From Aeromicrobium sp. IC_218 (GTDB lineage Bacteria; Actinomycetota; Actinomycetes; Propionibacteriales; Nocardioidaceae): DNA of 64,000 nt. Of the stretch, positions 1 to 64,000 are shown piece after piece. The position numbers were made by a program, and so were the translations under genes. How positions within the stretch are numbered: the stretch's first letter is position 1; each line of letters opens with the position of its first letter. The notes under the pieces are model-generated. The model was not told where the DNA came from and searched no databases. It worked only from the letters and a program-made list of their open reading frames with translations. Location of the stretch: NCBI RefSeq assembly GCF_004336805.1, contig NZ_SJXM01000005.1, positions 62,001 to 126,000 on the forward strand, given 5' to 3'.

Positions 1-637
1 CGGTCTCGGTGACGCGCAGGTACAGCGGGTTCGCGAAGCGGCGGCTGGCCGGGGAGTACGGCGAGCGCTCGACCGGGTGGGCCGGCGCGACCGCCTGCAC
101 GGGGTTCACGAGCAGCACGCCCGCCCCCTGCTCGGACGCCGCGCGGCGCGCGAACGCGGCGAGGTCGGCGAAGTCGCCCATCCCCCACGACTCGCGCGAG
201 TGCATCGAGTACAGCTGCAGCATCCAGCCCCAGGTCAGCGGCACCTCGGGCATCCGGCCGGGGACGACCAGGAGGTGCGCCGTCTCGTCGCCGGCGCGCA
301 GCCGGTGGTAGCCGAGCGGCAGGTCGTCCGGCAGCGTGCCGTCGACCTCGAGCGTCCCGCCGTCCTCGAGCTCGACCACGGCGTCGACGCCCAGGGCGTG
401 CCGCTCCCCCTCGCGCACCACGACGGTGGGCGGGAGCGTGCGGGACTCGCGGTCCGTGCGCACCCGCTCGAGGGCGTCCTCGACCGCAGCGGCGCTGGAC
501 GCGTCGACGCCCAGCTCGGACAGCACGCGCACGACGACGTCGGGGTCGACGTCGACGCGTTCGCGGTCACCGCCCAGGTACCAGGTCGCCACGCCGTGCG
601 CGGCGGCCAGCTCGTGCAGCGAGGACGGGACGCTCAT
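1..637 (-). CDS. malQ: 4-alpha-glucanotransferase (MalQ), N-terminal part, cut by window edge
   Basis: Amylomaltase of the GH77 family, a cytoplasmic enzyme that transfers glucan chains between maltodextrins. The gene enters from the left edge. About 212 N-terminal residues are visible, reading from an ATG at 637. They contain the actinobacterial N-terminal beta-sandwich region, then the start of the GH77 barrel: a MLQLYSMHSRESWGMGDF stretch near residue 145-160, followed by QAVAPAHPVERSPYSPASRRFANPLYL, the GH77 SPYSP...NPLY signature. Its ATG overlaps the stop of the upstream 147-residue gene by four bases (ATGA), so the two are translationally coupled. The catalytic acids lie beyond the window. 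Confidence 0.9.
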   Translation of the reverse strand, partial: MSVPSSLHELAAAHGVATWYLGGDRERVDVDPDVVVRVLSELGVDASSAAAVEDALERVRTDRESRTLPPTVVVREGERHALGVDAVVELEDGGTLEVDGTLPDDLPLGYHRLRAGDETAHLLVVPGRMPEVPLTWGWMLQLYSMHSRESWGMGDFADLAAFARRAASEQGAGVLLVNPVQAVAPAHPVERSPYSPASRRFANPLYLRVTET

Positions 638-1077
638 CGCTGCGGCGGCCGCGGCTCGTGGCCGGAGCGGCCGGTCGTGCGGCGCTGCTGCTTCAGGCCC
701 GCCTCGTGCAGGTGGCGGACGCCCTGGGCCAGCTGCTCGCGGGCGTCCTGCTCGGCCTGCTTGAACGCGCTGTAGTACCCGTCGTCGAACTCCTCGACGA
801 CCTGGAAGGTCCAGCGACCGTCCAGCACGTTGCGCCCGACGACCTCGGACTCGAGCCGGTCGGCGACGTCGTCGTGGCCGGCCTCGCGCAGCAGGTCGAC
901 GCCCTCGCCGAGCGTGAAGTCGGCGGTCCCCATGAGCCGGTGGAACGTGTACAGGTGGCCGCGGGCGATCTCGATGGCCTCGAGCGCCTCGCTCACCTTG
1001 CCCAGCGCCTCGACGGTGGCGTCGTCGACGCCCTCGGGGCGTTCGCGGATGGGGGCCTCGTCACGCTGCTCGGTCAT
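634..1077 (-). CDS. conserved hypothetical protein upstream of malQ (147 aa)
   Basis: Small soluble acidic/helical protein with no signal peptide and no membrane segment. It has a heptad-like stretch (VSEALEAIEIARGHLYTFHR) and a basic tail ending HEPRPPQR. I do not recognise a named family. Its stop overlaps the malQ start by four bases, so the two are co-translated and it may act with glucan metabolism, but that is inference from position only. The ATG start at 1077 has no clear ribosome-binding site. Confidence 0.7.
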   Translation of the reverse strand: MTEQRDEAPIRERPEGVDDATVEALGKVSEALEAIEIARGHLYTFHRLMGTADFTLGEGVDLLREAGHDDVADRLESEVVGRNVLDGRWTFQVVEEFDDGYYSAFKQAEQDAREQLAQGVRHLHEAGLKQQRRTTGRSGHEPRPPQR

Positions 1078-1204
1078 GGCTCAGTGGTACCCCGCAGGAC
1101 GCCCGGACGCACCTCGGCCGGACCCGGCGACGGTCCACCATCCGAGACGCGCCGTCCGCGCTTCGGACACCCCGACGGAAAACCCCTGCAACGCCGTTGC
1201 TAGC

Positions 1205-1238
1205 GTGATCGCTCCCGGCGCTCGTCCGGGACCATCAC
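1205..1238 (+). promoter_or_regulatory. promoter and leader hairpin of the MHS transporter
   Basis: A TAGCGT -10 box sits at 1201-1206. It is followed at once by an inverted repeat: GTGAT (1205-1209) with ATCAC (1234-1238), and inside it CCCGG (1214-1218) with CCGGG (1226-1230). The structure falls in the 5' leader of the transporter gene starting at 1260. It could be an RNA stem or an operator; no known riboswitch was recognised. Confidence 0.4.
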
Positions 1239-1259
1239 GCTCACTCTCGGGAGAACCGC

Positions 1260-2600
1260 ATGTCCACCGCGCCCGCCTCCGCGCCACCGGTCAACTCACG
1301 CCGCAAGGTCGTGGCGGCCAGCCTCATCGGCACGACGATCGAGTTCTACGACTTCTACGTCTACGCGACCGCGGCCGTCCTGGTCTTCCCCCACCTGTTC
1401 TTCCCCGAGGGCAACGACACGACGGCGCTGCTGGCCTCGTTCGCCGTCTTCGGCGCGGCGATGGTCGCCCGCCCGCTCGGCGCGATCTTCTTCGGCCACC
1501 TCGGCGACCGCTCCGGGCGCAAGACCACGCTGGTCGCGGCGCTGCTGACGATGGGCGTCGCGACGTTCCTCATCGGCGTCCTGCCGACGTACGCGGCGGT
1601 CGGCTGGTTCGCGCCGTTCCTGCTCGTGCTCATGCGCCTGGCCCAGGGCTTCGCCCTCGGCGGCGAGTGGAGCGGGGCCGCCCTCGTGGCGACCGAGAAC
1701 GCGCCCGAGGGCAAGCGCGCCTGGTACGGCACGTTCCCGCAGCTCGGCGCGCCGCTGGGCTTCATCATCGCCAACGGCCTGTTCCTGCTCATCACCGTCT
1801 GGATGCCGTCGGACGACCCCAGCCGCCCGTCCGACACCTTCCTGGAGTGGGGCTGGCGGCTGCCGTTCCTGTTCAGCGCCGTCATGGTCGCCGTCGGCCT
1901 GTGGGTGCGCCTGAGCCTGGTCGAGAGCCCGGCCTTCACCCGCACGGTCGAGGCCGGCAAGGTGCAGAAGCTGCCGCTCGCCGCCACCTTCCGCGGCTAC
2001 TGGCGCGAGCTGGTGCTCGGCACGTTCTACATGCTCGCGACGTACGTGCTCTTCTACCTGATGACGACGTTCTCGCTGAGCTACGGCCGCGCCGCGGCCG
2101 ACGCCGACACCCCCGGCCTGGGCTACTCGTACAACACGTTCGTGCTGATGATGATCGCGGGCGTCGTGTTCTTCGGGATCTTCACGCTCGTCTCGGGCCC
2201 GCTCGCCGACCGCTGGGGCCGGCGACGCACGCTCATCGTCGTCACCCTGCTCATCATCGTCTTCGGCCTGCTCTGGGTGCCGCTGCTGGACGCCGGCGAC
2301 GTGGGCGTCATGGCCTTCCTGATCATCGGCTTCACCCTCATGGGCTCGACGTTCGGCCCCATGGGCGCGCTGCTGCCCGAGCTGTTCCCGACCGCCGTGC
2401 GCTACACCGGCTCGGGCGTCTCGTACAACGTCAGCTCGATCCTCGGCGCGGCCGTGGCGCCGTTCATCGCCGTCTGGCTGTGGAACGTGGGCGACGGCAG
2501 CCCGTTCTGGGTGGGCGTCTACCTGTCGGCGATGGCCACGCTGACGCTCGTCGCGCTGCTGCTGGGCAAGGAGACGCGCGACCTGGACATCGACCGCTAG
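1260..2600 (+). CDS. MFS transporter, metabolite:H+ symporter (MHS) family
   Basis: Twelve-helix inner-membrane proton symporter of 446 residues, of the type represented by ProP, KgtP and ShiA. The MHS start motif is clear (ASLIGTTIEFYDFYVYATAA, residues about 20-39). The loop 2-3 motif GHLGDRSGRK and the repeat in loop 8-9 (GPLADRWGRRR) are present, as is MRLAQGFALGGEWSGAALVATENAP in helix 5. The likely substrate is an organic acid, betaine or aromatic acid and cannot be fixed from sequence. The ATG at 1260 is preceded by TCGGGAGAACC. It is a single-gene unit ended by a strong hairpin at 2613-2648. Confidence 0.88.
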   Translation: MSTAPASAPPVNSRRKVVAASLIGTTIEFYDFYVYATAAVLVFPHLFFPEGNDTTALLASFAVFGAAMVARPLGAIFFGHLGDRSGRKTTLVAALLTMGVATFLIGVLPTYAAVGWFAPFLLVLMRLAQGFALGGEWSGAALVATENAPEGKRAWYGTFPQLGAPLGFIIANGLFLLITVWMPSDDPSRPSDTFLEWGWRLPFLFSAVMVAVGLWVRLSLVESPAFTRTVEAGKVQKLPLAATFRGYWRELVLGTFYMLATYVLFYLMTTFSLSYGRAAADADTPGLGYSYNTFVLMMIAGVVFFGIFTLVSGPLADRWGRRRTLIVVTLLIIVFGLLWVPLLDAGDVGVMAFLIIGFTLMGSTFGPMGALLPELFPTAVRYTGSGVSYNVSSILGAAVAPFIAVWLWNVGDGSPFWVGVYLSAMATLTLVALLLGKETRDLDIDR

Positions 2601-2612
2601 TCGTCCGGACGC

Positions 2613-2648
2613 ACGACGGCCCCGCACCACTCGGTGCGGGGCCGTCGT
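2613..2648. terminator. hairpin terminator after MHS transporter
   Basis: Perfect 16-bp stem (2613-2628 with 2633-2648) and a 4-base loop, starting ACGACGGCCCC. There is no T-tract, as is usual in this window. It lies between convergent genes and could serve both. Confidence 0.8.
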
Positions 2649-2767
2649 CGTTCCGCAGGGCGGAACCGGTGCCGTGTTGCGTCGGACAACGAACTAGGCT
2701 CGCCGGGCACGGCCGTGCGCACGACGCCTCGTCTCGGGGGACGGCGTCGCGCGCGCGGCCGTCGTCG

Positions 2768-3403
2768 TCACAGCGTGGTGGTCGCGACCTCGGCGTCGAG
2801 GCGCGGCAGGCGCGGGAACCAGGCGTCCGGGCCGGGCTTGCCGATGTTGACGACCATGAAGGTCTGGCGGCCCAGCCCCGCGTGCAGGTCGGCGTCGATG
2901 CCGGCTGCGTCGAAGCCGCCCATCGGGCCCGCGTGCAGGCCCATGGCGCGGACGGCGAGGATGAAGTAGCCGGCCTGGAGCCAGGCGTTGTTGCTGCCCA
3001 CGGCGGCGCGGACCGGCGCGTTGTCGTCGCCGGTGAACATCGCGGCGCGCTCGGGGGCGATCGGGAAGACCGTGCCGAAGTGCTCGGGCCACTCGGTGTC
3101 GAAGCTCAGCACGGCGACCAGCGGGGCGGCCTTCGTCTTGGCGGCGTTGCCCTCGGCCATGTGGCTGACCAGGCGCTCGCGGGCCTCGTCGCTGCGGACC
3201 CAGGTCACGCGCAGCGGCTGGATGTTCATCATCGTCGGGCCCATCTTGGCGAGCTCGTAGATCGCGCGGGCGGTGTCCTCGGAGACGGGCTCGTCGGTGA
3301 ACGTGTTCGCCGTGCGCCCCTCGCGGAACAGCAGGTCGAGGGCGTCGGAGTCGAGGGCGGACTCGGACACCAGGTCGAACCCGGCGCTCTGGTCGATGCT
3401 CAT
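2768..3403 (-). CDS. nitroreductase family protein, malonic semialdehyde reductase (RutE) type
   Basis: FMN-dependent NAD(P)H oxidoreductase of 211 residues. The RutE-like block FREGRTANTFTDEPV, the FMN-contact region MGPTMMNIQPLRVTW and the loop GPMGGFDAAGIDAD are all visible. RutE reduces malonic semialdehyde to 3-hydroxypropionate in pyrimidine (Rut) degradation. No other rut genes are adjacent, so a general aldehyde or quinone reductase role is equally possible. The ATG at 3403 was chosen because AAAGG lies 8-10 bases upstream; an alternative start 15 codons upstream lacks this. The gene is transcribed alone. Confidence 0.82.
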   Translation of the reverse strand: MSIDQSAGFDLVSESALDSDALDLLFREGRTANTFTDEPVSEDTARAIYELAKMGPTMMNIQPLRVTWVRSDEARERLVSHMAEGNAAKTKAAPLVAVLSFDTEWPEHFGTVFPIAPERAAMFTGDDNAPVRAAVGSNNAWLQAGYFILAVRAMGLHAGPMGGFDAAGIDADLHAGLGRQTFMVVNIGKPGPDAWFPRLPRLDAEVATTTL

Positions 3404-3549
3404 GGATGGCCTTTCGTCGGAAGAGCGTACCCATGATTGAACGAGCAACTACCTCGGACGCTTCCCTCTCGGCCGCGTGACAAGGTTCACACCGCAACCA
3501 CCGTCGGACCCCAGTGCCACGGGATGCGCCCCGCTCCCTGACCCGAACC

Positions 3550-3596
3550 CGCTCCCTGAGCCTGTCGAAGGGACGCTTCGACAGGCTCAGCGAGCG
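3550..3596. repeat. dispersed palindromic repeat, copy 1 (CTGAGCCTGTCGAAG family)
   Basis: Perfect 15-bp inverted repeat, CTGAGCCTGTCGAAG at 3556-3570 with its complement at 3576-3590. It is extended by CGCTC/GAGCG arms. It sits just 3' of the aldehyde dehydrogenase and probably acts as its terminator. Related copies occur at 25923-25972 and 47042-47116. Confidence 0.8.
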
Positions 3597-3615
3597 GGAG
3601 GCACGGCTCGCCCGC

Positions 3616-5079
3616 TCAGAACGGGTAGCCGGCGTGGCCGTCCTTCTGCACCGTCATCCAGCGCATCTCGGTGAACGAGTCGACGCCGGCGTCGCCGCCG
3701 AACTTCCCGTAGCCCGAGCTCTGCACGCCGCCGAAGGGCGCGAACGGCTCGTCGTTCACCGACTGGTCGTTGACGTGCACGATGCCGGTCTTGATCCGCT
3801 CGGCCACGGCCCAGCCGGCGCGCAGGTCCTCGGCGATGACGCCGGCGGTCAGGCCGTACTCGGTCTCGTTGGCCAGCGCGACGGCCTCGTCCGGGCCGTC
3901 GACGGTGTAGACCGCGGTCGCGGCGCCGAAGATCTCCTCGCGGTGCATGCGCATGTCGCGCGTGATGCCCGTCAGGACGGTGGCCTCGAGCAGCGCGCCG
4001 TCCGGCTTGGTGCCGCCGGTGTGCACGGTGGCTCCCTTCTCGACGGCGTCCTGGACGAGCGCGAACTGGCGCTCGGCCGCGCGGACGTTCACCTGGGGGC
4101 CGATCACGGTGCTCGCGTCGGTCGGGTCGCCCGACGGCAGCGCGGCGACCTTGGCGACGAGCTTCTCGGTGAACTCCTCGGCGATCGAGCGGTCGACGAT
4201 GATCCGGTCGGCCGACATGCAGATCTGGCCGGCGTTCATGAACGCTCCGAACGTCGCCGCGTCCACCGCGTAGTCGACGTCGGCCGACTCCAGGACGACG
4301 ACCGAGTTCTTGCCACCGAGCTCGAGCACGGCCGGCTTGAGGTGCTGCGCGGCCAGCGTGCCGATGGTGCGCCCGACGTTGGTCGAGCCGGTGAAGTTGA
4401 CGTTGCGGACGCGCTCGTCGGCGATGAGCGCCTCGACGACCTCGGCGGCGTCGTCGCGGTCGTTGGTGACGACGTTGAGCACGCCGGCGGGCAGGCCGGC
4501 GTCCAGCAGCACGTCGGCCAGGAACAGGCCGCAGGCCAGCGGGGCGTCCTCGCTGGGCTTGAGCACGACGGTGTTGCCCACCGCGAGCGGAACGGCCAGC
4601 GCGCGGACGCCGAGGATGAACGGCGCGTTCCACGGTGAGATCGCCGCGCAGACGCCGTACGGGCGGCGGACGCCGAGCGAGAGCTTGCCGGGCATGTCGG
4701 TGGTCAGCACCTGGCCCTGCACGCCGGTGGCCGCGGTGGCGGCCGAGCGCAGGATGTCGGCGGCCAGGTGGGCGTTGAACCCGGCCCACGGGGCGACGCC
4801 GCCGACCTCGCGAGCCATCAGCTCGACGCCCTCGGCGGTGCGCTCCTCGAGCAGGTCGGCCGCCTTGGCGAAGATGCGCGCGCGCTGGGACGGGCCGGTG
4901 GCCGCCCACCCCTCGAACGCCGCCTCCGCCGCGTCGACCGCGCGGCGGACGTCCTCGGGCCCGGCCGCCGCGACCTGGGCGTAGACGCTCTGGTCCCAGG
5001 GGGAGATGTCGTCGGTCGTGCGTCCGGACGCCGCCGGGACGTGCTCGCCGTTGATGATGAGGTCGCGCTGGATGGTCAC
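3616..5079 (-). CDS. NAD(P)+-dependent aldehyde dehydrogenase (vanillin/salicylaldehyde-type)
   Basis: Soluble aldehyde dehydrogenase of 487 residues that oxidises an aldehyde to its acid. All catalytic elements are present: oxyanion Asn about 151 in SPWNAPF, general base Glu about 253 in LELGGKN, nucleophile Cys about 287 in NAGQICMS. The cofactor block NFTGSTNVGRT is also present. Similarity by eye is to aromatic (vanillin, salicylaldehyde) dehydrogenases. The GTG at 5079 was chosen because GAGAGGA lies 8 bases upstream; a longer frame to 5145 would read through that site. It is the last gene of the TetR-fusion operon, 72 bases after the fusion gene, which suggests it handles an aldehyde from that pathway. 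Confidence 0.9.
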   Translation of the reverse strand: MTIQRDLIINGEHVPAASGRTTDDISPWDQSVYAQVAAAGPEDVRRAVDAAEAAFEGWAATGPSQRARIFAKAADLLEERTAEGVELMAREVGGVAPWAGFNAHLAADILRSAATAATGVQGQVLTTDMPGKLSLGVRRPYGVCAAISPWNAPFILGVRALAVPLAVGNTVVLKPSEDAPLACGLFLADVLLDAGLPAGVLNVVTNDRDDAAEVVEALIADERVRNVNFTGSTNVGRTIGTLAAQHLKPAVLELGGKNSVVVLESADVDYAVDAATFGAFMNAGQICMSADRIIVDRSIAEEFTEKLVAKVAALPSGDPTDASTVIGPQVNVRAAERQFALVQDAVEKGATVHTGGTKPDGALLEATVLTGITRDMRMHREEIFGAATAVYTVDGPDEAVALANETEYGLTAGVIAEDLRAGWAVAERIKTGIVHVNDQSVNDEPFAPFGGVQSSGYGKFGGDAGVDSFTEMRWMTVQKDGHAGYPF

Positions 5080-5151
5080 GGGATGGTCCTCTCGAGGGGA
5101 AGGGAAGCTCTCCTCATCCTCCGCCCGGTCCGGGCCCGGCGACACCCGGGG

Positions 5152-8085
5152 TCACCGGCCCCTCCAGCGCGGCGCCCGCTTCTCGGCGAAGGCGGCCACG
5201 CCCTCCGCGGCGTCCTGCGACGAGATGGCCGGCGCCGCCAGCTCGGACTGCCGGACGAACGCCTCGTCGGCGTCCCAGTGCGGCGCCTCCTGCACGATGC
5301 GCTTGCCGATCGCGACGCTCATCGGCGCGTTCGCCGCTACCCGCTCGGCGAGCTCGATCGCCGCGTCCAGCACCTTCCCGCGCGGGGCGAGGACGTTGAC
5401 CAGCCCGAGCTCGTGCAGCCGCAGGGCGGGCAGCGGGTCGCCGGTCAGCACGAGCTCCATGGCCACGTGGTGCGGCAGCCGCTGGCTCACCCGCATGACG
5501 CCGCCCGCGGCGGCGACCAGGCCGCGCTTGGCCTCGGGCAGGCCGAGCTCGGAGTCCTCCGCCGCCACGATCAGGTCGGCGGCGAGGGCGAGCTCGCAGC
5601 CGCCGGCGAGCGCCGAGCCCTCGACCGCGGCGATCAGCGGCTTGGCCGGCGGACGCTCGGTCAGCCCGAGCGGGCCGCGGTGGTCGCCGTAGGGCAGCTC
5701 GCCCCGGTTCGCCGCCTTCAGGTCCATGCCGGCGCTGAACGTCCCGCCGGCGCCGGTGAGCACGGCGACCCGGGCCGCCGGGTCGGACTCGAACCGGTCG
5801 ATCGCGCGCTCCAGCAGCCGCGCGGTGCGTCCGTCGATCGCGTTGCGCGCCTCGGGACGGTTGAGCGTGATGACGGTGACCTCGCCGCGCTGGTCGACCA
5901 GCACCGGCGACGGCGGCGGCGCGGGCATCTCGTGGACGTCCTGGTCGACGACCTCGAGCCGGCCGTCCTCGGTCACCTCGACCTGCCAGCCGATCGGGTC
6001 GTCGGCCATGAACAGGCCGAGCGTCCGCTGGTCGTCGCGGCGCAGCAGGACGCGGTCGCCCGCAGGGGTCAGCAGGCTGACGACGACCGCCTCGGGCGCA
6101 CCCTCGCGCGACCACGGGATCGTCCAGGTCTCGACCACGGCGGGGCCGGCGTAGGCGCCCAGGGCTCGGCGCGCCGGCGGCAGCTCGACGTGCGGGTGCA
6201 GGTGCTCGAACAGACGCTGCGGCGGCGTGGCCGAGTAGACGCCGAGGGCGTGCTTGGTCGCGTACCAGCCGAGCGACGTCGACAGGCCGTACGCGTCAGG
6301 CTCGGCCCGCAGCAGCGGGACGAGGTTGGCCACGGCGTGGCTGCCGTAGTTGTTGCCCGGACCGCCGCCGAAGGTGAGCCCGCCGGTGACCGTGAGCGGA
6401 CGCTCGGGGTCGTCGTCCGGCAGCCCCAGGGCGTCCGCCGCGATCTGCACAGCCGACGGGAAGCACGCGTAGAGGTCGACGTGGCGGACGTCGTCGATGG
6501 TGACGCCGGCGTGGCCGAGCGCGGCCTCGCCCACCGCCGCGATCGCCGGCGACGTGGCCAGGTCGGCGCGCTCGCTGACGAACCACTCGTCCGACGCCCA
6601 CGCCCCGGCGTGCACGAACACCCACTTCTCCTGCGGGACTCCGGCCGCCTCGGCCGCCGCAGCAGACATCAGCACCAGCCCGGTGCCCATGTCGACGGTG
6701 AGGTTGGCGCACATCAGCTTCGTGTACGGCTCGGACACCATGCGGTTGTCGGCGGCCGGCTCGGCGATGTGCTCGGCCGACGTCCGCTCCGGCTGCCAGG
6801 CGTACGGGTTGCGGGCGGCGACGGCCGAGAACCGCGACCACAGGCCGGCGATGGCCGCGCGGTGCTCCTCGACGCCGCGTCCGCGCCTGCGGCGGACGGC
6901 GTTCTCGATGAGCGAGTAGACGTAGATCGGCGCACTGAGCCCGACGCTCGTCTCGACCTCGTTGTTGGGGCTGGTGTCGACACCCACGACGTCGGTCGGC
7001 GCCACCCCGGCCGCCTGCACCGGCCAGTCGGGGGCCGACCCCGCGCGCTGCAGGCTCGACTGGGTCGCCCCGGCCTCCGCGCCGACGACGAGCGCGACGT
7101 GCGCCTCCCCCTCGGCGATGTAGCGAGCGGCCTCGTTGACGAGCAGCTGGGCCCCGTCGCCGCCGTACGGGCTGGACGCGACGGTGCGCGTCGGCGTGGC
7201 GCCGACCCGTTCCCCCACCAGGGCGGCGGCGTCGGCGTACGTCCAGGACGCGCTCGGGACGGCGAGGATCGTGTCGGCGCTCGCGAGCAGGCCGGGCACC
7301 CCGGCGTCCGCCTCGGCCCGCTGCAGGGCGACCACGGAGAGGGCGGCGGGGTCGGCCGTCGGGTCGAGCCGCCGGTTCACGTGCTGGCCGGCGCCGACGA
7401 GCACCGGGGTGGACGCCGGGATGGTGCGCCCGCTCGCCCGGTGCAGCACCGGGCGGCTGGACGGCGCGCCGCTGACCAGCTGCTCGAGCCGGCCCAGCGA
7501 CTCGTCCAGCTCGCCGCCGAGGCTGCGGACGATCGAGCTGCCCAGCGGGCCCTTGACCGGCTGGCCGTCGAGGCCGGCGTGCAGCGTGACGCGGCTGCCG
7601 CCGCCCGAGGGCCGGACCTGCAGCGCGAGCGCGAGCACCAGGCCCATCGGTCCCTTGCCGCGCAGGTCGAGCGCACCGTCGTCGAACCGCTCGACGGTCC
7701 AGCGGATGTCGGCCGGGATCGCCATGATCGCCGCGTGCTGGACGAACGAGACGCCCACCGCGGCGGCGCCCGGGGTCTCGTCGCGCCAGCCGGTGTGCAG
7801 GGTCAGCCAGTCCGCGACGCTCGACAGGTCGCCGAGCACGTCCAGCACCTGCTCGGGCGGGGCGGCGACGGTGCGCGCGGCGGCGACCCGGTGCGTGAAG
7901 CCGGCGAGCCACTCCGGGACCTCCCCCGCGTCGAGCGCCGCCGGGGCGCCCGCCGGCTCGCGGCCGAGCAGGCCGCTGACGACGTCGCGCAGCATCGCGG
8001 GGTTGCGCGCCACGGTGCCGGCGACCCGCCGGGCACCGGAGAGCAGGGCCCGCAGGCGGCGGGTGTCGAGAGGACGTCGGGTCAT
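5152..8085 (-). CDS. three-domain fusion: SRPBCC - thiolase-like (TLP) - enoyl-CoA hydratase
   Basis: One open frame of 977 codons holding three enzyme-like domains. Residues about 66-205 are an SRPBCC/START-type ligand-binding fold. Residues 226-625 are a thiolase-like domain (TSPNNEVETSVGLSAP, DLYACFPSAVQ, GGLTFGGGPGNNYGSHAV, GWYATKHALGVYS) with a small beta domain to about 715. Residues 726-977 are a crotonase with both oxyanion-hole motifs (FSAGMDLK about 783-790, EGSALAGGCELA about 822-833) and an acidic residue in LPEAKRGL about 850. The thiolase nucleophile Cys is not seen: the matching stretch is SSPYGGDGAQLL (304-315). The ATG at 8085 overlaps the tetR stop by four bases. Probable role: acyl-CoA hydration/side-chain degradation of a bulky or hydrophobic substrate delivered within one chain. 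The substrate is unknown. Confidence 0.85.
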   Translation of the reverse strand: MTRRPLDTRRLRALLSGARRVAGTVARNPAMLRDVVSGLLGREPAGAPAALDAGEVPEWLAGFTHRVAAARTVAAPPEQVLDVLGDLSSVADWLTLHTGWRDETPGAAAVGVSFVQHAAIMAIPADIRWTVERFDDGALDLRGKGPMGLVLALALQVRPSGGGSRVTLHAGLDGQPVKGPLGSSIVRSLGGELDESLGRLEQLVSGAPSSRPVLHRASGRTIPASTPVLVGAGQHVNRRLDPTADPAALSVVALQRAEADAGVPGLLASADTILAVPSASWTYADAAALVGERVGATPTRTVASSPYGGDGAQLLVNEAARYIAEGEAHVALVVGAEAGATQSSLQRAGSAPDWPVQAAGVAPTDVVGVDTSPNNEVETSVGLSAPIYVYSLIENAVRRRRGRGVEEHRAAIAGLWSRFSAVAARNPYAWQPERTSAEHIAEPAADNRMVSEPYTKLMCANLTVDMGTGLVLMSAAAAEAAGVPQEKWVFVHAGAWASDEWFVSERADLATSPAIAAVGEAALGHAGVTIDDVRHVDLYACFPSAVQIAADALGLPDDDPERPLTVTGGLTFGGGPGNNYGSHAVANLVPLLRAEPDAYGLSTSLGWYATKHALGVYSATPPQRLFEHLHPHVELPPARRALGAYAGPAVVETWTIPWSREGAPEAVVVSLLTPAGDRVLLRRDDQRTLGLFMADDPIGWQVEVTEDGRLEVVDQDVHEMPAPPPSPVLVDQRGEVTVITLNRPEARNAIDGRTARLLERAIDRFESDPAARVAVLTGAGGTFSAGMDLKAANRGELPYGDHRGPLGLTERPPAKPLIAAVEGSALAGGCELALAADLIVAAEDSELGLPEAKRGLVAAAGGVMRVSQRLPHHVAMELVLTGDPLPALRLHELGLVNVLAPRGKVLDAAIELAERVAANAPMSVAIGKRIVQEAPHWDADEAFVRQSELAAPAISSQDAAEGVAAFAEKRAPRWRGR

Positions 8086-8726
8086 GCGGAGGCCTTCCGG
8101 GAGGGAGTCGCCAGGTCGTCGGGGGCGAGGTCGCCGAGCAGCACGCGCAGCGCCCGCTTCCAAGCCAGGAGGGTGCGCTGCAGCTCGGCGTCGCGCGCGC
8201 CGAGCACGGCGGTGATCGACAGCCCGGTGAGCAGCTGGACCGTGAACGCGACCAGGAGCGGCACCCGCGGGTCGTCGTCGCCGTCCGTGGCAAGGACGGC
8301 CTCGAGCCCGCTCTGGATGCTGCCGAGCAGGTGGGGCTGCTCGCGCGCGAGGGCCTCGCGCAGGCTCGCGTCGGTCCGGGCCGCGCCCCACAGCTCGAGC
8401 AGGGCGTGGAAGGTGGGGCTGCTGAGGTCGGCCCAGACGGCGTCGACGAACGCGTCGAGCCGCTCGGCGGCGTCACCGGCGGCGGCCTGCTGGGCCTGGG
8501 CGACCCGCTGGGTGACCAGGTGCCCGACGGCGGCGGAGACCAGGTCGGCCTTGGCCGGGAAGTGGTGGAGCAGGGTGCCGCGGGCCATGTCCGCCCGCTT
8601 CTGCACCTCGCCGATCGAGAACCCGGCGTACCCGTTCTCGAGCAGGCAGGCCACGGCGGCGTCCAGGACGCGCGCCCGTGTGGTGGCGCGCCGGTCCTCC
8701 TGCGTGCGGCGGGTGGTCTCGGTCAC
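8082..8726 (-). CDS. TetR/AcrR family repressor of the fusion-ALDH operon
   Basis: Regulator of 214 residues. The N-terminal helix-turn-helix is clear (ARVLDAAVACLLENGYAGFSIGEVQKRADMARGTLLHHFPAKADLV, residues about 19-63), followed by an all-helical ligand-binding half. It is the first gene of the unit: its stop overlaps the fusion start (ATGA). It therefore very likely autoregulates and controls the downstream catabolic genes. GTG start at 8726. An ACCGTACGGT palindrome overlaps the presumed -10 box just upstream. Confidence 0.88.
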   Translation of the reverse strand: MTETTRRTQEDRRATTRARVLDAAVACLLENGYAGFSIGEVQKRADMARGTLLHHFPAKADLVSAAVGHLVTQRVAQAQQAAAGDAAERLDAFVDAVWADLSSPTFHALLELWGAARTDASLREALAREQPHLLGSIQSGLEAVLATDGDDDPRVPLLVAFTVQLLTGLSITAVLGARDAELQRTLLAWKRALRVLLGDLAPDDLATPSRKASA

Positions 8727-8734
8727 GAGAACAA

Positions 8735-8744
8735 ACCGTACGGT
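8735..8744. promoter_or_regulatory. candidate TetR operator overlapping the -10 box
   Basis: Perfect 10-bp palindrome ACCGTACGGT. On the minus strand it contains TACGGT, which ends 8 bases before the tetR GTG. A repressor bound here would block the promoter of the tetR-fusion-ALDH unit. Inferred from position and symmetry only. Confidence 0.45.
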
Positions 8745-8751
8745 CGGACTG

Positions 8752-9270
8752 TTAGTGCGTCAACCGTGTCGCGGAGTGGAGGACACGGCGCATCTCGCAG
8801 CGGTCGAGGCTGACGTCGCCGCGGTGCACCGTCTCACGGGCGACGACCTCGAACCCGTGACGGGCGAACACCGGCTCGGCCACGAGGCTGGCGTGCGTGG
8901 TGAGCGTCGCGAGGCCGGCTCGGCGAGCCTCGGCGAGGACGCGGTCGAGCAGCGCGCCGGCGACGCCGCGGCGGGCGGCGGCGGGATGGACGAAGAGCCG
9001 GTCGACGTACCCGCGGTCGTCCACGTCGCTGAAGCCGGCCACCCGCCCGTCGAGCTCGGCCACGAAGGTGCGGACGGCCCGCCGCGCCTCGTCCCACGCG
9101 CCGAGCGAGGGCGGGGTGCCGATCCAGGCCTGCACCTGCTCGGCGGTGTAGCGGGCCAGCGCCGTCCGCGTGATCGCCAGCGTGAACGTCTCGAGCGTCG
9201 CCGCCGCGTCGGCGGGCTCGTAGGGGCGCACGTGGACGCCGTCGGGCTCGGGAAGGGGCACGCGGGTCAT
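8752..9270 (-). CDS. GNAT family N-acetyltransferase
   Basis: Predicted acetyl-CoA-dependent acetyltransferase of 172 residues. The acetyl-CoA-binding motif A is visible as VDRLFVHPAAARRGVAGALLDRVLAEA (about residues 88-114), with the R-x-x-G-x-A loop, followed by a C-terminal HGFEVVARET strand typical of YafP/ElaA-like GNATs. The substrate is unknown. The ATG at 9270 overlaps the stop of the 142-residue gene by four bases. It ends 25 bases before tetR, so its transcript may run into the tetR operon. Confidence 0.82.
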   Translation of the reverse strand: MTRVPLPEPDGVHVRPYEPADAAATLETFTLAITRTALARYTAEQVQAWIGTPPSLGAWDEARRAVRTFVAELDGRVAGFSDVDDRGYVDRLFVHPAAARRGVAGALLDRVLAEARRAGLATLTTHASLVAEPVFARHGFEVVARETVHRGDVSLDRCEMRRVLHSATRLTH

Positions 9271-9695
9271 CCCACCACGACGTCGCCGTACCGCTCGCCC
9301 AGCGACCCGCCGCCTGCGACGAACGACCGCGTGGACGCGTGCAGCGCCGCCGCCTCCGAGACCGACAGCGCGCGCCAGGACGCGGCCACGACCTGCACGA
9401 AGTAGCCGGCCGCCCCCTCCGCGACCTCGACCGGCAGGTCGACCTCGTGCTCGGCGTACAGGCCGACGAACTCGTCGACCAGCGTCAGGGACGCGGGCGA
9501 CCCGTCCAGGCCCTCTGCCCCCACGCCGGAGTCGCGCACGGAGACGACGAGGTCGTCGGCCCACTCGCGCGACGTCCACTCCGTCCGGGGCGGCCGGACC
9601 GTGCGGATCGACGGGTGGACGTGTTCGCGCTCGTCCTCGTCGTAGGCCTGGGTGAGCGCCGTGGCGATCCGGCGCAGGGTGGCGATGGCGTTCAT
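9267..9695 (-). CDS. conserved hypothetical protein, 142 aa
   Basis: Soluble protein with no signal peptide. It starts MNAIATLRRIATALTQAYDEDE and has an alternating helical pattern and a Gly-rich C-terminus (FVAGGGSLGERYGDVVVG). I do not recognise the family. It is translationally coupled to the GNAT gene through an ATGA overlap, suggesting the two work together. GGAAG lies ahead of the ATG. Confidence 0.65.
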   Translation of the reverse strand: MNAIATLRRIATALTQAYDEDEREHVHPSIRTVRPPRTEWTSREWADDLVVSVRDSGVGAEGLDGSPASLTLVDEFVGLYAEHEVDLPVEVAEGAAGYFVQVVAASWRALSVSEAAALHASTRSFVAGGGSLGERYGDVVVG

Positions 9696-9722
9696 GGTTC
9701 TTCCGTCCGCTCGGGCCGCGGT

Positions 9723-10172
9723 CTAGCGGCTCAGCTCGATGGTGAGGGTGTCGGCCGTGGGCGCGGCGACCTCGAAGGAGGTGTCGCCGGTCGTGCCGGT
9801 GAGCACGTCGCCGGAGCGCGTGGCCAGCCCGGCCAGGGCCGACTTGTAGCCGTCGAGCGCCTCGGCCGCGGCGTCGCCGTCGGTCAGGTAGCCGATCGTC
9901 TCGCGGACGCCGTCGGACTCCTGGAAGGCCTGGCACAGCGTGGCCTCGACCGGCGGCTCGGGCCAGCCCTCGGGCAGCATCGTCAGGTTGCCCAGGTCGG
10001 GCGTGCCCATGGCCTCGGGGAACGCGTCGAAGCAGGTGCGCTCCTGCGCGCCGCCACCCGACTGACCGGGCGCGGACGCCGTCGTGGCGTCCTCGGTCCC
10101 GCCGCACGCGCCGAGCGTGGCCAACAGCACCAGCGCGACGGCGGTGCGGGAGAAGGGACGGGTCGTGCGCAT
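9723..10172 (-). CDS. secreted lipoprotein, unknown function
   Basis: Predicted lipoprotein of 149 residues. It has an N-terminal basic-hydrophobic signal (MRTTRPFSRTAVALVLLATL) followed by lipobox LGAC, with the lipidated Cys about residue 24. The mature part contains a TCFDAFPEAMGTPDLGNLTMLPEGWPEPP segment and two Cys that could pair. GAGAGG lies 8 bases before the ATG at 10172, supporting an independent start. The same frame is, however, open upstream into a DUF3592-like coding region with no stop between them (see next entry). Confidence 0.7.
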   Translation of the reverse strand: MRTTRPFSRTAVALVLLATLGACGGTEDATTASAPGQSGGGAQERTCFDAFPEAMGTPDLGNLTMLPEGWPEPPVEATLCQAFQESDGVRETIGYLTDGDAAAEALDGYKSALAGLATRSGDVLTGTTGDTSFEVAAPTADTLTIELSR

Positions 10173-10763
10173 GGTGGAGCCTCTCGGTCGGGGCGCGCCG
10201 AGGACCGGCGGCCAGGGCTCCAGCGTGGCGAGACCGGCTTGCACGATGCTTGCAGCGCGGTGCAAGGCGCGGAGGCCTCGGTCAGGCGGTCGGCCCAGCG
10301 TCCGGCGGCCGCGCGCCCGGATCACGAGCAGGAGCGCGGCCAGTCCGATGAACGCCGCGCCCAGCACGCGCAGCACGAGCTCCAGCCGGCCGTCCGCGTC
10401 GGCCTCGTCGAGGAACGCGTCGGTGTTGTCCATCGCGTGCCATGGGTCGTCCCGGTCGTGGATGAGCGGGCGGGTGTCGCCCTCCTCCACGTCGTCGCAC
10501 ACGTGGTACGCCCGGTAGGTGTAGGTCTCGCCGCCGGCGGTGTAGGAGTACTCGGCGCACTGCACCTCGACCGTGCGCAGCGACCGGCGGGAGGCCCGTT
10601 CGGTGCGGTCGAACGGGAACGTGGCGGTGACCGTGCCGGTGGTCTCGACGCCGTCGCCCGCGCGCATCGCCCGCAGCTCGTCGGCCCGGTCGTCGGACGT
10701 GAGCCCGGACGTCAGCTCGGCGGTGCCGAGCAGCAGGAGGCCGAGCAGCAGGAGCCGGATCAC
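9723..10763 (-). CDS. DUF3592-like membrane protein whose frame reads into the lipoprotein
   Basis: From a GTG at 10763 the first about 155 residues form a coherent protein: signal/TM helix MIRLLLLGLLLLGTAEL, an extracellular beta-rich part with VEVQCAEYSYTAGGETYTYRAYHVCDD (DUF3592-like), and a second TM (VLRVLGAAFIGLAALLLVI). A minus-strand TAGGCT at 10775-10770 lies 6 bases before this GTG, a typical leaderless promoter here. After the TM there is no stop: the frame passes through Arg/Pro-rich, non-protein-like sequence into the lipoprotein signal peptide. Either a stop was lost and a fused chain is made, or the assembly has a small error. Both starts are plausible. Confidence 0.55.
   Translation of the reverse strand: MIRLLLLGLLLLGTAELTSGLTSDDRADELRAMRAGDGVETTGTVTATFPFDRTERASRRSLRTVEVQCAEYSYTAGGETYTYRAYHVCDDVEEGDTRPLIHDRDDPWHAMDNTDAFLDEADADGRLELVLRVLGAAFIGLAALLLVIRARGRRTLGRPPDRGLRALHRAASIVQAGLATLEPWPPVLGAPRPRGSTMRTTRPFSRTAVALVLLATLGACGGTEDATTASAPGQSGGGAQERTCFDAFPEAMGTPDLGNLTMLPEGWPEPPVEATLCQAFQESDGVRETIGYLTDGDAAAEALDGYKSALAGLATRSGDVLTGTTGDTSFEVAAPTADTLTIELSR
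10238..10266. promoter_or_regulatory. inverted repeat upstream of the lipoprotein start
   Basis: CTTGCAC (10238-10244) and GTGCAAG (10260-10266) form a 7-bp inverted repeat with a 15-base spacer that also holds TGCTTGCA. It lies 66 bases upstream of the lipoprotein ATG, inside the read-through frame, which argues that this stretch is really a regulatory intergenic region. Confidence 0.35.
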
Positions 10764-10769
10764 GCGCGG

Positions 10770-10775
10770 AGCCTA
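10770..10775 (-). promoter_or_regulatory. leaderless-type -10 box (TAGGCT), DUF3592 gene
   Basis: TAGGCT on the minus strand followed by 6 bases and the GTG at 10763; transcription would begin at or near the start codon. Confidence 0.55.
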
Positions 10776-10809
10776 TCCACGCACGCTCGCGGATGCGCGC
10801 GGATGCAGA

Positions 10810-10881
10810 GCCCCCGACAGGAGTCGAACCCGCGACATCCTTATTACAAGTAAGGCGCTCTACCAACTGAGCTACGGGGGC
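10810..10881 (-). tRNA. tRNA-Thr, anticodon UGU
   Basis: Full cloverleaf of 72 nt on the minus strand. The acceptor stem is GCCCCCG with CGGGGGC. The D arm is GCTC/GAGC, the anticodon stem CCTTA/TAAGG, and the loop CTTGTAA gives anticodon TGT. The T arm carries TTCGACT. It reads ACA threonine codons, rare in such GC-rich coding sequence. CCA is not encoded. Confidence 0.95.
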
Positions 10882-10957
10882 GTGCGGGTGGAACCCGCGC
10901 CGTCATCGTAGTGGAACCGGTCCGCACGAACCCCTCCCCGGCGAGCCCGCCTGCCCC

Positions 10958-10963
10958 TAGGGT
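10958..10963 (+). promoter_or_regulatory. leaderless-type -10 box (TAGGGT)
   Basis: TAGGGT is followed by 6 bases and the GTG at 10970. No ribosome-binding site exists, which supports this start. Confidence 0.6.
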
Positions 10964-10969
10964 GAGCGC

Positions 10970-12133
10970 GTGTCCGAGCCCTACGACCGTCTGCTGCGTG
11001 CCACCGCGGACCTGCCGACGCCCTGCGCGATCCTCGACGGGCCCGCCCTGGCGACCAACACCCACGACCTCGTCCGCCGGGCCGGCGGGGTCCCCGTGCG
11101 CGTGGCCTCGAAGTCCGTGCGCGTGCGCGACCTGCTCGACCGCACGCTCGCCCACGACGGCTTCGCCGGCCTCATGACGTACTCGCTGGCCGAGTCCGTC
11201 TGGCTGGCCGACCTGGGCCACGACGACCTGCTGCTCGCCTACCCGACGGCCGACGCCGCCGCGCTGCGCGACCTCGTCGCGTCCGAGCAGCGGCTCGCCG
11301 CCATCATGCTCATGGTCGACTCGCTGGAGCACCTCGACCTGCTCGACGCGCTCGTCGGCACCGACCACCCGCCGATCCGGCTGTGCCTGGACGTCGACTG
11401 CTCGCTGCGCGTCGGGCCGCTCCACCTGGGTGTGCGCCGCTCCCCCGTCCGCACCCCGGAGCAGGCGTCGGCGCTGGCCGCGGCGATCGCCGCCCGGCCG
11501 GGCTTCGAGCTCGTCGGCGTGATGTTCTACGACGCCCAGGTCGCCGGCCTCCCCGACACGTCCCCGGCCGTGCGGCTGGTCAAGAAGCGCTCCAACGACG
11601 ACCTCGCCGAGCGCCGTTCCGCGGTCGTGGCCGCCGTGCGCCGCCACGCCGACCTGGAGCTGGTGAACGCCGGCGGCACCGGCAGCCTCGAGGTCACCGG
11701 CACCGACCCGTCCATCACCGAGCTGACCGCCGGGTCGGGCCTGTTCATGCCGACGCTGTTCGACCGCTACGACGCGTTCCACGCGCGTCCGGCCGCGTAC
11801 TACGCGCTGTCGGTCGTCCGCCGCCCGGCCGACGACGTCGTCACCCTGTTCTCCGGCGGCTACACGGCCAGCGGCCCGGCGAAGGCGTCCCGCGCGCCGA
11901 GCCCGGTCTGGCCCGACGGGCTGTCGCTCATCGGCTCCGAGGGCGCCGGCGAGGTGCAGACGCCGGTCAAGGGCGCGGCCGCCCGCACGCTGCGCCTGGG
12001 CGACCGGGTGCTCATGCGCCACGCCAAGGCCGGCGAGATGTGCGAGCGCTTCGACCGGGTCGCCCTGGTCGACGCGGCCGGCGACGTCGAGCTGCTGCCC
12101 ACCTACCGCGGCGAGGGGAAGAACTTCGGATGA
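10970..12133 (+). CDS. PLP-dependent amino acid deaminase/aldolase (D-threonine aldolase-like)
   Basis: Fold-type III PLP enzyme of 387 residues, with an alanine-racemase-like N-terminal barrel and a C-terminal D-serine dehydratase-like domain. The PLP lysine lies in RVASKSVRVR (about residue 48). NAGGTGSLEVT is the phosphate-binding loop. The metal-binding C-terminal His/Cys pair appears in RVLMRHAKAGEMCERF. Known family members deaminate D-serine or cleave D-threonine. It is translationally coupled (ATGA) to the FAD oxidase downstream, a pairing I associate with other actinobacteria, so the product may feed that enzyme. The start is set by a leaderless -10 box. Confidence 0.82.
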   Translation: MSEPYDRLLRATADLPTPCAILDGPALATNTHDLVRRAGGVPVRVASKSVRVRDLLDRTLAHDGFAGLMTYSLAESVWLADLGHDDLLLAYPTADAAALRDLVASEQRLAAIMLMVDSLEHLDLLDALVGTDHPPIRLCLDVDCSLRVGPLHLGVRRSPVRTPEQASALAAAIAARPGFELVGVMFYDAQVAGLPDTSPAVRLVKKRSNDDLAERRSAVVAAVRRHADLELVNAGGTGSLEVTGTDPSITELTAGSGLFMPTLFDRYDAFHARPAAYYALSVVRRPADDVVTLFSGGYTASGPAKASRAPSPVWPDGLSLIGSEGAGEVQTPVKGAAARTLRLGDRVLMRHAKAGEMCERFDRVALVDAAGDVELLPTYRGEGKNFG

Positions 12134-13428
12134 GCACCACCTGGGTCAACTGGGGACGCAGCGCCGTCGCGCACCCGTCCGCCGTCCTGCGCCCGAGCAG
12201 CACCGAGGAGGTCGTCGAGCTCGTCCGCGAGGCCGCCGCCGTCGGCCGCCGGGTCAAGGCGGTCGGCAGCGGGCACTCGTTCACGTCCATCGCGGCCACC
12301 GACGGCGTCATGGTCGAGATGACCCGCATGACCCGCGTGCTGCACGCCGACGCCGCGACCGGCCGCGTCCGGGTCGAGGGCGGCCTGCCGTTGCGCGAGC
12401 TCAACCGCCTGCTGGACGCCCTCGGGCTCGCGCTGCCCAACCTGGGCGACATCGACCACCAGACCATCACCGGCGCCGTCTCCACCGGCACCCACGGCAC
12501 GGGCGGACGCCTGCACGGCATCAGCAAGGCCGTCGTCGGGGTGCGACTGGTCACCGGCACCGGCGAGGTGCTCGACCTGGCCGAGGGCGACGACCTGTTC
12601 GGCGCCGCCCGCGTCTCGCTCGGCGCCCTCGGCGTCGTCACCGAGGTCGTGCTGCAGTGCGTCCCGGCGTTCCTGCTGCACGCGCGCGAGGAGCCGATGG
12701 CCCTGGACGCGGTGTGGGAGGGGCTCGACGACCTCGTCGACGGCAACGACCACTTCGAGCTCTACTGGTGGCCGCACACCCGGCGCACCAGCACCAAGCG
12801 CAACAACCGCGTCCCGGCCGGCACCGAGCCGCGTCCGGTCTCCCGTGCCCGCCACCTGCTCGAGGACGAGGTGCTGAGCAACGGCGCGTTCGGCGCGATC
12901 TGCCGGGTCGGCACCGCGAAGCCGTCCTGGGTGCCGGCGATCAACCGGCTCAACGCCCGGGCCCTGTCGGCGCGCGAGTTCACCGACCGCTCGCACGAGG
13001 TGTTCTGCTCGCCGCGGCGCGTCCGGTTCCGCGAGATGGAGTACGCGGTGCCGCGCGAGGCCGTGCGCGACGTCGTCGAGGAGCTCGCCGCGTTCGTCGA
13101 CCGCAGCGGGCTCACGGTGAGCTTCCCGGTCGAGATCCGCTTCACCGCCGCCGACGACGTCTGGATGTCGACCGGGCACGAGCGCGACAACGCCTACGTG
13201 GCGGTGCACCAGTACGTGCAGCGTCCGTTCGCCGGATACTTCGCCGGGGCCGAGGACATCTTCACCGCCTACGAGGGACGTCCGCACTGGGGCAAGATCC
13301 ACACCCGCGACGCCGCCTACCTGGGCAAGCAGTACGCGCGCTTCGACGACTTCCTCGCCGCGCGCGACCGGCTCGACCCGGAGCGGACGTTCGCCAACGC
13401 CTACCTGGACCGGGTGCTCGGTCCCTGA
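12130..13428 (+). CDS. FAD-linked oxidase, D-arabinono-1,4-lactone/alditol oxidase family
   Basis: Flavoprotein of 432 residues in the VAO family. The N-terminal FAD-binding half includes RVKAVGSGHSFTSIAATDG (GHS His is the usual covalent FAD site) and a GAVSTGTHGTGG pyrophosphate loop (about residues 116-127). The C-terminal ALO domain ends with GRPHWGKIHT, the HWGK substrate motif. It oxidises a sugar alcohol or aldonolactone with O2 as acceptor in characterised members; the specificity here is open. Its ATG overlaps the stop of the PLP enzyme. A 24-bp hairpin follows 2 bases after the stop. Confidence 0.85.
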   Translation: MSTTWVNWGRSAVAHPSAVLRPSSTEEVVELVREAAAVGRRVKAVGSGHSFTSIAATDGVMVEMTRMTRVLHADAATGRVRVEGGLPLRELNRLLDALGLALPNLGDIDHQTITGAVSTGTHGTGGRLHGISKAVVGVRLVTGTGEVLDLAEGDDLFGAARVSLGALGVVTEVVLQCVPAFLLHAREEPMALDAVWEGLDDLVDGNDHFELYWWPHTRRTSTKRNNRVPAGTEPRPVSRARHLLEDEVLSNGAFGAICRVGTAKPSWVPAINRLNARALSAREFTDRSHEVFCSPRRVRFREMEYAVPREAVRDVVEELAAFVDRSGLTVSFPVEIRFTAADDVWMSTGHERDNAYVAVHQYVQRPFAGYFAGAEDIFTAYEGRPHWGKIHTRDAAYLGKQYARFDDFLAARDRLDPERTFANAYLDRVLGP

Positions 13429-13430
13429 CC

Positions 13431-13493
13431 CGCTGAGTGTGACGTTTCGGGGGTCGATCGACCCGATCCACCCCCGAAACGTCACACTCAGCG
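13431..13493. terminator. long perfect hairpin between convergent genes (AGTGTGACG family)
   Basis: 24-bp perfect stem (13431-13454 with 13470-13493) and a 15-base loop, far longer than a typical terminator. The arms carry GAGTGTGACGTTTCGG. A related but imperfect hairpin lies at 30027-30094. Placed between the FAD oxidase and metI, it probably ends both transcripts. Confidence 0.75.
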
Positions 13494-13518
13494 CGTCCCG
13501 GCACCGCGCGCGAGGTGC

Positions 13519-14190
13519 CTAGCGGCGGAGGAAGTGGCGGGCCAGGCGGTTGCCACCGAACTGCACGAGCTGGACGATCACGACGATGATCACCACGGCC
13601 GTCCACGTCACCACCGTGTCGAACTGGCGGTAGCCGTACTGCAGCGCGAAGCCACCGATGCCGTCGCCGCCGATGACCGAGGCGATCGCCTGCATGTCGA
13701 TGACGGCCACGAACGCGAACGTGTAGCCGAGCACCAGCGGGCCGAGGGCCTCGGGCAGGGCGACGGTGCGCAGGATCCGCAGGCGGCTGGCGCCCATCGA
13801 GCGGGCCGCCTCGATGACGCCCGGCTGCACCGTCACGAGGTTCTGCTCGACGATGCGCGCGATGGCGAACATCGAGCCGACCACCATGGCGAAGACCAGC
13901 GCCCGGTTGCCGATGCCGGTGCCGACCACGGCCCTCGCCGCCGGCTGCACGGCGGCGATGAGGATGACGAACGGGATCGGCCGGAAGAAGTTGACCAGGA
14001 CGTTCAGCACGGCGCTGACGACCTTGTTCTGGTACAGCCCGCCGGGACGGCTGACGTAGAGGCCGACGCCGAGCAGCAGGCCGAGCAGGCCGCCGATCAG
14101 CATGACCAGGGCGACGATCCACAGGGTCGAGACGGTGTTCTGCCACACCAGGTCCCACAGCTCGGGCAGGCGGGTCTCGCGCGTGCTCAT
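13519..14190 (-). CDS. metI: methionine ABC transporter permease MetI
   Basis: Integral membrane permease of 223 residues with about five helices. The binding-protein-dependent transport (EAA) loop is visible as GVIEAARSMGASRLRILRTVALPEALG (about residues 125-150), which docks on MetN. The N-terminus ELWDLVWQNTVSTLWIVALVMLIGG and the TFAFVAVIDMQAIASVIGGDGIGGFALQYGY segment are typical of MetI. Its ATG overlaps the metN stop (ATGA). It is the last gene of metQ-metN-metI. Confidence 0.92.
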   Translation of the reverse strand: MSTRETRLPELWDLVWQNTVSTLWIVALVMLIGGLLGLLLGVGLYVSRPGGLYQNKVVSAVLNVLVNFFRPIPFVILIAAVQPAARAVVGTGIGNRALVFAMVVGSMFAIARIVEQNLVTVQPGVIEAARSMGASRLRILRTVALPEALGPLVLGYTFAFVAVIDMQAIASVIGGDGIGGFALQYGYRQFDTVVTWTAVVIIVVIVQLVQFGGNRLARHFLRR

Positions 14191-15212
14191 GCCAGCTCCT
14201 CCGTCCGCACCAGGCGGCTCACGGCCGCCACCGCCTCCTGCACGCGCGCCGGCTCACCGGTGAGCGCGAGGGTCAGGTTGCCGAACGTCGCGCCCTGGAC
14301 GCGCTCGATGCCGCCGTGGACGAGCTCGAACCGGACGTCGCGGTCGAGCAGCTCGGCGAAGACCTGCGACTGGCCCGGGGACCCCTCGCGGAACTCGAGC
14401 GTGACGAGCCGGCGGTGACGCTGGCGCAGGTCGTCGAGCACCTCGCCCGCGGGCACGGTGTCGACCACGGTGCCCACGAACCGCTTGGTGACCGCGTGCT
14501 GCGGCTCGGCGAAGACGTCCTTGACCAGGCCGCGCTCCACGACCAGCCCGTCCTCCATCACCGCGACCTTGTTGGCGATGGAGCGCACGACGTCCATCTC
14601 GTGGGTGATGACCACGACGGTGATGCCCAGCTCGCGATTGACCCGGGCCAGCAGGTCCAGGACCTCCTGGGTGGTGTCGGGGTCGAGCGCGCTGGTGGCC
14701 TCGTCGGCGAGCAGCAGCTTGGGGCTCGTGGCGAGCGCGCGGGCGATGCCGACGCGCTGCTTCTGCCCGCCCGAGAGCTGCTCGGGGTACTGGTGCGCCT
14801 TGTCGGCCAGGCCGACGAAGTGCAGCAGCTCGCTGATCCGCTGCTGCTGCTCGGCGCGACCGACGCCGGCGACCTCGAGCGGGTAGGCCAGGTTGCCCCA
14901 GACCGTCCGCGAGTGCAGCAGGTTGAACTGCTGGAAGATCATGCCGATCCCGAGCCGGACGCGCTGCAGCTGACGCTCCTTGAGCCCGGTCAGCTCGACG
15001 CCGTCGACGGTCACGGAGCCCGAGGTGGCCGGCTCCAGCGCGTTGACCAGACGGACGAGGGTCGACTTGCCGGCGCCGGAGTAGCCGACGACGGCGTAGA
15101 TGTCGCCGGCCTCGACGTCCAGGTCGACGCCGCGGATCGCGTGCACCGGCTCCCCGCCGCGCTTGGCCGGCGGGTACTCCTTGCGCACGTCGCGTAGCTC
15201 GACGAGTGCCAC
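14187..15212 (-). CDS. metN: methionine ABC transporter ATP-binding protein MetN
   Basis: ATPase subunit of 341 residues. Walker A GYSGAGKST (about 43-51), Q-loop GMIFQQFNLL, signature LSGGQKQRVGIARAL, Walker B KLLLADEATSALD and the switch His in VVVITHEMDV are all present. A C-terminal NIL regulatory domain (about residues 260-341), which binds methionine and inhibits uptake, is also present. Coupled to metI. A GC-rich hairpin lies between metQ and this gene. Confidence 0.95.
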   Translation of the reverse strand: MALVELRDVRKEYPPAKRGGEPVHAIRGVDLDVEAGDIYAVVGYSGAGKSTLVRLVNALEPATSGSVTVDGVELTGLKERQLQRVRLGIGMIFQQFNLLHSRTVWGNLAYPLEVAGVGRAEQQQRISELLHFVGLADKAHQYPEQLSGGQKQRVGIARALATSPKLLLADEATSALDPDTTQEVLDLLARVNRELGITVVVITHEMDVVRSIANKVAVMEDGLVVERGLVKDVFAEPQHAVTKRFVGTVVDTVPAGEVLDDLRQRHRRLVTLEFREGSPGQSQVFAELLDRDVRFELVHGGIERVQGATFGNLTLALTGEPARVQEAVAAVSRLVRTEELA

Positions 15213-15242
15213 GTTCGTCCTCTCGGGGGTGGTGGAAGGACC

Positions 15243-15276
15243 GAGGGGGCGCGGCGCTCGTGGCGCCGCGCCCCTC
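15243..15276 (-). other. intercistronic hairpin between metQ and metN
   Basis: 10-bp GC stem GGCGCGGCGC (15248-15257) with GCGCCGCGCC (15263-15272), extended by a bulged outer stem to 15243/15276. It lies in the 82-base gap between metQ and metN. It could partly terminate or protect the metQ mRNA, giving more binding protein than ATPase. Inferred. Confidence 0.5.
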
Positions 15277-15294
15277 AGGTGTCGTGCGGGTGGA

Positions 15295-16221
15295 TCAGCC
15301 CTTGGCGCGGACGTCGGCCTCGACGTCGGCCAGGGTCTTGCTCAGCTCGTCCACGGGGGTGTCGACGATGACCGCCGTGCCGCCCGAGACCTCCTTGACG
15401 CCGTCGGTGACGGCCTTGGTGTCGTGGTAGATCTTCACGAGCTTCTTCAGCGTCGCGTTGTCCTTGTCCTCGGCGCGGACGGCGAAGATGTTGATGTACG
15501 GCGCCGCGGCCGGGTCGGACGCGTCGTCGGTCGCGATCGCGTCGTCGAAGCTCAGGCCGGCCTTCTCGACGAAGTCGTTGTTGATGATCGCGGCGGCCAC
15601 GTCGGGCAGCGAGGTGGGCGTCAGGTCGGCCTGCAGGGCCTTGACCTTCACCTTCGAGGAGGGCAGGACGTCGTCCAGCGTCGAGTACGGCGAGCCGCCG
15701 TCCTTGAGCTCGATGAGGCCGGCCGTCTGCAGCACGAGCAGGCCGCGGGCCTGGTTGGAGTCGTCGTCGGGCACGACGACGGTCTCGCCGGCCTTGATGT
15801 CCTCGACCGAGTCGTACTTCTCCGAGTACAGCGACAACGGGTAGATCGCCGTGGCGCCGATCGGCGTCAGGTCGTCGTCGTTGGCCACGTTGTACTCGGC
15901 CAGGTAGATGATGTGCTGGAACTGGTTGATGTCCAGCTCGCCCTCGCTGACCGCGGGGTTCGGCTGCGTGTAGTCGGCGAAGTCCTTGACCTCGAGGTCG
16001 ATGTCCTCCTTCGCGGCGGCGTCGACCAGCTCCTCCCAGTACGGGTCGCTGGCGCCGACGACGCCCAGCGTCACCTTCTCGGCGTCCCCGCCGGCGGCGG
16101 AGTCGTCGCCACGGGTGGCGAAGAAGACGATGGCGGCGATCACCAGGAGGGCGACGACGACCGCGGCGGCGACGATCGGGCCGCGGCGCTTGGGAGCCTC
16201 GATGAGGTTCGGCTCGGACAT
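15295..16221 (-). CDS. metQ: MetQ/NlpA family methionine-binding protein, membrane-anchored
   Basis: Substrate-binding subunit of 308 residues for MetNI. The NlpA fold is clear: KVTLGVVGASDPYWEELVDAA, NPAVSEGELDINQFQHIIYLAEYN, ETVVVPDDDSNQARGLLVLQTAGLI. It carries an N-terminal transmembrane anchor (VAAAVVVALLVIAAIVFF, about residues 16-33) after a cytoplasmic KRR. There is no lipobox cysteine, unlike the usual lipoprotein form. AAAGGA lies before the ATG. It heads the met operon. I looked for a SAM riboswitch in its leader and did not see one. Confidence 0.9.
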   Translation of the reverse strand: MSEPNLIEAPKRRGPIVAAAVVVALLVIAAIVFFATRGDDSAAGGDAEKVTLGVVGASDPYWEELVDAAAKEDIDLEVKDFADYTQPNPAVSEGELDINQFQHIIYLAEYNVANDDDLTPIGATAIYPLSLYSEKYDSVEDIKAGETVVVPDDDSNQARGLLVLQTAGLIELKDGGSPYSTLDDVLPSSKVKVKALQADLTPTSLPDVAAAIINNDFVEKAGLSFDDAIATDDASDPAAAPYINIFAVRAEDKDNATLKKLVKIYHDTKAVTDGVKEVSGGTAVIVDTPVDELSKTLADVEADVRAKG

Positions 16222-16331
16222 GACGTTCCTTTCGTGCGCGGCTCGTGACCGCAGGGGGAAGCGCGGCCGGTCGGGCCGCGGGGTCGAACTCGCAAGACCG
16301 TACGTTCGACTTCCGCCGAACCTCGGACGTG

Positions 16332-16346
16332 TCTCGCAGAGCGAGA
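16332..16346. promoter_or_regulatory. palindrome between divergent metQ and flavin reductase
   Basis: TCTCGC-AGA-GCGAGA, a perfect 6-bp inverted repeat with a 3-base centre, followed by GTCTC. It sits roughly midway in the 197-base divergent region. It is a candidate operator for one or both units; the regulator is unknown. Confidence 0.35.
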
Positions 16347-16418
16347 TGCGCGTCTCAGAACCGTTGCGCGTGCCGACGATGGGTGCATGACCTCGCGCCT
16401 CCGCCCGGAATCCCCGTC

Positions 16419-16907
16419 ATGACGGGCACGTCGACGCCCTCCGCCCTGCGCCGGGCGGTCGACGCGCTGGCCGGGACGGTGCCCGCCGGCGTGGCGGTCA
16501 TCACCACAGGCACGGGCGGACGTCCGCACGGCACGACGGTCCGCAACGTGCAGCGCGCCTCGACCGACCCACCCCTCGTGGCGGTGACCCTGAGCCGCAC
16601 GTCCTCGCTGCTCGCGCGGCTGCGCCAGGGCGGTCAGCTCGGCGTGAACCTGCTCGCCGCGCACCAGGACCAGCTCGCCCTGCGCTTCTCCAAGGACGTC
16701 CACGACCGCTTCGCCGACGTGCCGTGGACCGACGCCGGGGCGCCGCGGCTCGAGGGCATCCACGCCTGGGCCCTCGCCGACGTGCAGACGATCATCCCGG
16801 CCGGCGACCACTCGATCGTCCTGGCCGACGTGCTCGAGGCCGAGGTGCTGGGCGGCTCGCCGCTGGCCTACTGGCAGCGCGGCTTCGGCACCGTCCAGCT
16901 CTTCTGA
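16419..16907 (+). CDS. flavin reductase family protein
   Basis: FMN-binding split-barrel protein of 162 residues. Family blocks are LAGTVPAGVAVITTGTGGRPHGTTVRNVQRASTDPPLVAVTLSRTSS, LGVNLLAAHQDQLALRFS and the C-terminal GSPLAYWQRGFGTVQLF. Such proteins supply reduced flavin to two-component monooxygenases or act as oxidoreductases. A partner is not in the neighbourhood. The ATG at 16419 overlaps the stop of a possible 11-codon upstream frame (16387-16422). No good Shine-Dalgarno is visible, so the start is moderately sure. Confidence 0.8.
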   Translation: MTGTSTPSALRRAVDALAGTVPAGVAVITTGTGGRPHGTTVRNVQRASTDPPLVAVTLSRTSSLLARLRQGGQLGVNLLAAHQDQLALRFSKDVHDRFADVPWTDAGAPRLEGIHAWALADVQTIIPAGDHSIVLADVLEAEVLGGSPLAYWQRGFGTVQLF

Positions 16908-16940
16908 GGCCCCTCACCCGAGCCCCGCGCTGCCGAGATG

Positions 16941-16989
16941 TGGACGCAGAAGCACCACGATCCTGAGGATCGTGGTGCTTCTGCGTCCA
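16941..16989. terminator. 23-bp perfect hairpin between convergent genes
   Basis: 16941-16963 pairs perfectly with 16967-16989 around a 3-base TGA loop. It lies between the flavin reductase and rlmB ends and presumably terminates both. The long stem and tiny loop are unusual, and there is no T-run. Confidence 0.75.
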
Positions 16990-17021
16990 GATCGCGGCGG
17001 AGCCGCGCGGCGGACTGAGGA

Positions 17022-17960
17022 CTAGCGGCGGGCCTGGGCGACGCCGTAGAGCGCGACGCCCGCGGCGACACCGGCGTTGAGCGACTCCAGGGCCGAGCTC
17101 ATGGGGATCGACACGATCTGGTCGCAGGTCTCGGCCACGAGGCGCGACAGGCCCTTGCCCTCGCTGCCGATGACGACGACCAGCGGGCCGTCGAGCAGGT
17201 CGCACTCGGGCAGCTCGACGTCGCCGTCGGCGGCCAGGCCGATGACCATGCAGCCGGCCTCCTGGAAGCTCTTCAGCTGGCGGGTCAGGTTGGTCGCCTT
17301 CGCCACCGGCACGCGGACGGCCGCACCCGCGGACGTCTTCCAGGCCGAGGCCGTCATCTGCGCCGAGCGACGCTCGGGGATGACCACGCCGTGCGCGCCG
17401 AATCCGGACGCCGAGCGGACGATCGCGCCGAGGTTGCGCGGGTCGGTGATGCCGTCGAGGACGACGATGAGCGGCACCTCGCCGGCCTCGGTCGCCTGGT
17501 CGACCAGGTCGTCGGGGTCGGCGTACTCGTAGGCGTTGATCTTGGCCGCGATGCCCTGGTGCACGGCGCCACCGGTCAGCCGGTCCATCTCGACCCGGCC
17601 GATCTCCATGAGCGAGACGTGCTGCTCGGAGGCGAGGCTGAAGATCTCGCGCATGCGCTCGTCGCGGTCGGTGCCCTCGGCCACGTACAGGCCGGCCACC
17701 GGGACGGTGGCGCGCAGCAGCTCGACCACGGAGTTGCGGCCGGCGACCCACTCCGCGTCGTTCACGCGACGCTTCTTCGGCTTGGCCTGCTCGCGCTTGT
17801 CGGCGGCGCGGGCCATCTTGTACGCCTTGTGGTTCGGGCGGTCCTCGGCGCGCGGCGTCGGACCCTTGCCCTCGAGGCCCTGGCGGACGCGACCGCCCGA
17901 TCCTGCGGTCTTCTTGCTGCCCTTGCGGATCGCTCCGCGGCGCTGGCTGTTGCCGGCCAT
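17022..17960 (-). CDS. rlmB: 23S rRNA (guanosine-2'-O-)-methyltransferase RlmB (SpoU family)
   Basis: AdoMet-dependent ribose methylase of 312 residues. It has a basic N-terminal tail (RKGSKKTAGSGGRVRQ), the substrate-binding domain WVAGRNSVVELLRA..., and then the knotted SPOUT domain. Motif 1 is LDGITDPRNLGAIVRSA, motif 2 VVVIGSEGKGLSRL and motif 3 IPMSSALESLNAGVAAGVALY. The ATG at 17960 overlaps the cysS stop by one base (TGATG). The cysS-rlmB pair is conserved in actinobacteria (Rv3580c-Rv3579c in M. tuberculosis, from memory). Confidence 0.92.
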   Translation of the reverse strand: MAGNSQRRGAIRKGSKKTAGSGGRVRQGLEGKGPTPRAEDRPNHKAYKMARAADKREQAKPKKRRVNDAEWVAGRNSVVELLRATVPVAGLYVAEGTDRDERMREIFSLASEQHVSLMEIGRVEMDRLTGGAVHQGIAAKINAYEYADPDDLVDQATEAGEVPLIVVLDGITDPRNLGAIVRSASGFGAHGVVIPERRSAQMTASAWKTSAGAAVRVPVAKATNLTRQLKSFQEAGCMVIGLAADGDVELPECDLLDGPLVVVIGSEGKGLSRLVAETCDQIVSIPMSSALESLNAGVAAGVALYGVAQARR

Positions 17961-19372
17961 CAGCGGTTCTCCTTCACGGACCATCGCGGTCCTTGCGGGG
18001 TGTCCTCCACCTCGACGCCGGCGGCGGCGAGCTGGTCACGGACGAGGTCGGCGGTCGCCCAGTCCTTGGCGGACCGGGCCTGGGTGCGCTGCTCGAGCAG
18101 CGCCTTCACGAGCACGTCGAGCGCCTGCTCGTAGGCGGCGGACGCCCCGCCGGACGCCCACTGCGGCGACAGCGGGTCGACGCCCAGCACGTCCAGCATG
18201 GCGCGGACGCTCGCGAGCGTCTCGCGGAGCGCGGGCGAGTCGCCGTCGGCGAGCAGCTTCTGCCCGTCGGCGACCGACGCCTGGATCGCGGCGAGCGCGG
18301 CCGGGACGGCCAGGTCGTCGTCCATCGCGGTGGCGAACGCGGCGGTGACGTCGCCGGGCTCGACGCCGCCGGTCACCTCCGTCGCGCGCTGCACGAAGCC
18401 CTCGAGGCGCTGGTAGGCGGTCGCGGCCTCCAGCAGCGCGTCCTCGCTGTACTCGATGATCGAGCGGTAGTGCGCGGCCACGAGGTAGTAGCGCAGCTCG
18501 ACCGCGCGCACGCGCTTGACGACCTCGCTGACCATCATCGTGTTGCCCACGCTCTTGGCCATCTTCGAGCCGCCGAGGTTGAGCATCGCGTTGTGCATCC
18601 AGACGCGCGCGAACTTCTGCCCGGCCGCGCGCGACTGGGCCAGCTCGTTCTCGTGGTGCGGGAAGCGCAGGTCCAGGCCGCCGCCGTGGATGTCGAACTC
18701 GTGGCCCAGGTACTTGGCCGCCATGGCCGAGCACTCCAGGTGCCAGCCCGGACGTCCGCGGCCCCACGGGGTCGGCCACGACGCGGTCTCGGGCTCGCCC
18801 GGCTTGTGCCCCTTCCACAGCGCGAAGTCGCGCGGGTCGCGCTTGCCGGCCGGCGGGGCGTCCTCGGCGGCCTGCATGTCGTCGAGTCGCTGGTTGCTGA
18901 GCTCGCCGTAGGCCGGCCAGGAGCGGACGTCGAAGTAGACGTCGCCGGAGTCGTCGGTGGCCGGGTAGGCGTGGCCGCGCTCGATCAGCTCGGCGATCAT
19001 CTCGACCATCTCGGGCACGTGGCCCGTGGCGCGCGGCTCGTAGGTCGGCGGCTCGCAGCCCAGCACGGCGTACGCCTCGTGCAGCCGGCGCTCGTTCTCG
19101 TAGGCCACGGCGAACCAGGGGCGGCCCTGCTCCTCGCCCTTGGCCAGGATCTTGTCGTCGACGTCGGTGACGTTCGCGACGATGGTCACCTCGTAGCCGG
19201 CGCGCACGAGCCAGCGGCGCAGGACGTCGAAGACGACCTCCTTGCGGATGTGGCCGATGTGCGGCGGGCCCTGCACGGTGAGGCCGCAGTGGTAGATCCC
19301 CACGTGCCCGGGGGTGACCGGGACGAGCTCGGTCAGGGACCTGGTCGCGGTGTCGTAGAGGTGCAGCGTCAC
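17960..19372 (-). CDS. cysS: cysteinyl-tRNA synthetase
   Basis: Class I synthetase of 470 residues. It has the HIGH-type motif [17 protein letters not shown]-type SKMAKS, and zinc ligands in YHCGLTV, the [12 protein letters not shown] Cys and HHENE. The C-terminal anticodon-binding helices carry [23 protein letters not shown]. The GTG at 19372 was preferred because ACGGAGG lies about 10 bases upstream. The leader contains a GCACGGT/ACCGTGC inverted repeat. No T-box consensus (AGGGTGGNACCGCG) was seen. In mycobacteria this gene follows ispF on the same strand; here ispF points the other way. Confidence 0.95.
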
Positions 19373-19549
19373 GGGCGTGCCTCCGTGGGAAGAGCACGGT
19401 ACGGACGCTCGCCCGCGACCGTGCTGATGGTTCGCTCGCTCCGCTCGTTCACCAGCCAAGGGTATCGGGCGCGGAGAGGGCGGCCGACCATCACGCAGCG
19501 GCGACGCCGTGCAGGCGGCGAAGCGGTCCCGCCGGCCATCTTCGTGACC

Positions 19550-19555
19550 TATCCT
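19550..19555 (+). promoter_or_regulatory. leaderless-type -10 box (TATCCT)
   Basis: TATCCT then 6 bases then the ATG at 19562, with no Shine-Dalgarno. Confidence 0.55.
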
Positions 19556-19561
19556 GCGCGC

Positions 19562-20803
19562 ATGCCTCTTCCCCGGCGTCTCGCGTCCGCCCTCGTCCCG
19601 GCCCTCGGCCTGCTCGCCGCCACCCTCGTGGCGCCGCCCGCACAGGCCGCCGACGCCCAGAAGGCGCGGTTCACCCAGTTCTCGTCCTCCGCCGAGCTGC
19701 GCAAGGGCAGCCTGAGCGGCGTCCGCGTCGCCGGCGGCACCGTCACCCTGCGCTCGCCGAAGAAGACGCTGACCCGCTCGGGCACCCGCTACCGCTACGG
19801 CAGCTGGACGTCCCCGTGGACGTCCACGGGCTTCGCCGGCCGCTCGCTCGTCCCGTCCTGGAACGCCACCACGCCCAAGGGCACGTGGCTGCGCGTCCAG
19901 GTGCGCGTCCGCGACGGCCGCAAGGTCGGCTCGTGGGACACCGTCGCCGACTGGGCCAGCGGCACGGACGTCCTGCGCCGCACCTCGCTGTCCGCCCAGG
20001 CCGACGACCTCGCGCAGGTCAGCACCGACACCGTCCTCGCCCGCGGCAGCCACCGCTTCCGCCAGTGGCAGGTGCGCGTGATGCTGATGCGCAAGGCCGG
20101 TAGCAGCGCCACGCCGTCGGTCACCTCGGTCAGCGGCGCGGCCGCGGGCTACACGACCCGCAGCCGCTCGACGTCGGCCACGACCATGACCCGCACGATC
20201 GAGCTGGCCGTCCCGTACGCCTCGCAGATGATCCACCGCGGCCACCACGGCGGACGCTACGGCGCCGGCGGCGAGGCCTGGTGCTCGCCGACGTCCGTCT
20301 CGATGGTGCTGCGCTACTGGGGCCGCGGCCCCTCCCCCGCCGCCTACTCCTGGACCGGCGAGAAGGAGGGCTTCGTCGACCACGCGGCCCGCTACACGAT
20401 CGACCGCCGCTACGGCGGCACCGGCAACTGGCCGTTCAACACCGCCTACGCCGGCCTGTTCGGGCTGGACGCCTTCGTCACCCGGCTGTACGACCTGCGC
20501 GACGCCGAGCGGTTCGTCCAGGCCGGCATCCCGGTCGTCGTCTCGGTGGCGTTCGGCAAGGGCGGCCTGACCGGCGCCCCGATCTCGTCGACCGCCGGCC
20601 ACCTCATGGTGATCCGCGGGTTCACCCGCGACGGACGCGTCATCGCCAACGATCCGGCCGGCTCGTCGAGCACTGCCCAGCAGGTGCGCCGGGTCTACCA
20701 GCGGGCCCAGTTCGAGCGGGCGTGGCTGCGCGGCTCGGGCGGCATCACCTACGTCGTGCGCCCGACGAACAAGGCGCTGCCGAAGGACACCGCCCGCTGG
20801 TGA
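19562..20803 (+). CDS. secreted C39-like cysteine peptidase family protein
   Basis: Exported protein of 413 residues with a Sec signal peptide (cleavage likely after PPAQAA, about residue 30). The middle part (about 35-205) is beta-rich with W/F-containing repeats. Residues about 215-400 form a C39_2-like papain fold: Cys in [19 protein letters not shown], His in [12 protein letters not shown], Asp in VIANDPAG. It could cleave peptides in the envelope or act as a binding-only relative. It occupies the place between cysS and ispF on the opposite strand to the canonical cluster. Leaderless start. Confidence 0.82.
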
Positions 20804-20825
20804 GCGGGTGCGGCATGATCGTGCC

Positions 20826-21299
20826 GTGATCCCCCGCACCGGCCTCGGCACCGACGTCCACCGCCTCGTCCCCGACCGCCCGCTGTGGGTGGCCGGACTG
20901 CTGTGGGAGGACGAGCCGCTCGGGCTCGAGGGGCACAGCGACGGCGACTGCGCCGCGCACGCCCTCGTGGACGCGCTGCTGTCGGCGGCCGGTCTGGGCG
21001 ACATCGGCTCGCGGTTCGGCACCGCCGACCCGCGCTTCGCCGGCGCCTCCGGCACGACCTTCCTGACCGAGGCCGCGCGCCTGGTGCGCGAGGCCGGCTT
21101 CGAAGTCGCGAACGCCACCGTGCAGGTGATCGGCAACCGCCCGCGGGTCGGCAGCCGGCGCGACGAGGCCCAGCGCGTGCTGTCCGAGGCGGTCGGGGCG
21201 CCGGTGACCGTCAGCGGCACCACCACCGACGGGCTCGGGCTCACCGGGCGCGGCGAGGGCGTGGCCGCCATCGCCTCGGCGCTGCTGATCGGCCGCTAG
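20826..21299 (+). CDS. ispF: 2-C-methyl-D-erythritol 2,4-cyclodiphosphate synthase
   Basis: MEP-pathway enzyme of 157 residues making the cyclodiphosphate on the way to isoprenoids. The metal site DVH is in GTDVHRL, the third metal His and neighbours in [29 protein letters not shown], and the C-terminal signature is [23 protein letters not shown]. The GTG at 20826 is preferred because CATGAT lies 6 bases upstream in leaderless spacing; an ATG at 20808 would add six residues. IspD, normally next door, is absent from the window. Confidence 0.93.
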
Positions 21300-21303
21300 A
21301 CGC

Positions 21304-21338
21304 ACGAAGGGCCGCTCCCGGCGGGAGCGGCCCTTCGT
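21304..21338. terminator. hairpin terminator between ispF and carD
   Basis: 16-bp perfect stem (21304-21319 with 21323-21338), loop GGC, starting ACGAAGGGCC. It probably ends both convergent genes. Confidence 0.85.
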
Positions 21339-21349
21339 ACGTGCGAGGG

Positions 21350-21850
21350 TCAGGCAGCCGGCGTGGCCGACGCGAGCACCTCGTCCAGGCGGATCTCCGC
21401 CTTGTCCTCGTTGGTCTGCTCGGCCAGCGCGAGCTCGGACACCAGGATCTGGCGTGCCTTGCTGAGCATGCGCTTCTCGCCGGCCGACAGCCCGCGCTCG
21501 TGGTCACGGCGCCACAGGTCGCGCACGACCTCCGCCACCTTGAGCACGTCGCCGCTGTGCAGCTTCTCGACGTTGGCCTTGTAGCGTCGCGACCAGTTCG
21601 TGGGCTCCTCGACGTGCTCGGCGCGCAGCACGTTGAACACGCGCTCCAGGCCCTGCTCGTCGACCACGTCACGAACGCCGACGAGGTCGACGTTGTCGGC
21701 CGGCACTCGCACGATGAGGTCGTTCTGGGACTGGATCCGGAGCACGAGGTACTCGCGCTCCTGGCCCTTGATGACGCGCGTCTCGATGTCTTCGATCAGG
21801 GCCGCGCCGTGGTTGGGGTACACAACGGTCTCGCCGACTCGGAAGGTCAT
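21350..21850 (-). CDS. carD: CarD/CdnL-type RNA polymerase-binding transcription factor
   Basis: Global regulator of 166 residues that stabilises open complexes. The N-terminal Tudor-like RNAP-beta-binding domain starts [39 protein letters not shown]. The C-terminal helical DNA-binding domain holds [36 protein letters not shown], with the Trp that wedges at the -10 box. A TAGGAT -10 box at 21883-21878 gives a short leader with GAGAGAGG. It is divergent from the LpqE-like lipoprotein, as in mycobacteria. Confidence 0.96.
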
Positions 21851-21877
21851 GTAATGAGCACCTCTCTCTGACGGCCC

Positions 21878-21883
21878 ATCCTA
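21878..21883 (-). promoter_or_regulatory. -10 box of carD (TAGGAT)
   Basis: TAGGAT on the minus strand, 27 bases before the carD ATG, followed by a leader with GAGAGAGG. Confidence 0.5.
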
Positions 21884-21961
21884 CCATCGCCGACCGACGG
21901 CCCTTCCGACTGGTGAGACGGGGGACACAGGACCTGATCGGTGCCCCCGGCCGCCCTTCGG

Positions 21962-21967
21962 TAGGAT
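21962..21967 (+). promoter_or_regulatory. -10 box of the LpqE-like gene (TAGGAT)
   Basis: TAGGAT upstream of the lipoprotein gene. The transcript would begin near 21974 and include GGAAGCAGGA before the GTG at 22006. Confidence 0.5.
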
Positions 21968-22005
21968 CGCGGTGCTGTCGTCCCTCGTCCGGAAGCAGGA
22001 ACCAC

Positions 22006-22668
22006 GTGAGCTCCGTCCGCACCCGCCGCACCGCGGCCGCCTCCCTGACCCTCGTCGCCGCGCTGGGCCTGACGGCCTGCGGCACCGGTTTCGACACGGC
22101 CGTGAACCAGCAGTACCAGGCCGCCGTCGGCGCCGACAACCGCGAGGGCGACGTCGAGGCGCTGCACACGCTGGTCGTGGCCGACGAGGGCCCGCTGGAG
22201 CCGGTGGAGCAGGTCGAGGTCTCCGAGGCCGAGGGCGAGGAGCAGGAGACCGAGGCGCCCGAGCCGGAGGCCGCCGACATCGGCGTCGTCGCCGTCTCGC
22301 TGGTCAACAACGGTGACGACGACGCCGTCCTGACCGGCATCACCGCCGCGTCGGTCGACGGCGAGCAGGTCGAGGTCACGGGCCCGTCGCGCGTCCGCGT
22401 CCCGCAGGGCGGACTCGTCCGGCTCGGCGTCGATGCCCGCACGCTCTTCGCCGTCTCCCCCATCGACGCCGGCCGCTACGTCGAGCTGACCTTCTCGTTC
22501 GCCGACGGCTCGACGGTCGTCGTCGACACCCCGATCGTCGCCCGCGGCGAGCAGGACGTCTACGAGTCGATCATCCAGTCGACCGAGGGCCGCACCAGCG
22601 TCGACCAGGACGCCACTGGCAACGCCGACGACGCGGACTCCGAGGAGACCACCGCGCGTCCCGAGTGA
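22006..22668 (+). CDS. LpqE-like lipoprotein
   Basis: Lipoprotein of 220 residues. The signal peptide ends in lipobox LTAC (Cys about 25). The mature protein has an acidic linker (EVSEAEGEEQETEAPEPEAAD) and a beta-sandwich part with VAVSLVNNGDDDAVLTGI and VPQGGLVRLG, reminiscent of PCuAC/DUF461 copper-chaperone folds. The Met/His copper ligands are not obvious. Position divergent from carD matches Rv3584 (lpqE) of M. tuberculosis (from memory). GGAAGCAGGA before the GTG supports the start. Function unknown; possibly envelope-associated. Confidence 0.78.
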   Translation: MSSVRTRRTAAASLTLVAALGLTACGTGFDTAVNQQYQAAVGADNREGDVEALHTLVVADEGPLEPVEQVEVSEAEGEEQETEAPEPEAADIGVVAVSLVNNGDDDAVLTGITAASVDGEQVEVTGPSRVRVPQGGLVRLGVDARTLFAVSPIDAGRYVELTFSFADGSTVVVDTPIVARGEQDVYESIIQSTEGRTSVDQDATGNADDADSEETTARPE

Positions 22669-22678
22669 CCCCAGCCGC

Positions 22679-22716
22679 ACGAGGCTCCGGCACCCCTGAG
22701 GGTGCCGGGGCCTCGT
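22679..22716. terminator. hairpin terminator after LpqE-like gene
   Basis: 17-bp stem with one T-G wobble (22679-22695 with 22700-22716) and a 4-base loop; starts ACGAGGCTCC. Confidence 0.8.
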
Positions 22717-22719
22717 CGT

Positions 22720-23250
22720 CTAGAGCGTCGCGGCGGCCAGGGCGGCACCAGCGCGCAGGTACCGGGTCGTGACGACGGCCTGCACCCGCAGGGCGGCGAC
22801 TGGCACCAGCCGGGTCGTGCGCCACGCGGGCCGGCTGACCGCCCGCAGGTGGAACCGGGTGCCGTGCTCGTCCCGCACGTACTCAAAACGCTCGAGGCCC
22901 GCCTCGGGGTGGCCGGGCAGCGCGGCATAGGTGAACCCGTGGCCCGAGACGTCCACGACCCGGCAGGGCGCGAGCGCCCACAGCGGGCCCAGCCCGATGC
23001 CGAGCACCACGTCCGACCCCAGGGTCGCGGGCCCGTCGGCCGCCACGCGCAGACCGGCCCCGCGGTGCACGCCCCAGTCGCGCAGGGCCCGAGCGGCCTC
23101 GTCGAGGTCGGCGCCGGACGGCACGTCGACCCAGCGGTCGAGGACGTCCGCGCCGGGCGGCGGGTCCGTCAGCGACCATCCCTCGTTCAGCGGCTCCAGC
23201 GAACGGGCGCGCTCGAGCGCGGCACGCAGGTCGGGACGCAGCCGGATCAT
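22720..23250 (-). CDS. DUF1990 family protein
   Basis: Cytoplasmic protein of 176 residues with the DUF1990 pattern: RALRDWGVHRGAGLRV, DVVLGIGLGPLWALAPCRVVDV, GFTYAALPGHPEAGLERFEY and a C-terminal RLVPVAALRVQAVVTTRYL. The function is unknown across the family. The ATG at 23250 is preceded by CACGAT with 6-base spacing, so it may be leaderless. The gene ends at the lpqE-like terminator. Confidence 0.82.
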   Translation of the reverse strand: MIRLRPDLRAALERARSLEPLNEGWSLTDPPPGADVLDRWVDVPSGADLDEAARALRDWGVHRGAGLRVAADGPATLGSDVVLGIGLGPLWALAPCRVVDVSGHGFTYAALPGHPEAGLERFEYVRDEHGTRFHLRAVSRPAWRTTRLVPVAALRVQAVVTTRYLRAGAALAAATL

Positions 23251-23266
23251 GCCCGCATCGTGACGC

Positions 23267-23304
23267 ACGACGGCCCCCGCAGCACGTGCAGCGGGGGCCG
23301 TCGT
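23267..23304. terminator. hairpin between DUF1990 gene and phoU
   Basis: 14-bp perfect stem ACGACGGCCCCCGC (23267-23280) with 23291-23304; the loop AGCACGTGCA is itself self-complementary. It terminates phoU. Confidence 0.8.
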
Positions 23305-23317
23305 GGTGGGACGAGGC

Positions 23318-23959
23318 TCAGGTGAGCTCGCCGGTGACCAGGTAGACGACGCGGCGGGCCATCGAGACGGCGTGGTCGCCGATGCGCTCGTAGTACCGGC
23401 CGAGCAGGGCCAGGTCGATGGCCGGCTCGACGCCGTGCTCCCACGAGTCGTCCAGCAGCACGCGGAACATGTGCTTGCGCAGCCGGTCCATCTCGTCGTC
23501 CTCGGCCTCGAGCCGGCCGGCGGCCTCGACGTCACGGTCGGCGACGATGCGCGCGGCGGCATCGACCATCTGGTCGGCGACCGAGGCCATCGACATGATG
23601 GTGGGGCGCAGCTTCTCGGGCACCGCGACGTCGGGGGCGCGGCGGCGCGCGACCTTCGCGACGTGCACCGAGAGGGCACCCATGCGCTGCAGGTCGGTGA
23701 CCATGCGCAGGGTGGCCACGAGCTGGCGCAGGTCGGTGGCGACCGGCTGCTGCGTGGCCAGGAGCAGCAGCGCGCGCTCCTCGATCGACTCGGTCTCGGT
23801 GTCGATGTGCTTGTCGCCGGCGATCACCCGCTCGGCCAGGCCCGTGTCGGCGCCCAGCAGGGCGGAGGTGGCGTCGGCGACGGTGCGCCGCACGTCGTTG
23901 GTCAGGGAGACGAGCTCGTCGACGAGGGTGTCGAGCTGCTCGTAGTACTGGTCACGCAT
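23318..23959 (-). CDS. phoU: phosphate signalling/transport regulator PhoU
   Basis: Protein of 213 residues made of two PhoU three-helix repeats. The first has EERALLLLATQQPVATDLRQLVATLRMVTDLQRMG and the second RYYERIGDHAVSMARRVVYLVTGE, both matching the E/DxxxD metal-binding consensus. It damps SenX3-RegX3 and Pst activity when phosphate is ample. The ATG at 23959 follows a leaderless TAGCCT box, and three GTTCAC repeats lie directly upstream, consistent with RegX3 control. The divergent neighbour is senX3. Confidence 0.94.
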   Translation of the reverse strand: MRDQYYEQLDTLVDELVSLTNDVRRTVADATSALLGADTGLAERVIAGDKHIDTETESIEERALLLLATQQPVATDLRQLVATLRMVTDLQRMGALSVHVAKVARRRAPDVAVPEKLRPTIMSMASVADQMVDAAARIVADRDVEAAGRLEAEDDEMDRLRKHMFRVLLDDSWEHGVEPAIDLALLGRYYERIGDHAVSMARRVVYLVTGELT

Positions 23960-23965
23960 GCGAGC

Positions 23966-23971
23966 AGGCTA
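23966..23971 (-). promoter_or_regulatory. leaderless-type -10 box of phoU (TAGCCT)
   Basis: TAGCCT on the minus strand, 6 bases before the phoU ATG. The PHO-box repeats begin 11 bases further upstream, where a -35 element would be. Confidence 0.6.
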
Positions 23972-23981
23972 GGCAGCGCCG

Positions 23982-24019
23982 GTGAACGGGCGGCGACCTG
24001 CCGTGAACGGGGCGTGAAC
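23982..24019. promoter_or_regulatory. PHO box (RegX3-type GTTCAC repeats)
   Basis: GTGAAC occurs at 23982, 24003 and 24014; on the minus strand these are GTTCAC repeats spaced 11 and 21 bases. Actinobacterial PhoP/RegX3 sites are tandem GTTCACC-like units with 11-base period. They sit between phoU and senX3, so RegX3 encoded here probably activates phoU and may autoregulate. Confidence 0.75.
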
Positions 24020-24080
24020 AGGCCCGGAACGTCCCAGGTCAGAGCCCCCTCGCGGGCGTCGGGCGCGTGTCCGGCGTGCG

Positions 24081-24086
24081 TACCAT
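24081..24086 (+). promoter_or_regulatory. leaderless-type -10 box of senX3 (TACCAT)
   Basis: TACCAT then 7 bases then the GTG at 24094. Used to prefer this start over a GTG 27 bases upstream. Confidence 0.5.
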
Positions 24087-24093
24087 CGGTGCC

Positions 24094-25239
24094 GTGGAGC
24101 TGAGCACCGAGCTGGTCATCACCGCGTTCCTGGGAGCGCTGGTCGGTGCCGTCATCACCTACGTCTGGCGTCTCAGCGAGCGCCGCCTGCAGGAGGTCCC
24201 CTCCGGACCGACCCCGGTCAGCCCCGTCCCGCCCGGCGCCGAGGCCGTCCTGAGCGTCCTGTCGTCCTCGGCCGTCCTGCTCGACGACGCCGACGTCGTC
24301 CTCCAAGCGTCCGCGCCCGCCTACGCGCTCGGCCTCGTGCGCGAGGACGAGCTGACGTCCGAGGCCCTGCTGCAGCTCGTGCGCCAGGTGCGCCGCGACG
24401 GCCAGGTCCGCGAGGGCGAGACGACCCTGCACCGCCGCGGCCGCGCGCCCGTCCACGTCCACGCCCGCGTGGCTCCGCTGACCCGTCAGGTCGTGCTCGT
24501 CCTCGTGCAGGACCGCACCCACGAGCACCGGGTCGAGACGATCCGGCGCGACTTCGTGGCCAACGTCAGCCACGAGCTCAAGACGCCGATCGGCGCGATC
24601 TCGCTGCTGGCCGAGGCCGTCGGCGAGGCCAAGGACGACCCCGAGGCCGTCGTCCGCTTCGCCGGACGCATGCAGGACGAGGGCCGCCGGCTCACCCGCC
24701 TGGTGCAACAGATCATCGACCTGTCGCGGCTCCAGGCGGACGTCCTCAACGACACGCCCGACGTCGTGGCCGTGGGCGACCTGGTCGCCGAGGCGTGCGA
24801 GCACAGCCAGACCGACGCCGAGGCGAAGGGCATCGAGCTGGTCCGTGCCTGCGAGCCGGGGCTGTTCCTGCGCGGCGACCGCAGCCAGGTCCACGCCGCC
24901 GTCAGCAACCTGGTCGAGAACGCCGTCACCTACTCCGAGCCCGGCACCCGCGTCTCGGTCACCGCCGAGGCCTACGGCGACGACGTGCGCATCACCGTCA
25001 CCGACCGCGGCATCGGGATCCCCGAGGGCGAGCTCGACCGCATCTTCGAGCGGTTCTACCGCGTCGACCCGGCCCGGCACCGCTCGACGGGCGGCACCGG
25101 CCTGGGACTGTCCATCGTCAAGCACGTCGCGGCCAGCAACGGCGGGTCCGTCGAGGTGTGGAGCAAGCCGGACGAGGGGTCGTCGTTCACCCTCGTCCTC
25201 CCGGCGCACGTGCCGGACAACGAGGAGGAGCACGCATGA
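24094..25239 (+). CDS. senX3: sensor histidine kinase SenX3
   Basis: Membrane kinase of 381 residues for phosphate sensing. It has one N-terminal TM (LVITAFLGALVGAVITYVW), a PAS-like domain (about residues 50-135), and the HisKA domain with His about 160 in FVANVSHELKTPIGAI. HATPase_c follows with N box LVENAVTY, G1 DRGIGIPEGE, F box RFYRVDPAR and G2 GTGLGLSIV. It phosphorylates RegX3, encoded 4 bases overlapping downstream (ATGA). Senses phosphate state through Pst/PhoU in characterised relatives. Confidence 0.93.
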   Translation: MELSTELVITAFLGALVGAVITYVWRLSERRLQEVPSGPTPVSPVPPGAEAVLSVLSSSAVLLDDADVVLQASAPAYALGLVREDELTSEALLQLVRQVRRDGQVREGETTLHRRGRAPVHVHARVAPLTRQVVLVLVQDRTHEHRVETIRRDFVANVSHELKTPIGAISLLAEAVGEAKDDPEAVVRFAGRMQDEGRRLTRLVQQIIDLSRLQADVLNDTPDVVAVGDLVAEACEHSQTDAEAKGIELVRACEPGLFLRGDRSQVHAAVSNLVENAVTYSEPGTRVSVTAEAYGDDVRITVTDRGIGIPEGELDRIFERFYRVDPARHRSTGGTGLGLSIVKHVAASNGGSVEVWSKPDEGSSFTLVLPAHVPDNEEEHA

Positions 25240-25916
25240 CCCGTGTCCTGGTGGTCGAGGACGAGGCGAGCTACAGCGAGGCGCTGTCGTACGTCCTGCG
25301 CAAGGAGGGCTTCGAGGTGGCGATCGCCGAGACCGGCCCCGACGCGCTGACCGAGTTCGAGCGCGGCGGGGCGGACATCGTCCTGCTCGACCTGATGCTG
25401 CCGGGCCTGTCCGGCACGGAGGTGTGCCGGCAGATCCGCCAGACGTCGCACGTGCCGATCATCATGGTCAGCGCGAAGGACACCGAGGTCGACAAGGTGG
25501 TCGGGCTCGAGCTGGGCGCCGACGACTACGTCACCAAGCCGTACAGCCCGCGCGAGCTCGTCGCCCGCATCCGCGCGGTGCTGCGCCGGGGCGTGGTCGA
25601 CCCGGTCGAGGACGACGCCGCGCTCGAGGCCGGCCGCGTCCGCATGGACGTCGAGCGGCACCTGGTGACCGTCGACGGCGACGAGGTGCGCCTGCCGCTC
25701 AAGGAGTTCGAGCTGCTCGAGTACTTCCTGCGCAACCCCGGCCGCGTGCTCACCCGCGGCCAGCTGATCGACCGCGTGTGGGGCTCGGACTACGTCGGCG
25801 ACACCAAGACGCTGGACGTCCACGTGAAGCGCCTGCGGGCCAAGATCGAGCCCGAGCCCGCGGTTCCGCGGACGCTCGTGACCGTGCGCGGCCTGGGCTA
25901 CAAGTACGAGTCCTGA
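25236..25916 (+). CDS. regX3: response regulator RegX3 (OmpR/PhoB type)
   Basis: Two-domain regulator of 226 residues. The receiver domain has acidic pocket VEDE, phospho-acceptor Asp 52 in IVLLDLMLPG, Thr/Ser in IMVSAKD and Lys in DDYVTKPYSP. The C-terminal winged helix runs about 130-226 (LKEFELLEYFLRNPGRVLTRGQLIDRVWGSDYVGDTKTLDVHVKRLRAKI). Binds tandem GTTCAC repeats in phosphate regulons. Translationally coupled to senX3. A palindromic repeat follows at 25923. Confidence 0.95.
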   Translation: MTRVLVVEDEASYSEALSYVLRKEGFEVAIAETGPDALTEFERGGADIVLLDLMLPGLSGTEVCRQIRQTSHVPIIMVSAKDTEVDKVVGLELGADDYVTKPYSPRELVARIRAVLRRGVVDPVEDDAALEAGRVRMDVERHLVTVDGDEVRLPLKEFELLEYFLRNPGRVLTRGQLIDRVWGSDYVGDTKTLDVHVKRLRAKIEPEPAVPRTLVTVRGLGYKYES

Positions 25917-25922
25917 CCCGAT

Positions 25923-25972
25923 CCGCTCCCCGAGCCGGTCGAGAGGATTCCTTCGACAGGCTCAGGGAGCGG
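25923..25972. repeat. dispersed palindromic repeat, copy 2
   Basis: CCGCTCCC-GAGCC...GGCTC-GGGAGCGG inverted repeat with a CCTTCGACAGGCTCAG right arm, of the same family as 3550-3596 and 47042-47116. It lies between convergent regX3 and gpm. Probable bidirectional terminator. Confidence 0.75.
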
Positions 25973-25976
25973 GTCC

Positions 25977-26723
25977 TCAGCGACCCTGGTTGGCGACCGC
26001 GGCGATGGCCGCCTGGGCCGCGTCGGGGTCCAGGTAGGTGCCGCCGGCCTTGACCGGCTTGAAGTCGTCGTCCAGCTCGTAGTGCAGCGGGATGCCGGTC
26101 GGGATGTTCAGCCCGGTGACCGACTCCTCACTCATGCCGTCCAGGTGCTTGACCAGCGCGCGCAGCGAGTTGCCGTGGGCGGTGACCAGGACGGTCTTCT
26201 GCTCCAGCAGGTCCGGGACGATCGAGTCGTACCAGTACGGCAGCATGCGCTCCAGGACGTCCTTGAGGCACTCGGTGCGCGGCAGCAGCTCGTCGGGCAG
26301 CCCGGCGTAGCGCGGGTCGGCGGCCTGGCTGAACTCGCTGTCGTCGGCCAGCGCCGGCGGCGGGGTGTCGTACGAGCGGCGCCAGAGCATGAACTGCTCC
26401 TCGCCGAACTCCTCGAGCGTGGCCTTCTTGTCCTTGCCCTGCAGCGCGCCGTAGTGGCGCTCGTTGAGCCGCCACGAGCGGCGGACCGGCACCCAGTGGC
26501 GGTCGACGCCGTCCAGCACGATCTGCGAGGTGCGGATCGCGCGGCGCAGCAGCGACGTGTGCGAGACGTCGGGCAGCAGGCCGGCGTCGCGCAGCAGGCC
26601 CGGCGCCCGCTGGGCCTCGGCGACGCCCTGCTCGTTGAGGTCGACGTCCACCCAGCCGGTGAACAGGTTCAGCGCGTTCCACTCGCTGTGGCCGTGCCGC
26701 AGCAGGACGAGGTTCATGGTCAT
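25977..26723 (-). CDS. gpmA: 2,3-bisphosphoglycerate-dependent phosphoglycerate mutase
   Basis: Glycolytic/gluconeogenic mutase of 248 residues interconverting 3- and 2-phosphoglycerate. The phosphohistidine motif [10 protein letters not shown] (His 10), the [12 protein letters not shown] substrate block and the second catalytic His in [16 protein letters not shown] are intact. TAGGCT 6 bases before the ATG at 26723 indicates a leaderless start two codons ahead of MNLVLLRHG. Its place between the mshA cluster and senX3-regX3 matches mycobacterial gpm1 (Rv0489, from memory). Confidence 0.95.
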
Positions 26724-26729
26724 GCCCAG

Positions 26730-26735
26730 AGCCTA
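26730..26735 (-). promoter_or_regulatory. leaderless-type -10 box of gpm (TAGGCT)
   Basis: TAGGCT, 6 bases, then the ATG at 26723. Confidence 0.6.
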
Positions 26736-26770
26736 TCGAGCGCCGACCGCGGCGGCGCACGAGCGAGCGG

Positions 26771-27421
26771 CTAGGCCTCGCCGCGCCACTCGCGGTAGAC
26801 CGCGTCCAGCGCCTGGACGTAGTCGTCCTGGCTGTGGACCCCGGCGAGCGTCCAGCGGTCCTCGATGACCACGGTGGGCAGCTGCGTCACGTTGACCGCG
26901 CGGCCCGCCTCGACCTGCAGACGCACCTGGTCGGCGTACTCGTCGCTGGCCAGCAGCGCCTCGGCGGTCTCCAGGTCGAGCCCGACGAGGGCCGCCCGGG
27001 TGGCGAGGACGAACGGGTCGGAGACGTCGGCGCCCTCGAGCAGGTGGGCGCGCCACAGCTGGTGGGCCAGGTCGCGCTGCTCGGCCGCGCCCACGTCGCC
27101 GGCCCAGGTGAGCAGGCGCCAGGCGTCGAAGGAGCTCGCCTCGACGGCGTCGTGGAAGTTCAGGTCGATGCCGCTGATGCGCGCCGCGGCGCTCACCTGG
27201 GCGAGCATCTCGTCGGCCTCGTGCTCGCCGTGGCGTCCGGCCAGCGCCTCGCGGAGCGGCCGTCCCGAGCTCGTGGCGTCCGGGTCGACCTGGAAGGCGC
27301 GCAGCGCCATGTCGACCGGCTCGCCGCGCACGATGGTGAAGGTGGCGGCGGCGCGCTCGAAGCGGGTGGTGCCGACGTAGGACCAGGGATCGGTGACGTC
27401 GACGAACAGGCGGGCCCTCAC
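26771..27421 (-). CDS. DsbA-family thioredoxin-fold protein lacking the CxxC motif
   Basis: Cytoplasmic protein of 216 residues with the DSBA/FrnE fold. It begins with a beta strand and an active-site loop DVTDPWSYVGTTRFERA, then a helical insert (ADEMLAQVSAAARISGIDLNF, FDAWRLLTWAGD) and the cis-Pro strand VNVTQLPTVVIEDRW. In redox-active relatives the loop is C-P-W-C-Y; here both cysteines are replaced (D and S), so thiol-disulfide exchange is unlikely. It may be an isomerase-like or binding relative. GTG start. It lies in the mshA-ybjN-gpm cluster, four bases from ybjN. Confidence 0.8.
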   Translation of the reverse strand: MRARLFVDVTDPWSYVGTTRFERAAATFTIVRGEPVDMALRAFQVDPDATSSGRPLREALAGRHGEHEADEMLAQVSAAARISGIDLNFHDAVEASSFDAWRLLTWAGDVGAAEQRDLAHQLWRAHLLEGADVSDPFVLATRAALVGLDLETAEALLASDEYADQVRLQVEAGRAVNVTQLPTVVIEDRWTLAGVHSQDDYVQALDAVYREWRGEA

Positions 27422-27425
27422 GCGA

Positions 27426-27929
27426 TCACGCCTCGCTCGGGGCGTCGGGACGGAAGCGCTCGAACGCCGCCAGGTTCTTGGTGGACTCCCCGCGCGACAG
27501 CCGCCACTCCCACTCCTTGCGGATCGAGCTCTCGAAGCCCAGCTCCAGGATCGGGTTGAACGACTCGTCGGCGTACGTGAGCACCGAGCCGAGCAGGCGG
27601 TCGACCTCGTCGGGCGTCACCGAGTCCAGCGAGACCCGTCCGTCGAGGTAGACGTCGCCGGCGGCGTCGAGCGCGAAGGCGACGCCGTAGAGCTTGAGGT
27701 TGCGCTCCAGCAGCCAGCGGTAGACCGCCTCGTGGTTCTCGTCGGGACGGCGCGCGACGAACGCGTGGATGGCCAGCGAGTGCCGGCCCACCTCCAGGCG
27801 CGCGGTGGTCTTGAGCTTGCGCTCGCCGGGCAGGTCGACCTCGAAGACGCCGGGGCGGTGCTCGGTGTGCTCCAGCCCCGAGCGCTCCAGGGCCTCGCGG
27901 ACCACCTCGGCCGCGTGCTGCTGGGTCAT
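27426..27929 (-). CDS. YbjN domain-containing protein
   Basis: Protein of 167 residues with the YbjN/type III secretion chaperone-like fold: [40 protein letters not shown] and [15 protein letters not shown]. The counterpart in M. tuberculosis is Rv0487, next to mshA (from memory). The function is not settled. The ATG at 27929 overlaps the mshA stop by four bases, so the two proteins are made together. Confidence 0.88.
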
Positions 27930-29176
27930 CGACGTCCTTCCTGGGCGGCCCGCGCCGCCTCGTACACCTCGAGCGTACGGTCCACGGTCGCCTCCCACCC
28001 GAAGGACGACGCGTGCTCGACCGCCTTGCGGCCCATGGCGTCGGCCAGGCCGGGGTCGGCGACGAGCCGCTCGAGCGCGTCGGCCCAGTCGGCCGGCTCG
28101 TGCCCGTCGACCAGCAGGCCGCTCACCTCGTCGGCGACCGCGGTGGGCAGTCCACCCACCCGGGCGGCCACGACCGGCGTGCCGCAGGCCTGCGCCTCGA
28201 GCGCCACCAGGCCGAAGGACTCGTTGTAGGACGGGACGCAGACCGCGCTGGCGGCGGCGTACCAGTCGGCGAGCACGTCCTGGCGCACCGGCGGCTCGAA
28301 CCACACGACGTCGTCGAGGCCGAGCTCGCGGGCCAGGTCGGCCAGCGCGTCGGGCGCCTCCAGCCCCGAGCCGGACGCTCCCCCGACCACCGGGACGACC
28401 AGCCGCTCGCGCAGCGACGGGTCGCGCTCCAGCAGCACCGCGACGGCGCGCAGCAGGACGTCCGGCGCCTTGAGCGGCTGGATGCGTCCGGCGAACAGCA
28501 GCACCACGGCGTCGTCCGCGAGCCCGAGCGAGGCCCGGGCCGTGTCGCGGCGGTCGGCACGGAAGACGTCGAGGTCGACGCCGGGGTGCACGACGACGAC
28601 CTGCGCGGGGTCGGCCTCGTACAGGCCCACGAGCTCGGCCGCCTCCTCCTCGGTGTTGGCCACGAGCCGGTCGGCGAGCCGGACGATCTCCTCCTCGCCC
28701 CGCACGCGTCCGATGGGCTCGGGGGTGTCGCCCTCGGCCAGGCGGGCGTTCTTGACCTTGGCCATCGTGTGCATCGTGTGCACGAGCGGCACCGACCAGC
28801 GCTCCGCCGCGACCGTGCCGACCTGGCCGGACAGCCAGTAGTGCGAGTGCACGACGTCGAAGGTGCCCGGGCCGTTCTCGACCTCGGCCCGCAGGACGTC
28901 GCGGACGAACGAGCACATCTGGGCGGGCAGGTCGTTCTTGGTCAGGCCCTCGAACGGGCCGGCCGCCACGTGATGGACCCGCACGCCGTCGAAGGCGTCG
29001 TGGACCTCGGGCTGGCTGGACGACGTGGCGCGCGTGAAGATGTCGACCTCCACGCCGCGCGCGGCGAGCCGCCGCGACAGCTCGAGCACGTACACGTTCA
29101 TGCCGCCGGCGTCCCCGTCCCCCGGCTGCTCCAGCGGGGAGGTGTGCGCCGAGAGCATCGCGACCCGTCGGATCAT
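27926..29176 (-). CDS. mshA: D-inositol-3-phosphate glycosyltransferase (mycothiol biosynthesis)
   Basis: GT4 glycosyltransferase of 416 residues that joins GlcNAc to 1-L-inositol-1-phosphate, the first step of mycothiol synthesis. It has [21 protein letters not shown] (donor/acceptor loop), [23 protein letters not shown], and the EX7E motif in [21 protein letters not shown]. The ATG at 29176 is preferred because GCGAGG lies 5 bases upstream; a GTG at 29182 would overlap that site. It heads mshA-ybjN-dsbA-like, with mshD far away at 63070. Confidence 0.94.
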
Positions 29177-29254
29177 CAGCACCTCGCCTTCGGCCTCCCA
29201 TCATCCCACCGCGTCCCACCTCGGCACGGCGAGGGCGTCTGGGAGCATGAGCGC

Positions 29255-30004
29255 ATGAGCACCCGCACCGCCGTCGTCACCGGAGCCAGCAGCGGCATCG
29301 GCGCCGCGACCGCCCGCGCCCTCGCCGGCGACGGCTTCCACGTCTACTGCGCCGCGCGCCGCCAGGAGCGCGTCGAGGCCCTCGCCGCCGAGATCGGCGG
29401 CACCGCCGTCGTCTGCGACGTCACCGACCCGGCGTCGGTCGCCGCGCTGGCCGAGCAGGTCGGGCCGCGGCTGGACGTCCTGGTCAACAACGCCGGTGGC
29501 GCGGTCGGTCTCGACCCGGTCGCCACGGCGAGCGCCCAGGACTGGCGCGACATGTACGAGAGCAACGTCATCGGCACGCTGCAGGTGACCCAGGCGCTCG
29601 TCGACGCCCTCGTCGCGTCCGGCGCCGGACTGCTGGTGAACGTCGGGTCGACCGCCGGCTTCACCGCCTACGAGGGCGGCGGCGGGTACACCGCGGCCAA
29701 GCACGCCGTGAAGGTCATGACCGAGACGCTGCGCCTGGAGCTGAACGGGCTGCCGGTGCGGGTCACCGAGATCGCCCCGGGCATGGTGCGCACCGACGAG
29801 TTCGCGCTCAACCGCTTCGGGGGCGACGCGGCCGCGGCCGGCAAGGTCTACGAGGGCGTCGCCGAGCCGCTGGTCGCCGAGGACGTCGCCGAGGCGATCC
29901 GCTGGGTGGCGTCGCTGCCCGCGCACGTCGACGTCGACAAGCTCGTCATCAAGCCGGTCGCCCAGGCCGCCCAGCACAAGGTGCACCGCACCTCCCTCGA
30001 CTGA
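29255..30004 (+). CDS. SDR family NAD(P)-dependent oxidoreductase
   Basis: Classical short-chain dehydrogenase of 249 residues. It has the Rossmann motif TGASSGIGAATARAL, NNAG in DVLVNNAGGAVG, catalytic Ser about 131 (NVGSTAG) and YxxxK in GGYTAAKHAVKV. Arg in CAARRQ suggests NADP(H) preference. Relatives include YdfG-like 3-hydroxy acid dehydrogenases; the substrate is unknown. GGGAG lies 8 bases before the ATG. It is divergent from mshA and ends at a long hairpin shared with the fadD end. Confidence 0.85.
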   Translation: MSTRTAVVTGASSGIGAATARALAGDGFHVYCAARRQERVEALAAEIGGTAVVCDVTDPASVAALAEQVGPRLDVLVNNAGGAVGLDPVATASAQDWRDMYESNVIGTLQVTQALVDALVASGAGLLVNVGSTAGFTAYEGGGGYTAAKHAVKVMTETLRLELNGLPVRVTEIAPGMVRTDEFALNRFGGDAAAAGKVYEGVAEPLVAEDVAEAIRWVASLPAHVDVDKLVIKPVAQAAQHKVHRTSLD

Positions 30005-30026
30005 GGCTCACCCGAGCCCGGCGTCC

Positions 30027-30094
30027 GCCGCGAAGTGTGTCGCCTCGGACGGGGTCGCGCGCGATCGGGCGTCCGGAGCGTCACACTTCGCGGC
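30027..30094. terminator. imperfect long hairpin overlapping the fadD stop (AGTGTGACG family)
   Basis: The outer 13-bp stem (30027-30039 with 30082-30094) continues after a T-T mismatch. Its right arm covers the last codons and the stop of the acyl-CoA ligase at 30081-30083. On the minus strand it reads AAGTGTGACGCTCCGG, related to the 13431-13493 hairpin. Confidence 0.6.
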
Positions 30095-31613
30095 GGCGCG
30101 GACGCTCGGTGAGCTCGTCGCGGAGGACGCGCTTGAGCAGCTTGCCCGACTGGTTGCGGGGCAGCTCGGGCACCAGGTGGACGCGCTTGGGGATCTTGTA
30201 GCCGGCCAGGTGCTGCTTGGCGTGCGCGACGAGCTCGGCCTCGGTGACGTCGGCCTTGGTGACGACGACCGCGGTGACCGCCTCGATCCAGCGCTCGTCC
30301 GGCGTGCCGATGACGGCGACCTCGGCGACGGCCGGGTGCGTGTAGAGCACGTCCTCGACCTCGCGCGAGGCCACGAGCACGCCGCCGGTGTTGATGACGT
30401 CCTTGATCCGGTCGACGACGGTCAGGAAGCCCTGCTCGTCCTGCACGACCAGGTCGCCGGAGTGGAACCAGCCGCCGGCGAACGCCTCGGCCGTCTCGTC
30501 CGGCTTGTCCCAGTAGCCGGTGCACAGCTGCGGCGAGCGGTAGACGACCTCGCCCGCCGTGCCCGGCGGGACGTCGTTCCCGTCGGCGTCCACGACCCGC
30601 GTCTCGACGAACAGCACCGGACGTCCGGCCGCGTCGGGCCGGTCGGCGTGCTCCTCGGGACGCAGCACGGTGGCCAGCGGACCGATCTCGGACTGGCCGA
30701 AGCAGTTGTAGAACCCCAGGCCGGGCAGGGCGTCCTGCAGGCGCTTCAGCACGGGCGTCGGCATGATCGACGCGCCGTAGTACGCCTTGCGCAGGCTGGA
30801 CAGGTCGCGCGTGGCGAAGTCGGCGTGGTTGGCCAGCGGCACCCACACCGTCGGCGCGAGGAACAGCGAGCCGATGCCGCGCTCCTCGACCAGGGCGAGG
30901 ACCTCGGGCACCACGGGCGCCTCGACCAGGTGGTTGGTCGCGCCGATGGCCAGGTACGGCACGAGGAACACGTGCATGCCGGCCGAGTGGTACAGCGGCA
31001 TGGCGTGCAGCGGGGTGTCGCCCGGCGCGAAGTCCAACGCGGTGATGCACGACAGGTACTCGTGCACCAGCGCGCGGTGGGTCATCATCGCGCCCTTGGG
31101 CTTGGACGTGGTGCCCGACGTGTAGAGCAGCTGCACCAGGTCGGTGTCGGCCACCTCGACGTCCAGCTCGGGCACCTCGCCGGCGCTCACCCGCTCGAGC
31201 AGCGAGCCGTCCTCGTCGCGCAGCGCGAGCGTGTGGTCGAGCGTGAGACCGGCGCCCTCGAGGGTCGGGCGCAGCACCGGGTCGAGCAGCACCGCCCGCG
31301 CCCCGGACTGCTCGACCAGGTAGGCCAGCTCCTCGCCGGTCAGCGCGAAGTTCACCGGGACGTGCACGAGGCCGGCGCGGGCGCAGCCGAGGAAGCCCAG
31401 CAGGTAGGCGTCGGAGTTCTTGCCGTACGCCGCGACGCGGTCGCCGCGCTCGAGCCCGAGGTCGAGCAGGAGCCGTGCGGTGCGGCTGACCGCGGCGTCC
31501 AGCTCGGCGTACGTCCAGCGGCGGTCCTGGAAGTTCAGCGCGGTGCGGTCGGGAGTGCGGCGGGCGCTGCGTCGCACGAGGCCGTCGACGGTGCTGGAGC
31601 GAGGATCGGTCAT
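30081..31613 (-). CDS. AMP-dependent acyl-CoA synthetase (FadD-type)
   Basis: ANL-superfamily ligase of 510 residues activating a carboxylic acid to its CoA ester through an acyl-AMP. The P-loop YTSGTTSKPKGAMMTH (about 166-181), A5 YGASIMPTPVLKRL...FYNCFGQSEIGP, A7-A8 FHSGDLVVQDEQGFLTVVDRIKDVINTGG and the catalytic Lys in PRNQSGKLLKRVL are all present. The chain-length preference is unknown. The divergent acyl-CoA dehydrogenase suggests a beta-oxidation unit. Minus-strand TAGCAT lies 6 bases before the ATG, so it is leaderless and overlaps the shared operator. Confidence 0.9.
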   Translation of the reverse strand: MTDPRSSTVDGLVRRSARRTPDRTALNFQDRRWTYAELDAAVSRTARLLLDLGLERGDRVAAYGKNSDAYLLGFLGCARAGLVHVPVNFALTGEELAYLVEQSGARAVLLDPVLRPTLEGAGLTLDHTLALRDEDGSLLERVSAGEVPELDVEVADTDLVQLLYTSGTTSKPKGAMMTHRALVHEYLSCITALDFAPGDTPLHAMPLYHSAGMHVFLVPYLAIGATNHLVEAPVVPEVLALVEERGIGSLFLAPTVWVPLANHADFATRDLSSLRKAYYGASIMPTPVLKRLQDALPGLGFYNCFGQSEIGPLATVLRPEEHADRPDAAGRPVLFVETRVVDADGNDVPPGTAGEVVYRSPQLCTGYWDKPDETAEAFAGGWFHSGDLVVQDEQGFLTVVDRIKDVINTGGVLVASREVEDVLYTHPAVAEVAVIGTPDERWIEAVTAVVVTKADVTEAELVAHAKQHLAGYKIPKRVHLVPELPRNQSGKLLKRVLRDELTERPRRREV

Positions 31614-31619
31614 GGACGC

Positions 31620-31636
31620 ATGCTAGGACGTCCTAG
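31620..31636. promoter_or_regulatory. shared divergent fadD/fadE operator-promoter
   Basis: Perfect 14-bp palindrome CTAGGACGTCCTAG at 31623-31636. On the minus strand its last bases form TAGCAT (31625-31620), the leaderless -10 of the ligase. On the plus strand its end forms TAGTAT (31634-31639), the -10 of the dehydrogenase. One bound repressor could shut both promoters. The regulator (TetR family would fit) is not adjacent. Confidence 0.65.
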
Positions 31637-31708
31637 TATCACTGCGGGGCCTCCGCGGCCCCGCCCGGCGACGCCCGCCGCGCCGCCCGTCCGCCGAGAG
31701 GAGCCCGC

Positions 31709-32851
31709 ATGCCCGCCGACCGGCTCATGCCCACGCCCGAGTCCGCCGACCTCGTCGCGCTGACCCGCAGCATCGTCGACAAGGAGCTGCGTCCGCGCGT
31801 GGACGAGGCCGAGCGCAGCCACTCCTTCCCGCGCGACGTCTTCCGGACGCTCGGCCGCGCCGGGCTGCTCGGGCTGCCCTACCCCGAGGAGGTCGGCGGC
31901 GCCGGCCAGCCGTACGAGGTCTACCTGCAGGTGGTCGAGGAGATCGCCACCGCGTGGGCGGCGGTGGGCGTCGGCACGAGCGTGCACGCGCTGTCGAGCT
32001 TCCCGCTGTTCACCGCCGGCACCGAGGAGCAGAAGGAGCGCTGGCTGCCCGACATGCTCGGTGGCGACCAGCTCGGCGCGTACTGCCTGTCCGAGGCGCA
32101 CGCCGGGTCCGACCCCGCCGCCATGCGCACCCGCGCGGTGCGCGACGGCGACGACTACGTGCTCAACGGCGCGAAGGCCTGGACGACCCACGGCGGCGAG
32201 GCCGACTTCTACACCGTCATGGCCCGCACGTCCGACGACGGCGGGCGCGGCATCACCTGCTTCCTCGTGCCGGCGGACGCCGAGGGGCTCAGCGCCGACG
32301 TGCCCGAGGACAAGATGGGCCTCATGTCGTCCACGACGGCCACGATGCTGCTGGACGACGTCCGGGTGCCGGTCGAGCGCCGCGTCGGCGACGAGGGCCA
32401 GGGCCTGTCCATCGCCCTGGCCGGCCTGGACGCCGGGCGCCTCGGCATCGCCGCCGTCGCCACGGGCGTCGCCCAGGGCGCCCTCGACCTGGCCGTCCGG
32501 TACGCCACGGAGCGCGAGGCGTTCGGCAAGGCGATCATCGACCACCAGGGCCTGGCCTTCGTGCTCGCCGACATGGCCGCGGCCGTCGAGTCCGCCCGCG
32601 CCACGTACCTGCACGCGGCCCGGCTCAAGGACGCCGGACGCCCCTACGGCCGGCAGGCGTCCGTGGCCAAGCTCGTGGCCACCGACAACGCGATGAAGGT
32701 GACCACCGACGCCGTCCAGGTGCTCGGCGGAGCGGGCTACACCAAGGACTTCCCCGCCGAGCGCTACATGCGCGAGACGAAGGTCATGCAGATCTTCGAG
32801 GGCACCAACCAGATCCAGCGACTCGTCATCAGCCGCCACCTGGCGCGCTGA
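31709..32851 (+). CDS. acyl-CoA dehydrogenase (FadE-type)
   Basis: FAD enzyme of 380 residues introducing the alpha-beta double bond in acyl-CoA. It has AYCLSEAHAGSDPAAMRTRA (flavin/substrate motif), AKAWTTHGGEADFYTVMART, EREAFGKAIIDHQGLAF, VQVLGGAGYTKDFPAERYMRETKVMQIFEGTNQIQRLVISRHL. The catalytic Glu corresponds to the E of IFEGTNQIQ (about 363). GAGAGGAG lies before the ATG. Followed 19 bases later by a hydroxyacyl-CoA dehydrogenase-like SDR, completing two oxidation steps of a beta-oxidation round. Confidence 0.93.
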   Translation: MPADRLMPTPESADLVALTRSIVDKELRPRVDEAERSHSFPRDVFRTLGRAGLLGLPYPEEVGGAGQPYEVYLQVVEEIATAWAAVGVGTSVHALSSFPLFTAGTEEQKERWLPDMLGGDQLGAYCLSEAHAGSDPAAMRTRAVRDGDDYVLNGAKAWTTHGGEADFYTVMARTSDDGGRGITCFLVPADAEGLSADVPEDKMGLMSSTTATMLLDDVRVPVERRVGDEGQGLSIALAGLDAGRLGIAAVATGVAQGALDLAVRYATEREAFGKAIIDHQGLAFVLADMAAAVESARATYLHAARLKDAGRPYGRQASVAKLVATDNAMKVTTDAVQVLGGAGYTKDFPAERYMRETKVMQIFEGTNQIQRLVISRHLAR

Positions 32852-32870
32852 GCACCACGACAGGAGAGAC

Positions 32871-33626
32871 ATGCAGCTCACCGGCAACGCCGCCATCGTC
32901 ACGGGCGGGGCCTCGGGCCTCGGCGCCGCCACCGCCCGCGCCTTCGCCGAGAAGGGCGCGCACGTGTTCGCGCTCGACCTGCCCGGCTCGATCGCGGACG
33001 CCCCGCAGGTCGACGGCGTCACCTACCTCGCCGCCGACGTGACGAGCGAGGACGACGTGCGCGCCGCCGTCGCCACCGCGGCCGAGGCCGCGCCGCTGCG
33101 CGTGGCGGTCAGCTGTGCCGGGATCGGGCCGTCCGCCCGCATCCTGGGCAAGCGCGGCAGCCACGACCTCGCGCTGTACCGCAAGGTGGTCGAGATCAAC
33201 CTCGTCGGCACGTTCACCGTCATGACGCTCGCCGCCGAGCAGATGGCGCAGACCGAGCCGCTCGCCGACGGCCAGCGCGGCGTCGTGGTCAACACCGCCT
33301 CGATCGCCGCGTTCGACGGCCAGGTCGGCCAGGCGGCGTACTCGTCGTCCAAGGGCGGCGTCGTCGGGCTCACGCTGCCCGCCGCGCGCGACCTCGCCCA
33401 GCACGGCATCCGGGTCAACACGATCGCGCCGGGCATCGTCGAGACGCCCATGCTGGCCACCGTCTCGGACGAGTTCCGCGCGAGCCTCGCCGCGGGCGTC
33501 CCCTTCCCGCAGCGCCTGGCCCGCCCGGACGAGTACGCCCAGCTGGCGACCTTCCTGGTCGAGCACGACTACCTCAACGGCGAGGTCGTCCGCATGGACG
33601 GCGCCCTGCGCATGGCGCCGCGCTGA
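32871..33626 (+). CDS. 3-hydroxyacyl-CoA dehydrogenase, SDR type (HSD10-like)
   Basis: NAD-dependent SDR of 251 residues resembling type II 3-hydroxyacyl-CoA dehydrogenase. It has TGGASGLGAATARAFAEKGAHVFALDLPG (Asp after beta2, NAD preference), VSCAGIGPSARILGKRG with the family-specific insertion, NTASIAAFDGQVGQAAYSSSKGGVVG (Ser and YxxxK), and IAPGIVETPML. It oxidises a 3-hydroxyacyl-CoA in the fadE operon. CAGGAGAG lies before the ATG. Ends at a 20-bp terminator. Confidence 0.9.
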   Translation: MQLTGNAAIVTGGASGLGAATARAFAEKGAHVFALDLPGSIADAPQVDGVTYLAADVTSEDDVRAAVATAAEAAPLRVAVSCAGIGPSARILGKRGSHDLALYRKVVEINLVGTFTVMTLAAEQMAQTEPLADGQRGVVVNTASIAAFDGQVGQAAYSSSKGGVVGLTLPAARDLAQHGIRVNTIAPGIVETPMLATVSDEFRASLAAGVPFPQRLARPDEYAQLATFLVEHDYLNGEVVRMDGALRMAPR

Positions 33627-33639
33627 CCCGAGCCAGCAC

Positions 33640-33681
33640 GCACGACGGGCCCGCGTCCAGGTGGACGCGGGCCCGTCGTGC
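33640..33681. terminator. 20-bp hairpin terminator after the fadE operon
   Basis: 33640-33659 pairs perfectly with 33662-33681; starts GCACGACGGGCCC. Between convergent genes. Confidence 0.85.
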
Positions 33682-33694
33682 CTGTCGGACGTCG

Positions 33695-34429
33695 TCACAT
33701 GGTGTTGACGATCAGGCCGATGTGGGTGAAGAAGTTCATCGCGCCGAACAGCAGCAGCACGGCGCCGCCGACCAGCCAGACCAGCCCGACGGTCTTGACC
33801 AGGCCGCCGAGGCGCGCGCCGCCCTTCTCGAGCGAGCGGACGACGAACGGGAACAGGAACGCGCCCAGGCCGATGACGGCGATGAGGCCGGACATGAAGA
33901 TCGCCTCGACCAGCGGCCACTCGGCGAACTCGCCGGAGATCGGCTCCTCGGCCGGCGCGGCGAACAGCTGGTACTTCACGCCGGCGACGGCGATCGCGAA
34001 CAGGGCCAGGCCCAGCCCGCCGACGAAGATCGAGATCGGCTTGGCCACCTTGACCAGCGACCCGACCGGGTCGGCGGTCAGCAGGGCGTCCGCGCCACGG
34101 CGCCACAGGTAGACGGCGACGCCGAGCAGCAGCGTGCCCAGGCCCAGGCTCGTCTCGCCGAAGATGATGTTGTCGAACGGGAAGCCGCCGGCCGCCAGGG
34201 GCCAGGTCAGCGTCATGTGCAGGCCGGTCGTGGTGAGGATGAAGCCGAGCACGCCGAACGTGACCGACCATCCCTCCGCGCTGACCTCGGCGGGCTCGGT
34301 CAGCAGCTGCCGGCCCATCAGGACCAGGCCGATCAGGGCGGCACCCGCCGCCACGGCCATGATCGTGTTGTACGTGGGCATGCTCGCCCAGTCGATCTTC
34401 AGGCCCTCCTGGGCCACTGCGGTCTTCAT
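33695..34429 (-). CDS. DUF981 family multi-pass membrane protein
   Basis: Protein of 244 residues with six or seven hydrophobic helices (YNTIMAVAAGAALIGLVLMGRQL, WSVTFGVLGFILTTTGLHMTL, LGLGTLLLGVAVYLW, ISIFVGGLGLALFAIAVAGV, FMSGLIAVIGLGAFLFPFVV, GLVWLVGGAVLLLFGAMNFFTH). Conserved LHMTLTWPL and NIIFGE match DUF981; the function is unknown. GAGGTGG precedes the ATG. The gene is divergent from a TetR regulator with a TCATAC-N4-GTATGA palindrome between them, so it is likely repressed by it. Confidence 0.82.
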   Translation of the reverse strand: MKTAVAQEGLKIDWASMPTYNTIMAVAAGAALIGLVLMGRQLLTEPAEVSAEGWSVTFGVLGFILTTTGLHMTLTWPLAAGGFPFDNIIFGETSLGLGTLLLGVAVYLWRRGADALLTADPVGSLVKVAKPISIFVGGLGLALFAIAVAGVKYQLFAAPAEEPISGEFAEWPLVEAIFMSGLIAVIGLGAFLFPFVVRSLEKGGARLGGLVKTVGLVWLVGGAVLLLFGAMNFFTHIGLIVNTM

Positions 34430-34478
34430 CGATCCACCTCGTTGACGGGAGGCCCTCGTCGGCCTCGCTCGGTAAAAC

Positions 34479-34494
34479 TCATACGCGTGTATGA
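34479..34494. promoter_or_regulatory. candidate TetR operator TCATAC-N4-GTATGA
   Basis: Perfect 6-bp inverted repeat with a 4-base spacer in the divergent region between the DUF981 gene and tetR. Likely the site through which the regulator controls DUF981 and itself. Confidence 0.55.
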
Positions 34495-34508
34495 CTATTC
34501 CCGGATCC

Positions 34509-34514
34509 TAGGAT
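34509..34514 (+). promoter_or_regulatory. leaderless-type -10 box of tetR (TAGGAT)
   Basis: TAGGAT, 6 bases, then the GTG at 34521. Confidence 0.6.
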
Positions 34515-34520
34515 GACGAC

Positions 34521-35141
34521 GTGGCAGACCACCAGGCGCGTCGGACCAAGCAGGCGCGCAGCGCCGCCCAGCAGGAGGCGATGACCCGCGCGGCGGCCAC
34601 CCTGCTCATCGAGGAGGGGCCGGACGCGATCACGTTCCGCAACGTGGCGCGAGCCGCCGGCGTGGCCGAGGGCTCGGCCAGCTACTACTTCCCGAGCAAG
34701 CGGGCGCTGTACGCCGCCGCCGTGCGCGCCGCCGAGACCGTGCGCACGACGAGCGCCCGCGCGACGGCGGAGTCCCTCGAGGTCGCCGAGCGCTCCCCCG
34801 CCGACACGGCCGGCCTCATGATCGAGGTCTTCTACGCCCCGGCCCTGGGACCGGACGTCGTGACGCGGCGGCTCGAGCCCATGCTGGACGCGACCCGCAG
34901 CCCCGAGCTGCACGACGTCATGGCCGCGTCCCGGCCCCACCTGCTGGAGTCGCTGCGCATCGTCCTGCGCCGCAGCGGGCACGCCACCGTGGCCGACTCC
35001 GAGGACGTCGAGCTCGTGGCCCAGCAGATCGACGCCGGGCTCCTGTACGGCGCCCTGGCCGGCGAGCAGGACCCGGTCGGGTTCGCCCGGCGCGGCGTCG
35101 CCCGCGTGCTGGAGCTCGCCTCGCGCCCCGGGCCGGCCTAG
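34521..35141 (+). CDS. TetR/AcrR family transcriptional regulator
   Basis: Regulator of 206 residues with HTH at about 18-62 (MTRAAATLLIEEGPDAITFRNVARAAGVAEGSASYYFPSKRALY) and a helical ligand domain. The divergent DUF981 gene and the palindrome between them suggest a local target; the downstream antiporter 48 bases away may be co-transcribed. Leaderless GTG start. Confidence 0.87.
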   Translation: MADHQARRTKQARSAAQQEAMTRAAATLLIEEGPDAITFRNVARAAGVAEGSASYYFPSKRALYAAAVRAAETVRTTSARATAESLEVAERSPADTAGLMIEVFYAPALGPDVVTRRLEPMLDATRSPELHDVMAASRPHLLESLRIVLRRSGHATVADSEDVELVAQQIDAGLLYGALAGEQDPVGFARRGVARVLELASRPGPA

Positions 35142-35189
35142 GCGCCGTTCGGTACCGTTGCGTCGAGTCAACTAGTTGCGGAGGCGCCC

Positions 35190-36767
35190 GTGGAGTTCCT
35201 GACCCTGCTCGTCGCCCTGCTGGTCGGGACGGTCGTCCTCGTCGGCGTCGCCGAGCGTGCGCGGCTGCCGTACCCCATCCTCATGCTGCTGTTCGCGGCC
35301 CTGGTGGCGTTCGTGCCGGGCATCCCGGAGATCCACGTCGAGCCCGAGCTGATCCTCCCGCTCTTCCTGCCGCCCCTGCTGTTCGCCGCGGCCCAGCGCA
35401 GCTCGTGGTCGACCTTCCGGATGCGCTGGCGGACGCTGATCCTGCTCGCGGTCGCGCTCGTCGTCGTCAGCGCCCTGGCCGTCGCCGGCACGACGATGCT
35501 CGTGGTCGGTTCGATGACCCTGCCCGCGGCGGTCATGCTCGGCGCGCTCGTGTCGCCACCCGATCCCGTCGCGGTCGAGGCCGTCGCCGGCAAGGTCGGG
35601 ATGCGTCGTCGGCTCGTCACCACCCTGCAGACCGAGGGCCTGTTCAACGACGCCATGGCGATCGTCCTGTTCCAGGCCGCCCTGTCGGCGACCGTGGCCG
35701 GCGGCGGCCTCACGGCCGGCGACCTCGCCCTGTCGTTCGTGGTGGGCTCGGCCGGCGCGGCGCTGCTCGGCTACGTCGTGGCCGCGATCGTCGCCTGGGT
35801 CGCGGCCGCCGTGCCCAGCCTGGTGGCGCACAGCGCCGCCACGCTCGTCGCCCCGTACGCGGTCTACCTGGCCGCCGAGGAGGCGCACCTGTCCGGCGTC
35901 GTCGCGGTGGTGGTCACCGCGCTGGAGATCGGCCGACGCGCGCGGCCGCAGGACTCCGAGGAGCGCCTGACCCGCCGGGCCTTCTGGGACGTCGTGGAGC
36001 TGCTCACCACCGGCGTCGCGTTCGGCCTGGTCGGCATGGAGATGCGCTACATCATCGCCGACGAGGGCCGCGAGATCGCCCGGTTCGTCCCGGGCGTCGC
36101 CGCGGTCTGCGTCGTCGCCGTGGTCGTCCGGCTGCTGTGGATGCTGGGCATGCACGCCGTCGCCCGTCGCGAGGGTGCGCCGCTGCTGGCGCCGGCCTCG
36201 CTCAAGGAGGTGCTGGTGCTGACCTGGTGCGGCATGCGCGGCCTGGCCACGCTTGCGCTCGCCCTGGCCCTGCCCCTGACGCTGGACGACGGATCGGCCT
36301 TCGAGCAGCGCAACTTCATCATCGTCTGCGCCGCGGCGGTGCTGCTCGTGACGCTCGTCGTGCCCGGCCTCACCCTGCCCGCGCTCATGCGCTGGCTCGA
36401 CCTGCCCACCGGCGAGGCCGAGGAGCAGAAGGCCGAGAAGGCGCTCGCCCGCCGCGCGCAGAGGGCGGCGCTGGAGACCCTGCGCTCGCACGCGTCCGCG
36501 GCGACGCTCACGGCCGAGCAGCGCCGCGCGGTCGGCCGCCGCCTGTCCGGACTCGAGCGCATCCTCGACGCGGCCGCCGACGACGTCGACGAGCTGCACC
36601 GCTCCGCGCGCGAGGCGCGCACCACGATGCAGGCGGTGGAGAAGGTCGCACTGGACGCCGCCCGCACCGAGATCCTGCTGGCCCGCAACGAGGTGGGCAC
36701 CGACCCCGAGGTCGTCGACCACCTGCTGCGCCGGCTCGACCTGCGCACGGTGCTGCTCGACCGCTAG
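35190..36767 (+). CDS. Na+/H+ antiporter, CPA1 (NhaP) family
   Basis: Membrane antiporter of 525 residues with about twelve helices. The ion-binding ND pair lies in TEGLFNDAMAIVLFQ, the preceding SPPDPVAVEAV loop is typical, and the helix-11 motif is WCGMRGLATLALALALP. The cytoplasmic C-terminus (about residues 410-525) is long, charged and helical and may regulate. It exchanges Na+ or K+ for protons. GCGGAGG sits 8 bases before the GTG start. Ends at a 16-bp terminator. Confidence 0.9.
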   Translation: MEFLTLLVALLVGTVVLVGVAERARLPYPILMLLFAALVAFVPGIPEIHVEPELILPLFLPPLLFAAAQRSSWSTFRMRWRTLILLAVALVVVSALAVAGTTMLVVGSMTLPAAVMLGALVSPPDPVAVEAVAGKVGMRRRLVTTLQTEGLFNDAMAIVLFQAALSATVAGGGLTAGDLALSFVVGSAGAALLGYVVAAIVAWVAAAVPSLVAHSAATLVAPYAVYLAAEEAHLSGVVAVVVTALEIGRRARPQDSEERLTRRAFWDVVELLTTGVAFGLVGMEMRYIIADEGREIARFVPGVAAVCVVAVVVRLLWMLGMHAVARREGAPLLAPASLKEVLVLTWCGMRGLATLALALALPLTLDDGSAFEQRNFIIVCAAAVLLVTLVVPGLTLPALMRWLDLPTGEAEEQKAEKALARRAQRAALETLRSHASAATLTAEQRRAVGRRLSGLERILDAAADDVDELHRSAREARTTMQAVEKVALDAARTEILLARNEVGTDPEVVDHLLRRLDLRTVLLDR

Positions 36768-36772
36768 GACGC

Positions 36773-36807
36773 ACGAGGGCCCCACCGCGGTGCGGTGGGG
36801 CCCTCGT
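36773..36807. terminator. hairpin terminator between antiporter and DHA2 exporter
   Basis: 16-bp perfect stem ACGAGGGCCCCACCGC (36773-36788) with 36792-36807; loop GGT. Bidirectional by position. Confidence 0.85.
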
Positions 36808-36820
36808 CGTCGGTCGAGCG

Positions 36821-38386
36821 TCAGTGCATGACGATCGGCGCCTTGGTGGCGTCGTCGTCCAGGCCCGCCTCGCGCTTGCGCGGCAGCAGGGCCACCGGGA
36901 TCAGCGTGAGGACCAGGATGATCGTCGCGACCCAGTAGGTCGTCGAGAAGGCGTCCGCCCACTCGCTCAGACCGGTCGGGACGAACGCGTCGCCGAGGCG
37001 CTGGGCGACCTCGAGCGCGCCGGCCGGGGGCTGCTCGCCCTGGGCCTGGGCCTGACCCGTCGCGACGAGCGCGCTGGCCGCGTCCGACGCCTTGATCTGG
37101 TTGGTGAGCACGACCGTCATCAGTGCGACGCCGATCGAGCTGCCGACCTGCTGGATCACGTTGATCAGCGTCGAGCCGCGCGCCACCTCGTGCGCGCCGA
37201 GCGTGCGCAGCGCGGAGGTGAAGATCGGCATCATGGTCGCGCCCATGCCCAGGCCCATGACGAACAGCCACGCCATGACCTGGATGTAGGGGGTGTCGAC
37301 CTCGGCGCTCTGGGTGAGGCCGAACATGCCCACGATGATGCCCACGAAGCCGAACGGCACGATGCGCCCGACCGGCAGGCGGTCGGCCAGGGTGCCGGCG
37401 ATCGGCATCGTCAGCATGGCGCCGATGCCCTGCGGGGCCACGAGCAGGCCGGCCTTGAGCACCGACTCGCCGCGGATCTGCTGGAAGTACGTCGGGACCA
37501 GCAGCAGGGCGCCGAAGAAGGCCAGCGTGAACAGGAACATCACGATGGTCGCCAGCGTGAGGTTGCGGTCCTTGAACAGGCGCAGGTCGAGGAGCGGGTG
37601 CTTCGGCTTGAACGAGTAGAAGACGAACGCGACGATCAGCGCCAGGCCGACCAGGCCCGGCAGCAGCACCCGGGTGGAGGCGACGGTGCCGGTCTCGGGG
37701 ATCGACGAGACGCCGTAGAGGAACAGCGCCAGGCCGGGCGACATGAGCAGCACGCCGACCAGGTCGAAGGTCTCGCTCGGCTCGGTGTCGTCCTTGGGCA
37801 GCACCATGAACGCGTAGACCAGCGCGACGACGCCGATCGGCAGGTTGATGAGGAACACCCAGTGCCAGGAGGCGGTGTCGATCAGCCATCCGCCGAGGAT
37901 CGGGCCCATGATCGGTCCGAGCAGCATCGGGATGCCCAGGATGGCCATGAGCCGGCCCATGCGGTGCGGGCCCGCGGCGCGGGTCATGATCGTCATGCCC
38001 AGCGGCATCAGCATGCCGCCGCCGAGACCCTGGATGACGCGGAACGCGACCAGCGACTCGATGCTCCAGGCCGCGGCGCACAGGGCCGAGCCGAGGGTGA
38101 ACAGGGCGAGCGCGGTCATGTAGAGGCGCTTGGTGCCGAAGCGGTCGGCCGCCCAGCCGGTCAGCGGGATGACCGCCGCCAGGGCCAGCGTGTAGCCGGT
38201 CACGGTCCACGCGACGGTGGACAGCTCGGCGACCTCGAACTCCTTCTGGAACGTCGGCAGGGCCACGTTCACCACGGTGATGTCGAGGATGGACATGATG
38301 GCGCCGAGCACGACGACGCCGGCGACCTTGAGGATGTCGGGAGTGATCTTGTCGTCGTCGGCTGCGTTGACAGCAGGGGTGGTCAT
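36821..38386 (-). CDS. DHA2 family (EmrB/QacA) MFS multidrug exporter
   Basis: Fourteen-helix proton antiporter of 521 residues. It has motif D1 SILDITVVNVALPTFQKEF, motif A GWAADRFGTKRLY, motif B FRVIQGLGGGMLMPLGMTI and motif C LGIPMLLGPIMGPILGGWLID. A long loop after helix 13 and the C-terminal KREAGLDDDATKAP tail are cytoplasmic. It expels hydrophobic drugs in relatives; the substrate here is unknown. No adjacent regulator. The ATG at 38386 has a weak GGA upstream. Confidence 0.9.
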   Translation of the reverse strand: MTTPAVNAADDDKITPDILKVAGVVVLGAIMSILDITVVNVALPTFQKEFEVAELSTVAWTVTGYTLALAAVIPLTGWAADRFGTKRLYMTALALFTLGSALCAAAWSIESLVAFRVIQGLGGGMLMPLGMTIMTRAAGPHRMGRLMAILGIPMLLGPIMGPILGGWLIDTASWHWVFLINLPIGVVALVYAFMVLPKDDTEPSETFDLVGVLLMSPGLALFLYGVSSIPETGTVASTRVLLPGLVGLALIVAFVFYSFKPKHPLLDLRLFKDRNLTLATIVMFLFTLAFFGALLLVPTYFQQIRGESVLKAGLLVAPQGIGAMLTMPIAGTLADRLPVGRIVPFGFVGIIVGMFGLTQSAEVDTPYIQVMAWLFVMGLGMGATMMPIFTSALRTLGAHEVARGSTLINVIQQVGSSIGVALMTVVLTNQIKASDAASALVATGQAQAQGEQPPAGALEVAQRLGDAFVPTGLSEWADAFSTTYWVATIILVLTLIPVALLPRKREAGLDDDATKAPIVMH

Positions 38387-38534
38387 AGGCACGTCCTGAG
38401 GTGTTTCGGTCCAGTCCCGCGATGATGACCGCGGGCGCGTCAGGCTACTGCAGCGCACTGACAGGGCGATGAACATCGGTGAACGTCGAGGTATTCCCCG
38501 GGCCTGCGGCCCACGAGCACACGGCGGCATCCCG

Positions 38535-38540
38535 TAGACT
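38535..38540 (+). promoter_or_regulatory. -10 box of typA (TAGACT)
   Basis: TAGACT upstream of typA; the transcript would start near 38547 and include AAGGA before the ATG at 38594. Confidence 0.5.
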
Positions 38541-38593
38541 TGCTCCGGCCCGCAGTCGCGGAACCACTCCCCACGCAAGGACGTCCCACCCGC

Positions 38594-40456
<1,863 letters not shown>

Positions 40457-40536
40457 GGTCCCCTGCTCCACGCCGCGAGCCCGCCGTCCCCCACCGGGGC
40501 CGGCGGGCTCGCCCGTTGTGGGGGTCTCTCGGCGGG

Positions 40537-40650
40537 CGGTGAGCTGTCCACCTCACCCGACCGGGGGCGGTGAGTGGCCGTCACTCCTGAGCGGGCGCGG
40601 TGAGTGGTGGTCACTCTCGCGGTCGAAAGTGACCACCACTCACCGCCCGA
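40537..40650. repeat. palindromic repeat block 1 flanking the AbiEi/DUF559-type gene
   Basis: At least three degenerate direct copies of GGCGGTGAGTGGTGGTCACT-like units, at about 40537, 40566 and 40597. A fourth is inverted at 40627-40648, which with the third forms a 17-bp hairpin (GGTGAGTGGTGGTCACT). The inverted unit runs into the 3' end of the gene. A matching block lies on the other side of the gene at 41641-41743. Confidence 0.75.
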
Positions 40651-41566
40651 CGCGGATGGGACGGTCGAGCGCGTGCCAGGCAGCGCCGAAGTGCGGGCCC
40701 GGCCCGTCGTAGCCGCGCCGGCGCAGCTCGTCGTGCACGCGCTCGACGAGGGCACGAGGACGCCTCAGGTCCGACGCGACCACCTGCAGGTATCCCCAGC
40801 CCGCGCGGCGCAGACGCCGGTACCGCTCGATGTCGACGCCGAACTGGTACGCGTCCTCGGCATGCTGGCGGCCCTCGTACTCCAGGACCAGGTGGTACTC
40901 GTCCAGGACGAGGTCGCCGGTCGCGAGAAGCTCGCCGCCCAGCATCACTGGCCCGTTCGGCACCCCCGTCGGAAGAGCCGCGGCGCGCAGCCGGAGGCGC
41001 AGCCAGGACTCGGGCATGGAACGCGACCGTCCGTCGACGAGGTGCACCACCCGCAACGTCTGGCGCGCTCCGGGTCGCCACCGGTGCAGGCGAGCCGTCG
41101 CGACGAGCTCCTCGACCGTGGTGTGACCGCGGTGGACTAGCCAGTCGCCGGCCGCGACCGTGCTGGCGAGCGAGAGGGACTCCGCGCACTGCACCAGCGC
41201 CGCGGCCGGCGTCACGCCGATGTCGTCTCGTGGCGGAAGCACCGCTGTGCGATGCACGACGATGCCGTCGAGCGCCAGGTGCAGGTCGCCCTGGACGATG
41301 AAGTGGACGGGTCGGACCCGCGCCACCTCGAGTCCGAGCGTGAACAGCCGGGACGCATGGCTCAGCAGAGCCTGCTCCGGCATCGCCTTGGCCGCCGCGA
41401 CGACGTGGTCGTGGTCGCTCATGGCGTGGTCGCGGTGCACCCAGACGGTCGGGTGCACCCGGACGAACCGACTCCCACGCAGGAGCGACGTCGAGGCACC
41501 GGCCTCCGCCGCCTCCCGGCGCGTGAACGGACCGTTCAGCAGCGGGGGCGGAACCGGCTTCGTCAT
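40640..41566 (-). CDS. AbiEi-antitoxin/DUF559-like protein (winged helix plus VSR/endonuclease-like domain)
   Basis: Protein of 308 residues. The N-terminus (FTRREAAEAGASTSLLRGSRFVRVHPTVWVH) matches the winged-helix domain of AbiEi-type antitoxins. The C-terminal part (about 210-285) has DLVLDEYHLVLEYEGRQHAEDAYQFGVDIERYRRLRRAGWGYLQVV, a PD-(D/E)xK nuclease-like DUF559/VSR pattern with D...E.EG..H. No toxin partner lies next to it. Such genes are numerous in actinobacteria and their role is unclear. It is bracketed by palindromic repeat blocks, and the codon usage resembles its neighbours. Confidence 0.78.
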   Translation of the reverse strand: MTKPVPPPLLNGPFTRREAAEAGASTSLLRGSRFVRVHPTVWVHRDHAMSDHDHVVAAAKAMPEQALLSHASRLFTLGLEVARVRPVHFIVQGDLHLALDGIVVHRTAVLPPRDDIGVTPAAALVQCAESLSLASTVAAGDWLVHRGHTTVEELVATARLHRWRPGARQTLRVVHLVDGRSRSMPESWLRLRLRAAALPTGVPNGPVMLGGELLATGDLVLDEYHLVLEYEGRQHAEDAYQFGVDIERYRRLRRAGWGYLQVVASDLRRPRALVERVHDELRRRGYDGPGPHFGAAWHALDRPIRVGR

Positions 41567-41640
41567 CGGACCAGGGACTCACGCCGACCGGCCGCGTCGG
41601 CAGCCCTGCCGTCACGACCTGTGGATGCCCGGTGACGAGC

Positions 41641-41743
41641 GGTGGGGTGTGGTCATTCCTGACGCCTGAAGTGACCATGGCTCACCGACCAGCCCGGGGA
41701 AGTGACCACAACTCACCGCCCACGGCCGGGGTGAGCGGTCACG
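41641..41743. repeat. palindromic repeat block 2 flanking the AbiEi/DUF559-type gene
   Basis: Further copies of the GGTGAG-N-GTGGTCACTTC unit: one direct at about 41639-41660, two inverted at about 41669-41690 and 41699-41722, and a short GGTGAGCGGTCAC at 41730-41742. The last overlaps the stop codon of the isochorismatase-like gene at 41739-41741. With 40537-40650 it brackets the intervening gene. Confidence 0.7.
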
Positions 41744-42287
41744 CCAGGAGGGCGGCGGTCGTGGTGATGGTCAGCTGGGGCGGGAACATCGCCATGGCGT
41801 CGAGGGCGCGCTGGTGGTCGGCCGGGGTCACTCCGGCGCAGGCGTCGGACGCCACGCGGACCCAGCAGCCGTCGTCCGCCGCCGCAAGGGCCGTGGTGAT
41901 CACGCAGCAGTCGGTCGAGACGCCGCACAGGTCCAGGTGCCGCGAGCCACCGGTCGCCGCGAGCAGCTCCGGGCCCCACTTGCCGAACGTCGGCGCGTCC
42001 ACGACGGGCACGCCCGACGCCGGCGCGAGCGCGTCGACGACCTCCCACAACGGCGCCGCCGACGGCTCCAGCGCGAACGGCCAGTCCCGGTAGTAGTCGA
42101 CCCACGCGCCCTGCGGCTCGCCCGGCGCGACGAACCGGGTCATCACGACCCGGCCCTCGTAGGCGTCCATGAGGGCGCGGACGTTCGGGACGATCGCGCC
42201 GAAGTCCGCGCCCATCCCCCACGGGCTCGCCTCGGCGTCGGCGAACACCCGCTGCATGTCGACGACGACGAGCCAGGGCTCGCTCAC
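41739..42287 (-). CDS. isochorismatase-family cysteine hydrolase
   Basis: Hydrolase of 182 residues of the nicotinamidase/isochorismatase/ureidoacrylate amidohydrolase superfamily. The catalytic triad is Asp about 10 (WLVVVDMQRVF), Lys about 108 (APTFGKWGPELL) and Cys about 134 (LCGVSTDCCVITTALAA) with the preceding cis-peptide. It hydrolyses an amide or vinyl ether; the exact substrate is open. Last gene of the four-gene operon: the GTG at 42287 overlaps the permease stop (GTGA). Confidence 0.87.
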   Translation of the reverse strand: MSEPWLVVVDMQRVFADAEASPWGMGADFGAIVPNVRALMDAYEGRVVMTRFVAPGEPQGAWVDYYRDWPFALEPSAAPLWEVVDALAPASGVPVVDAPTFGKWGPELLAATGGSRHLDLCGVSTDCCVITTALAAADDGCWVRVASDACAGVTPADHQRALDAMAMFPPQLTITTTAALLA

Positions 42288-43735
42288 GCGGCCTGCGCCT
42301 CCTGCCGGCGCACCGTGCCGCGCTCGAGCAGCAGGTAGCCCAGGAAGCCGATCAGGAGCGCCACGACGACGCCGACGCTCGCGAAGGCCCAGGCGCCGTC
42401 CTTGCCGCCGAGCAGGCCCATGAAGTAGCCCTGCCAGTCCAGCCACCCGGCGTAGGTGTTGGTCACCAGTCCCCAGCCGACGACGGTGCCGACGACGAGG
42501 GTGCCGATCGCTCCCCAGCGGAACGCGCCGTAGCGCCCGGCCGGGTCGAACAGCGCCGCGTCGTCGAAGTCGCGTCGGCGCAGCGCGATGTCCGCCAGCA
42601 TGATGCCGGCCCACGCGGCGATCGGGACGCCCAGCGTGATGAGGAAGCCCTGGAACTGGTCGAAGAAGCTGCCGGTCGCCACGAACAGCACCAGCACCGA
42701 GCCGATCACCATGATGACGCCGTCGATCGCGGCGGCGACCGGACGCGAGACCGGGAGGCCCAGGCTCAGCAGCGACAGCCCGGACGAGTAGATGTCGAGC
42801 AGCGCGCCTGCCACGAGGCCGAGCACGGCCACGACGACGAAGGGGATCAGGAACCAGGTCGGCAGGAGGGTCGCGAGCGCGCCGATGGGGTTGATCCCGA
42901 TCGCGTCCTTGAGCGCAGGGTCCGAGCCGGCGAGCATGAGGCCGAACAGGATGAGCACGAGCGGCGCGGCGGACAGACCCAACGCCGTCCACCCGGCCAC
43001 GCCGGCACCCGAGGAGCTGCGCGGGAGGTAGCGGGAGTAGTCGGCCGCCGCGTTGACCCAGCCGAGACCGGTCGCGGTCATCATGAGGATGACGACGCCC
43101 ACGACGGCAGGGAAGCCGCCGCTCGACAGGGACGTGACCGCGTCCAGGTCGACCGTGTCGATGACCAGCACGACGTAGACGACGGTCAGGATGATGCCGA
43201 CGTAGGTGATGAACGTCTGGATGCGCATCACGGCGTCGTAGCCGAGCACGCCGCCGGCGATCACCAGCGCCACCACGACGGCGAGCGCCACGGCCGTCGT
43301 CGCGTCGCCGCCGCCCCAGCCGAGCTCCTCGAAGACGGTGCTGGTTCCGAGCGCCGCGAGCGACACCAGGACGATCTCCCAGCCGACGCTGAGCAGCCAC
43401 GAGACGGCAGCGGGCAGCTTGTTGCCGGTGACGCCGAACGAAGCCCGCGACAGGACGAGCGTCGGCGCTGATCCGCGCTTGCCCGCGATCGCGATCAGGC
43501 CTGCGAGCACGCCCGAGCCGACCACACCCACGATCGCGGCCAGGACGACCTGCCACCAGCTGACTCCGTAGTCGAGCGCGAACGAGCCGTAGGTGACCCC
43601 GAAGACCGAGATGGACGCGGCGGTCCAGGGCCAGAACAGGTCGCGGGGCGTGCCCTTGCGCTCGTCCTCGGCGATGACGTTGGTGCCGTTGAGCTCGACG
43701 CGCGTCGGCTCGAGCGGCTGCTCGGGGTGGGTCAT
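42284..43735 (-). CDS. NCS1-family nucleobase/nucleoside permease
   Basis: Twelve-helix permease of 483 residues of the purine-cytosine (CodB-like) branch of nucleobase:cation symport-1. Conserved pieces: PWTAASISVFGVTYGSFALDYGVSWW (TM1), ASFGVTGNKLPAAVSWLLSVGWEIV (TM3), TGLGWVNAAADYSRYLPR (TM6), DIYSSGLSLLSLGLPVSR (TM8). Carries cytosine, purines, hydantoins or thiamine-related molecules in other bacteria. ATG overlap with the kinase stop and GTGA overlap with the hydrolase place it firmly in the operon as importer. Confidence 0.9.
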   Translation of the reverse strand: MTHPEQPLEPTRVELNGTNVIAEDERKGTPRDLFWPWTAASISVFGVTYGSFALDYGVSWWQVVLAAIVGVVGSGVLAGLIAIAGKRGSAPTLVLSRASFGVTGNKLPAAVSWLLSVGWEIVLVSLAALGTSTVFEELGWGGGDATTAVALAVVVALVIAGGVLGYDAVMRIQTFITYVGIILTVVYVVLVIDTVDLDAVTSLSSGGFPAVVGVVILMMTATGLGWVNAAADYSRYLPRSSSGAGVAGWTALGLSAAPLVLILFGLMLAGSDPALKDAIGINPIGALATLLPTWFLIPFVVVAVLGLVAGALLDIYSSGLSLLSLGLPVSRPVAAAIDGVIMVIGSVLVLFVATGSFFDQFQGFLITLGVPIAAWAGIMLADIALRRRDFDDAALFDPAGRYGAFRWGAIGTLVVGTVVGWGLVTNTYAGWLDWQGYFMGLLGGKDGAWAFASVGVVVALLIGFLGYLLLERGTVRRQEAQAA

Positions 43736-44688
43736 GGGTTCTCCTCGGGGGAAGGCTGCGCCTCATCCTCGCCTGTCGAGAGCGCCGCGTCGATGACCGA
43801 CGTCGCGGGGGACGTCGCGGGTCCGCGCCGGGTGACGGCGATCGCTGCGGCGACGTTGGCCCGGCGCACCGCGTCGTCCAGGCCGAGGCCGCGTCCGAGC
43901 CCGGCCATCGTGACCCCGGTGTGGGCGTCGCCGGCGCCGGTGGTGTCGACCGCGTCGACCCGATAAGCGGGGTGGTGGCGGAGCCCGGCCGCGTCGCGGA
44001 CGTGCGTGCCGGCGGCACCGTCGCGCAGCACGACCGCACCGTTCTGGGCGATGCGGCCCAGCAACGCCTCGGACGCCTCCCCGGCGTCGGACGAGCCGGT
44101 CAGGACGCCAGCCTCGCGCGCGTTGAGCGACAGCAGCGACGTGCGCCGCAGCACGCGTCCGAGCAGGGCCGGGTCGAGGTCGGCCACCAGGGACGCCGGG
44201 TCGAGCACCAGCCGAACCCCTGCGGGCAGCGACTCGACCCAGCCGACGAGGGAGGCGCTGGCCGGCACCGCGAGCGTGTACCCGCTGAGGTAGACGAGGT
44301 CGTCGCGGCGCAGCTCGACCGTCGCGAGCCGGGCGGCGTCCAGCTGCGTCTCCGCCCCGAAGGACGTCACGAACGTGCGCTCCCCCGTGCCGTCGACGAG
44401 CACGACGCAGTACCCGCTGTCGCGGTCGGCCAGGGGGTCGAGGGCAGCGGCGATGCCCTCGGCGGCGAGACCGGCGGCCACGACGTCGCCGAACGGCCCG
44501 GTGCCGCGCAGGCCGGCCCACAGCACGTCCATGCCGTCGCGCGCGGCCGCCGTCAGCACGTTGAACCCACCGCCGGCGGTCAGCGTGGAGGACGTCGCCA
44601 GCACGTCGCCGCCGTGGTCGGGCAGCCGCGGCACGTCCATCACGACGTCGGCGATGACCGCGCCGACGTGCACCAGCCGCGCGCTCAC
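43732..44688 (-). CDS. PfkB-family carbohydrate/ribose kinase
   Basis: Ribokinase-fold kinase of 318 residues. It has N-terminal LTAGGGFNVLTAAARDG (PfkB signature 1), LNAREAGVLTG, and C-terminal signature 2 VDTTGAGDAHTGVTMAGL, where the GAGD Asp is the catalytic base and the anion hole is intact. His replaces the usual Phe after GAGDA. It probably phosphorylates ribose or a nucleoside released by the upstream ADP-ribosylglycohydrolase. GTG start overlapping that gene's stop (GTGA). Confidence 0.88.
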   Translation of the reverse strand: MSARLVHVGAVIADVVMDVPRLPDHGGDVLATSSTLTAGGGFNVLTAAARDGMDVLWAGLRGTGPFGDVVAAGLAAEGIAAALDPLADRDSGYCVVLVDGTGERTFVTSFGAETQLDAARLATVELRRDDLVYLSGYTLAVPASASLVGWVESLPAGVRLVLDPASLVADLDPALLGRVLRRTSLLSLNAREAGVLTGSSDAGEASEALLGRIAQNGAVVLRDGAAGTHVRDAAGLRHHPAYRVDAVDTTGAGDAHTGVTMAGLGRGLGLDDAVRRANVAAAIAVTRRGPATSPATSVIDAALSTGEDEAQPSPEENP

Positions 44689-45683
44689 CGCCCGCCCTCG
44701 CGCAGCTCGAGCAGGTCGCGGACGACCTCCGGCAGGTCGAGCTCGTTCACCTCGGTCACTCGCCGCACCGCGTCGGTGGGCCAGGCACCCTCGCCGTGCA
44801 CCGACCCGAGCACCGCGCCCAGGATCGCCGCGACGGTGTCGGTGTCGCCGCCCACCGAGGCGGCCAGGCACAGAGCCCGCCACGGGTCGGGCTCCGCGGC
44901 GGCGATGGCGAACGCGGCGACGACGGACTCCTGCGCGGCCACGCTCGTGCCGACGACCGTGTCGAGCTCGTCCGCCCAGCGCTCCGGCGGCAGCGACGGA
45001 AGGTGCCGCGTCGCCCAGGCGATGCGCGCACCCACGTGCCCGCCGGCGACCCAGCGACCGCGCTCGGCGCCGAGCGCCGCCGCCCGCGGCGCGACGTCCA
45101 GGACGTCGGCGAGCGTGCCGCCGGCGACACCGGTGCTCACCGCGGCCGCGACCGCGGCCGCGGCGCCCAGGCCGAGGGACGTCGCGTGGGTGACGAAGGA
45201 CGCGTCGACGACGGCGTCGACCAGGACGTCGAGCGGCTCGGCCGCGACGGCGATGCCGACCGGCGCGATCCGCATGGCGGCCCCGTTGGTGACCCCGTCG
45301 CGCCCGGCCTGCTCCGGCGGCTCGCCGGTGGCGATGCGCTCCACCGCTCGCTTGGTGGACGGCCCGAGGAGGTCCAGCGACCCGCGGGCGGCCATGCCGC
45401 GCTCCCAGGCGAGCAGCGCGGCGGCGAGGACGTCCGGCGCTATGCGTCCGCCGCCTTCGACGAGCAGACGGGCCAGCAGGAGCGCCTGCTCGGTGTCGTC
45501 GGTGACGCTCCCGGCGCGCATCCCCGCGGCGATGCGCTGGTGCGGGCCAGCGTCGACCAGGCCGGTGACCGCACCGTGGTCGGCGAGGATCTGCGCGCGG
45601 CTCAGCGACTGCGTCGGCATGCCGAGCGCGTCACCGAGCGCGAGCCCGGTCAGGGCGCCGAGGGCGCGGTCGTACGTCGTCAC
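44685..45683 (-). CDS. ADP-ribosylglycohydrolase-family protein
   Basis: Helical dimetal hydrolase of 332 residues that cleaves N- or O-ribosyl bonds. N-terminal GALTGLALGDALGMPTQ, the first metal site GSVTDDTEQALLLARLL, NGAAMRIAPVGI, and the second metal site SVGGDTDTVAAILGAVLGSVHG are all conserved. The start is uncertain between GTG 45683 and GTG 45689; the former has CACGAT 6 bases upstream. First gene of the coupled operon with kinase, permease and hydrolase, which points to small-molecule salvage rather than protein de-ADP-ribosylation. Confidence 0.85.
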   Translation of the reverse strand: MTTYDRALGALTGLALGDALGMPTQSLSRAQILADHGAVTGLVDAGPHQRIAAGMRAGSVTDDTEQALLLARLLVEGGGRIAPDVLAAALLAWERGMAARGSLDLLGPSTKRAVERIATGEPPEQAGRDGVTNGAAMRIAPVGIAVAAEPLDVLVDAVVDASFVTHATSLGLGAAAAVAAAVSTGVAGGTLADVLDVAPRAAALGAERGRWVAGGHVGARIAWATRHLPSLPPERWADELDTVVGTSVAAQESVVAAFAIAAAEPDPWRALCLAASVGGDTDTVAAILGAVLGSVHGEGAWPTDAVRRVTEVNELDLPEVVRDLLELREGGR

Positions 45684-45712
45684 GGCCACATCGTGCCAGG
45701 GACGGGGCGGGG

Positions 45713-46000
45713 TCAGCGCGCCTCGTCTGCCGTCGCCGGACGGACGGCGACAACCAGGAGGGCCGCTGCCCACGTGGCGGCAGCGGCCAGCAGGAGGACG
45801 TAGGGAGTCAGGACGAGCGGCCCGAGCACCCACGGTCGCCAGCCCTGGGCTAGCCACACGTCCGTCCGGACGTCCAGCGCCAGGTCGAGGATTAGCCGGA
45901 CGATCATGAACGGGACGACGACCCAGAACAGGGCCCGCCAGGTCCGGCGACACACCGCGCGCGCAGGCTCGCCCCGGCGGGGCAGGGGACGGTCGCTCAC
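45713..46000 (-). CDS. small membrane protein, 95 aa
   Basis: Two predicted TM helices (ALFWVVVPFMIVRLILDLAL and VLGPLVLTPYVLLLAAAATWAAALLVVAV) after a basic N-terminus (RPLPRRGEPARAVCRRTWR). No family recognised. GGGAGGA precedes the GTG start. It lies 29 bases upstream of the salvage operon on the same strand, so co-transcription is possible. Confidence 0.6.
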   Translation of the reverse strand: MSDRPLPRRGEPARAVCRRTWRALFWVVVPFMIVRLILDLALDVRTDVWLAQGWRPWVLGPLVLTPYVLLLAAAATWAAALLVVAVRPATADEAR

Positions 46001-46040
46001 GCGGACGTCCTCCCAGCCCCGGCACCGCCGCGTCAGCGGG

Positions 46041-46670
46041 TCAGAGCACGCCGCGCGGGCGCAGCTGGACGCTGATGCGTCCGCCGACCGGCTTGGCCGT
46101 CTTCAGCACCGCGTGCTCCCAGGTGCGCTGGCAGCTGCCGCCCATGACGACGAGGTCGCCGTGGCCGAGGGTGAACCCGATCTGATCCCCGCCGCCGACC
46201 GGGCGCAGGCTGAGCCGCCGGTGCTCGCCGAGGGACATGATCGCCACCATGGTGTCGGCGCTGCGGCCACGTCCGATGCGGTCGCCGTGCCACGCGACGC
46301 TGTCGCGGCCGTCGCGGTAGTAGCAGAGCCCGGCGGTGGCGAACGGCTCGCCGAGCTCGGGCAGGTAGTGCCGGGTCAGCGCCTCGCGGGCCTCGCCGAT
46401 CACCGGGTGCGGCCAGGCGTCGCGCTCGCCGTAGAAGCACAGCAGCCGCGGGACGTCGACGACCCGGTCGTACATCTCGCGCCGCTCGGCCCGCCACGGC
46501 ACCTGCTGCTGCAGGTGCAGGTACAGCTCGTCGGCCCCGGAGACCCAGTCGCGCCGCACGTCGACCCAGGCACCGTGGCTCAGCTCGGTGCGCTCGACCG
46601 TGCCGCCGAGCTCGCCGAGCGTCGGCTCGGAGGCGGTGTCGAGCAGCGAGCCCTGGAAGAACGCGTCCAT
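46041..46670 (-). CDS. alkB: AlkB-family 2-oxoglutarate/Fe(II)-dependent dioxygenase
   Basis: DNA/RNA repair-type dioxygenase of 209 residues that removes N-alkyl lesions. Fe ligands are His and Asp in VAWHGDRIGRG and the distal His in CQRTWEHAVLKTAKPVGGRISVQLRPRG, whose Arg binds 2-oxoglutarate. NP(H)LCFYGERDAWPHP and GLCYYRDG shape the nucleotide lip. The ATG at 46670 was chosen: TACGCT lies 6 bases upstream, while a longer frame to 46727 would start with sequence unlike the family. Confidence 0.88.
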   Translation of the reverse strand: MDAFFQGSLLDTASEPTLGELGGTVERTELSHGAWVDVRRDWVSGADELYLHLQQQVPWRAERREMYDRVVDVPRLLCFYGERDAWPHPVIGEAREALTRHYLPELGEPFATAGLCYYRDGRDSVAWHGDRIGRGRSADTMVAIMSLGEHRRLSLRPVGGGDQIGFTLGHGDLVVMGGSCQRTWEHAVLKTAKPVGGRISVQLRPRGVL

Positions 46671-46676
46671 GGCGAG

Positions 46677-46682
46677 AGCGTA
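46677..46682 (-). promoter_or_regulatory. leaderless-type -10 box of alkB (TACGCT)
   Basis: TACGCT, 6 bases, then the alkB ATG at 46670. Confidence 0.55.
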
Positions 46683-46733
46683 CGCCGATTCGAACACATG
46701 TTCCAGTCCCCCGGCGTGCGGCACCATGTCCCC

Positions 46734-47027
46734 ATGGACGAGTGGGACGCCATCTGGACCGAGGTCGACCGGCTACTGGGCGGTGGGCGTGAGGACGTGC
46801 CCGCGCTGACCGCGCACGTGCGGGCGGCGCAGGAGGCGCACGTCGTCGACCGCGAGCTGCGTCCCGAGGCGACGGCCCGCTGGCTCGTCGCGCTCACCGA
46901 CGCCTGCCGCCGGCTCACCGAGACGCACCCGGACTACGACGCCGACACCGAGATCGCCACGATGCGCATGATCGCGACCCGGTGGCTGCGACCGGCGCGC
47001 ATGGGCCCGCTGCCCTCGCGCAGCTGA
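46734..47027 (+). CDS. hypothetical protein, 97 aa
   Basis: Small soluble helical protein (MDEWDAIWTEVDRLLGGG...THPDYDADTEIATMRMIATRWLRP). The family is not recognised. CACCAT lies 6 bases before the ATG at 46734, the leaderless pattern of this window, and the gene is divergent from alkB by 63 bases. A palindromic repeat follows its stop. Confidence 0.6.
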   Translation: MDEWDAIWTEVDRLLGGGREDVPALTAHVRAAQEAHVVDRELRPEATARWLVALTDACRRLTETHPDYDADTEIATMRMIATRWLRPARMGPLPSRS

Positions 47028-47041
47028 CCCCGGACGCACGA

Positions 47042-47116
47042 CCGCTCCCCGAGCCGGCCGGAGGGAGGACCCTTCGACGGGCTCAGGGAGCGGTGCGTGT
47101 CGCTCAGGGAGCGGTG
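47042..47116. repeat. dispersed palindromic repeat, copy 3, with partial duplication
   Basis: CCGCTCCCCGAGCC...CTTCGACGGGCTCAGGGAGCGG, of the same family as 3550-3596 and 25923-25972 but with a diverged left arm. The right-arm piece GCTCAGGGAGCGGTGCG is repeated a second time just downstream. Lies between convergent genes. Confidence 0.75.
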
Positions 47117-47118
47117 CG

Positions 47119-48936
47119 CTAGCGGACCGGCTGGGCCCCGGCCGAGCCGGCCGCTCCCTCGGTGCCGTCGGCGTCCGCGTCGACGACCGGGGTCGGCTCG
47201 GAGACCTCGCCGTCCTCCTCCTCGAGCGGCGCGACGTACGTGACCTCCTCCAGCGCGGCGCTGTGGTCGCCCGGCACCGAGTCGGCCGGCTCGACCACGA
47301 GCGCGAACTCGCCGTCGTGGTCCTCGACGCCCGTCGCGACCGCGTCGACGACCGCGGCCCGCGCCAGCTGCTGGTGGACGATGATCGGGTCGTGCCGCAG
47401 GTCCTTCCAGATGGCCAGGCACAGGGCCACGACCACGAGCGTGAACGGCAGCGACGCGACGATGGTGATCGCCTGCAGGCCGTTGAGCGCCTCCGCCTCA
47501 CCACCGCCGGCGACCAGCATGATCGCGGCGACCGCGCCGGTGAGGACGCCCCAGAAGACGACCGTCACCTTCGACGGGGTCTCGCTGCCCCGCTCGCTGA
47601 GCGTTCCCATGACCAGCGACGCGGCGTCCGCGCCGGACACGAAGAAGATCGCCACGAGCGCCATGACCAGCACGGCGGTGACCGACGCCGCCGGGTACTG
47701 CTCCAGCAGCGCGAACAGGCTGGTGTTGGAGTTCACCGAGCCGTCGTCGCCGACCAGACCGCCGGTCGTCCGCTGGGCGTCGATCGCGGCGCCGCCGAAG
47801 ATGGCGAACCAGACCAGGCTGACCAGCGTCGGGACGAGCAGCACGCCGGTGACGAACTGACGGATGGTGCGGCCACGGCTGATGCGGGCGATGAACATGC
47901 CGACGAACGGCGTCCACGACATCCACCAGGCCCAGTAGAAGATCGTCCAGCCGCCCAGCCACTCGTCCATGTCCGAGCCGCTGGCGCCGGTGCGCGACGC
48001 CATCTCGGTCATCTGGCCGGCGTACTCACCGAGGGTGGTCGGCAGCAGGTTGAGGATCAGCAGCGTGGGGCCGGCGACGAAGACGAAGACGGCGAGCAGC
48101 AGGGCCAGGCCCATGTTGATGTTGGACAGCCACTGGATGCCCTTCTCGACACCGGAGACCGCCGAGGCGATGAAGGCGATGGTCAGCACGACGATGATGC
48201 CGACGAGGACAGGCTCGCCCACCTTGCCGACCCAGCCCTCGTACTGCATGCCGCCGGCGATCTGCAGGGCGCCGAGGCCGAGCGAGGCGGCCGAGCCGAA
48301 CAGGGTGGCGAAGATGGCCAGGATGTCGACGACGCGGCCGAACCAGCCGTCGGACTTGCGGCCGAGCAGCGGCCAGAACGCCGCCGAGAGCCGCTGCGAG
48401 CGTCCGGCGCGGTAGGTGCCGTAGGCGATGACGAGGCCGACGAGGGCGTACATCGCCCACGGGTGCAGGCCCCAGTGGAACATCGTGGTGGCCATCGCGG
48501 TGCGCAGCGCCTCGGTCGACTCGGCCTCGCTCGTGCCCGGCGGCGGCGACACGAAGTGGGTGAGCGGCTCGGCGGCGCCGAAGAACATCAGGCCGATGCC
48601 CATGCCGGCGCTGAACATCATGGCGATCCAGCTGAGCGTCCGGAACTGTGGCTGCTCGCCGTCGCGGCCGAGCGGCACCTGGCCGTACTTGCTGGCCGCG
48701 ATCCAGATGACGAACACGACCAGGAACGAGGCGGTCAGGACGTAGAACCAGCCGGCGCCCTGGATGACCTTGCCCTGCAGGTCCGTCGCGGTGGACGAGA
48801 GGCCGGCGCTGCTGACCAGGCCCCACACCACGAAGGCGATCGCGAAGACGCCGGTGACGGCGAAGACGACGGGGTCGATCCGGTCGCGCCACCCCCCGCC
48901 GGTGGGTGCTTCGGTCGTCGGGCGCGCGATGGCCAT
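47119..48936 (-). CDS. BCCT-family betaine/choline/carnitine transporter
   Basis: Twelve-helix Na+ or H+ symporter of 605 residues for quaternary ammonium osmolytes. The substrate-binding helix is GWTIFYWAWWMSWTPFVGMFIARISRGRTIR with its aromatic Trp box. FSAGMGIGLMFFGAAEPLTHF (TM3, G-rich) and FHWGLHPWAMYALVGL are also present. The C-terminal about 95 residues are acidic (EEDGEVSEPTPVVDADADG) rather than basic as in BetP's osmosensor. Probably imports glycine betaine or a related solute. GAGGAG precedes the ATG. The upstream region holds a CGTGCCGTC/GACGGCACG inverted repeat (48969-48997). Confidence 0.92.
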   Translation of the reverse strand: MAIARPTTEAPTGGGWRDRIDPVVFAVTGVFAIAFVVWGLVSSAGLSSTATDLQGKVIQGAGWFYVLTASFLVVFVIWIAASKYGQVPLGRDGEQPQFRTLSWIAMMFSAGMGIGLMFFGAAEPLTHFVSPPPGTSEAESTEALRTAMATTMFHWGLHPWAMYALVGLVIAYGTYRAGRSQRLSAAFWPLLGRKSDGWFGRVVDILAIFATLFGSAASLGLGALQIAGGMQYEGWVGKVGEPVLVGIIVVLTIAFIASAVSGVEKGIQWLSNINMGLALLLAVFVFVAGPTLLILNLLPTTLGEYAGQMTEMASRTGASGSDMDEWLGGWTIFYWAWWMSWTPFVGMFIARISRGRTIRQFVTGVLLVPTLVSLVWFAIFGGAAIDAQRTTGGLVGDDGSVNSNTSLFALLEQYPAASVTAVLVMALVAIFFVSGADAASLVMGTLSERGSETPSKVTVVFWGVLTGAVAAIMLVAGGGEAEALNGLQAITIVASLPFTLVVVALCLAIWKDLRHDPIIVHQQLARAAVVDAVATGVEDHDGEFALVVEPADSVPGDHSAALEEVTYVAPLEEEDGEVSEPTPVVDADADGTEGAAGSAGAQPVR

Positions 48937-48968
48937 GTACGTCTCCTCGAGGTCGATTGCACGTCACA

Positions 48969-48997
48969 CGTGCCGTCGACGGGAAGCGGACGGCACG
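48969..48997. promoter_or_regulatory. inverted repeat upstream of the BCCT transporter
   Basis: CGTGCCGTC (48969-48977) and GACGGCACG (48989-48997), a 9-bp perfect inverted repeat with 11-base spacer, about 35-60 bases before the transporter ATG. Candidate operator or leader stem. Confidence 0.4.
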
Positions 48998-49049
48998 AGC
49001 CGTCGAGGGACGTTACGTCAACCTCGGCGGATGCGCGAATCGAAGGACG

Positions 49050-49313
49050 TCAGACGCGGCTGCCGCGCAGCTGCGCGAGGTACACCAGCGCGGCGACCGT
49101 GCCGAGCAGGTTGAGGATGGAGATCGGGTCCCAGATGAGCAGGTGCGCGACGAGCGCGATGACCAGGATGATCAGCCAGTTGCGCTTCGGCATCGAGTAG
49201 GAGAAGTCCGACTCCTTGCGCGCGACGCAGTCGATGAGGGCGAACGCCTTCACCGCGAACAGGACCAGCGCCAGCACCAGGGCGATGCCGCCCTGCACCT
49301 CGAAGAAGCTCAC
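49050..49313 (-). CDS. DUF2516 family membrane protein
   Basis: Protein of 87 residues with about three helices (IALVLALVLFAVKAFALIDCV, WLIILVIALVAHLLIW, LLGTVAALVYLAQL) and SFSYSMPKRNW-like loop (FSYSMPKRNW). The DUF2516-HbhA-XRE order matches Rv0476-Rv0475-Rv0474 of mycobacteria (from memory). Function unknown. TAGGGT 6 bases before the GTG at 49313 indicates its own leaderless promoter. Confidence 0.85.
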   Translation of the reverse strand: MSFFEVQGGIALVLALVLFAVKAFALIDCVARKESDFSYSMPKRNWLIILVIALVAHLLIWDPISILNLLGTVAALVYLAQLRGSRV

Positions 49314-49319
49314 GGCGAC

Positions 49320-49325
49320 ACCCTA
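49320..49325 (-). promoter_or_regulatory. leaderless-type -10 box of the DUF2516 gene (TAGGGT)
   Basis: TAGGGT, 6 bases, then the GTG at 49313. Confidence 0.6.
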
Positions 49326-49400
49326 CCGACCGGACCGCCGGGGACGACGCGACTGCGGCGACGCCGAGCGCCGCCGCAGCACGTCACTCCCAGCGAGGGG

Positions 49401-50315
49401 TCACTCCTGGGCGTCGGGCTGAGCGGCCGGCGCGTTCTGGTCCGGCGTGCGCGGGCCGGCGGCCGGGTTGGACTCCGAGGCCTGCTTGGCCGCCTGGCGC
49501 TTGGCCGCGGCCTCGCGGGCCGCCGCCTCCTGCGCCGCCGTCTTCTTCGCCGGTGCCTTCTTGGCCGCGGTCTTCTTGGCCGGGGCGGACGCGTCGGCGG
49601 CCTTCTTCGCCGGGACCTTCTTGGCCGGCGACTTCTTCGCGGCCGGGGTGGAGCCGGACGCCGCAGGGGTCGCGGCCGACTTCGCGCCGGCGGTCTTCTT
49701 CGCCGCGCCGGTCTTCTTGGCGGTGCTCGACTTCTTCGCCGGGGCCTTCTTGGCCGCGGACGTCGCGCCGCTGGCCGCCGGGGGCTTGGTCGCGCCGGTG
49801 GCCGCGGGCGCGGCCTGGGCGGGCTCGGAGACCGGCGACGCCGGCTCGCTCACGACCGGGCCTTGGCCCGCGTCGGCGGCGGTGCCGCGCTTGGACAGTC
49901 GGGCGACGACGGCCTGCGCCTCGCCGATGAGCGCGTTCGCGCGCTTCTGGGCGTCCTCGGCCAGGTCCTCGAGCCGGTCCTCCAGCTCGTCGCCGAGCGC
50001 GTCGGCCTTCTCGCGCAGGTCGGCGGCCGCCTGGCGCAGGTCGTCGGCCTTGAGGTCGCGGGCCTTCTTGTCCAGGTCGGTGGCGAGCGCGGCGGCGCTC
50101 GTGCGCAGGTCGGCGGCGGCCTTGCGCAGGTCCTCGGCCTTGAGGCCGCGGGCCAGGGCGACGAGCTCGTCGGCCTTGGCCCCGAGGTCCTCGCCGCGCT
50201 TGGCCAGGTCGGTGTACGTGCTCAGCGCCTGGGTCTTCAGGCTCTGCGGCAGGGCGTCGACGACGCCGTCGACGAGAGCGCGCAGCTGGGCGTTGATGGT
50301 GTCGGTGATGCTCAT
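49401..50315 (-). CDS. HbhA-like protein: coiled coil plus lysine/alanine-rich tail
   Basis: Protein of 304 residues. The N-terminal half (about 1-145) is an amphipathic coiled coil with repeated LKA-EDLRKAAADLRTSA and LKADDLRQAAADLREKA blocks, apolipoprotein-like. The C-terminal half is Ala/Lys/Pro-rich with AAKKAPAKK and PAKKVPAKK repeats like mycobacterial heparin-binding haemagglutinin and histone-H1-like tails. No signal peptide. Role could be surface adhesion, lipid inclusion or DNA binding. Its ATG overlaps the XRE gene stop (ATGA), so the regulator and this protein are co-expressed. Confidence 0.82.
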   Translation of the reverse strand: MSITDTINAQLRALVDGVVDALPQSLKTQALSTYTDLAKRGEDLGAKADELVALARGLKAEDLRKAAADLRTSAAALATDLDKKARDLKADDLRQAAADLREKADALGDELEDRLEDLAEDAQKRANALIGEAQAVVARLSKRGTAADAGQGPVVSEPASPVSEPAQAAPAATGATKPPAASGATSAAKKAPAKKSSTAKKTGAAKKTAGAKSAATPAASGSTPAAKKSPAKKVPAKKAADASAPAKKTAAKKAPAKKTAAQEAAAREAAAKRQAAKQASESNPAAGPRTPDQNAPAAQPDAQE

Positions 50316-50722
50316 GCTTCCTCCGTGTTGACGGCCTGGATCGCTTCGGACAGCTCCTCGCTGGAGCTGGTGTCCGAGCCGGTGAACGAGCGGTAGATCT
50401 CGAGCAGGACGCTCTTCTGCCGCTCGGTCAGCCGAGGGTCGAGGGCGATGGCGTCCTCGACCATGCGTGCGCCGCTGTCGTCCGCGTCGAGGATCCCCGC
50501 GCGGACGTACAGCGACTCGGCCGAGATGCGCAGCGCCTTCGCGATCTGCTGCAGGACCTCGGCGGACGGGCGACGCAGCCCGCGCTCGATCTGGCTGAGG
50601 TAGGGGTTCGAGACGTTCGCCTGCTCGGCCAGCTGGCGCAGCGAGAGCTGGGCCTGGCGGCGCTGGTCGCGGAGGTACTCCCCCAGACCTTCGACCGTGT
50701 GGTTGATCGACAGCTTCGCCAT
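50312..50722 (-). CDS. XRE-family helix-turn-helix regulator
   Basis: Cro/C1-type regulator of 136 residues with HTH at about 13-67 (LGEYLRDQRRQAQLSLRQLAEQANVSNPYLSQIERGLRRPSAEVLQQIAKALRIS) and a helical C-terminus. First gene of the XRE-hbhA-like unit. GGAGGC precedes the ATG at 50722. The promoter region holds a TGCTTGCA-N12-TGCAAGCA repeat, probably its own operator. Confidence 0.9.
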   Translation of the reverse strand: MAKLSINHTVEGLGEYLRDQRRQAQLSLRQLAEQANVSNPYLSQIERGLRRPSAEVLQQIAKALRISAESLYVRAGILDADDSGARMVEDAIALDPRLTERQKSVLLEIYRSFTGSDTSSSEELSEAIQAVNTEEA

Positions 50723-50732
50723 GCCTCCAGTG

Positions 50733-50760
50733 TGCTTGCAAAAGTTAGCAGATGCAAGCA
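50733..50760. promoter_or_regulatory. candidate XRE operator TGCTTGCA-N12-TGCAAGCA
   Basis: Perfect 8-bp inverted repeat, 10 bases upstream of the XRE ATG. The same octamer TGCTTGCA occurs at 10247-10254 upstream of a lipoprotein. Confidence 0.5.
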
Positions 50761-50775
50761 GAGAGCATGCAGGGC

Positions 50776-51702
50776 TCAGAACGCGGGACGGATCTCCCCG
50801 ACCGGACGCCCGCCGCCGAGCACCTCGACGTGGCCCGGAAGACCGTCGGCCGCCTCCCCGTTCACCTCGAGCGCACGGGCCAGGACGAGGGCCGCGGCGC
50901 GGTCGTTCCCGTCCTCGACCTTGAGCGCGTAGGCGACGCCGCTGGGCAGGCCGAGCACGTACACCGCCTCGGCGCCGGACTTGGCGATCGCGCCGGGCAG
51001 CGCGGCCATGAACGCGGTCTCGCTGCGCCCGGTGCCGCTGAGGTACAGGGGGTTCTCGACGACCGCGTCCACGAGCCGGCGCTCCAGCGACCCCTCGCCC
51101 GCTGCGCTGATCGTGCCGATCGCCGAGGCCAGGCTGGTGAGGCTCGTGGCCAGCAGCGGGGCCCCGCAGCCGTCGACGCCGACGACGCTGGGCGAGCCGC
51201 CGGTCAGCTCGGTGAACGTCTCGGTGATCGTGCGCTGCAGCGGGTGCTCGGGGTCCAGGTAGGTCGCGGTGTCCCAGCCGTTCTGCACGCAGGTGAGCAG
51301 CATGGCCGCGTGCTTGCCCGAGCAGTCCATGAGGATGCGCTCGCGCTCGCCCCCGGCGCGGATCCACGCCGCGTGGACCTTGGGGTCCAGCGGGTACGAC
51401 GGCGGGGTCTGCAGCGCGGACTCGTCGAGCCCGGCCTGCGCCAGCACCTCGCGGACGCCCTCCAGGTGGAAGTCCTCCCCGGAGTGGCTGGCCGTCGCGA
51501 GCGCCAGCAGTCGCCCGTCGAGCGGCAGGCCGGCGCGGAGCATCCCGAGGGCCTGGACCGGCTTGTTGGACGACCGCGGGAAGACCACGACGTCGGGGTC
51601 GCCGACCGACCAGGTGGCCGCGCCGTCCTCGACGCGGACGACGGCCCCGCGGTGGCGGCTCTCGACCAGTCCCGACCTCACGTACTCGGCGATGACGTCC
51701 AT
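50776..51702 (-). CDS. asparaginase (asparaginase II family)
   Basis: Protein of 308 residues of the Asparaginase_II family, distinct from the AnsA/AnsB fold and related to serine beta-lactamase-like amidases. It has PRSSNKPVQALGMLRAG (SxxK-like), ATASHSGEDFHLEGV, DCSGKHAAMLLTC and GVDGCGAPLLATSL. Hydrolyses L-asparagine to aspartate and ammonia in characterised relatives. The ATG at 51702 (leaderless, TAGGGT 7 bases upstream) was chosen over one six codons earlier. Cytoplasmic. Confidence 0.88.
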   Translation of the reverse strand: MDVIAEYVRSGLVESRHRGAVVRVEDGAATWSVGDPDVVVFPRSSNKPVQALGMLRAGLPLDGRLLALATASHSGEDFHLEGVREVLAQAGLDESALQTPPSYPLDPKVHAAWIRAGGERERILMDCSGKHAAMLLTCVQNGWDTATYLDPEHPLQRTITETFTELTGGSPSVVGVDGCGAPLLATSLTSLASAIGTISAAGEGSLERRLVDAVVENPLYLSGTGRSETAFMAALPGAIAKSGAEAVYVLGLPSGVAYALKVEDGNDRAAALVLARALEVNGEAADGLPGHVEVLGGGRPVGEIRPAF

Positions 51703-51709
51703 GCCGGTC

Positions 51710-51715
51710 ACCCTA
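51710..51715 (-). promoter_or_regulatory. leaderless-type -10 box of asparaginase (TAGGGT)
   Basis: TAGGGT, 7 bases, then the ATG at 51702. Confidence 0.6.
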
Positions 51716-51809
51716 GGCAACCGGGGTGGTCGGCAGCGAGGCGACCGCGCCGGGTGCTCCCGCGTCCCGCCGCTACGCTGGGCCGGACCTCGATCCGGAA
51801 GGACCGCAC

Positions 51810-52868
51810 GTGACCTTGGAGTCGTTCCACGCCGTGATCCCCGCCGGGGGCGCCGGCACGCGCCTGTGGCCGCTCTCCCGCACCACGCGGCCGAAGTTCC
51901 TGCTCGACCTGACCGGCAGCGGACGCTCGCTGCTGCAGCAGACCTGGGACCGCCTGACCACGTTCGTCGAGCCCGACCACGTGCACGTCGTCACCGGCGC
52001 CAAGCACGCCGACGCGATCCGCGAGCAGCTGCCCGAGCTCACGCACCTGGTCATCGAGCCCGAGGGCCGCGACTCCATGCCGGCCATCGGCGTCGCGGCG
52101 GCGCTCATCCACCGCACCGATCCCGGCGCGGTCGTCGGCTCGTTCGCCGCCGACCACCTCATCCAGGACGTCGTGACGTTCGCCCGCACCGTCGCCGAGG
52201 CCGACGCCGTCGCCCGGACCGGCAAGGTCGTCACCATCGGCATCGAGCCCACCGGCCCGTCGACCGCCTTCGGCTACATCGAGGCCGGCGACCCGCTCGG
52301 CATGGACGAGGCGCCGCACGCCCTGGACGTCGTCGGGTTCGTCGAGAAGCCGGACGCCGAGACGGCCGCCGCCTACCTGGCCACCGGCCGCTACCGGTGG
52401 AACGCGGGCATGTTCGTCACGCGCACGGACGTCCTGCTGGACCACCTGGCCGAGCAGAAGCCCGACCTGCGCGCCGGGCTGGACCGCCTGGCCGACGACT
52501 ACGACGGGACGCTGGACGCCGCGGCGTGGGGCGCGCTGGAGAAGGTGGCGATCGACCACGCGATCGCCGAGCCGGTCGCCGCGGCCGGCGGCGTCGCGGT
52601 GGTGCCCGGCGAGTTCGACTGGTTCGACATCGGCGACTTCGCCGCGCTCGCGTCGCTCCCCCGCCCCGAGACGTCCGCCCTCGCGGTCGGGTCCGAGGAC
52701 GCGCTCGTGCTGGCCGACCCCGGCAAGGCGGTCACCGTGCTCGGCATCCCCGGTGCGGTCGTCGTCGACACCGGCGACGCGCTGCTGGTCACGACCGCCG
52801 AGCACGCCCAGGCCGTCAAGCAGCTGCCCGGCGCCTGGGCCGAGCGCGGCCGTCCCGACCTGGTCTAG
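51810..52868 (+). CDS. manC: mannose-1-phosphate guanylyltransferase
   Basis: Nucleotidyltransferase of 352 residues making GDP-mannose from mannose-1-P and GTP. It has the pyrophosphorylase loop AVIPAGGAGTRLWPLSRTTRPKFL, SFAADHLIQD, FGYIEAGDPL, VGFVEKPDAETAAAYLATGRYRWNAGMFV and the EFDWFDIGDFAAL metal region. Short form without an isomerase domain; the isomerase manA lies convergently next to it, so both steps of mannose activation are local. GGAAGGA precedes the GTG start, and a TACGCT -10 box lies upstream at about 51774. Confidence 0.93.
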   Translation: MTLESFHAVIPAGGAGTRLWPLSRTTRPKFLLDLTGSGRSLLQQTWDRLTTFVEPDHVHVVTGAKHADAIREQLPELTHLVIEPEGRDSMPAIGVAAALIHRTDPGAVVGSFAADHLIQDVVTFARTVAEADAVARTGKVVTIGIEPTGPSTAFGYIEAGDPLGMDEAPHALDVVGFVEKPDAETAAAYLATGRYRWNAGMFVTRTDVLLDHLAEQKPDLRAGLDRLADDYDGTLDAAAWGALEKVAIDHAIAEPVAAAGGVAVVPGEFDWFDIGDFAALASLPRPETSALAVGSEDALVLADPGKAVTVLGIPGAVVVDTGDALLVTTAEHAQAVKQLPGAWAERGRPDLV

Positions 52869-52871
52869 CGC

Positions 52872-54053
52872 TCAGACCAGGTCGACCAGGCGCGAGGTCG
52901 CCGGCAGGCTGGCCGGCTGGAAGGCCTGGGCCACCTCGCCGAGGCCGCGGACGTGCAGCTCGCCGTCGTCGGCGCCGGCGTGCACGGTGTCGCCGCGGCG
53001 CAGCGTCAGCTCCTGACCGTGCTCGTTGCGCAGCGCCACCTCGCCGCCGGTGCAGATGAGCAGCCGCTCCCCGGCCCCCGGCACCTCGACGCCGTCGCCG
53101 TCGGCCCCCGAGCACTGGGTCACGGCGAGCGCGAACTCGTCCGAGCCCGGGCTCAGCAGCACCGTGGCGTGGTCGACCGGCTCCGGCGTGACCCGGGCGA
53201 GGCGCGAGAACCGGGTGGTCAGCGTGCTCACCAGGCCGGCGGGGTCGATGTGCTTGCTGGTGAGGCCCGCGCGCAGGACGTTGTCGGACTCGGCCATGAT
53301 CTCCAGGCACATGCCGCTCAGGTGCGCGTGGATGATGCCCGAGTCCAGGAACGCCGCCTCGCCGGGCTGCAGGGTCAGCCGGTTCAGCAGCAGGCCGACG
53401 ACGACGCCGACGTCGCCCGGGTAGTGCTCGGCCAGCTCGACGACGGTGGCGAAGGCGCGCTTCACGTCGGTGCCCTCGGCCAGGTGGCGGCGCGCCTCGG
53501 CGACGACGCCCTCGATCTCGTCGGCCGGCGGGACGTCGCGCAGCAGCCGCTCGACCAGCCGCACGATGCCGGGGAAGCCCGGGTCCTCGTGCAGCTCGCG
53601 GCTCAGCCGGGCGGCGAGCGGCGTGCGGAGGTGGTCGAGCACCCGCAGGATCTCGGCGGTGGGCCGGAAGCCGACGAGCGTCTCGAACTGGGTCAGCGCG
53701 TAGGCCATCTCGGGCTTGTGGTTGTCGTCGCGGAAGACCCGGTGCGGTGCGTCGAGCGGGATGCCCGCCTCGTTCTCGGCGGCGAAGCCGGTCTCGGCCT
53801 GGCCCTTGTCCGGGTGCACCTGCAGCGACAGCGGCTTGCCGGCGGCCAGCACCTTCAGCAGGAACGGCAGGCGTCCCGCGACGTCCTGCAGCGGACGCTC
53901 GTCGTCGTCGGCCAGGCTCGAGGGCAGCAGCGGATGCGTGCCGACCCAGATCTCGGCGACCGGCGAGCCGTCGGGCTCGGCGCCCAGGAACCGCGGGATG
54001 AGGTCGGTCGAGCCCCAGTCGTACCCCTGCGTGCCATTGACCAGACGATGCAC
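52872..54053 (-). CDS. manA: mannose-6-phosphate isomerase, class I
   Basis: Zinc-dependent isomerase of 393 residues linking fructose-6-P to mannose-6-P. It has NGTQGYDWGSTDLIPRFLG (N-terminus), EIWVGTHPLLPS, SLQVHPDKGQAE (zinc ligands Q and H), HKPEMAYALTQFETLVGFRP (His/Glu), and AFLDSGIIHAHLSGMCLEIMAESDNVLRAGLTSKHID. AAGGAGAG precedes the GTG at 54053. Ends 3 bases from the manC end. Confidence 0.94.
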   Translation of the reverse strand: MHRLVNGTQGYDWGSTDLIPRFLGAEPDGSPVAEIWVGTHPLLPSSLADDDERPLQDVAGRLPFLLKVLAAGKPLSLQVHPDKGQAETGFAAENEAGIPLDAPHRVFRDDNHKPEMAYALTQFETLVGFRPTAEILRVLDHLRTPLAARLSRELHEDPGFPGIVRLVERLLRDVPPADEIEGVVAEARRHLAEGTDVKRAFATVVELAEHYPGDVGVVVGLLLNRLTLQPGEAAFLDSGIIHAHLSGMCLEIMAESDNVLRAGLTSKHIDPAGLVSTLTTRFSRLARVTPEPVDHATVLLSPGSDEFALAVTQCSGADGDGVEVPGAGERLLICTGGEVALRNEHGQELTLRRGDTVHAGADDGELHVRGLGEVAQAFQPASLPATSRLVDLV

Positions 54054-54158
54054 GGCTCTCCTTCCGTCGCCACGACGCGCTCGCGCCAGCGGTCCAGCGT
54101 AGTCAGCGCCACCCCGGCCCGCGCGCGGCGGGCGCGGACGCGCGCCGGCCGGTCGTCG

Positions 54159-55103
54159 CTACCGGTCGAGGACGGGCCGGACGTGCAGCCCGACCTCGGG
54201 GTCGACGACGACCTCCTGGCCGGCGGCGACACCGTCGGCGAGCAGCGTCGCGTCGACCGGGACGTTGCGCTTGACCAGCGCGAGGGCGATCGGGCCGAGC
54301 TCGTGGTGCCGGGCGGCGGAGCCGACGAAGCCGACCCGCTTGTCGTCCAGCAGCACGTCGCTGCCGTGGACGGGCAGCCGGTCGACCGAGCCGTCCAGGT
54401 GCAGCATCACCAGGCGGCGCGGCGGACGTCCGAGGGTGTGCACGCGCGCCACGGTCTCCTGGCCGCGGTAGCAGCCCTTGTCCAGGTGCACGGCCGACGG
54501 GATCCAGCCGACCTCGTTGGGGATCGTCTTGTCGTCGGTGTCGAGGCCGAGCCGCGGCACGCCCGCGGCGATGCGCAGCGCCTCCCACGCCCAGGTGCCC
54601 ACCGGGTCGCCCAGGCGGGTGGCCTGCTCGCCGAGCGCGGCGCGGTCGACCACCTCGGTGCGCAGGCCGGGCAGTCCGATCACGGCCCGGTCCGCCGACG
54701 CGTCACGGACCTCCACCCGCATCATGAAGCGCATCGAGTCCAGGAACTGCGCCAGCGCGGCGCCGGCCCCGGGCTCGGTGTGCGCCCAGAACGTCTCGCC
54801 GTCGTCGACGCCGGCGAAGGCGTGCTCGACCCGCCCCTGCGGGCTGAGGATGAGGGCCTCGGTCGGCGCGCCGGGCGCAAGGGCGGCCAGGTGCTGGGTG
54901 GTGATCGAGTGCAGGTAGGTCAGCCGGTCGGCGCCGGAGATCGCGAGCACGTCACGGTGGGAGAGGTCGACGAACGCCTCGCCGGCCTCGAGCCGGCGCT
55001 GCTCGGCGGAGATGGCGCCGTAGTGCGCGGCCACGCCGGTGTCCGGCGGGTCGCCCTCGACCGCGCCGTGCAGGTCGAGCAGGGGGCTGCGGAGGTCAGA
55101 CAC
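54159..55103 (-). CDS. ygfZ: YgfZ/GcvT-like folate-binding protein
   Basis: Tetrahydrofolate-dependent protein of 314 residues that helps repair or assemble Fe-S clusters. The YgfZ signature K-G-C-Y-x-G-Q-E is present as [19 protein letters not shown] (about 210-228), with [13 protein letters not shown] and [11 protein letters not shown] from the GcvT fold. The GTG at 55103 overlaps the nitrobindin 3' end by eight bases. Neighbours nitrobindin and dtd are a common actinobacterial grouping. Confidence 0.91.
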
Positions 55104-55614
55104 GCTTGAGCTGTCCCCACACGTGCGACTGCATGGGCTGGTCGTCGGCCGCCTTGTCGTAGGCGTACATGAGGTCTCCCTCGACGAGGCCGTACATGCG
55201 CTGGCCGGCGGTGTACGGCGGGGCCGTCTCGGTGCGGGCGACCAGGTCGGTGGCCAGCGTCAGCCGCGGGCCGTCGATCGTGCCGTACCAGATCTCGGCG
55301 TAGCCGCTGGGGTGCGCCATGACCAGCTCGACGCCGGTCGCGGTCGACGGCGCGCCCGCGGGGGCGTCGGTCGGACGCACGAAGCCGGTCTCGATCGGGC
55401 CGGGACCCTGGCGCTCGCCGTCGGCGTCGGTGATCCAGGTGCGGCTGAAGTAGTGCAGGAAGTCGCGGCCGTCGTGGGCGAAGACGACGTCCTGCTCGAA
55501 CTCGTACGGCTCGATGGTGGGGTACTCGCCCTTGCCGTTGCCGTGCCACGTGCCCAGCAGCCACGCGAACGGGACCAGGTCGCGGTGCAGGTCGGAGGGG
55601 ATCTCGAAGGCCAT
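55096..55614 (-). CDS. nitrobindin-like heme-binding beta-barrel protein (FABP family)
   Basis: Ten-stranded barrel of 172 residues. It has the nitrobindin motif [25 protein letters not shown], which in homologues lines the distal heme side, and a C-terminal heme-ligand His in [14 protein letters not shown]. May isomerise peroxynitrite or sense NO. Leaderless TAGGAT 6 bases before the ATG at 55614. First gene of the nitrobindin-ygfZ pair, divergent from dtd. Confidence 0.9.
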
Positions 55615-55620
55615 GCCCCG

Positions 55621-55626
55621 ATCCTA
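55621..55626 (-). promoter_or_regulatory. leaderless-type -10 box of nitrobindin (TAGGAT)
   Basis: TAGGAT, 6 bases, then the ATG at 55614. Back-to-back with the dtd promoter at 55671. Confidence 0.6.
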
Positions 55627-55670
55627 TCGGCGCACGCACGGGCGTCCCGGCGGCATCGGCGGGGGTCGAC

Positions 55671-55676
55671 TAGGGT
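55671..55676 (+). promoter_or_regulatory. leaderless-type -10 box of dtd (TAGGGT)
   Basis: TAGGGT, 7 bases, then the GTG at 55684. Confidence 0.6.
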
Positions 55677-55683
55677 CCGGCAG

Positions 55684-56106
55684 GTGCGAGCAGTGGTGCA
55701 GCGGGTCAGCGAGGCGTCGGTCGCGGTCGACGGCGAGGAGGTCGGGCGCATCGGCGCCGGTCTGATGGTGCTCGTGGGCGTCACCCACGACGACACTCCC
55801 GAGCAGGCCCGCCGGCTGGCCGACAAGCTCTGGACGCTGCGCGTGCTGCGCGACGAGCAGTCGTGCAGCGACGCCGGCGCTCCGCTGCTCGTGGTCAGCC
55901 AGTTCACGCTCTACGGCGACGCCCGCAAGGGCCGGCGGCCCACCTGGAACGCCGCGGCGCCCGGCCCCGTGGCCGAGCCGCTGTACGACGCGGTGTGCGC
56001 CCACCTGGTCTCGCTGGGGGCGCAGGTCGAGCGGGGTGTCTTCGGAGCGGACATGGCGGTCTCGCTCACGAACGACGGTCCGGTGACGATCCTGCTGGAG
56101 GTGTGA
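55684..56106 (+). CDS. dtd: D-aminoacyl-tRNA deacylase
   Basis: Proofreading enzyme of 140 residues removing D-amino acids (and glycine) from tRNA. The catalytic/binding motif is [19 protein letters not shown] and the Gly-cisPro motif [14 protein letters not shown]. The first residues ([31 protein letters not shown]) are classic. Length is that of the family. Leaderless GTG start. Confidence 0.95.
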
Positions 56107-56199
56107 AACCAAGATCTCCCTGGCAATCGGGCCGTTGACGTTGGGCCGCGGGGACGCACCCGGCACAATGTCCCAGGACCCCTCACCAGCAGGAGATCG

Positions 56200-57345
56200 A
56201 TGAGCGACGACAGCGCGAGGCCGCGCAAGTACCGAGGCGCGGGCAAGCGCCGCGCCGGTGGCCTCCCCTTCCACAAGCGGCACCGCAAGCTGCTCGTCGG
56301 CGTCCTCTCGGTCGTGATGCTGGCCGGCGTCGCCATCGGTGGCTACGCCTACAACCTGAACCGCCAGTTCAACAACATCGGTCGCGTCGGCACCGAGACC
56401 CTCAAGGAGGAGGAGCGTCCGGACCCCGACAAGGGCAACGCGCTCAACATCCTGCTGCTCGGCTCGGACCGCGGCGAGACGCAGCTCAAGGACTACAAGG
56501 ACACCACGTTGTCCGAGGACGCCGCCAACCCCGAGTGGCCGGTCGGCAAGTACCGCTCGGACACGATCATGGTGCTGCACATCTCGGCGGACCGGAAGAA
56601 CGTCCACCTCGTCTCGATCCCGCGCGACACGCTGACGATGATCTACGACGAGAACGGCGATGAGGCCGGCATGGCCAAGATCAACTCCGCGTTCTCCAAC
56701 CACGGCCCGGCCGGCGCGATCTCCACCGTCGAGCACCTCACGAACCTGCGCATGAAGCACCTGGCGATCATCGACTGGGACGGGTTCAAGGCCCTGTCCG
56801 AGGCGGTCGACGGCGTCCGGGTGTACATCCCCTACACGTCCTACGACAGCAACCAGGACATCACCTGGGAGAAGGGCTGGAAGAAGCTCCAGGGCAAGCG
56901 CGCACTCCAGTACGTCCGCACGCGCCACGGCCTGGTGCGCGGCGACTTCGAGCGCATCGAGCGTCAGCAGAACTTCATCCGCGCGCTCATGAAGAAGATG
57001 CTCTCGTCGGGCACGCTGACCAACCCGGTCAAGCTCACCAACACGCTCGGCGCCGTCACGTCCAACCTGACCGTCGACCAGCAGTGGGAGTCCGGCGACA
57101 TCCGCGGGCTGGCCCTGTCGCTGCGCGGCATCTCCGCCGACGACGTGCAGTTCATGACCGTGCCGATCGCCACCACCGAGACGGTCGACCCCTACGGCAG
57201 CGTCGTCCGGCTCAAGGAGGACCAGGCCGAGGAGCTGTACCAGGCGCTCCGCTCGGACCGCGTCGCCCGCTACGTGCGCAAGTACCCCGACGCCACGAAC
57301 AAGGCGCCCGAGGACGACGAGGCCCAGGCCTCCGACGCCGGCTGA
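56200..57345 (+). CDS. LytR-CpsA-Psr (LCP) family glycopolymer ligase
   Basis: Membrane-anchored protein of 381 residues attaching secondary wall polymers (arabinogalactan or teichoic-type) to peptidoglycan. It has a basic cytoplasmic tail (RPRKYRGAGKRRAG), a TM (LLVGVLSVVMLAGVAIGGYAY), then the LCP domain: LLLGSDRG, GKYRSDTIMVLHISADRKNVHLVSIPRDT (catalytic Arg/Asp), NSAFSNHGP, LQGKRALQYVRTRHGLVRGDFERIERQQNFIRAL. AGCAGGAGA precedes the ATG. Ends at a 27-bp hairpin. Confidence 0.92.
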   Translation: MSDDSARPRKYRGAGKRRAGGLPFHKRHRKLLVGVLSVVMLAGVAIGGYAYNLNRQFNNIGRVGTETLKEEERPDPDKGNALNILLLGSDRGETQLKDYKDTTLSEDAANPEWPVGKYRSDTIMVLHISADRKNVHLVSIPRDTLTMIYDENGDEAGMAKINSAFSNHGPAGAISTVEHLTNLRMKHLAIIDWDGFKALSEAVDGVRVYIPYTSYDSNQDITWEKGWKKLQGKRALQYVRTRHGLVRGDFERIERQQNFIRALMKKMLSSGTLTNPVKLTNTLGAVTSNLTVDQQWESGDIRGLALSLRGISADDVQFMTVPIATTETVDPYGSVVRLKEDQAEELYQALRSDRVARYVRKYPDATNKAPEDDEAQASDAG

Positions 57346-57355
57346 CCGGCTCGCG

Positions 57356-57413
57356 CCCGACGCACGACGAAGGCCCCCTCCCGCGTGGGAGGGGGCCTTC
57401 GTCGTGCGTCGGG
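57356..57413. terminator. 27-bp perfect hairpin between LCP and DUF1416 genes
   Basis: 57356-57382 pairs fully with 57387-57413 around a GCGT loop; contains CGCACGACGAAGGCCCCC. The longest perfect stem in the window. Serves both convergent genes. Confidence 0.9.
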
Positions 57414-57417
57414 TCGG

Positions 57418-57714
57418 TCAGACCGTCACGAGCACCTCGGCGACCGAGCCCTTCTGGGCCACGACCTCGCGGTCGACGGCCTCCGAGCGGGGCGCCAGGG
57501 TGCGCAGCGTCCAGGCGCCGTCGGCGGCGAAGAACCGGAACTGGCCGGTCACCGACGTCGGCACCTCGGCGGTGAACTCGCCGTGGCGGTCGAGCAGGCG
57601 GACGTACGCGTTGCCGACGGGCTCGCCGTCACGCGTGACGATGCCCTGGATGACCGCCTGGTTGGCGACGTCGACCCCCTCGAGCGAGGGTCCGCCGGCC
57701 GTGGCGCCGCACAT
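57418..57714 (-). CDS. DUF1416 protein (SseC-like), partner of the sulfurtransferase
   Basis: Protein of 98 residues. It starts MCGATAGGPSLEGVDVANQAVIQGIVTRDGEPVGNAYVRLLD, a transthyretin/CarboxypepD-reg-like beta-sandwich with a conserved N-terminal Cys. Mycobacterial homologues (SseC) always sit next to CysA-type rhodaneses. The start overlaps the sulfurtransferase stop by one base (TGATG). Probably helps sulfur transfer or targeting; biochemistry unsettled. Confidence 0.88.
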   Translation of the reverse strand: MCGATAGGPSLEGVDVANQAVIQGIVTRDGEPVGNAYVRLLDRHGEFTAEVPTSVTGQFRFFAADGAWTLRTLAPRSEAVDREVVAQKGSVAEVLVTV

Positions 57715-58562
57715 CAGCGGGCTCCGGGCTCGTCGCCGAGCGCGACCGGGACGCCGCGCAGCGAGCCGTACTCGCTCCAGGAGCCGTCGTAGTTCTTGAC
57801 GTTCTGGTAGCCCAGGATCTCCGACAGCACGAACCAGGTGTGGCTCGAGCGCTCGCCGATGCGGCAGTAGGCGATGGTGTCCTTGCTGTCGTCCAGGCCG
57901 GCGTCGGAGTACAGCGCCTTGAGCTCGTCGTCGGACTTGAACGTGCCGTCGTCGTTCGCGGCCTTGCTCCACGGGACGTTGCCGGCGGTCGGGATGTGAC
58001 CACCGATCTGCGCGGCCTCCTGCGGCAGGTGCGCCGGGGCCAGCAGGCGTCCGGCGTACTCGTCGGGGCTGCGGACGTCGATGAGGTTCTTGGCGCCGAT
58101 GGCCTCGACGACCTCGTCGCGGTACGCGCGGATGTCGTCGTTGGGGGCCTTGGCCGTGTAGGTGGTGGCCGGGCGGTCGGCGACGTCCGTCGTGAGCTCG
58201 CGGGACTCCAGCTCCCACTTCTTGCGGCCGCCGTCGAGCAGGCGCAGGTTCTCGTGGCCGTAGTAGGTCAGGTACCAGTACGCGTAGGCGGCGAACCAGT
58301 TGTTGTTGCCGCCGTAGAGCACGATCGTGTCGTCGTTGGCGATGCCCTTGGCCGACAGCAGCGCCTCGAGCGCCTCCTGGCCGACGAAGTCGTGACGGAC
58401 GCCGTCCTGCAGGTCCTTCTTCCAGTCCAGCTTCACGGCACCGGGGATGTGGCCCTTGTCGTAGGCCTCGGTGTCCTCGTCGACCTCGACCAGGACGACC
58501 TTCGGGTCGTCGAGGTGCTGCTCGACCCAGTCAGCGGTGACGAGCGCGTTCTCGCGGCTCAT
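57714..58562 (-). CDS. thiosulfate sulfurtransferase (rhodanese, CysA/SseA type)
   Basis: Two-domain rhodanese of 282 residues transferring sulfane sulfur. The N-terminal inactive domain has VLVEVDEDTEAYDKGHIPGAV. The C-terminal domain has catalytic Cys about 233 in IAYCRIGERSSHTWFVL, followed by GYQNVKNYDGSWSEYG. Lies between DUF4395 and DUF1416 genes, downstream of the Cys-rich leader peptide, so it is likely induced under sulfur or cysteine limitation. Confidence 0.92.
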   Translation of the reverse strand: MSRENALVTADWVEQHLDDPKVVLVEVDEDTEAYDKGHIPGAVKLDWKKDLQDGVRHDFVGQEALEALLSAKGIANDDTIVLYGGNNNWFAAYAYWYLTYYGHENLRLLDGGRKKWELESRELTTDVADRPATTYTAKAPNDDIRAYRDEVVEAIGAKNLIDVRSPDEYAGRLLAPAHLPQEAAQIGGHIPTAGNVPWSKAANDDGTFKSDDELKALYSDAGLDDSKDTIAYCRIGERSSHTWFVLSEILGYQNVKNYDGSWSEYGSLRGVPVALGDEPGAR

Positions 58563-58616
58563 GTTTCCTCCGTTTCGTCGTGGGCTTGCCCCACGGCAGG
58601 GTTGGTGAGAAGGGAT

Positions 58617-59054
58617 TCAGGCCCGGGCCGGCGCCAGGCGGCGCAGGACCAGGTACGTCTCGCAGCCGAGGCAGAAGCCCACGACGGCGTTGAGCAGGGC
58701 GGCGACCAGCGCGAAGCCGGTCGCGACGAGGCCGACGACGTCCAGGCCCGCGGCCAGGGCGACGACGGCGACGAGCGTGAAGGCGAGCCCGACGCCCTGG
58801 GCGAACTGCGGGGCGCGCGCGTCCTCCAGCTCGGACGGCGCGCCGAGACGGGGCCGCACCACGCGGGCGAAGACCCGGCCGTACGGCGAGAGGTCGAACC
58901 GGCCCGAGGCGCCCGTCGCGAAGACGAGGGCCTGCGCCGCGAGCAGCACCAGCGCGACGGGGCGCGGGGCCAGGAGCGCGGCGGCGAGGACGACCGAGGT
59001 GAGCGCGGCCGAGAAGCGCAGGCCGCGCGGGTCGACCTGGAGCGGTCGGGTCAT
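58617..59054 (-). CDS. DUF4395 family membrane protein
   Basis: Protein of 145 residues with about four helices (FSAALTSVVLAAALLA, VALVLLAAQALVFATG, VGLAFTLVAVVALAAGLDVVGLVATGFALVAALL, AVVGFCLGCETYLVL). The Gly-Phe-Cys-x-Gly-Cys-Glu motif near the end holds two cysteines that could handle thiols. DUF4395 commonly sits with thioredoxin and rhodanese genes. First structural gene after the leader peptide, 37 bases downstream of its stop. Confidence 0.85.
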   Translation of the reverse strand: MTRPLQVDPRGLRFSAALTSVVLAAALLAPRPVALVLLAAQALVFATGASGRFDLSPYGRVFARVVRPRLGAPSELEDARAPQFAQGVGLAFTLVAVVALAAGLDVVGLVATGFALVAALLNAVVGFCLGCETYLVLRRLAPARA

Positions 59055-59091
59055 GGGAGGTCTCCGGGAGGTTCGAGGGGTCGGGCGCGGA

Positions 59092-59172
59092 TCAGCGCGC
59101 GCGACACAGCGCCGAGCGCGTGCGGCAGCAGTCCACTGCCAGGCGACGCGTCAGGAGCGTGGTCTCGAACAT
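59092..59172 (-). CDS. Cys-rich leader peptide (26 aa) upstream of the sulfur operon
   Basis: Short frame beginning MFETTLLTRR with tandem Cys15-Cys16 and Cys23 in LAVDCCRTRSALC, ending CRAR-stop. The pattern (TxLLTRR, VD-C/L-CR-x-x-SA-x-C) matches the actinobacterial leader peptides found ahead of sulfur genes. TAGGCT at 59184-59179 lies 6 bases before its ATG, so it is translated from the very 5' end of the transcript. Ribosome stalling at the Cys-Cys codons when Cys-tRNA is scarce could control the DUF4395-sulfurtransferase-DUF1416 operon. Mechanism inferred. Confidence 0.8.
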   Translation of the reverse strand: MFETTLLTRRLAVDCCRTRSALCRAR

Positions 59173-59178
59173 GGGCCC

Positions 59179-59184
59179 AGCCTA
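59179..59184 (-). promoter_or_regulatory. leaderless-type -10 box of the leader peptide (TAGGCT)
   Basis: TAGGCT, 6 bases, then the ATG at 59172; promoter of the sulfur operon. Confidence 0.65.
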
Positions 59185-59234
59185 GGGGCCGGTCCCGGGA
59201 AGCCTCGCGGCGTCCCACATGGCGGACGGGCGTC

Positions 59235-59678
59235 TCAGTCCTCGGGAACGGCCTGCGCCAACGCGGCCAGCACCTGCTCGCGCCGGGGCACGCCGGACGC
59301 CCGTTGGACGACCTCGCCGTCCGGTCCGAGCACGAGCACGGTGGGCGTGCGCAGGACCCGGTGGCGACGCACGAGCTCGAGGTTCGACTCGGCGTCGACC
59401 TCCACGTGGGCGACGCCGGGGACGCTGCGCACCACGTCGGCGAGCAGCACGCGCGTGGCCCGGCACGGGTTGCAGAAGGAGCTGGAGAACTGCACGAGCG
59501 TGGCCCGCTCCCCCAGCGGCGAGTCCAGGTCGGCCGCGTCCACGCGCTCGCGGTCGTCGACGGGCGACGCCGGGGCCGCGACGCCGGTGGCCGCGAAGCG
59601 TCCGTCGCGTCGGCGCAGCAGCAGGGCGACGGCGGCGGTGGCGACGAGCGCGCCCAGCAGCACCCAGGTCCCGGTCAT
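59235..59678 (-). CDS. membrane-anchored thioredoxin-like protein (CNPC active site)
   Basis: Protein of 147 residues with one N-terminal TM (WVLLGALVATAAVALLLRR) and a thioredoxin domain at about 45-147. Active site Cys-Asn-Pro-Cys in VQFSSSFCNPCRATRVLL; cis-Pro in LRTPTVLVLGPDGE. Position matches mycobacterial thiX (Rv0816c, from memory) beside cysA/sseC and glnR. Likely a reductant for the sulfur enzymes at the membrane. Leaderless TAGGCT 6 bases before the ATG. Confidence 0.88.
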   Translation of the reverse strand: MTGTWVLLGALVATAAVALLLRRRDGRFAATGVAAPASPVDDRERVDAADLDSPLGERATLVQFSSSFCNPCRATRVLLADVVRSVPGVAHVEVDAESNLELVRRHRVLRTPTVLVLGPDGEVVQRASGVPRREQVLAALAQAVPED

Positions 59679-59684
59679 GCCGCC

Positions 59685-59690
59685 AGCCTA
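59685..59690 (-). promoter_or_regulatory. leaderless-type -10 box of thioredoxin (TAGGCT)
   Basis: TAGGCT, 6 bases, then the ATG at 59678. Confidence 0.6.
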
Positions 59691-59700
59691 CGAGCCTCGC

Positions 59701-60495
59701 TCAGAGCGACAGTCCCGCGACCTGGGCACCGACGTAGGCGACCGGCCCGAGCAGCGCGACCGACGTGGCGGCCGGCAGGCCCCAGGTGCGCTCCCGGCCG
59801 GCCACCCAGGCACTGCCGACGGCGAGCCCGAGCAGGGCGGTGACGGCGGCGAGCAGGCCCACGGCGCCGCCGGCGAGCCAGCCGAAGGCGTACGCGTCCT
59901 GCAGCTCGGCGGACAGCCCGCCCACCAGCAGCCCGACCAGTCCGGCGGCCGGCAGCACGACGAGCCGGCGCAGCGGGACGGCCCGCACCAGCACGGCCGC
60001 GGACGCCGCGAGGGCGACCACGAGCAGCACCTCGGCACCTCGGGGTCCGTGGGCGGCGGCCACCCACCCGGCGGCCAGCGCCGCCACGACGCACAGCCCG
60101 ACGGCGTAGGCGACGCCCGCGACGACCTGCCGCCGCTCGTCCCGGCGCACCACCTGGGCCACGAACGTGGCGACCACGCCGAGCGCGACCGCGGGCAGGA
60201 CACCGGTCAGCGTGCCCGACTCCCCCGCGGTGACGTCGACGCGCAGCCCCTCGGCACCGTCGAGCAGTCGCGGTCGCAGCACCAGGAGGGTGGCGACGAG
60301 GGCGGTGAGCAGCACCGGCACCAGGCATGGCGCCCGGACGACGCGCCCCCGGGCGTCCAGCGGCGACGGCGCGCCCGCGACGACGAGCTGGGTCAGCAGC
60401 ACCGGCACGGCCACGGCGAGGGTCCCGGTCCGCGCGGCCAGGGCCGCTCCGATCGCCAGGACGACGACGAGGGCGGCGGAGCGCAGACGGGTCAC
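59701..60495 (-). CDS. multi-pass membrane protein, unknown
   Basis: Hydrophobic protein of 264 residues with about eight helices (LRSAALVVVLAIGAALAARTG, LAVAVPVLLTQLVVAG, LVPVLLTALVATLLVL, VLPAVALGVVATFVAQVV, VAYAVGLCVVAALAAGWVAAA, VLLVVALAASAAVLV, LVVLPAAGLVGLLVGGL, AGGAVGLLAAVTALLGLAVG). The position matches Rv0817c beside glnR. GATCAT lies 6 bases before the GTG start. No function can be assigned. Confidence 0.75.
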   Translation of the reverse strand: MTRLRSAALVVVLAIGAALAARTGTLAVAVPVLLTQLVVAGAPSPLDARGRVVRAPCLVPVLLTALVATLLVLRPRLLDGAEGLRVDVTAGESGTLTGVLPAVALGVVATFVAQVVRRDERRQVVAGVAYAVGLCVVAALAAGWVAAAHGPRGAEVLLVVALAASAAVLVRAVPLRRLVVLPAAGLVGLLVGGLSAELQDAYAFGWLAGGAVGLLAAVTALLGLAVGSAWVAGRERTWGLPAATSVALLGPVAYVGAQVAGLSL

Positions 60496-60541
60496 GGACG
60501 CATGATCTCAGCCGGGTCCGGGGCGCCGCGGCCGAACCCGC

Positions 60542-60835
60542 TCATCCGCCGGCGAACGGCGGCAGCAGCTCGACGGTGGCACCGGCCTCGAGCACCACCG
60601 AGGCCGGCTCCCGGGTGTTCACCGGGGTGTCGCCGACCAGCACCGAGCACATCGCGACGACCTCGGCGAAGCGGTCGCCGTCAGCGTGCCGGCGGCGTAC
60701 CTCGTCGAGCACCTCGGCCAGCGTGCCGGCCGGCACCTGCTCCTCGCTCAGGCCCGCTGCGGCGCGCGCCGCGGCCCAGTAGCGGACTGTGACGTGCTTC
60801 GCATTCTCGTAACGCTCTGGAGACGGTCGTGACAC
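60542..60835 (-). CDS. MoaD/ThiS-family sulfur carrier protein
   Basis: Ubiquitin-fold protein of 97 residues ending in LLPPFAGG. The C-terminal Gly-Gly is the thiocarboxylation site used by MoaD/ThiS carriers. Core pattern VTVRYWAAARAAAGLSEEQV...LAEVLDEVRRRHAD...VLVGDTPV fits MoaD. No moaE or thiG is nearby; proximity to rhodanese and thioredoxin suggests sulfur relay. GTG start at 60835, about 14 residues longer than a minimal MoaD. Divergent from glnR, with CAGACT 7 bases upstream. Confidence 0.82.
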   Translation of the reverse strand: MSRPSPERYENAKHVTVRYWAAARAAAGLSEEQVPAGTLAEVLDEVRRRHADGDRFAEVVAMCSVLVGDTPVNTREPASVVLEAGATVELLPPFAGG

Positions 60836-60841
60836 ATGGTC

Positions 60842-60847
60842 TAGTCT
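60842..60847 (+). promoter_or_regulatory. -10 box of glnR (TAGTCT)
   Basis: TAGTCT overlaps the divergent CAGACT box of the sulfur-carrier gene. Transcription would begin near 60854, giving a leader of about 80 nt with two hairpins. Confidence 0.5.
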
Positions 60848-60858
60848 GAGGCATGCAA

Positions 60859-60919
60859 TGAGGCCGCGGTGATCGACTGATCACTGACGGCCTCAACGTG
60901 TATACGGGGTGAACCCCGT
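60859..60919 (+). other. structured 5' leader of glnR (two hairpins)
   Basis: Hairpin 1: TGAGGCCG (60859-60866) with CGGCCTCA (60888-60895), enclosing GTGATC (60869-60874) with GATCAC (60879-60884). Hairpin 2: ACGGGG-TGAA-CCCCGT (60904-60919). Both precede AAGGAGG and the GTG at 60936. No known riboswitch class was recognised. Could be a cis-regulatory RNA or an operator dyad. Confidence 0.45.
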
Positions 60920-60935
60920 CCGGCAAGGAGGCACC

Positions 60936-61646
60936 GTGTCCCACCTGCTCCTGCTCACCAAGAGCACGCAGTCCTCGGCCGAGGTGCTGCCTGCCCTGGC
61001 GCTGCTCCCGCACTCGGTGCGCATCCTCCCGGCGGAGGCGAGCGCCCTGCTGGACGCGCCCCCGTGCGACGCGGTGCTCGTCGACGGTCGCAACGACCTC
61101 GCCCAGGTGCGCAGTCTCACCCGGGTCATCCGCACCACCGGCATCGAGTGCCCGCTCGTGCTCATCCTCACCGAGGGCGGGCTCGCGGTCGTGGCCGCCG
61201 ACTGGGGCATGGACGACGTCATCCTCACCACCGCCGGCCCGGCCGAGCTCGAGGCCCGGCTGCGGCTGAGCCAGGGCCGCCTCGCCGAGGCCCGCGACGG
61301 CCACGAGGACTCCCACCTGATCTCCACCAGCGGCCTGGTCGTCGACGAGGCGACCTACACGGCCAAGCTCGAGGGCCGCACGCTCGACCTCACGTTCAAG
61401 GAGTTCGAGCTGCTGAAGTTCCTGGCCCAGCACCCGGGCCGCGTGTTCACGCGCCAGCAGCTGCTCCAGGAGGTGTGGGGCTACGACTACTTCGGCGGCA
61501 CCCGCACCGTGGACGTCCACGTCCGCCGCCTGCGCGCCAAGCTCGGCGCCGACAACGAGACGCTCATCGGCACGGTGCGCAACGTCGGCTACCGCTTCGT
61601 CGCCACCAAGGCCGACGCGCGGGACACGGCCGACGCGAAGGCGTGA
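60936..61646 (+). CDS. glnR: GlnR-type orphan response regulator (OmpR family)
   Basis: Nitrogen-metabolism regulator of 236 residues. N-terminus [35 protein letters not shown] closely follows Streptomyces GlnR (from memory). Asp 50 ([19 protein letters not shown]) is the conserved, normally unphosphorylated dimer Asp of GlnR; the acidic pocket of a classical receiver is absent. Winged helix at about 145-228 ([52 protein letters not shown]). AAGGAGG before the GTG sets the start. No kinase neighbour. In mycobacteria the homologue (Rv0818) also precedes mshD. Confidence 0.9.
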
Positions 61647-63073
61647 GCGTGGCCCAGCGCGTCCACGCCCGTGACCTGCTCGACCTCGTCCTCGACCCCG
61701 GCTCCTGGGCGTCCTGGGACGCACCGGTCACGATCGACCACCACCCCGAGGCCTACCAGCGCGAGCTGCGCGCCGCCGCCGAGCGGGCGGGCACCGACGA
61801 GTCCGTCCTGACCGGACGCGGCACGGTCCGCGGACGTCCGGTGGCCGTGGTCGTCAACGAGTTCTCGTTCCTGGCCGGGTCGATCGGGCAGGCGTCGGCC
61901 GAGCGCATCGTCGCGGCCGTGCGCCGGGCCACGGCCGAGGGGCTGCCGATCCTGGCCTCCACGGCGTCCGGTGGCACCCGCATGCAGGAGGGCACGCCCG
62001 CGTTCGTGCGGATGGTCGACATCTCCCGCGCGATCATGGACCACCGCGCGGCGGGCCTGGCCTACCTCGTCCACCTGCGCCACCCGACGACCGGAGGCGT
62101 CTTCGCCTCGTGGGGCTCGCTCGGCCACGTCACGGTCGCCGAGCCCGGCGCCCTGGTCGGCTTCCTCGGCCCCAAGGTCTACGAGAAGCTCCACGGACGC
62201 CCGTTCCCGCAGGGCGTGCAGGTCTCGGAGAACCTCTCGCGCCGGGGCATCATCGACTCGGTCGTGCTGACCGACGAGCTGCCCGAGGTCGTCGACCGGG
62301 CGCTGAGCATCCTGCTCGACCCGGCCGAGCCCGCCTCGCTCCCCCGCCGCACCGACGAGCCGCGGTTCGCCAGCGGCACGTGGGAGTCGATCGAGCGCAC
62401 CCGTGGGGACGCCCGCGCCGGCGTCCGCGAGGTGCTGCGCCACGCCAGCTCGGCCACCGTCCGCCTGCAGGGCACCGGGGAGGGCAAGCGCGACAGCGCC
62501 ATGCTCGTCGCCCTGGCCCGGCTCGACGGCGTCCCGTGCGTCGTCGTCGGCCAGGACCGCAAGACCCAGACCCCGGCCACGCCGATGGGCCCGGCCGCCC
62601 TGCGCGAGGCCCGCCGCGGCATGCGCCTGGCCGACGAGCTCGGGCTGCCGCTCGTCTCGTTCATCGACACCCCCGGCGCCGAGCTGTCCCCGGCCGCCGA
62701 GGAGGGTGCGGTGGCCGGCGAGATCGCCCGCTGCATCGCGCACATGTCGACGCTGCGCGTGCCCTCGGTCTCGGTGCTGCTCGGCCAGGGCTGCGGCGGC
62801 GGGGCACTGGCCCTGCTGCCCGCGGACCGGACGATCGCCACCGAGCACGCCTGGCTCTCGCCGCTGCCGCCCGAGGGCGCGAGCGCCATCGTCCACGGCG
62901 ACGTCGACCACGCGGCCGAGATGGCCGAGGCGCAGCGCGTCGGTGCGCGCGAGCTGCACCGCGCCGGCACCGTCCAGGTCGTCGTGCCCGAGCGCGACGA
63001 CGACACCGCCGAGTCCCTCGCGTCGGCCGTGGCCGCCGAGGTCGGCGCCCAGCTGAGGGAGCTCGCCCGATGA
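61643..63073 (+). CDS. acyl-CoA carboxylase carboxyltransferase, AccD/AccA-like fused form
   Basis: Biotin-dependent carboxyltransferase of 476 residues with both halves in one chain. The beta-like half has [20 protein letters not shown] and [31 protein letters not shown]. The alpha-like half has [53 protein letters not shown] and [38 protein letters not shown]. No N-terminal zinc finger. Resembles mycobacterial AccD3. Coupled to glnR (GTGA) and mshD (ATGA). Acyl-CoA substrate unknown, and no biotin carboxylase is in the window. Confidence 0.86.
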
Positions 63074-63885
63074 CCACGCCCGACCTGACCCGCCTGGCCG
63101 ACGCGGCCGCCGCGCACGACAGGGTGGCCCCGTTCAACGAGGCGTCACGCCTGGCCCTCGCCGAGCAGCGCGAGCCGCGGGTGCTGGCCACCCGCACCGA
63201 CGGCGACGCGGTGGTGGCGGCCGGCTACGCCGTCGACGACGCCCCGGTCGAGCTGGTCGTGCACCCCGACCACCGCCGCCAGGGCCACGGCCGCGCGCTG
63301 GTCGACGGGCTCCTGGCCGACGGCGAGACGCGCTTCTGGGCCCACGGCGACCTGGCGCCCGCCCAGGCCTTCGCCGCCGCGACCGGGCTGCGCGCCGAGC
63401 GGACGCTGCTCGTCCTGCGGCTCGAGCTCGACGAGGCGCCCGCACCCGAGCGCGTCCCCGAGGGCGTCACCCTGCGCACGTTCACGCCCGACGACGTCGA
63501 CGCGGTCGTCGCGGTGAACGCACGCGCGTTCGCCGCCCACCCCGAGCAGGGCGCGATGGACCGGGCCGACTTCGAGCGCCGCGCCGCCAGCGACTGGTTC
63601 GACCCGGCCGGCCTGTTCGTGGCCGAGGCCGACGGCCGGGTGATCGGCTTCCACTGGACGAAGGTGGAGGACGGCGTCGGCGAGGTCTACGTCGTCGGCG
63701 TCGACCCCGACCGGCACGGCGGCGGCCTCGGCACCGCGCTCACCGCTCACGGCCTGCGCCACCTGTGGGAGGCGGGCCTGCGGGTCGTCGACCTCTACGT
63801 CGAGGGCGACAACGCGCCCGCCCTGGCCGTCTACCACCGGCTCGGCTTCGTCACCCACGCCAAGGACGTCCTCTACACCCGCTGA
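63070..63885 (+). CDS. mshD: mycothiol synthase
   Basis: Acetyltransferase of 271 residues with two tandem GNAT domains, catalysing the last step of mycothiol synthesis (acetylation of Cys-GlcN-Ins). The N-terminal domain has VELVVHPDHRRQGHGRALVDGLL. The active C-terminal domain has GFHWTKVEDGVGEVYVVGVDPDRHGGGLGTALTAHGLRHL and DLYVEGDNAPALAVYHRLGFVTHAKDVLY. A little shorter than mycobacterial MshD. The ATG overlaps the carboxyltransferase stop. Pairs functionally with mshA at 27926. Confidence 0.93.
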   Translation: MTTPDLTRLADAAAAHDRVAPFNEASRLALAEQREPRVLATRTDGDAVVAAGYAVDDAPVELVVHPDHRRQGHGRALVDGLLADGETRFWAHGDLAPAQAFAAATGLRAERTLLVLRLELDEAPAPERVPEGVTLRTFTPDDVDAVVAVNARAFAAHPEQGAMDRADFERRAASDWFDPAGLFVAEADGRVIGFHWTKVEDGVGEVYVVGVDPDRHGGGLGTALTAHGLRHLWEAGLRVVDLYVEGDNAPALAVYHRLGFVTHAKDVLYTR

Positions 63886-63918
63886 CCCCGCGGGGCCGAC
63901 TCCCCGGCGTCGGGCCGG

Positions 63919-63935
63919 GTTCACGTCGCGTTCAT
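63919..63935 (+). promoter_or_regulatory. PHO box upstream of the last gene
   Basis: GTTCAC (63919-63924) and GTTCAT (63930-63935), spaced 11 bases, in the orientation expected for RegX3/PhoP activation of the gene starting at 63958. Confidence 0.6.
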
Positions 63936-63957
63936 GTTGCTGGGGCACGGTGGGGGC

Positions 63958-64000
63958 GTGGAGACTGCCGACATGTCCGCGGCCATGGAGGAGGCGGCGT
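63958..64000 (+). CDS. start of a gene cut by the window edge (phosphate-regulated?)
   Basis: GTG at 63958 opens a frame beginning VETADMSAAMEEAA that runs off the window; an alternative ATG is at 63973. Too short to identify. The PHO box just upstream and the mshD neighbour suggest polyphosphate kinase or a Pst component, as at the equivalent locus in relatives (inference). Confidence 0.4.
   Translation, partial: METADMSAAMEEAA

Follow-up and report, generated by a model that had tools for sequence, protein, structure and literature searches.

How one polypeptide might use a START-like domain, a thiolase-like domain, and a crotonase together is the question raised by a gene in the 64,000-nucleotide stretch of Aeromicrobium sp. 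IC_218 DNA analyzed here (the window). The first-pass annotation had described a single uninterrupted three-domain frame without giving a strand; the frame is there, on the minus strand, with this layout.

5152 to 8085, minus strand: three-domain fusion gene (P0002), ATG to stop, 977 amino acids, no internal stop
7900 to 8085, minus strand: N-terminal variable region, residues 1 to 62, with two predicted helices (8 to 27 and 29 to 39) of low confidence
7474 to 7893, minus strand: SRPBCC/START-like domain, residues 65 to 204 (PF10604; profile matches to 7wa9 and 8h0h)
6223 to 7419, minus strand: thiolase-fold part of the TLP1-like domain, residues 223 to 621
5962 to 6195, minus strand: TLP1_add_C domain, an OB-like barrel, residues 631 to 708
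5155 to 5904, minus strand: crotonase/enoyl-CoA hydratase domain, residues 728 to 977 (PF00378, NF006100)

Three Pfam models scored above their curated cut-offs on the 977-residue protein: Polyketide_cyc2/SRPBCC (PF10604; residues 65 to 204, E value 7.5e-16), TLP1_add_C (631 to 708, 8.5e-14), and ECH_1 (PF00378; 734 to 976, 1.7e-50). Thiolase_C_1 scored slightly under its Pfam cut-off. Among the NCBIfam models, NF006103 ("acetyl-CoA acetyltransferase," of the PRK08257/TLP1 type) matched residues 221 to 710 with 459 bits, below its cut-off of 757, and the crotonase model NF006100 scored above its cut-off on the fusion protein. The matches from a structure search with the whole model were dominated by the thiolase fold; residues 1 to 50 were modeled with pLDDT values of 36 to 53, and the N-terminal region is poorly conserved. 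A search of the source genome with the whole protein returned the protein itself and twelve further crotonase matches, and no second thiolase-like protein (TLP).

The crotonase lies in the same ORF as the SRPBCC and TLP parts in all 30 Nocardioidaceae copies fetched (the window's own included), and by heuristic, uncurated gene calls (GC by codon position plus phmmer) a single three-domain ORF is present in 78 of 80 named loci (the 80 strongest of at least 581 relatives); the two exceptions, L172 and L193, are split into more than one ORF. Because so many copies carry the three domains in one ORF, the joining of two genes by a sequencing error, against which the first-pass annotation had asked that its reading be checked, is ruled out, as is a chance frame. 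The architecture is not peculiar to the source genome: hosts include Nocardia, Nocardioides, Aeromicrobium, Amycolatopsis, Thermocrispum, Actinoplanes, Antrihabitans, Hoyosella, and others. When 341 Nocardioidaceae genomes were searched with the SRPBCC-TLP part, 93 gave a match, and by our count 52 rows span SRPBCC into TLP, among them one with an internal stop (G616) and one that starts at residue 161 near a contig end (G035). The copy in the sister genome G080 (locus L104) is 93% identical to the window protein over residues 1 to 730. Among 396 genomes drawn from the phylum, 48 had a TLP match; the distribution of the fusion is patchy, since in just two of them, the window genome and G382, did the match begin with the SRPBCC domain. 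A search of the open-access literature, which left most subscription papers and all preprints outside its range, returned no paper describing the three-domain fusion or proposing an aldolase function for TLP1. TLP1 proteins and thiolase-fold aldolases are already known; neither the fused arrangement nor a retro-aldol role for TLP1-type domains turned up in the literature searched.

Whether the thiolase-fold domain could still act as a thiolase was judged from two short segments, aligned with MsTLP1 (PDB 4EGV), the thiolase-like protein type 1 of Mycobacterium smegmatis, and with TbSLP, a stand-alone protein of Trypanosoma brucei whose aldolase function is so far a proposal.

7159 to 7164, minus strand: Gly308-Gly309, in place of the thiolase nucleophilic Cys, by profile alignment with MsTLP1
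6460 to 6471, minus strand: Y539-A-C541-F, the candidate base and acid for retro-aldol cleavage, matching YDCF of TbSLP in the alignment

The region of the nucleophile, residues 304 to 315, reads SSPYGGDGAQLL. In the profile alignment Gly309 pairs with Gly102 of MsTLP1, which the structure report gives as the residue replacing the thiolase Cys (PMC3406046), and neither Gly308 nor Gly309 varies among the 22 fusions or the 17 TLPs aligned. The absence of the thiolase Cys, noted from the first reading of the sequence, is thus confirmed. GGL likewise replaces GHP and LGW replaces CxG, and a working thiolase was rejected on the loss of all three motifs. An unusual β-oxidation, in which the hydratase is paired with a thiolase that uses another nucleophile, would suit the NCBIfam family name (matched below cut-off), but the Gly at the nucleophile position and the lost GHP and CxG motifs speak against it, as do the Pfam matches, which include no 3-hydroxyacyl-CoA dehydrogenase domain, and MsTLP1, which is reported to have had no thiolase activity in either direction (PMC3406046). 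We regard this as the least probable of the readings considered.

What the domain does keep is a Tyr-Cys pair. Aligned to MsTLP1, Y539-A-C541-F occupies the place of the YSCF fingerprint that TLP1 proteins have instead of NEAF, and the YDCF of TbSLP with which it also aligns is equated in a 2025 paper with Tyr302 and Cys304 of CtSal, a steroid aldolase (PMC12329534). A Sal-type Y-x-C pair is therefore present at the NEAF position, the correspondence running through TbSLP and not through a direct residue alignment to CtSal. The pattern Y-x-C-[FY] occurs in 90 of 90 TLP rows (77 distinct); Tyr539, Cys541, His583, and Lys611 are invariant in 22/22 fusions, and the corresponding Y319, C321, H363, and K391 (alignment A2 numbering) are kept in 17/17 TLPs. 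The order of domains, a thiolase fold followed by TLP1_add_C, is also that of TLP1. The NGG that replaces CxG and is reported as conserved among TLP homologues, MsTLP1 included (PMC3406046), is L605-G606-W607 in the fusion, with position 605 a Leu in 74 and a Val in 4 of 78 named fusions; because of this replacement we class the fusion as a divergent relative of TLP1 and call its domain only TLP1-like. MsTLP1 differs further in standing alone, without SRPBCC or crotonase domains, although the Gly at the nucleophile position is common to both.

The first-pass annotation had offered two roles for a thiolase domain without its Cys, a scaffold or a retro-aldol/lyase partner. Because Y-x-C-F aligns with the TbSLP motif and, via the literature, with CtSal, the second gains support; the first is retained as a lesser rival. 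A noncatalytic TLP1-like domain might do no more than bind CoA or acyl-CoA, bringing together a functional crotonase and the START-like domain as holder of the lipid; this would accommodate the missing thiolase residues, an intact-looking crotonase, and the weak CoA binding and lack of thiolase activity reported for MsTLP1 (PMC3406046). There would be little reason for a scaffold to retain an aldolase pair at that position, however, and the invariance of the four residues across fusions and TLPs makes this reading unlikely in our view. The domain might instead run a different CoA reaction, an acyl transfer or a slow decarboxylation for instance, or sensing through the START-like domain might be the main role of the fusion: all TLP1 proteins are still without an assigned function, and TbSLP slowly decarboxylates malonyl-CoA, but its rate is very low, 0.005 per s (PMC12329534), and we judge such alternatives very improbable.

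The crotonase domain is 57% identical to PDB 5kjp by structural alignment, and 56 to 58% identical to EchA1-type enoyl-CoA hydratases as a group (PDB 5KJP, 3QXI, and 6LDZ), which differ in being free-standing enzymes. Its two Glu residues, which we take to be the counterparts of crotonase Glu144 and Glu164, are both conserved.

5593 to 5595, minus strand: Glu831, in 22/22 fusions and 77/78 named fusions (one gap)
5533 to 5535, minus strand: Glu851, in 22/22 fusions and 77/78 named fusions (one Gly)

With both residues kept and the NF006100 score above cut-off, the enoyl-CoA hydratase half looks intact. Since the thiolase Cys is lost, a Tyr-Cys pair is present, and the hydratase looks whole, the fusion probably hydrates and then splits an unsaturated acyl-CoA. 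We propose, with slightly better than even confidence and from sequence comparison, that it is a TetR-linked, single-chain enoyl-CoA hydratase and β-hydroxyacyl-CoA retro-aldolase with a lipid-holding domain of its own. An acyl-CoA dehydrogenase would make the 2-enoyl-CoA, to which the crotonase domain would add water. The thiolase-fold domain would carry out no thiolysis; Tyr539 would take the proton from the β-hydroxyl, the C-C bond would break, and Cys541 would protonate the acyl-CoA enolate, yielding an aldehyde or ketone and a short acyl-CoA. For the substrate our guess is a hydrophobic acyl-CoA, perhaps β-branched so that normal β-oxidation is blocked. Speculatively, a β-branched substrate would give a chemical reason for a retro-aldol step, because its tertiary β-alcohol could not be oxidized to a ketone, and the ketone released would fit the flavin monooxygenases near some loci. 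If the proposal is right, a set of proteins annotated as acetyl-CoA acetyltransferases would be explained, and C-C bonds could be cleaved or formed with a compact enzyme.

Hydration followed by aldol cleavage is the sequence of the steroid side-chain system ChsH1-ChsH2-Ltp2, whose Ltp2 has YDHF at the same motif, and a hydratase with a thiolase-fold aldolase bearing a Tyr/Cys pair is found in the bile-acid system CtShy-CtSal of Comamonas testosteroni (both PMC12329534). As described there, Ltp2 differs in having two Tyr and a DUF35 partner, and CtShy-CtSal in being two chains with a MaoC-type hydratase, a zinc-finger DUF35 partner, and a CtSal dimer, where the fusion has a crotonase, TLP1_add_C, and an SRPBCC domain in one chain. 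The analogy to a separate DUF35 partner, drawn in the first-pass annotation, does not hold literally, because the source genome gave no match to OB_ChsH2_C (PF01796, the DUF35 OB domain) at an E value of 0.001. The TLP1-like domain ends in an OB-like barrel of its own, which would stand where Ltp2 and Sal use a DUF35 subunit. The same absence weakens a steroid side-chain role in this host, OB_ChsH2_C being the sole steroid marker searched. A wider proposal, to which we give somewhat less than an even chance, is that TLP1 proteins are DUF35-independent acyl-CoA retro-aldolases and that the fusion, equipped with a domain of its own for holding lipid, is a self-contained form that converts a 2-enoyl-CoA directly to a short acyl-CoA and an aldehyde or ketone, thereby bypassing the last two β-oxidation steps without an oxidation. 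It would propose a concrete function for a family whose first structure (2012) came without an activity. If true, hydration and retro-aldol cleavage, so far a multisubunit steroid side-chain device, would also exist as a single-chain, DUF35-free version in many actinobacteria, probably acting on other substrates.

The SRPBCC domain scored above the PF10604 cut-off and is related to solved START-like proteins by profile matches to MSMEG_5634 (PDB 7WA9, E value 8e-26) and Rv1546 (8H0H, 9e-25), which are homologous but free-standing. The published account of MSMEG_5634 describes acyl-AcpM with C36-52 chains held in a deep hydrophobic pocket (PMC9014085), and homology to this reported long-acyl binder makes a hydrophobic acyl ligand plausible, favoring the initial suggestion that this part captures a hydrophobic substrate. 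The domain would then hold or deliver the acyl part.

Coupling of TLP and crotonase is seen in four settings. The first is the three-domain clade. The second is its sister group in the TLP tree (L045/L103), where a free-standing crotonase gene comes after the TLP gene and no SRPBCC was found within 16 kb. The third is another TLP-crotonase fusion clade of about 800 aa without SRPBCC (L014, L013, L207, and others), the TLP part of which is 36 to 38% identical to the window protein, and in the fourth (L212) a crotonase gene adjoins the TLP gene. Against coupling as a rule, 17 of 20 chosen TLP stretches outside the three-domain clade have no fused or adjoining crotonase. MsTLP1 resembles the TLP half of the second fusion clade (614 bits to L014) far more than it does the window protein (224 bits) or L055 (226 bits). 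In the TLP tree, stand-alone TLPs lie between the two fusion clades (0.997 and 0.99 on the branches), which may reflect either two fusions or one old fusion with losses, the latter because support for the midpoint root and the ECH tree is weak (0.38 and 0.47). The ECH tree places the free L045 crotonase with L145, within and not next to the three-domain set; the L212 crotonase joins the set as well, on a long branch.

Upstream of the fusion lie a regulator gene and a palindrome.

8082 to 8726, minus strand: TetR-family regulator (PF00440), its stop overlapping the fusion start by 4 nt (ATGA)
8734 to 8751, no strand: operator-like palindrome ACCGTACGGTCGGACTGT, just upstream of tetR, 0 mismatches to ACMGTNCGNNCGNACKGT

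A divergent TetR gene lies directly upstream of the fusion in 25 of 80 named loci. The operator pattern ACMGTNNGNNCNNACKGT was derived from a palindrome first seen in three of these (L130, L139, and L169). With those left out, a site with at most one mismatch lies near the fusion start in 20 of 22 divergent-TetR loci, L127 being the clear exception with three mismatches; none of 480 control windows has such a site, and 2 of the other 55 named loci do. The sister genome has the site at the same place as the window. The TetR protein would repress the fusion gene from an operator just upstream. The source genome holds one perfect site (8734 to 8751) and three with one mismatch; the reversed control gave two, and a wider regulon is therefore not claimed. 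The two loci of the 55 with a site are L123 and L134 (Thermocrispum), which have no listed divergent TetR yet carry a one-mismatch site upstream of the fusion; an overlooked regulator may lie nearby. A second shared palindrome lies between the fusion and a divergent TetR, about 180 to 210 bp upstream of the fusion match, in four Actinoplanes/Amorphoplanes loci (GTGACCCAGGTCAC in L179, L195, and L201; GTGACCCGCGTCAC in L188).

Downstream of the fusion is an aldehyde dehydrogenase (ALDH), which the first-pass annotation had placed in one unit with the TetR gene and the fusion.

3616 to 5145, minus strand: aldehyde dehydrogenase (PF00171), start perhaps at about 5079 by the sister gene

Raw neighbor counts over the 80 named stretches, taken with no control set, were 32 for TetR-type regulators, 25 for acyl-CoA dehydrogenases, 13 for separate crotonases (the only hydratases sought, MaoC types being left out), 8 for flavin monooxygenases, 7 for MHS transporters, and 4 for ALDH. 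Among 20 further relatives ALDH lies near the fusion in 3, one of them the sister, where GNAT and SAP-domain genes on the opposite strand intervene. TetR is thus a recurrent neighbor, and a conserved fusion-ALDH unit was rejected. Across 101 stretches, 20 acyl-CoA dehydrogenases scored above 80 bits, and 17, counting L117, form one family with 62 to 100% identity to the L117 enzyme; L113 and L187, on contigs of equal length, are probably a single gene. In Nocardioides and Amycolatopsis the family member follows the fusion on its strand; in Nocardia and Actinoplanes it lies upstream and is oppositely oriented. Only its position counts, because the family is present in 291 of 341 genomes, which leaves its phylogenetic profile uninformative.

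This neighborhood bears on whether the fusion might work in the synthetic direction, adding an acyl-CoA to an aldehyde and dehydrating the aldol product through the crotonase to an α,β-unsaturated acyl-CoA. Thiolase-fold enzymes often build C-C bonds, and the same residues would serve. The SRPBCC relative MSMEG_5634 moreover binds biosynthetic acyl-AcpM (PMC9014085). The recurrent acyl-CoA dehydrogenase and the TetR-linked, patchy distribution look catabolic, however, and Sal and Ltp2 are described as cleaving in PMC12329534; we consider synthesis quite unlikely and favor hydration followed by retro-aldol cleavage.

In L145, L178, L184, and L192 (Actinophytocola and Haloechinothrix), TetR, acyl-CoA dehydrogenase, and separate crotonase genes precede the fusion on the same strand. 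Adjoining the window's ALDH is a nitroreductase-fold protein (2768 to 3448, minus strand) that scored above the NCBIfam cut-off for malonic semialdehyde reductase, and beside it an MHS-type metabolite/H+ symporter (1260 to 2600, plus strand); the block with ALDH is kept in sister G080. Elsewhere in the window are a protein with an alanine-racemase N-terminal domain (10970 to 12133, plus strand), weakly like the 3-hydroxy-D-aspartate aldolase BhcC (58 bits, cut-off 690), and three genes like MetI, MetN, and MetQ/NlpA of a methionine-type ABC transporter (13519 to 16221, minus strand), all below the cut-offs of their best-matching NCBIfam models. A tRNA gene (10809 to 10881, minus strand) is the sole Rfam match above gathering score in the window.
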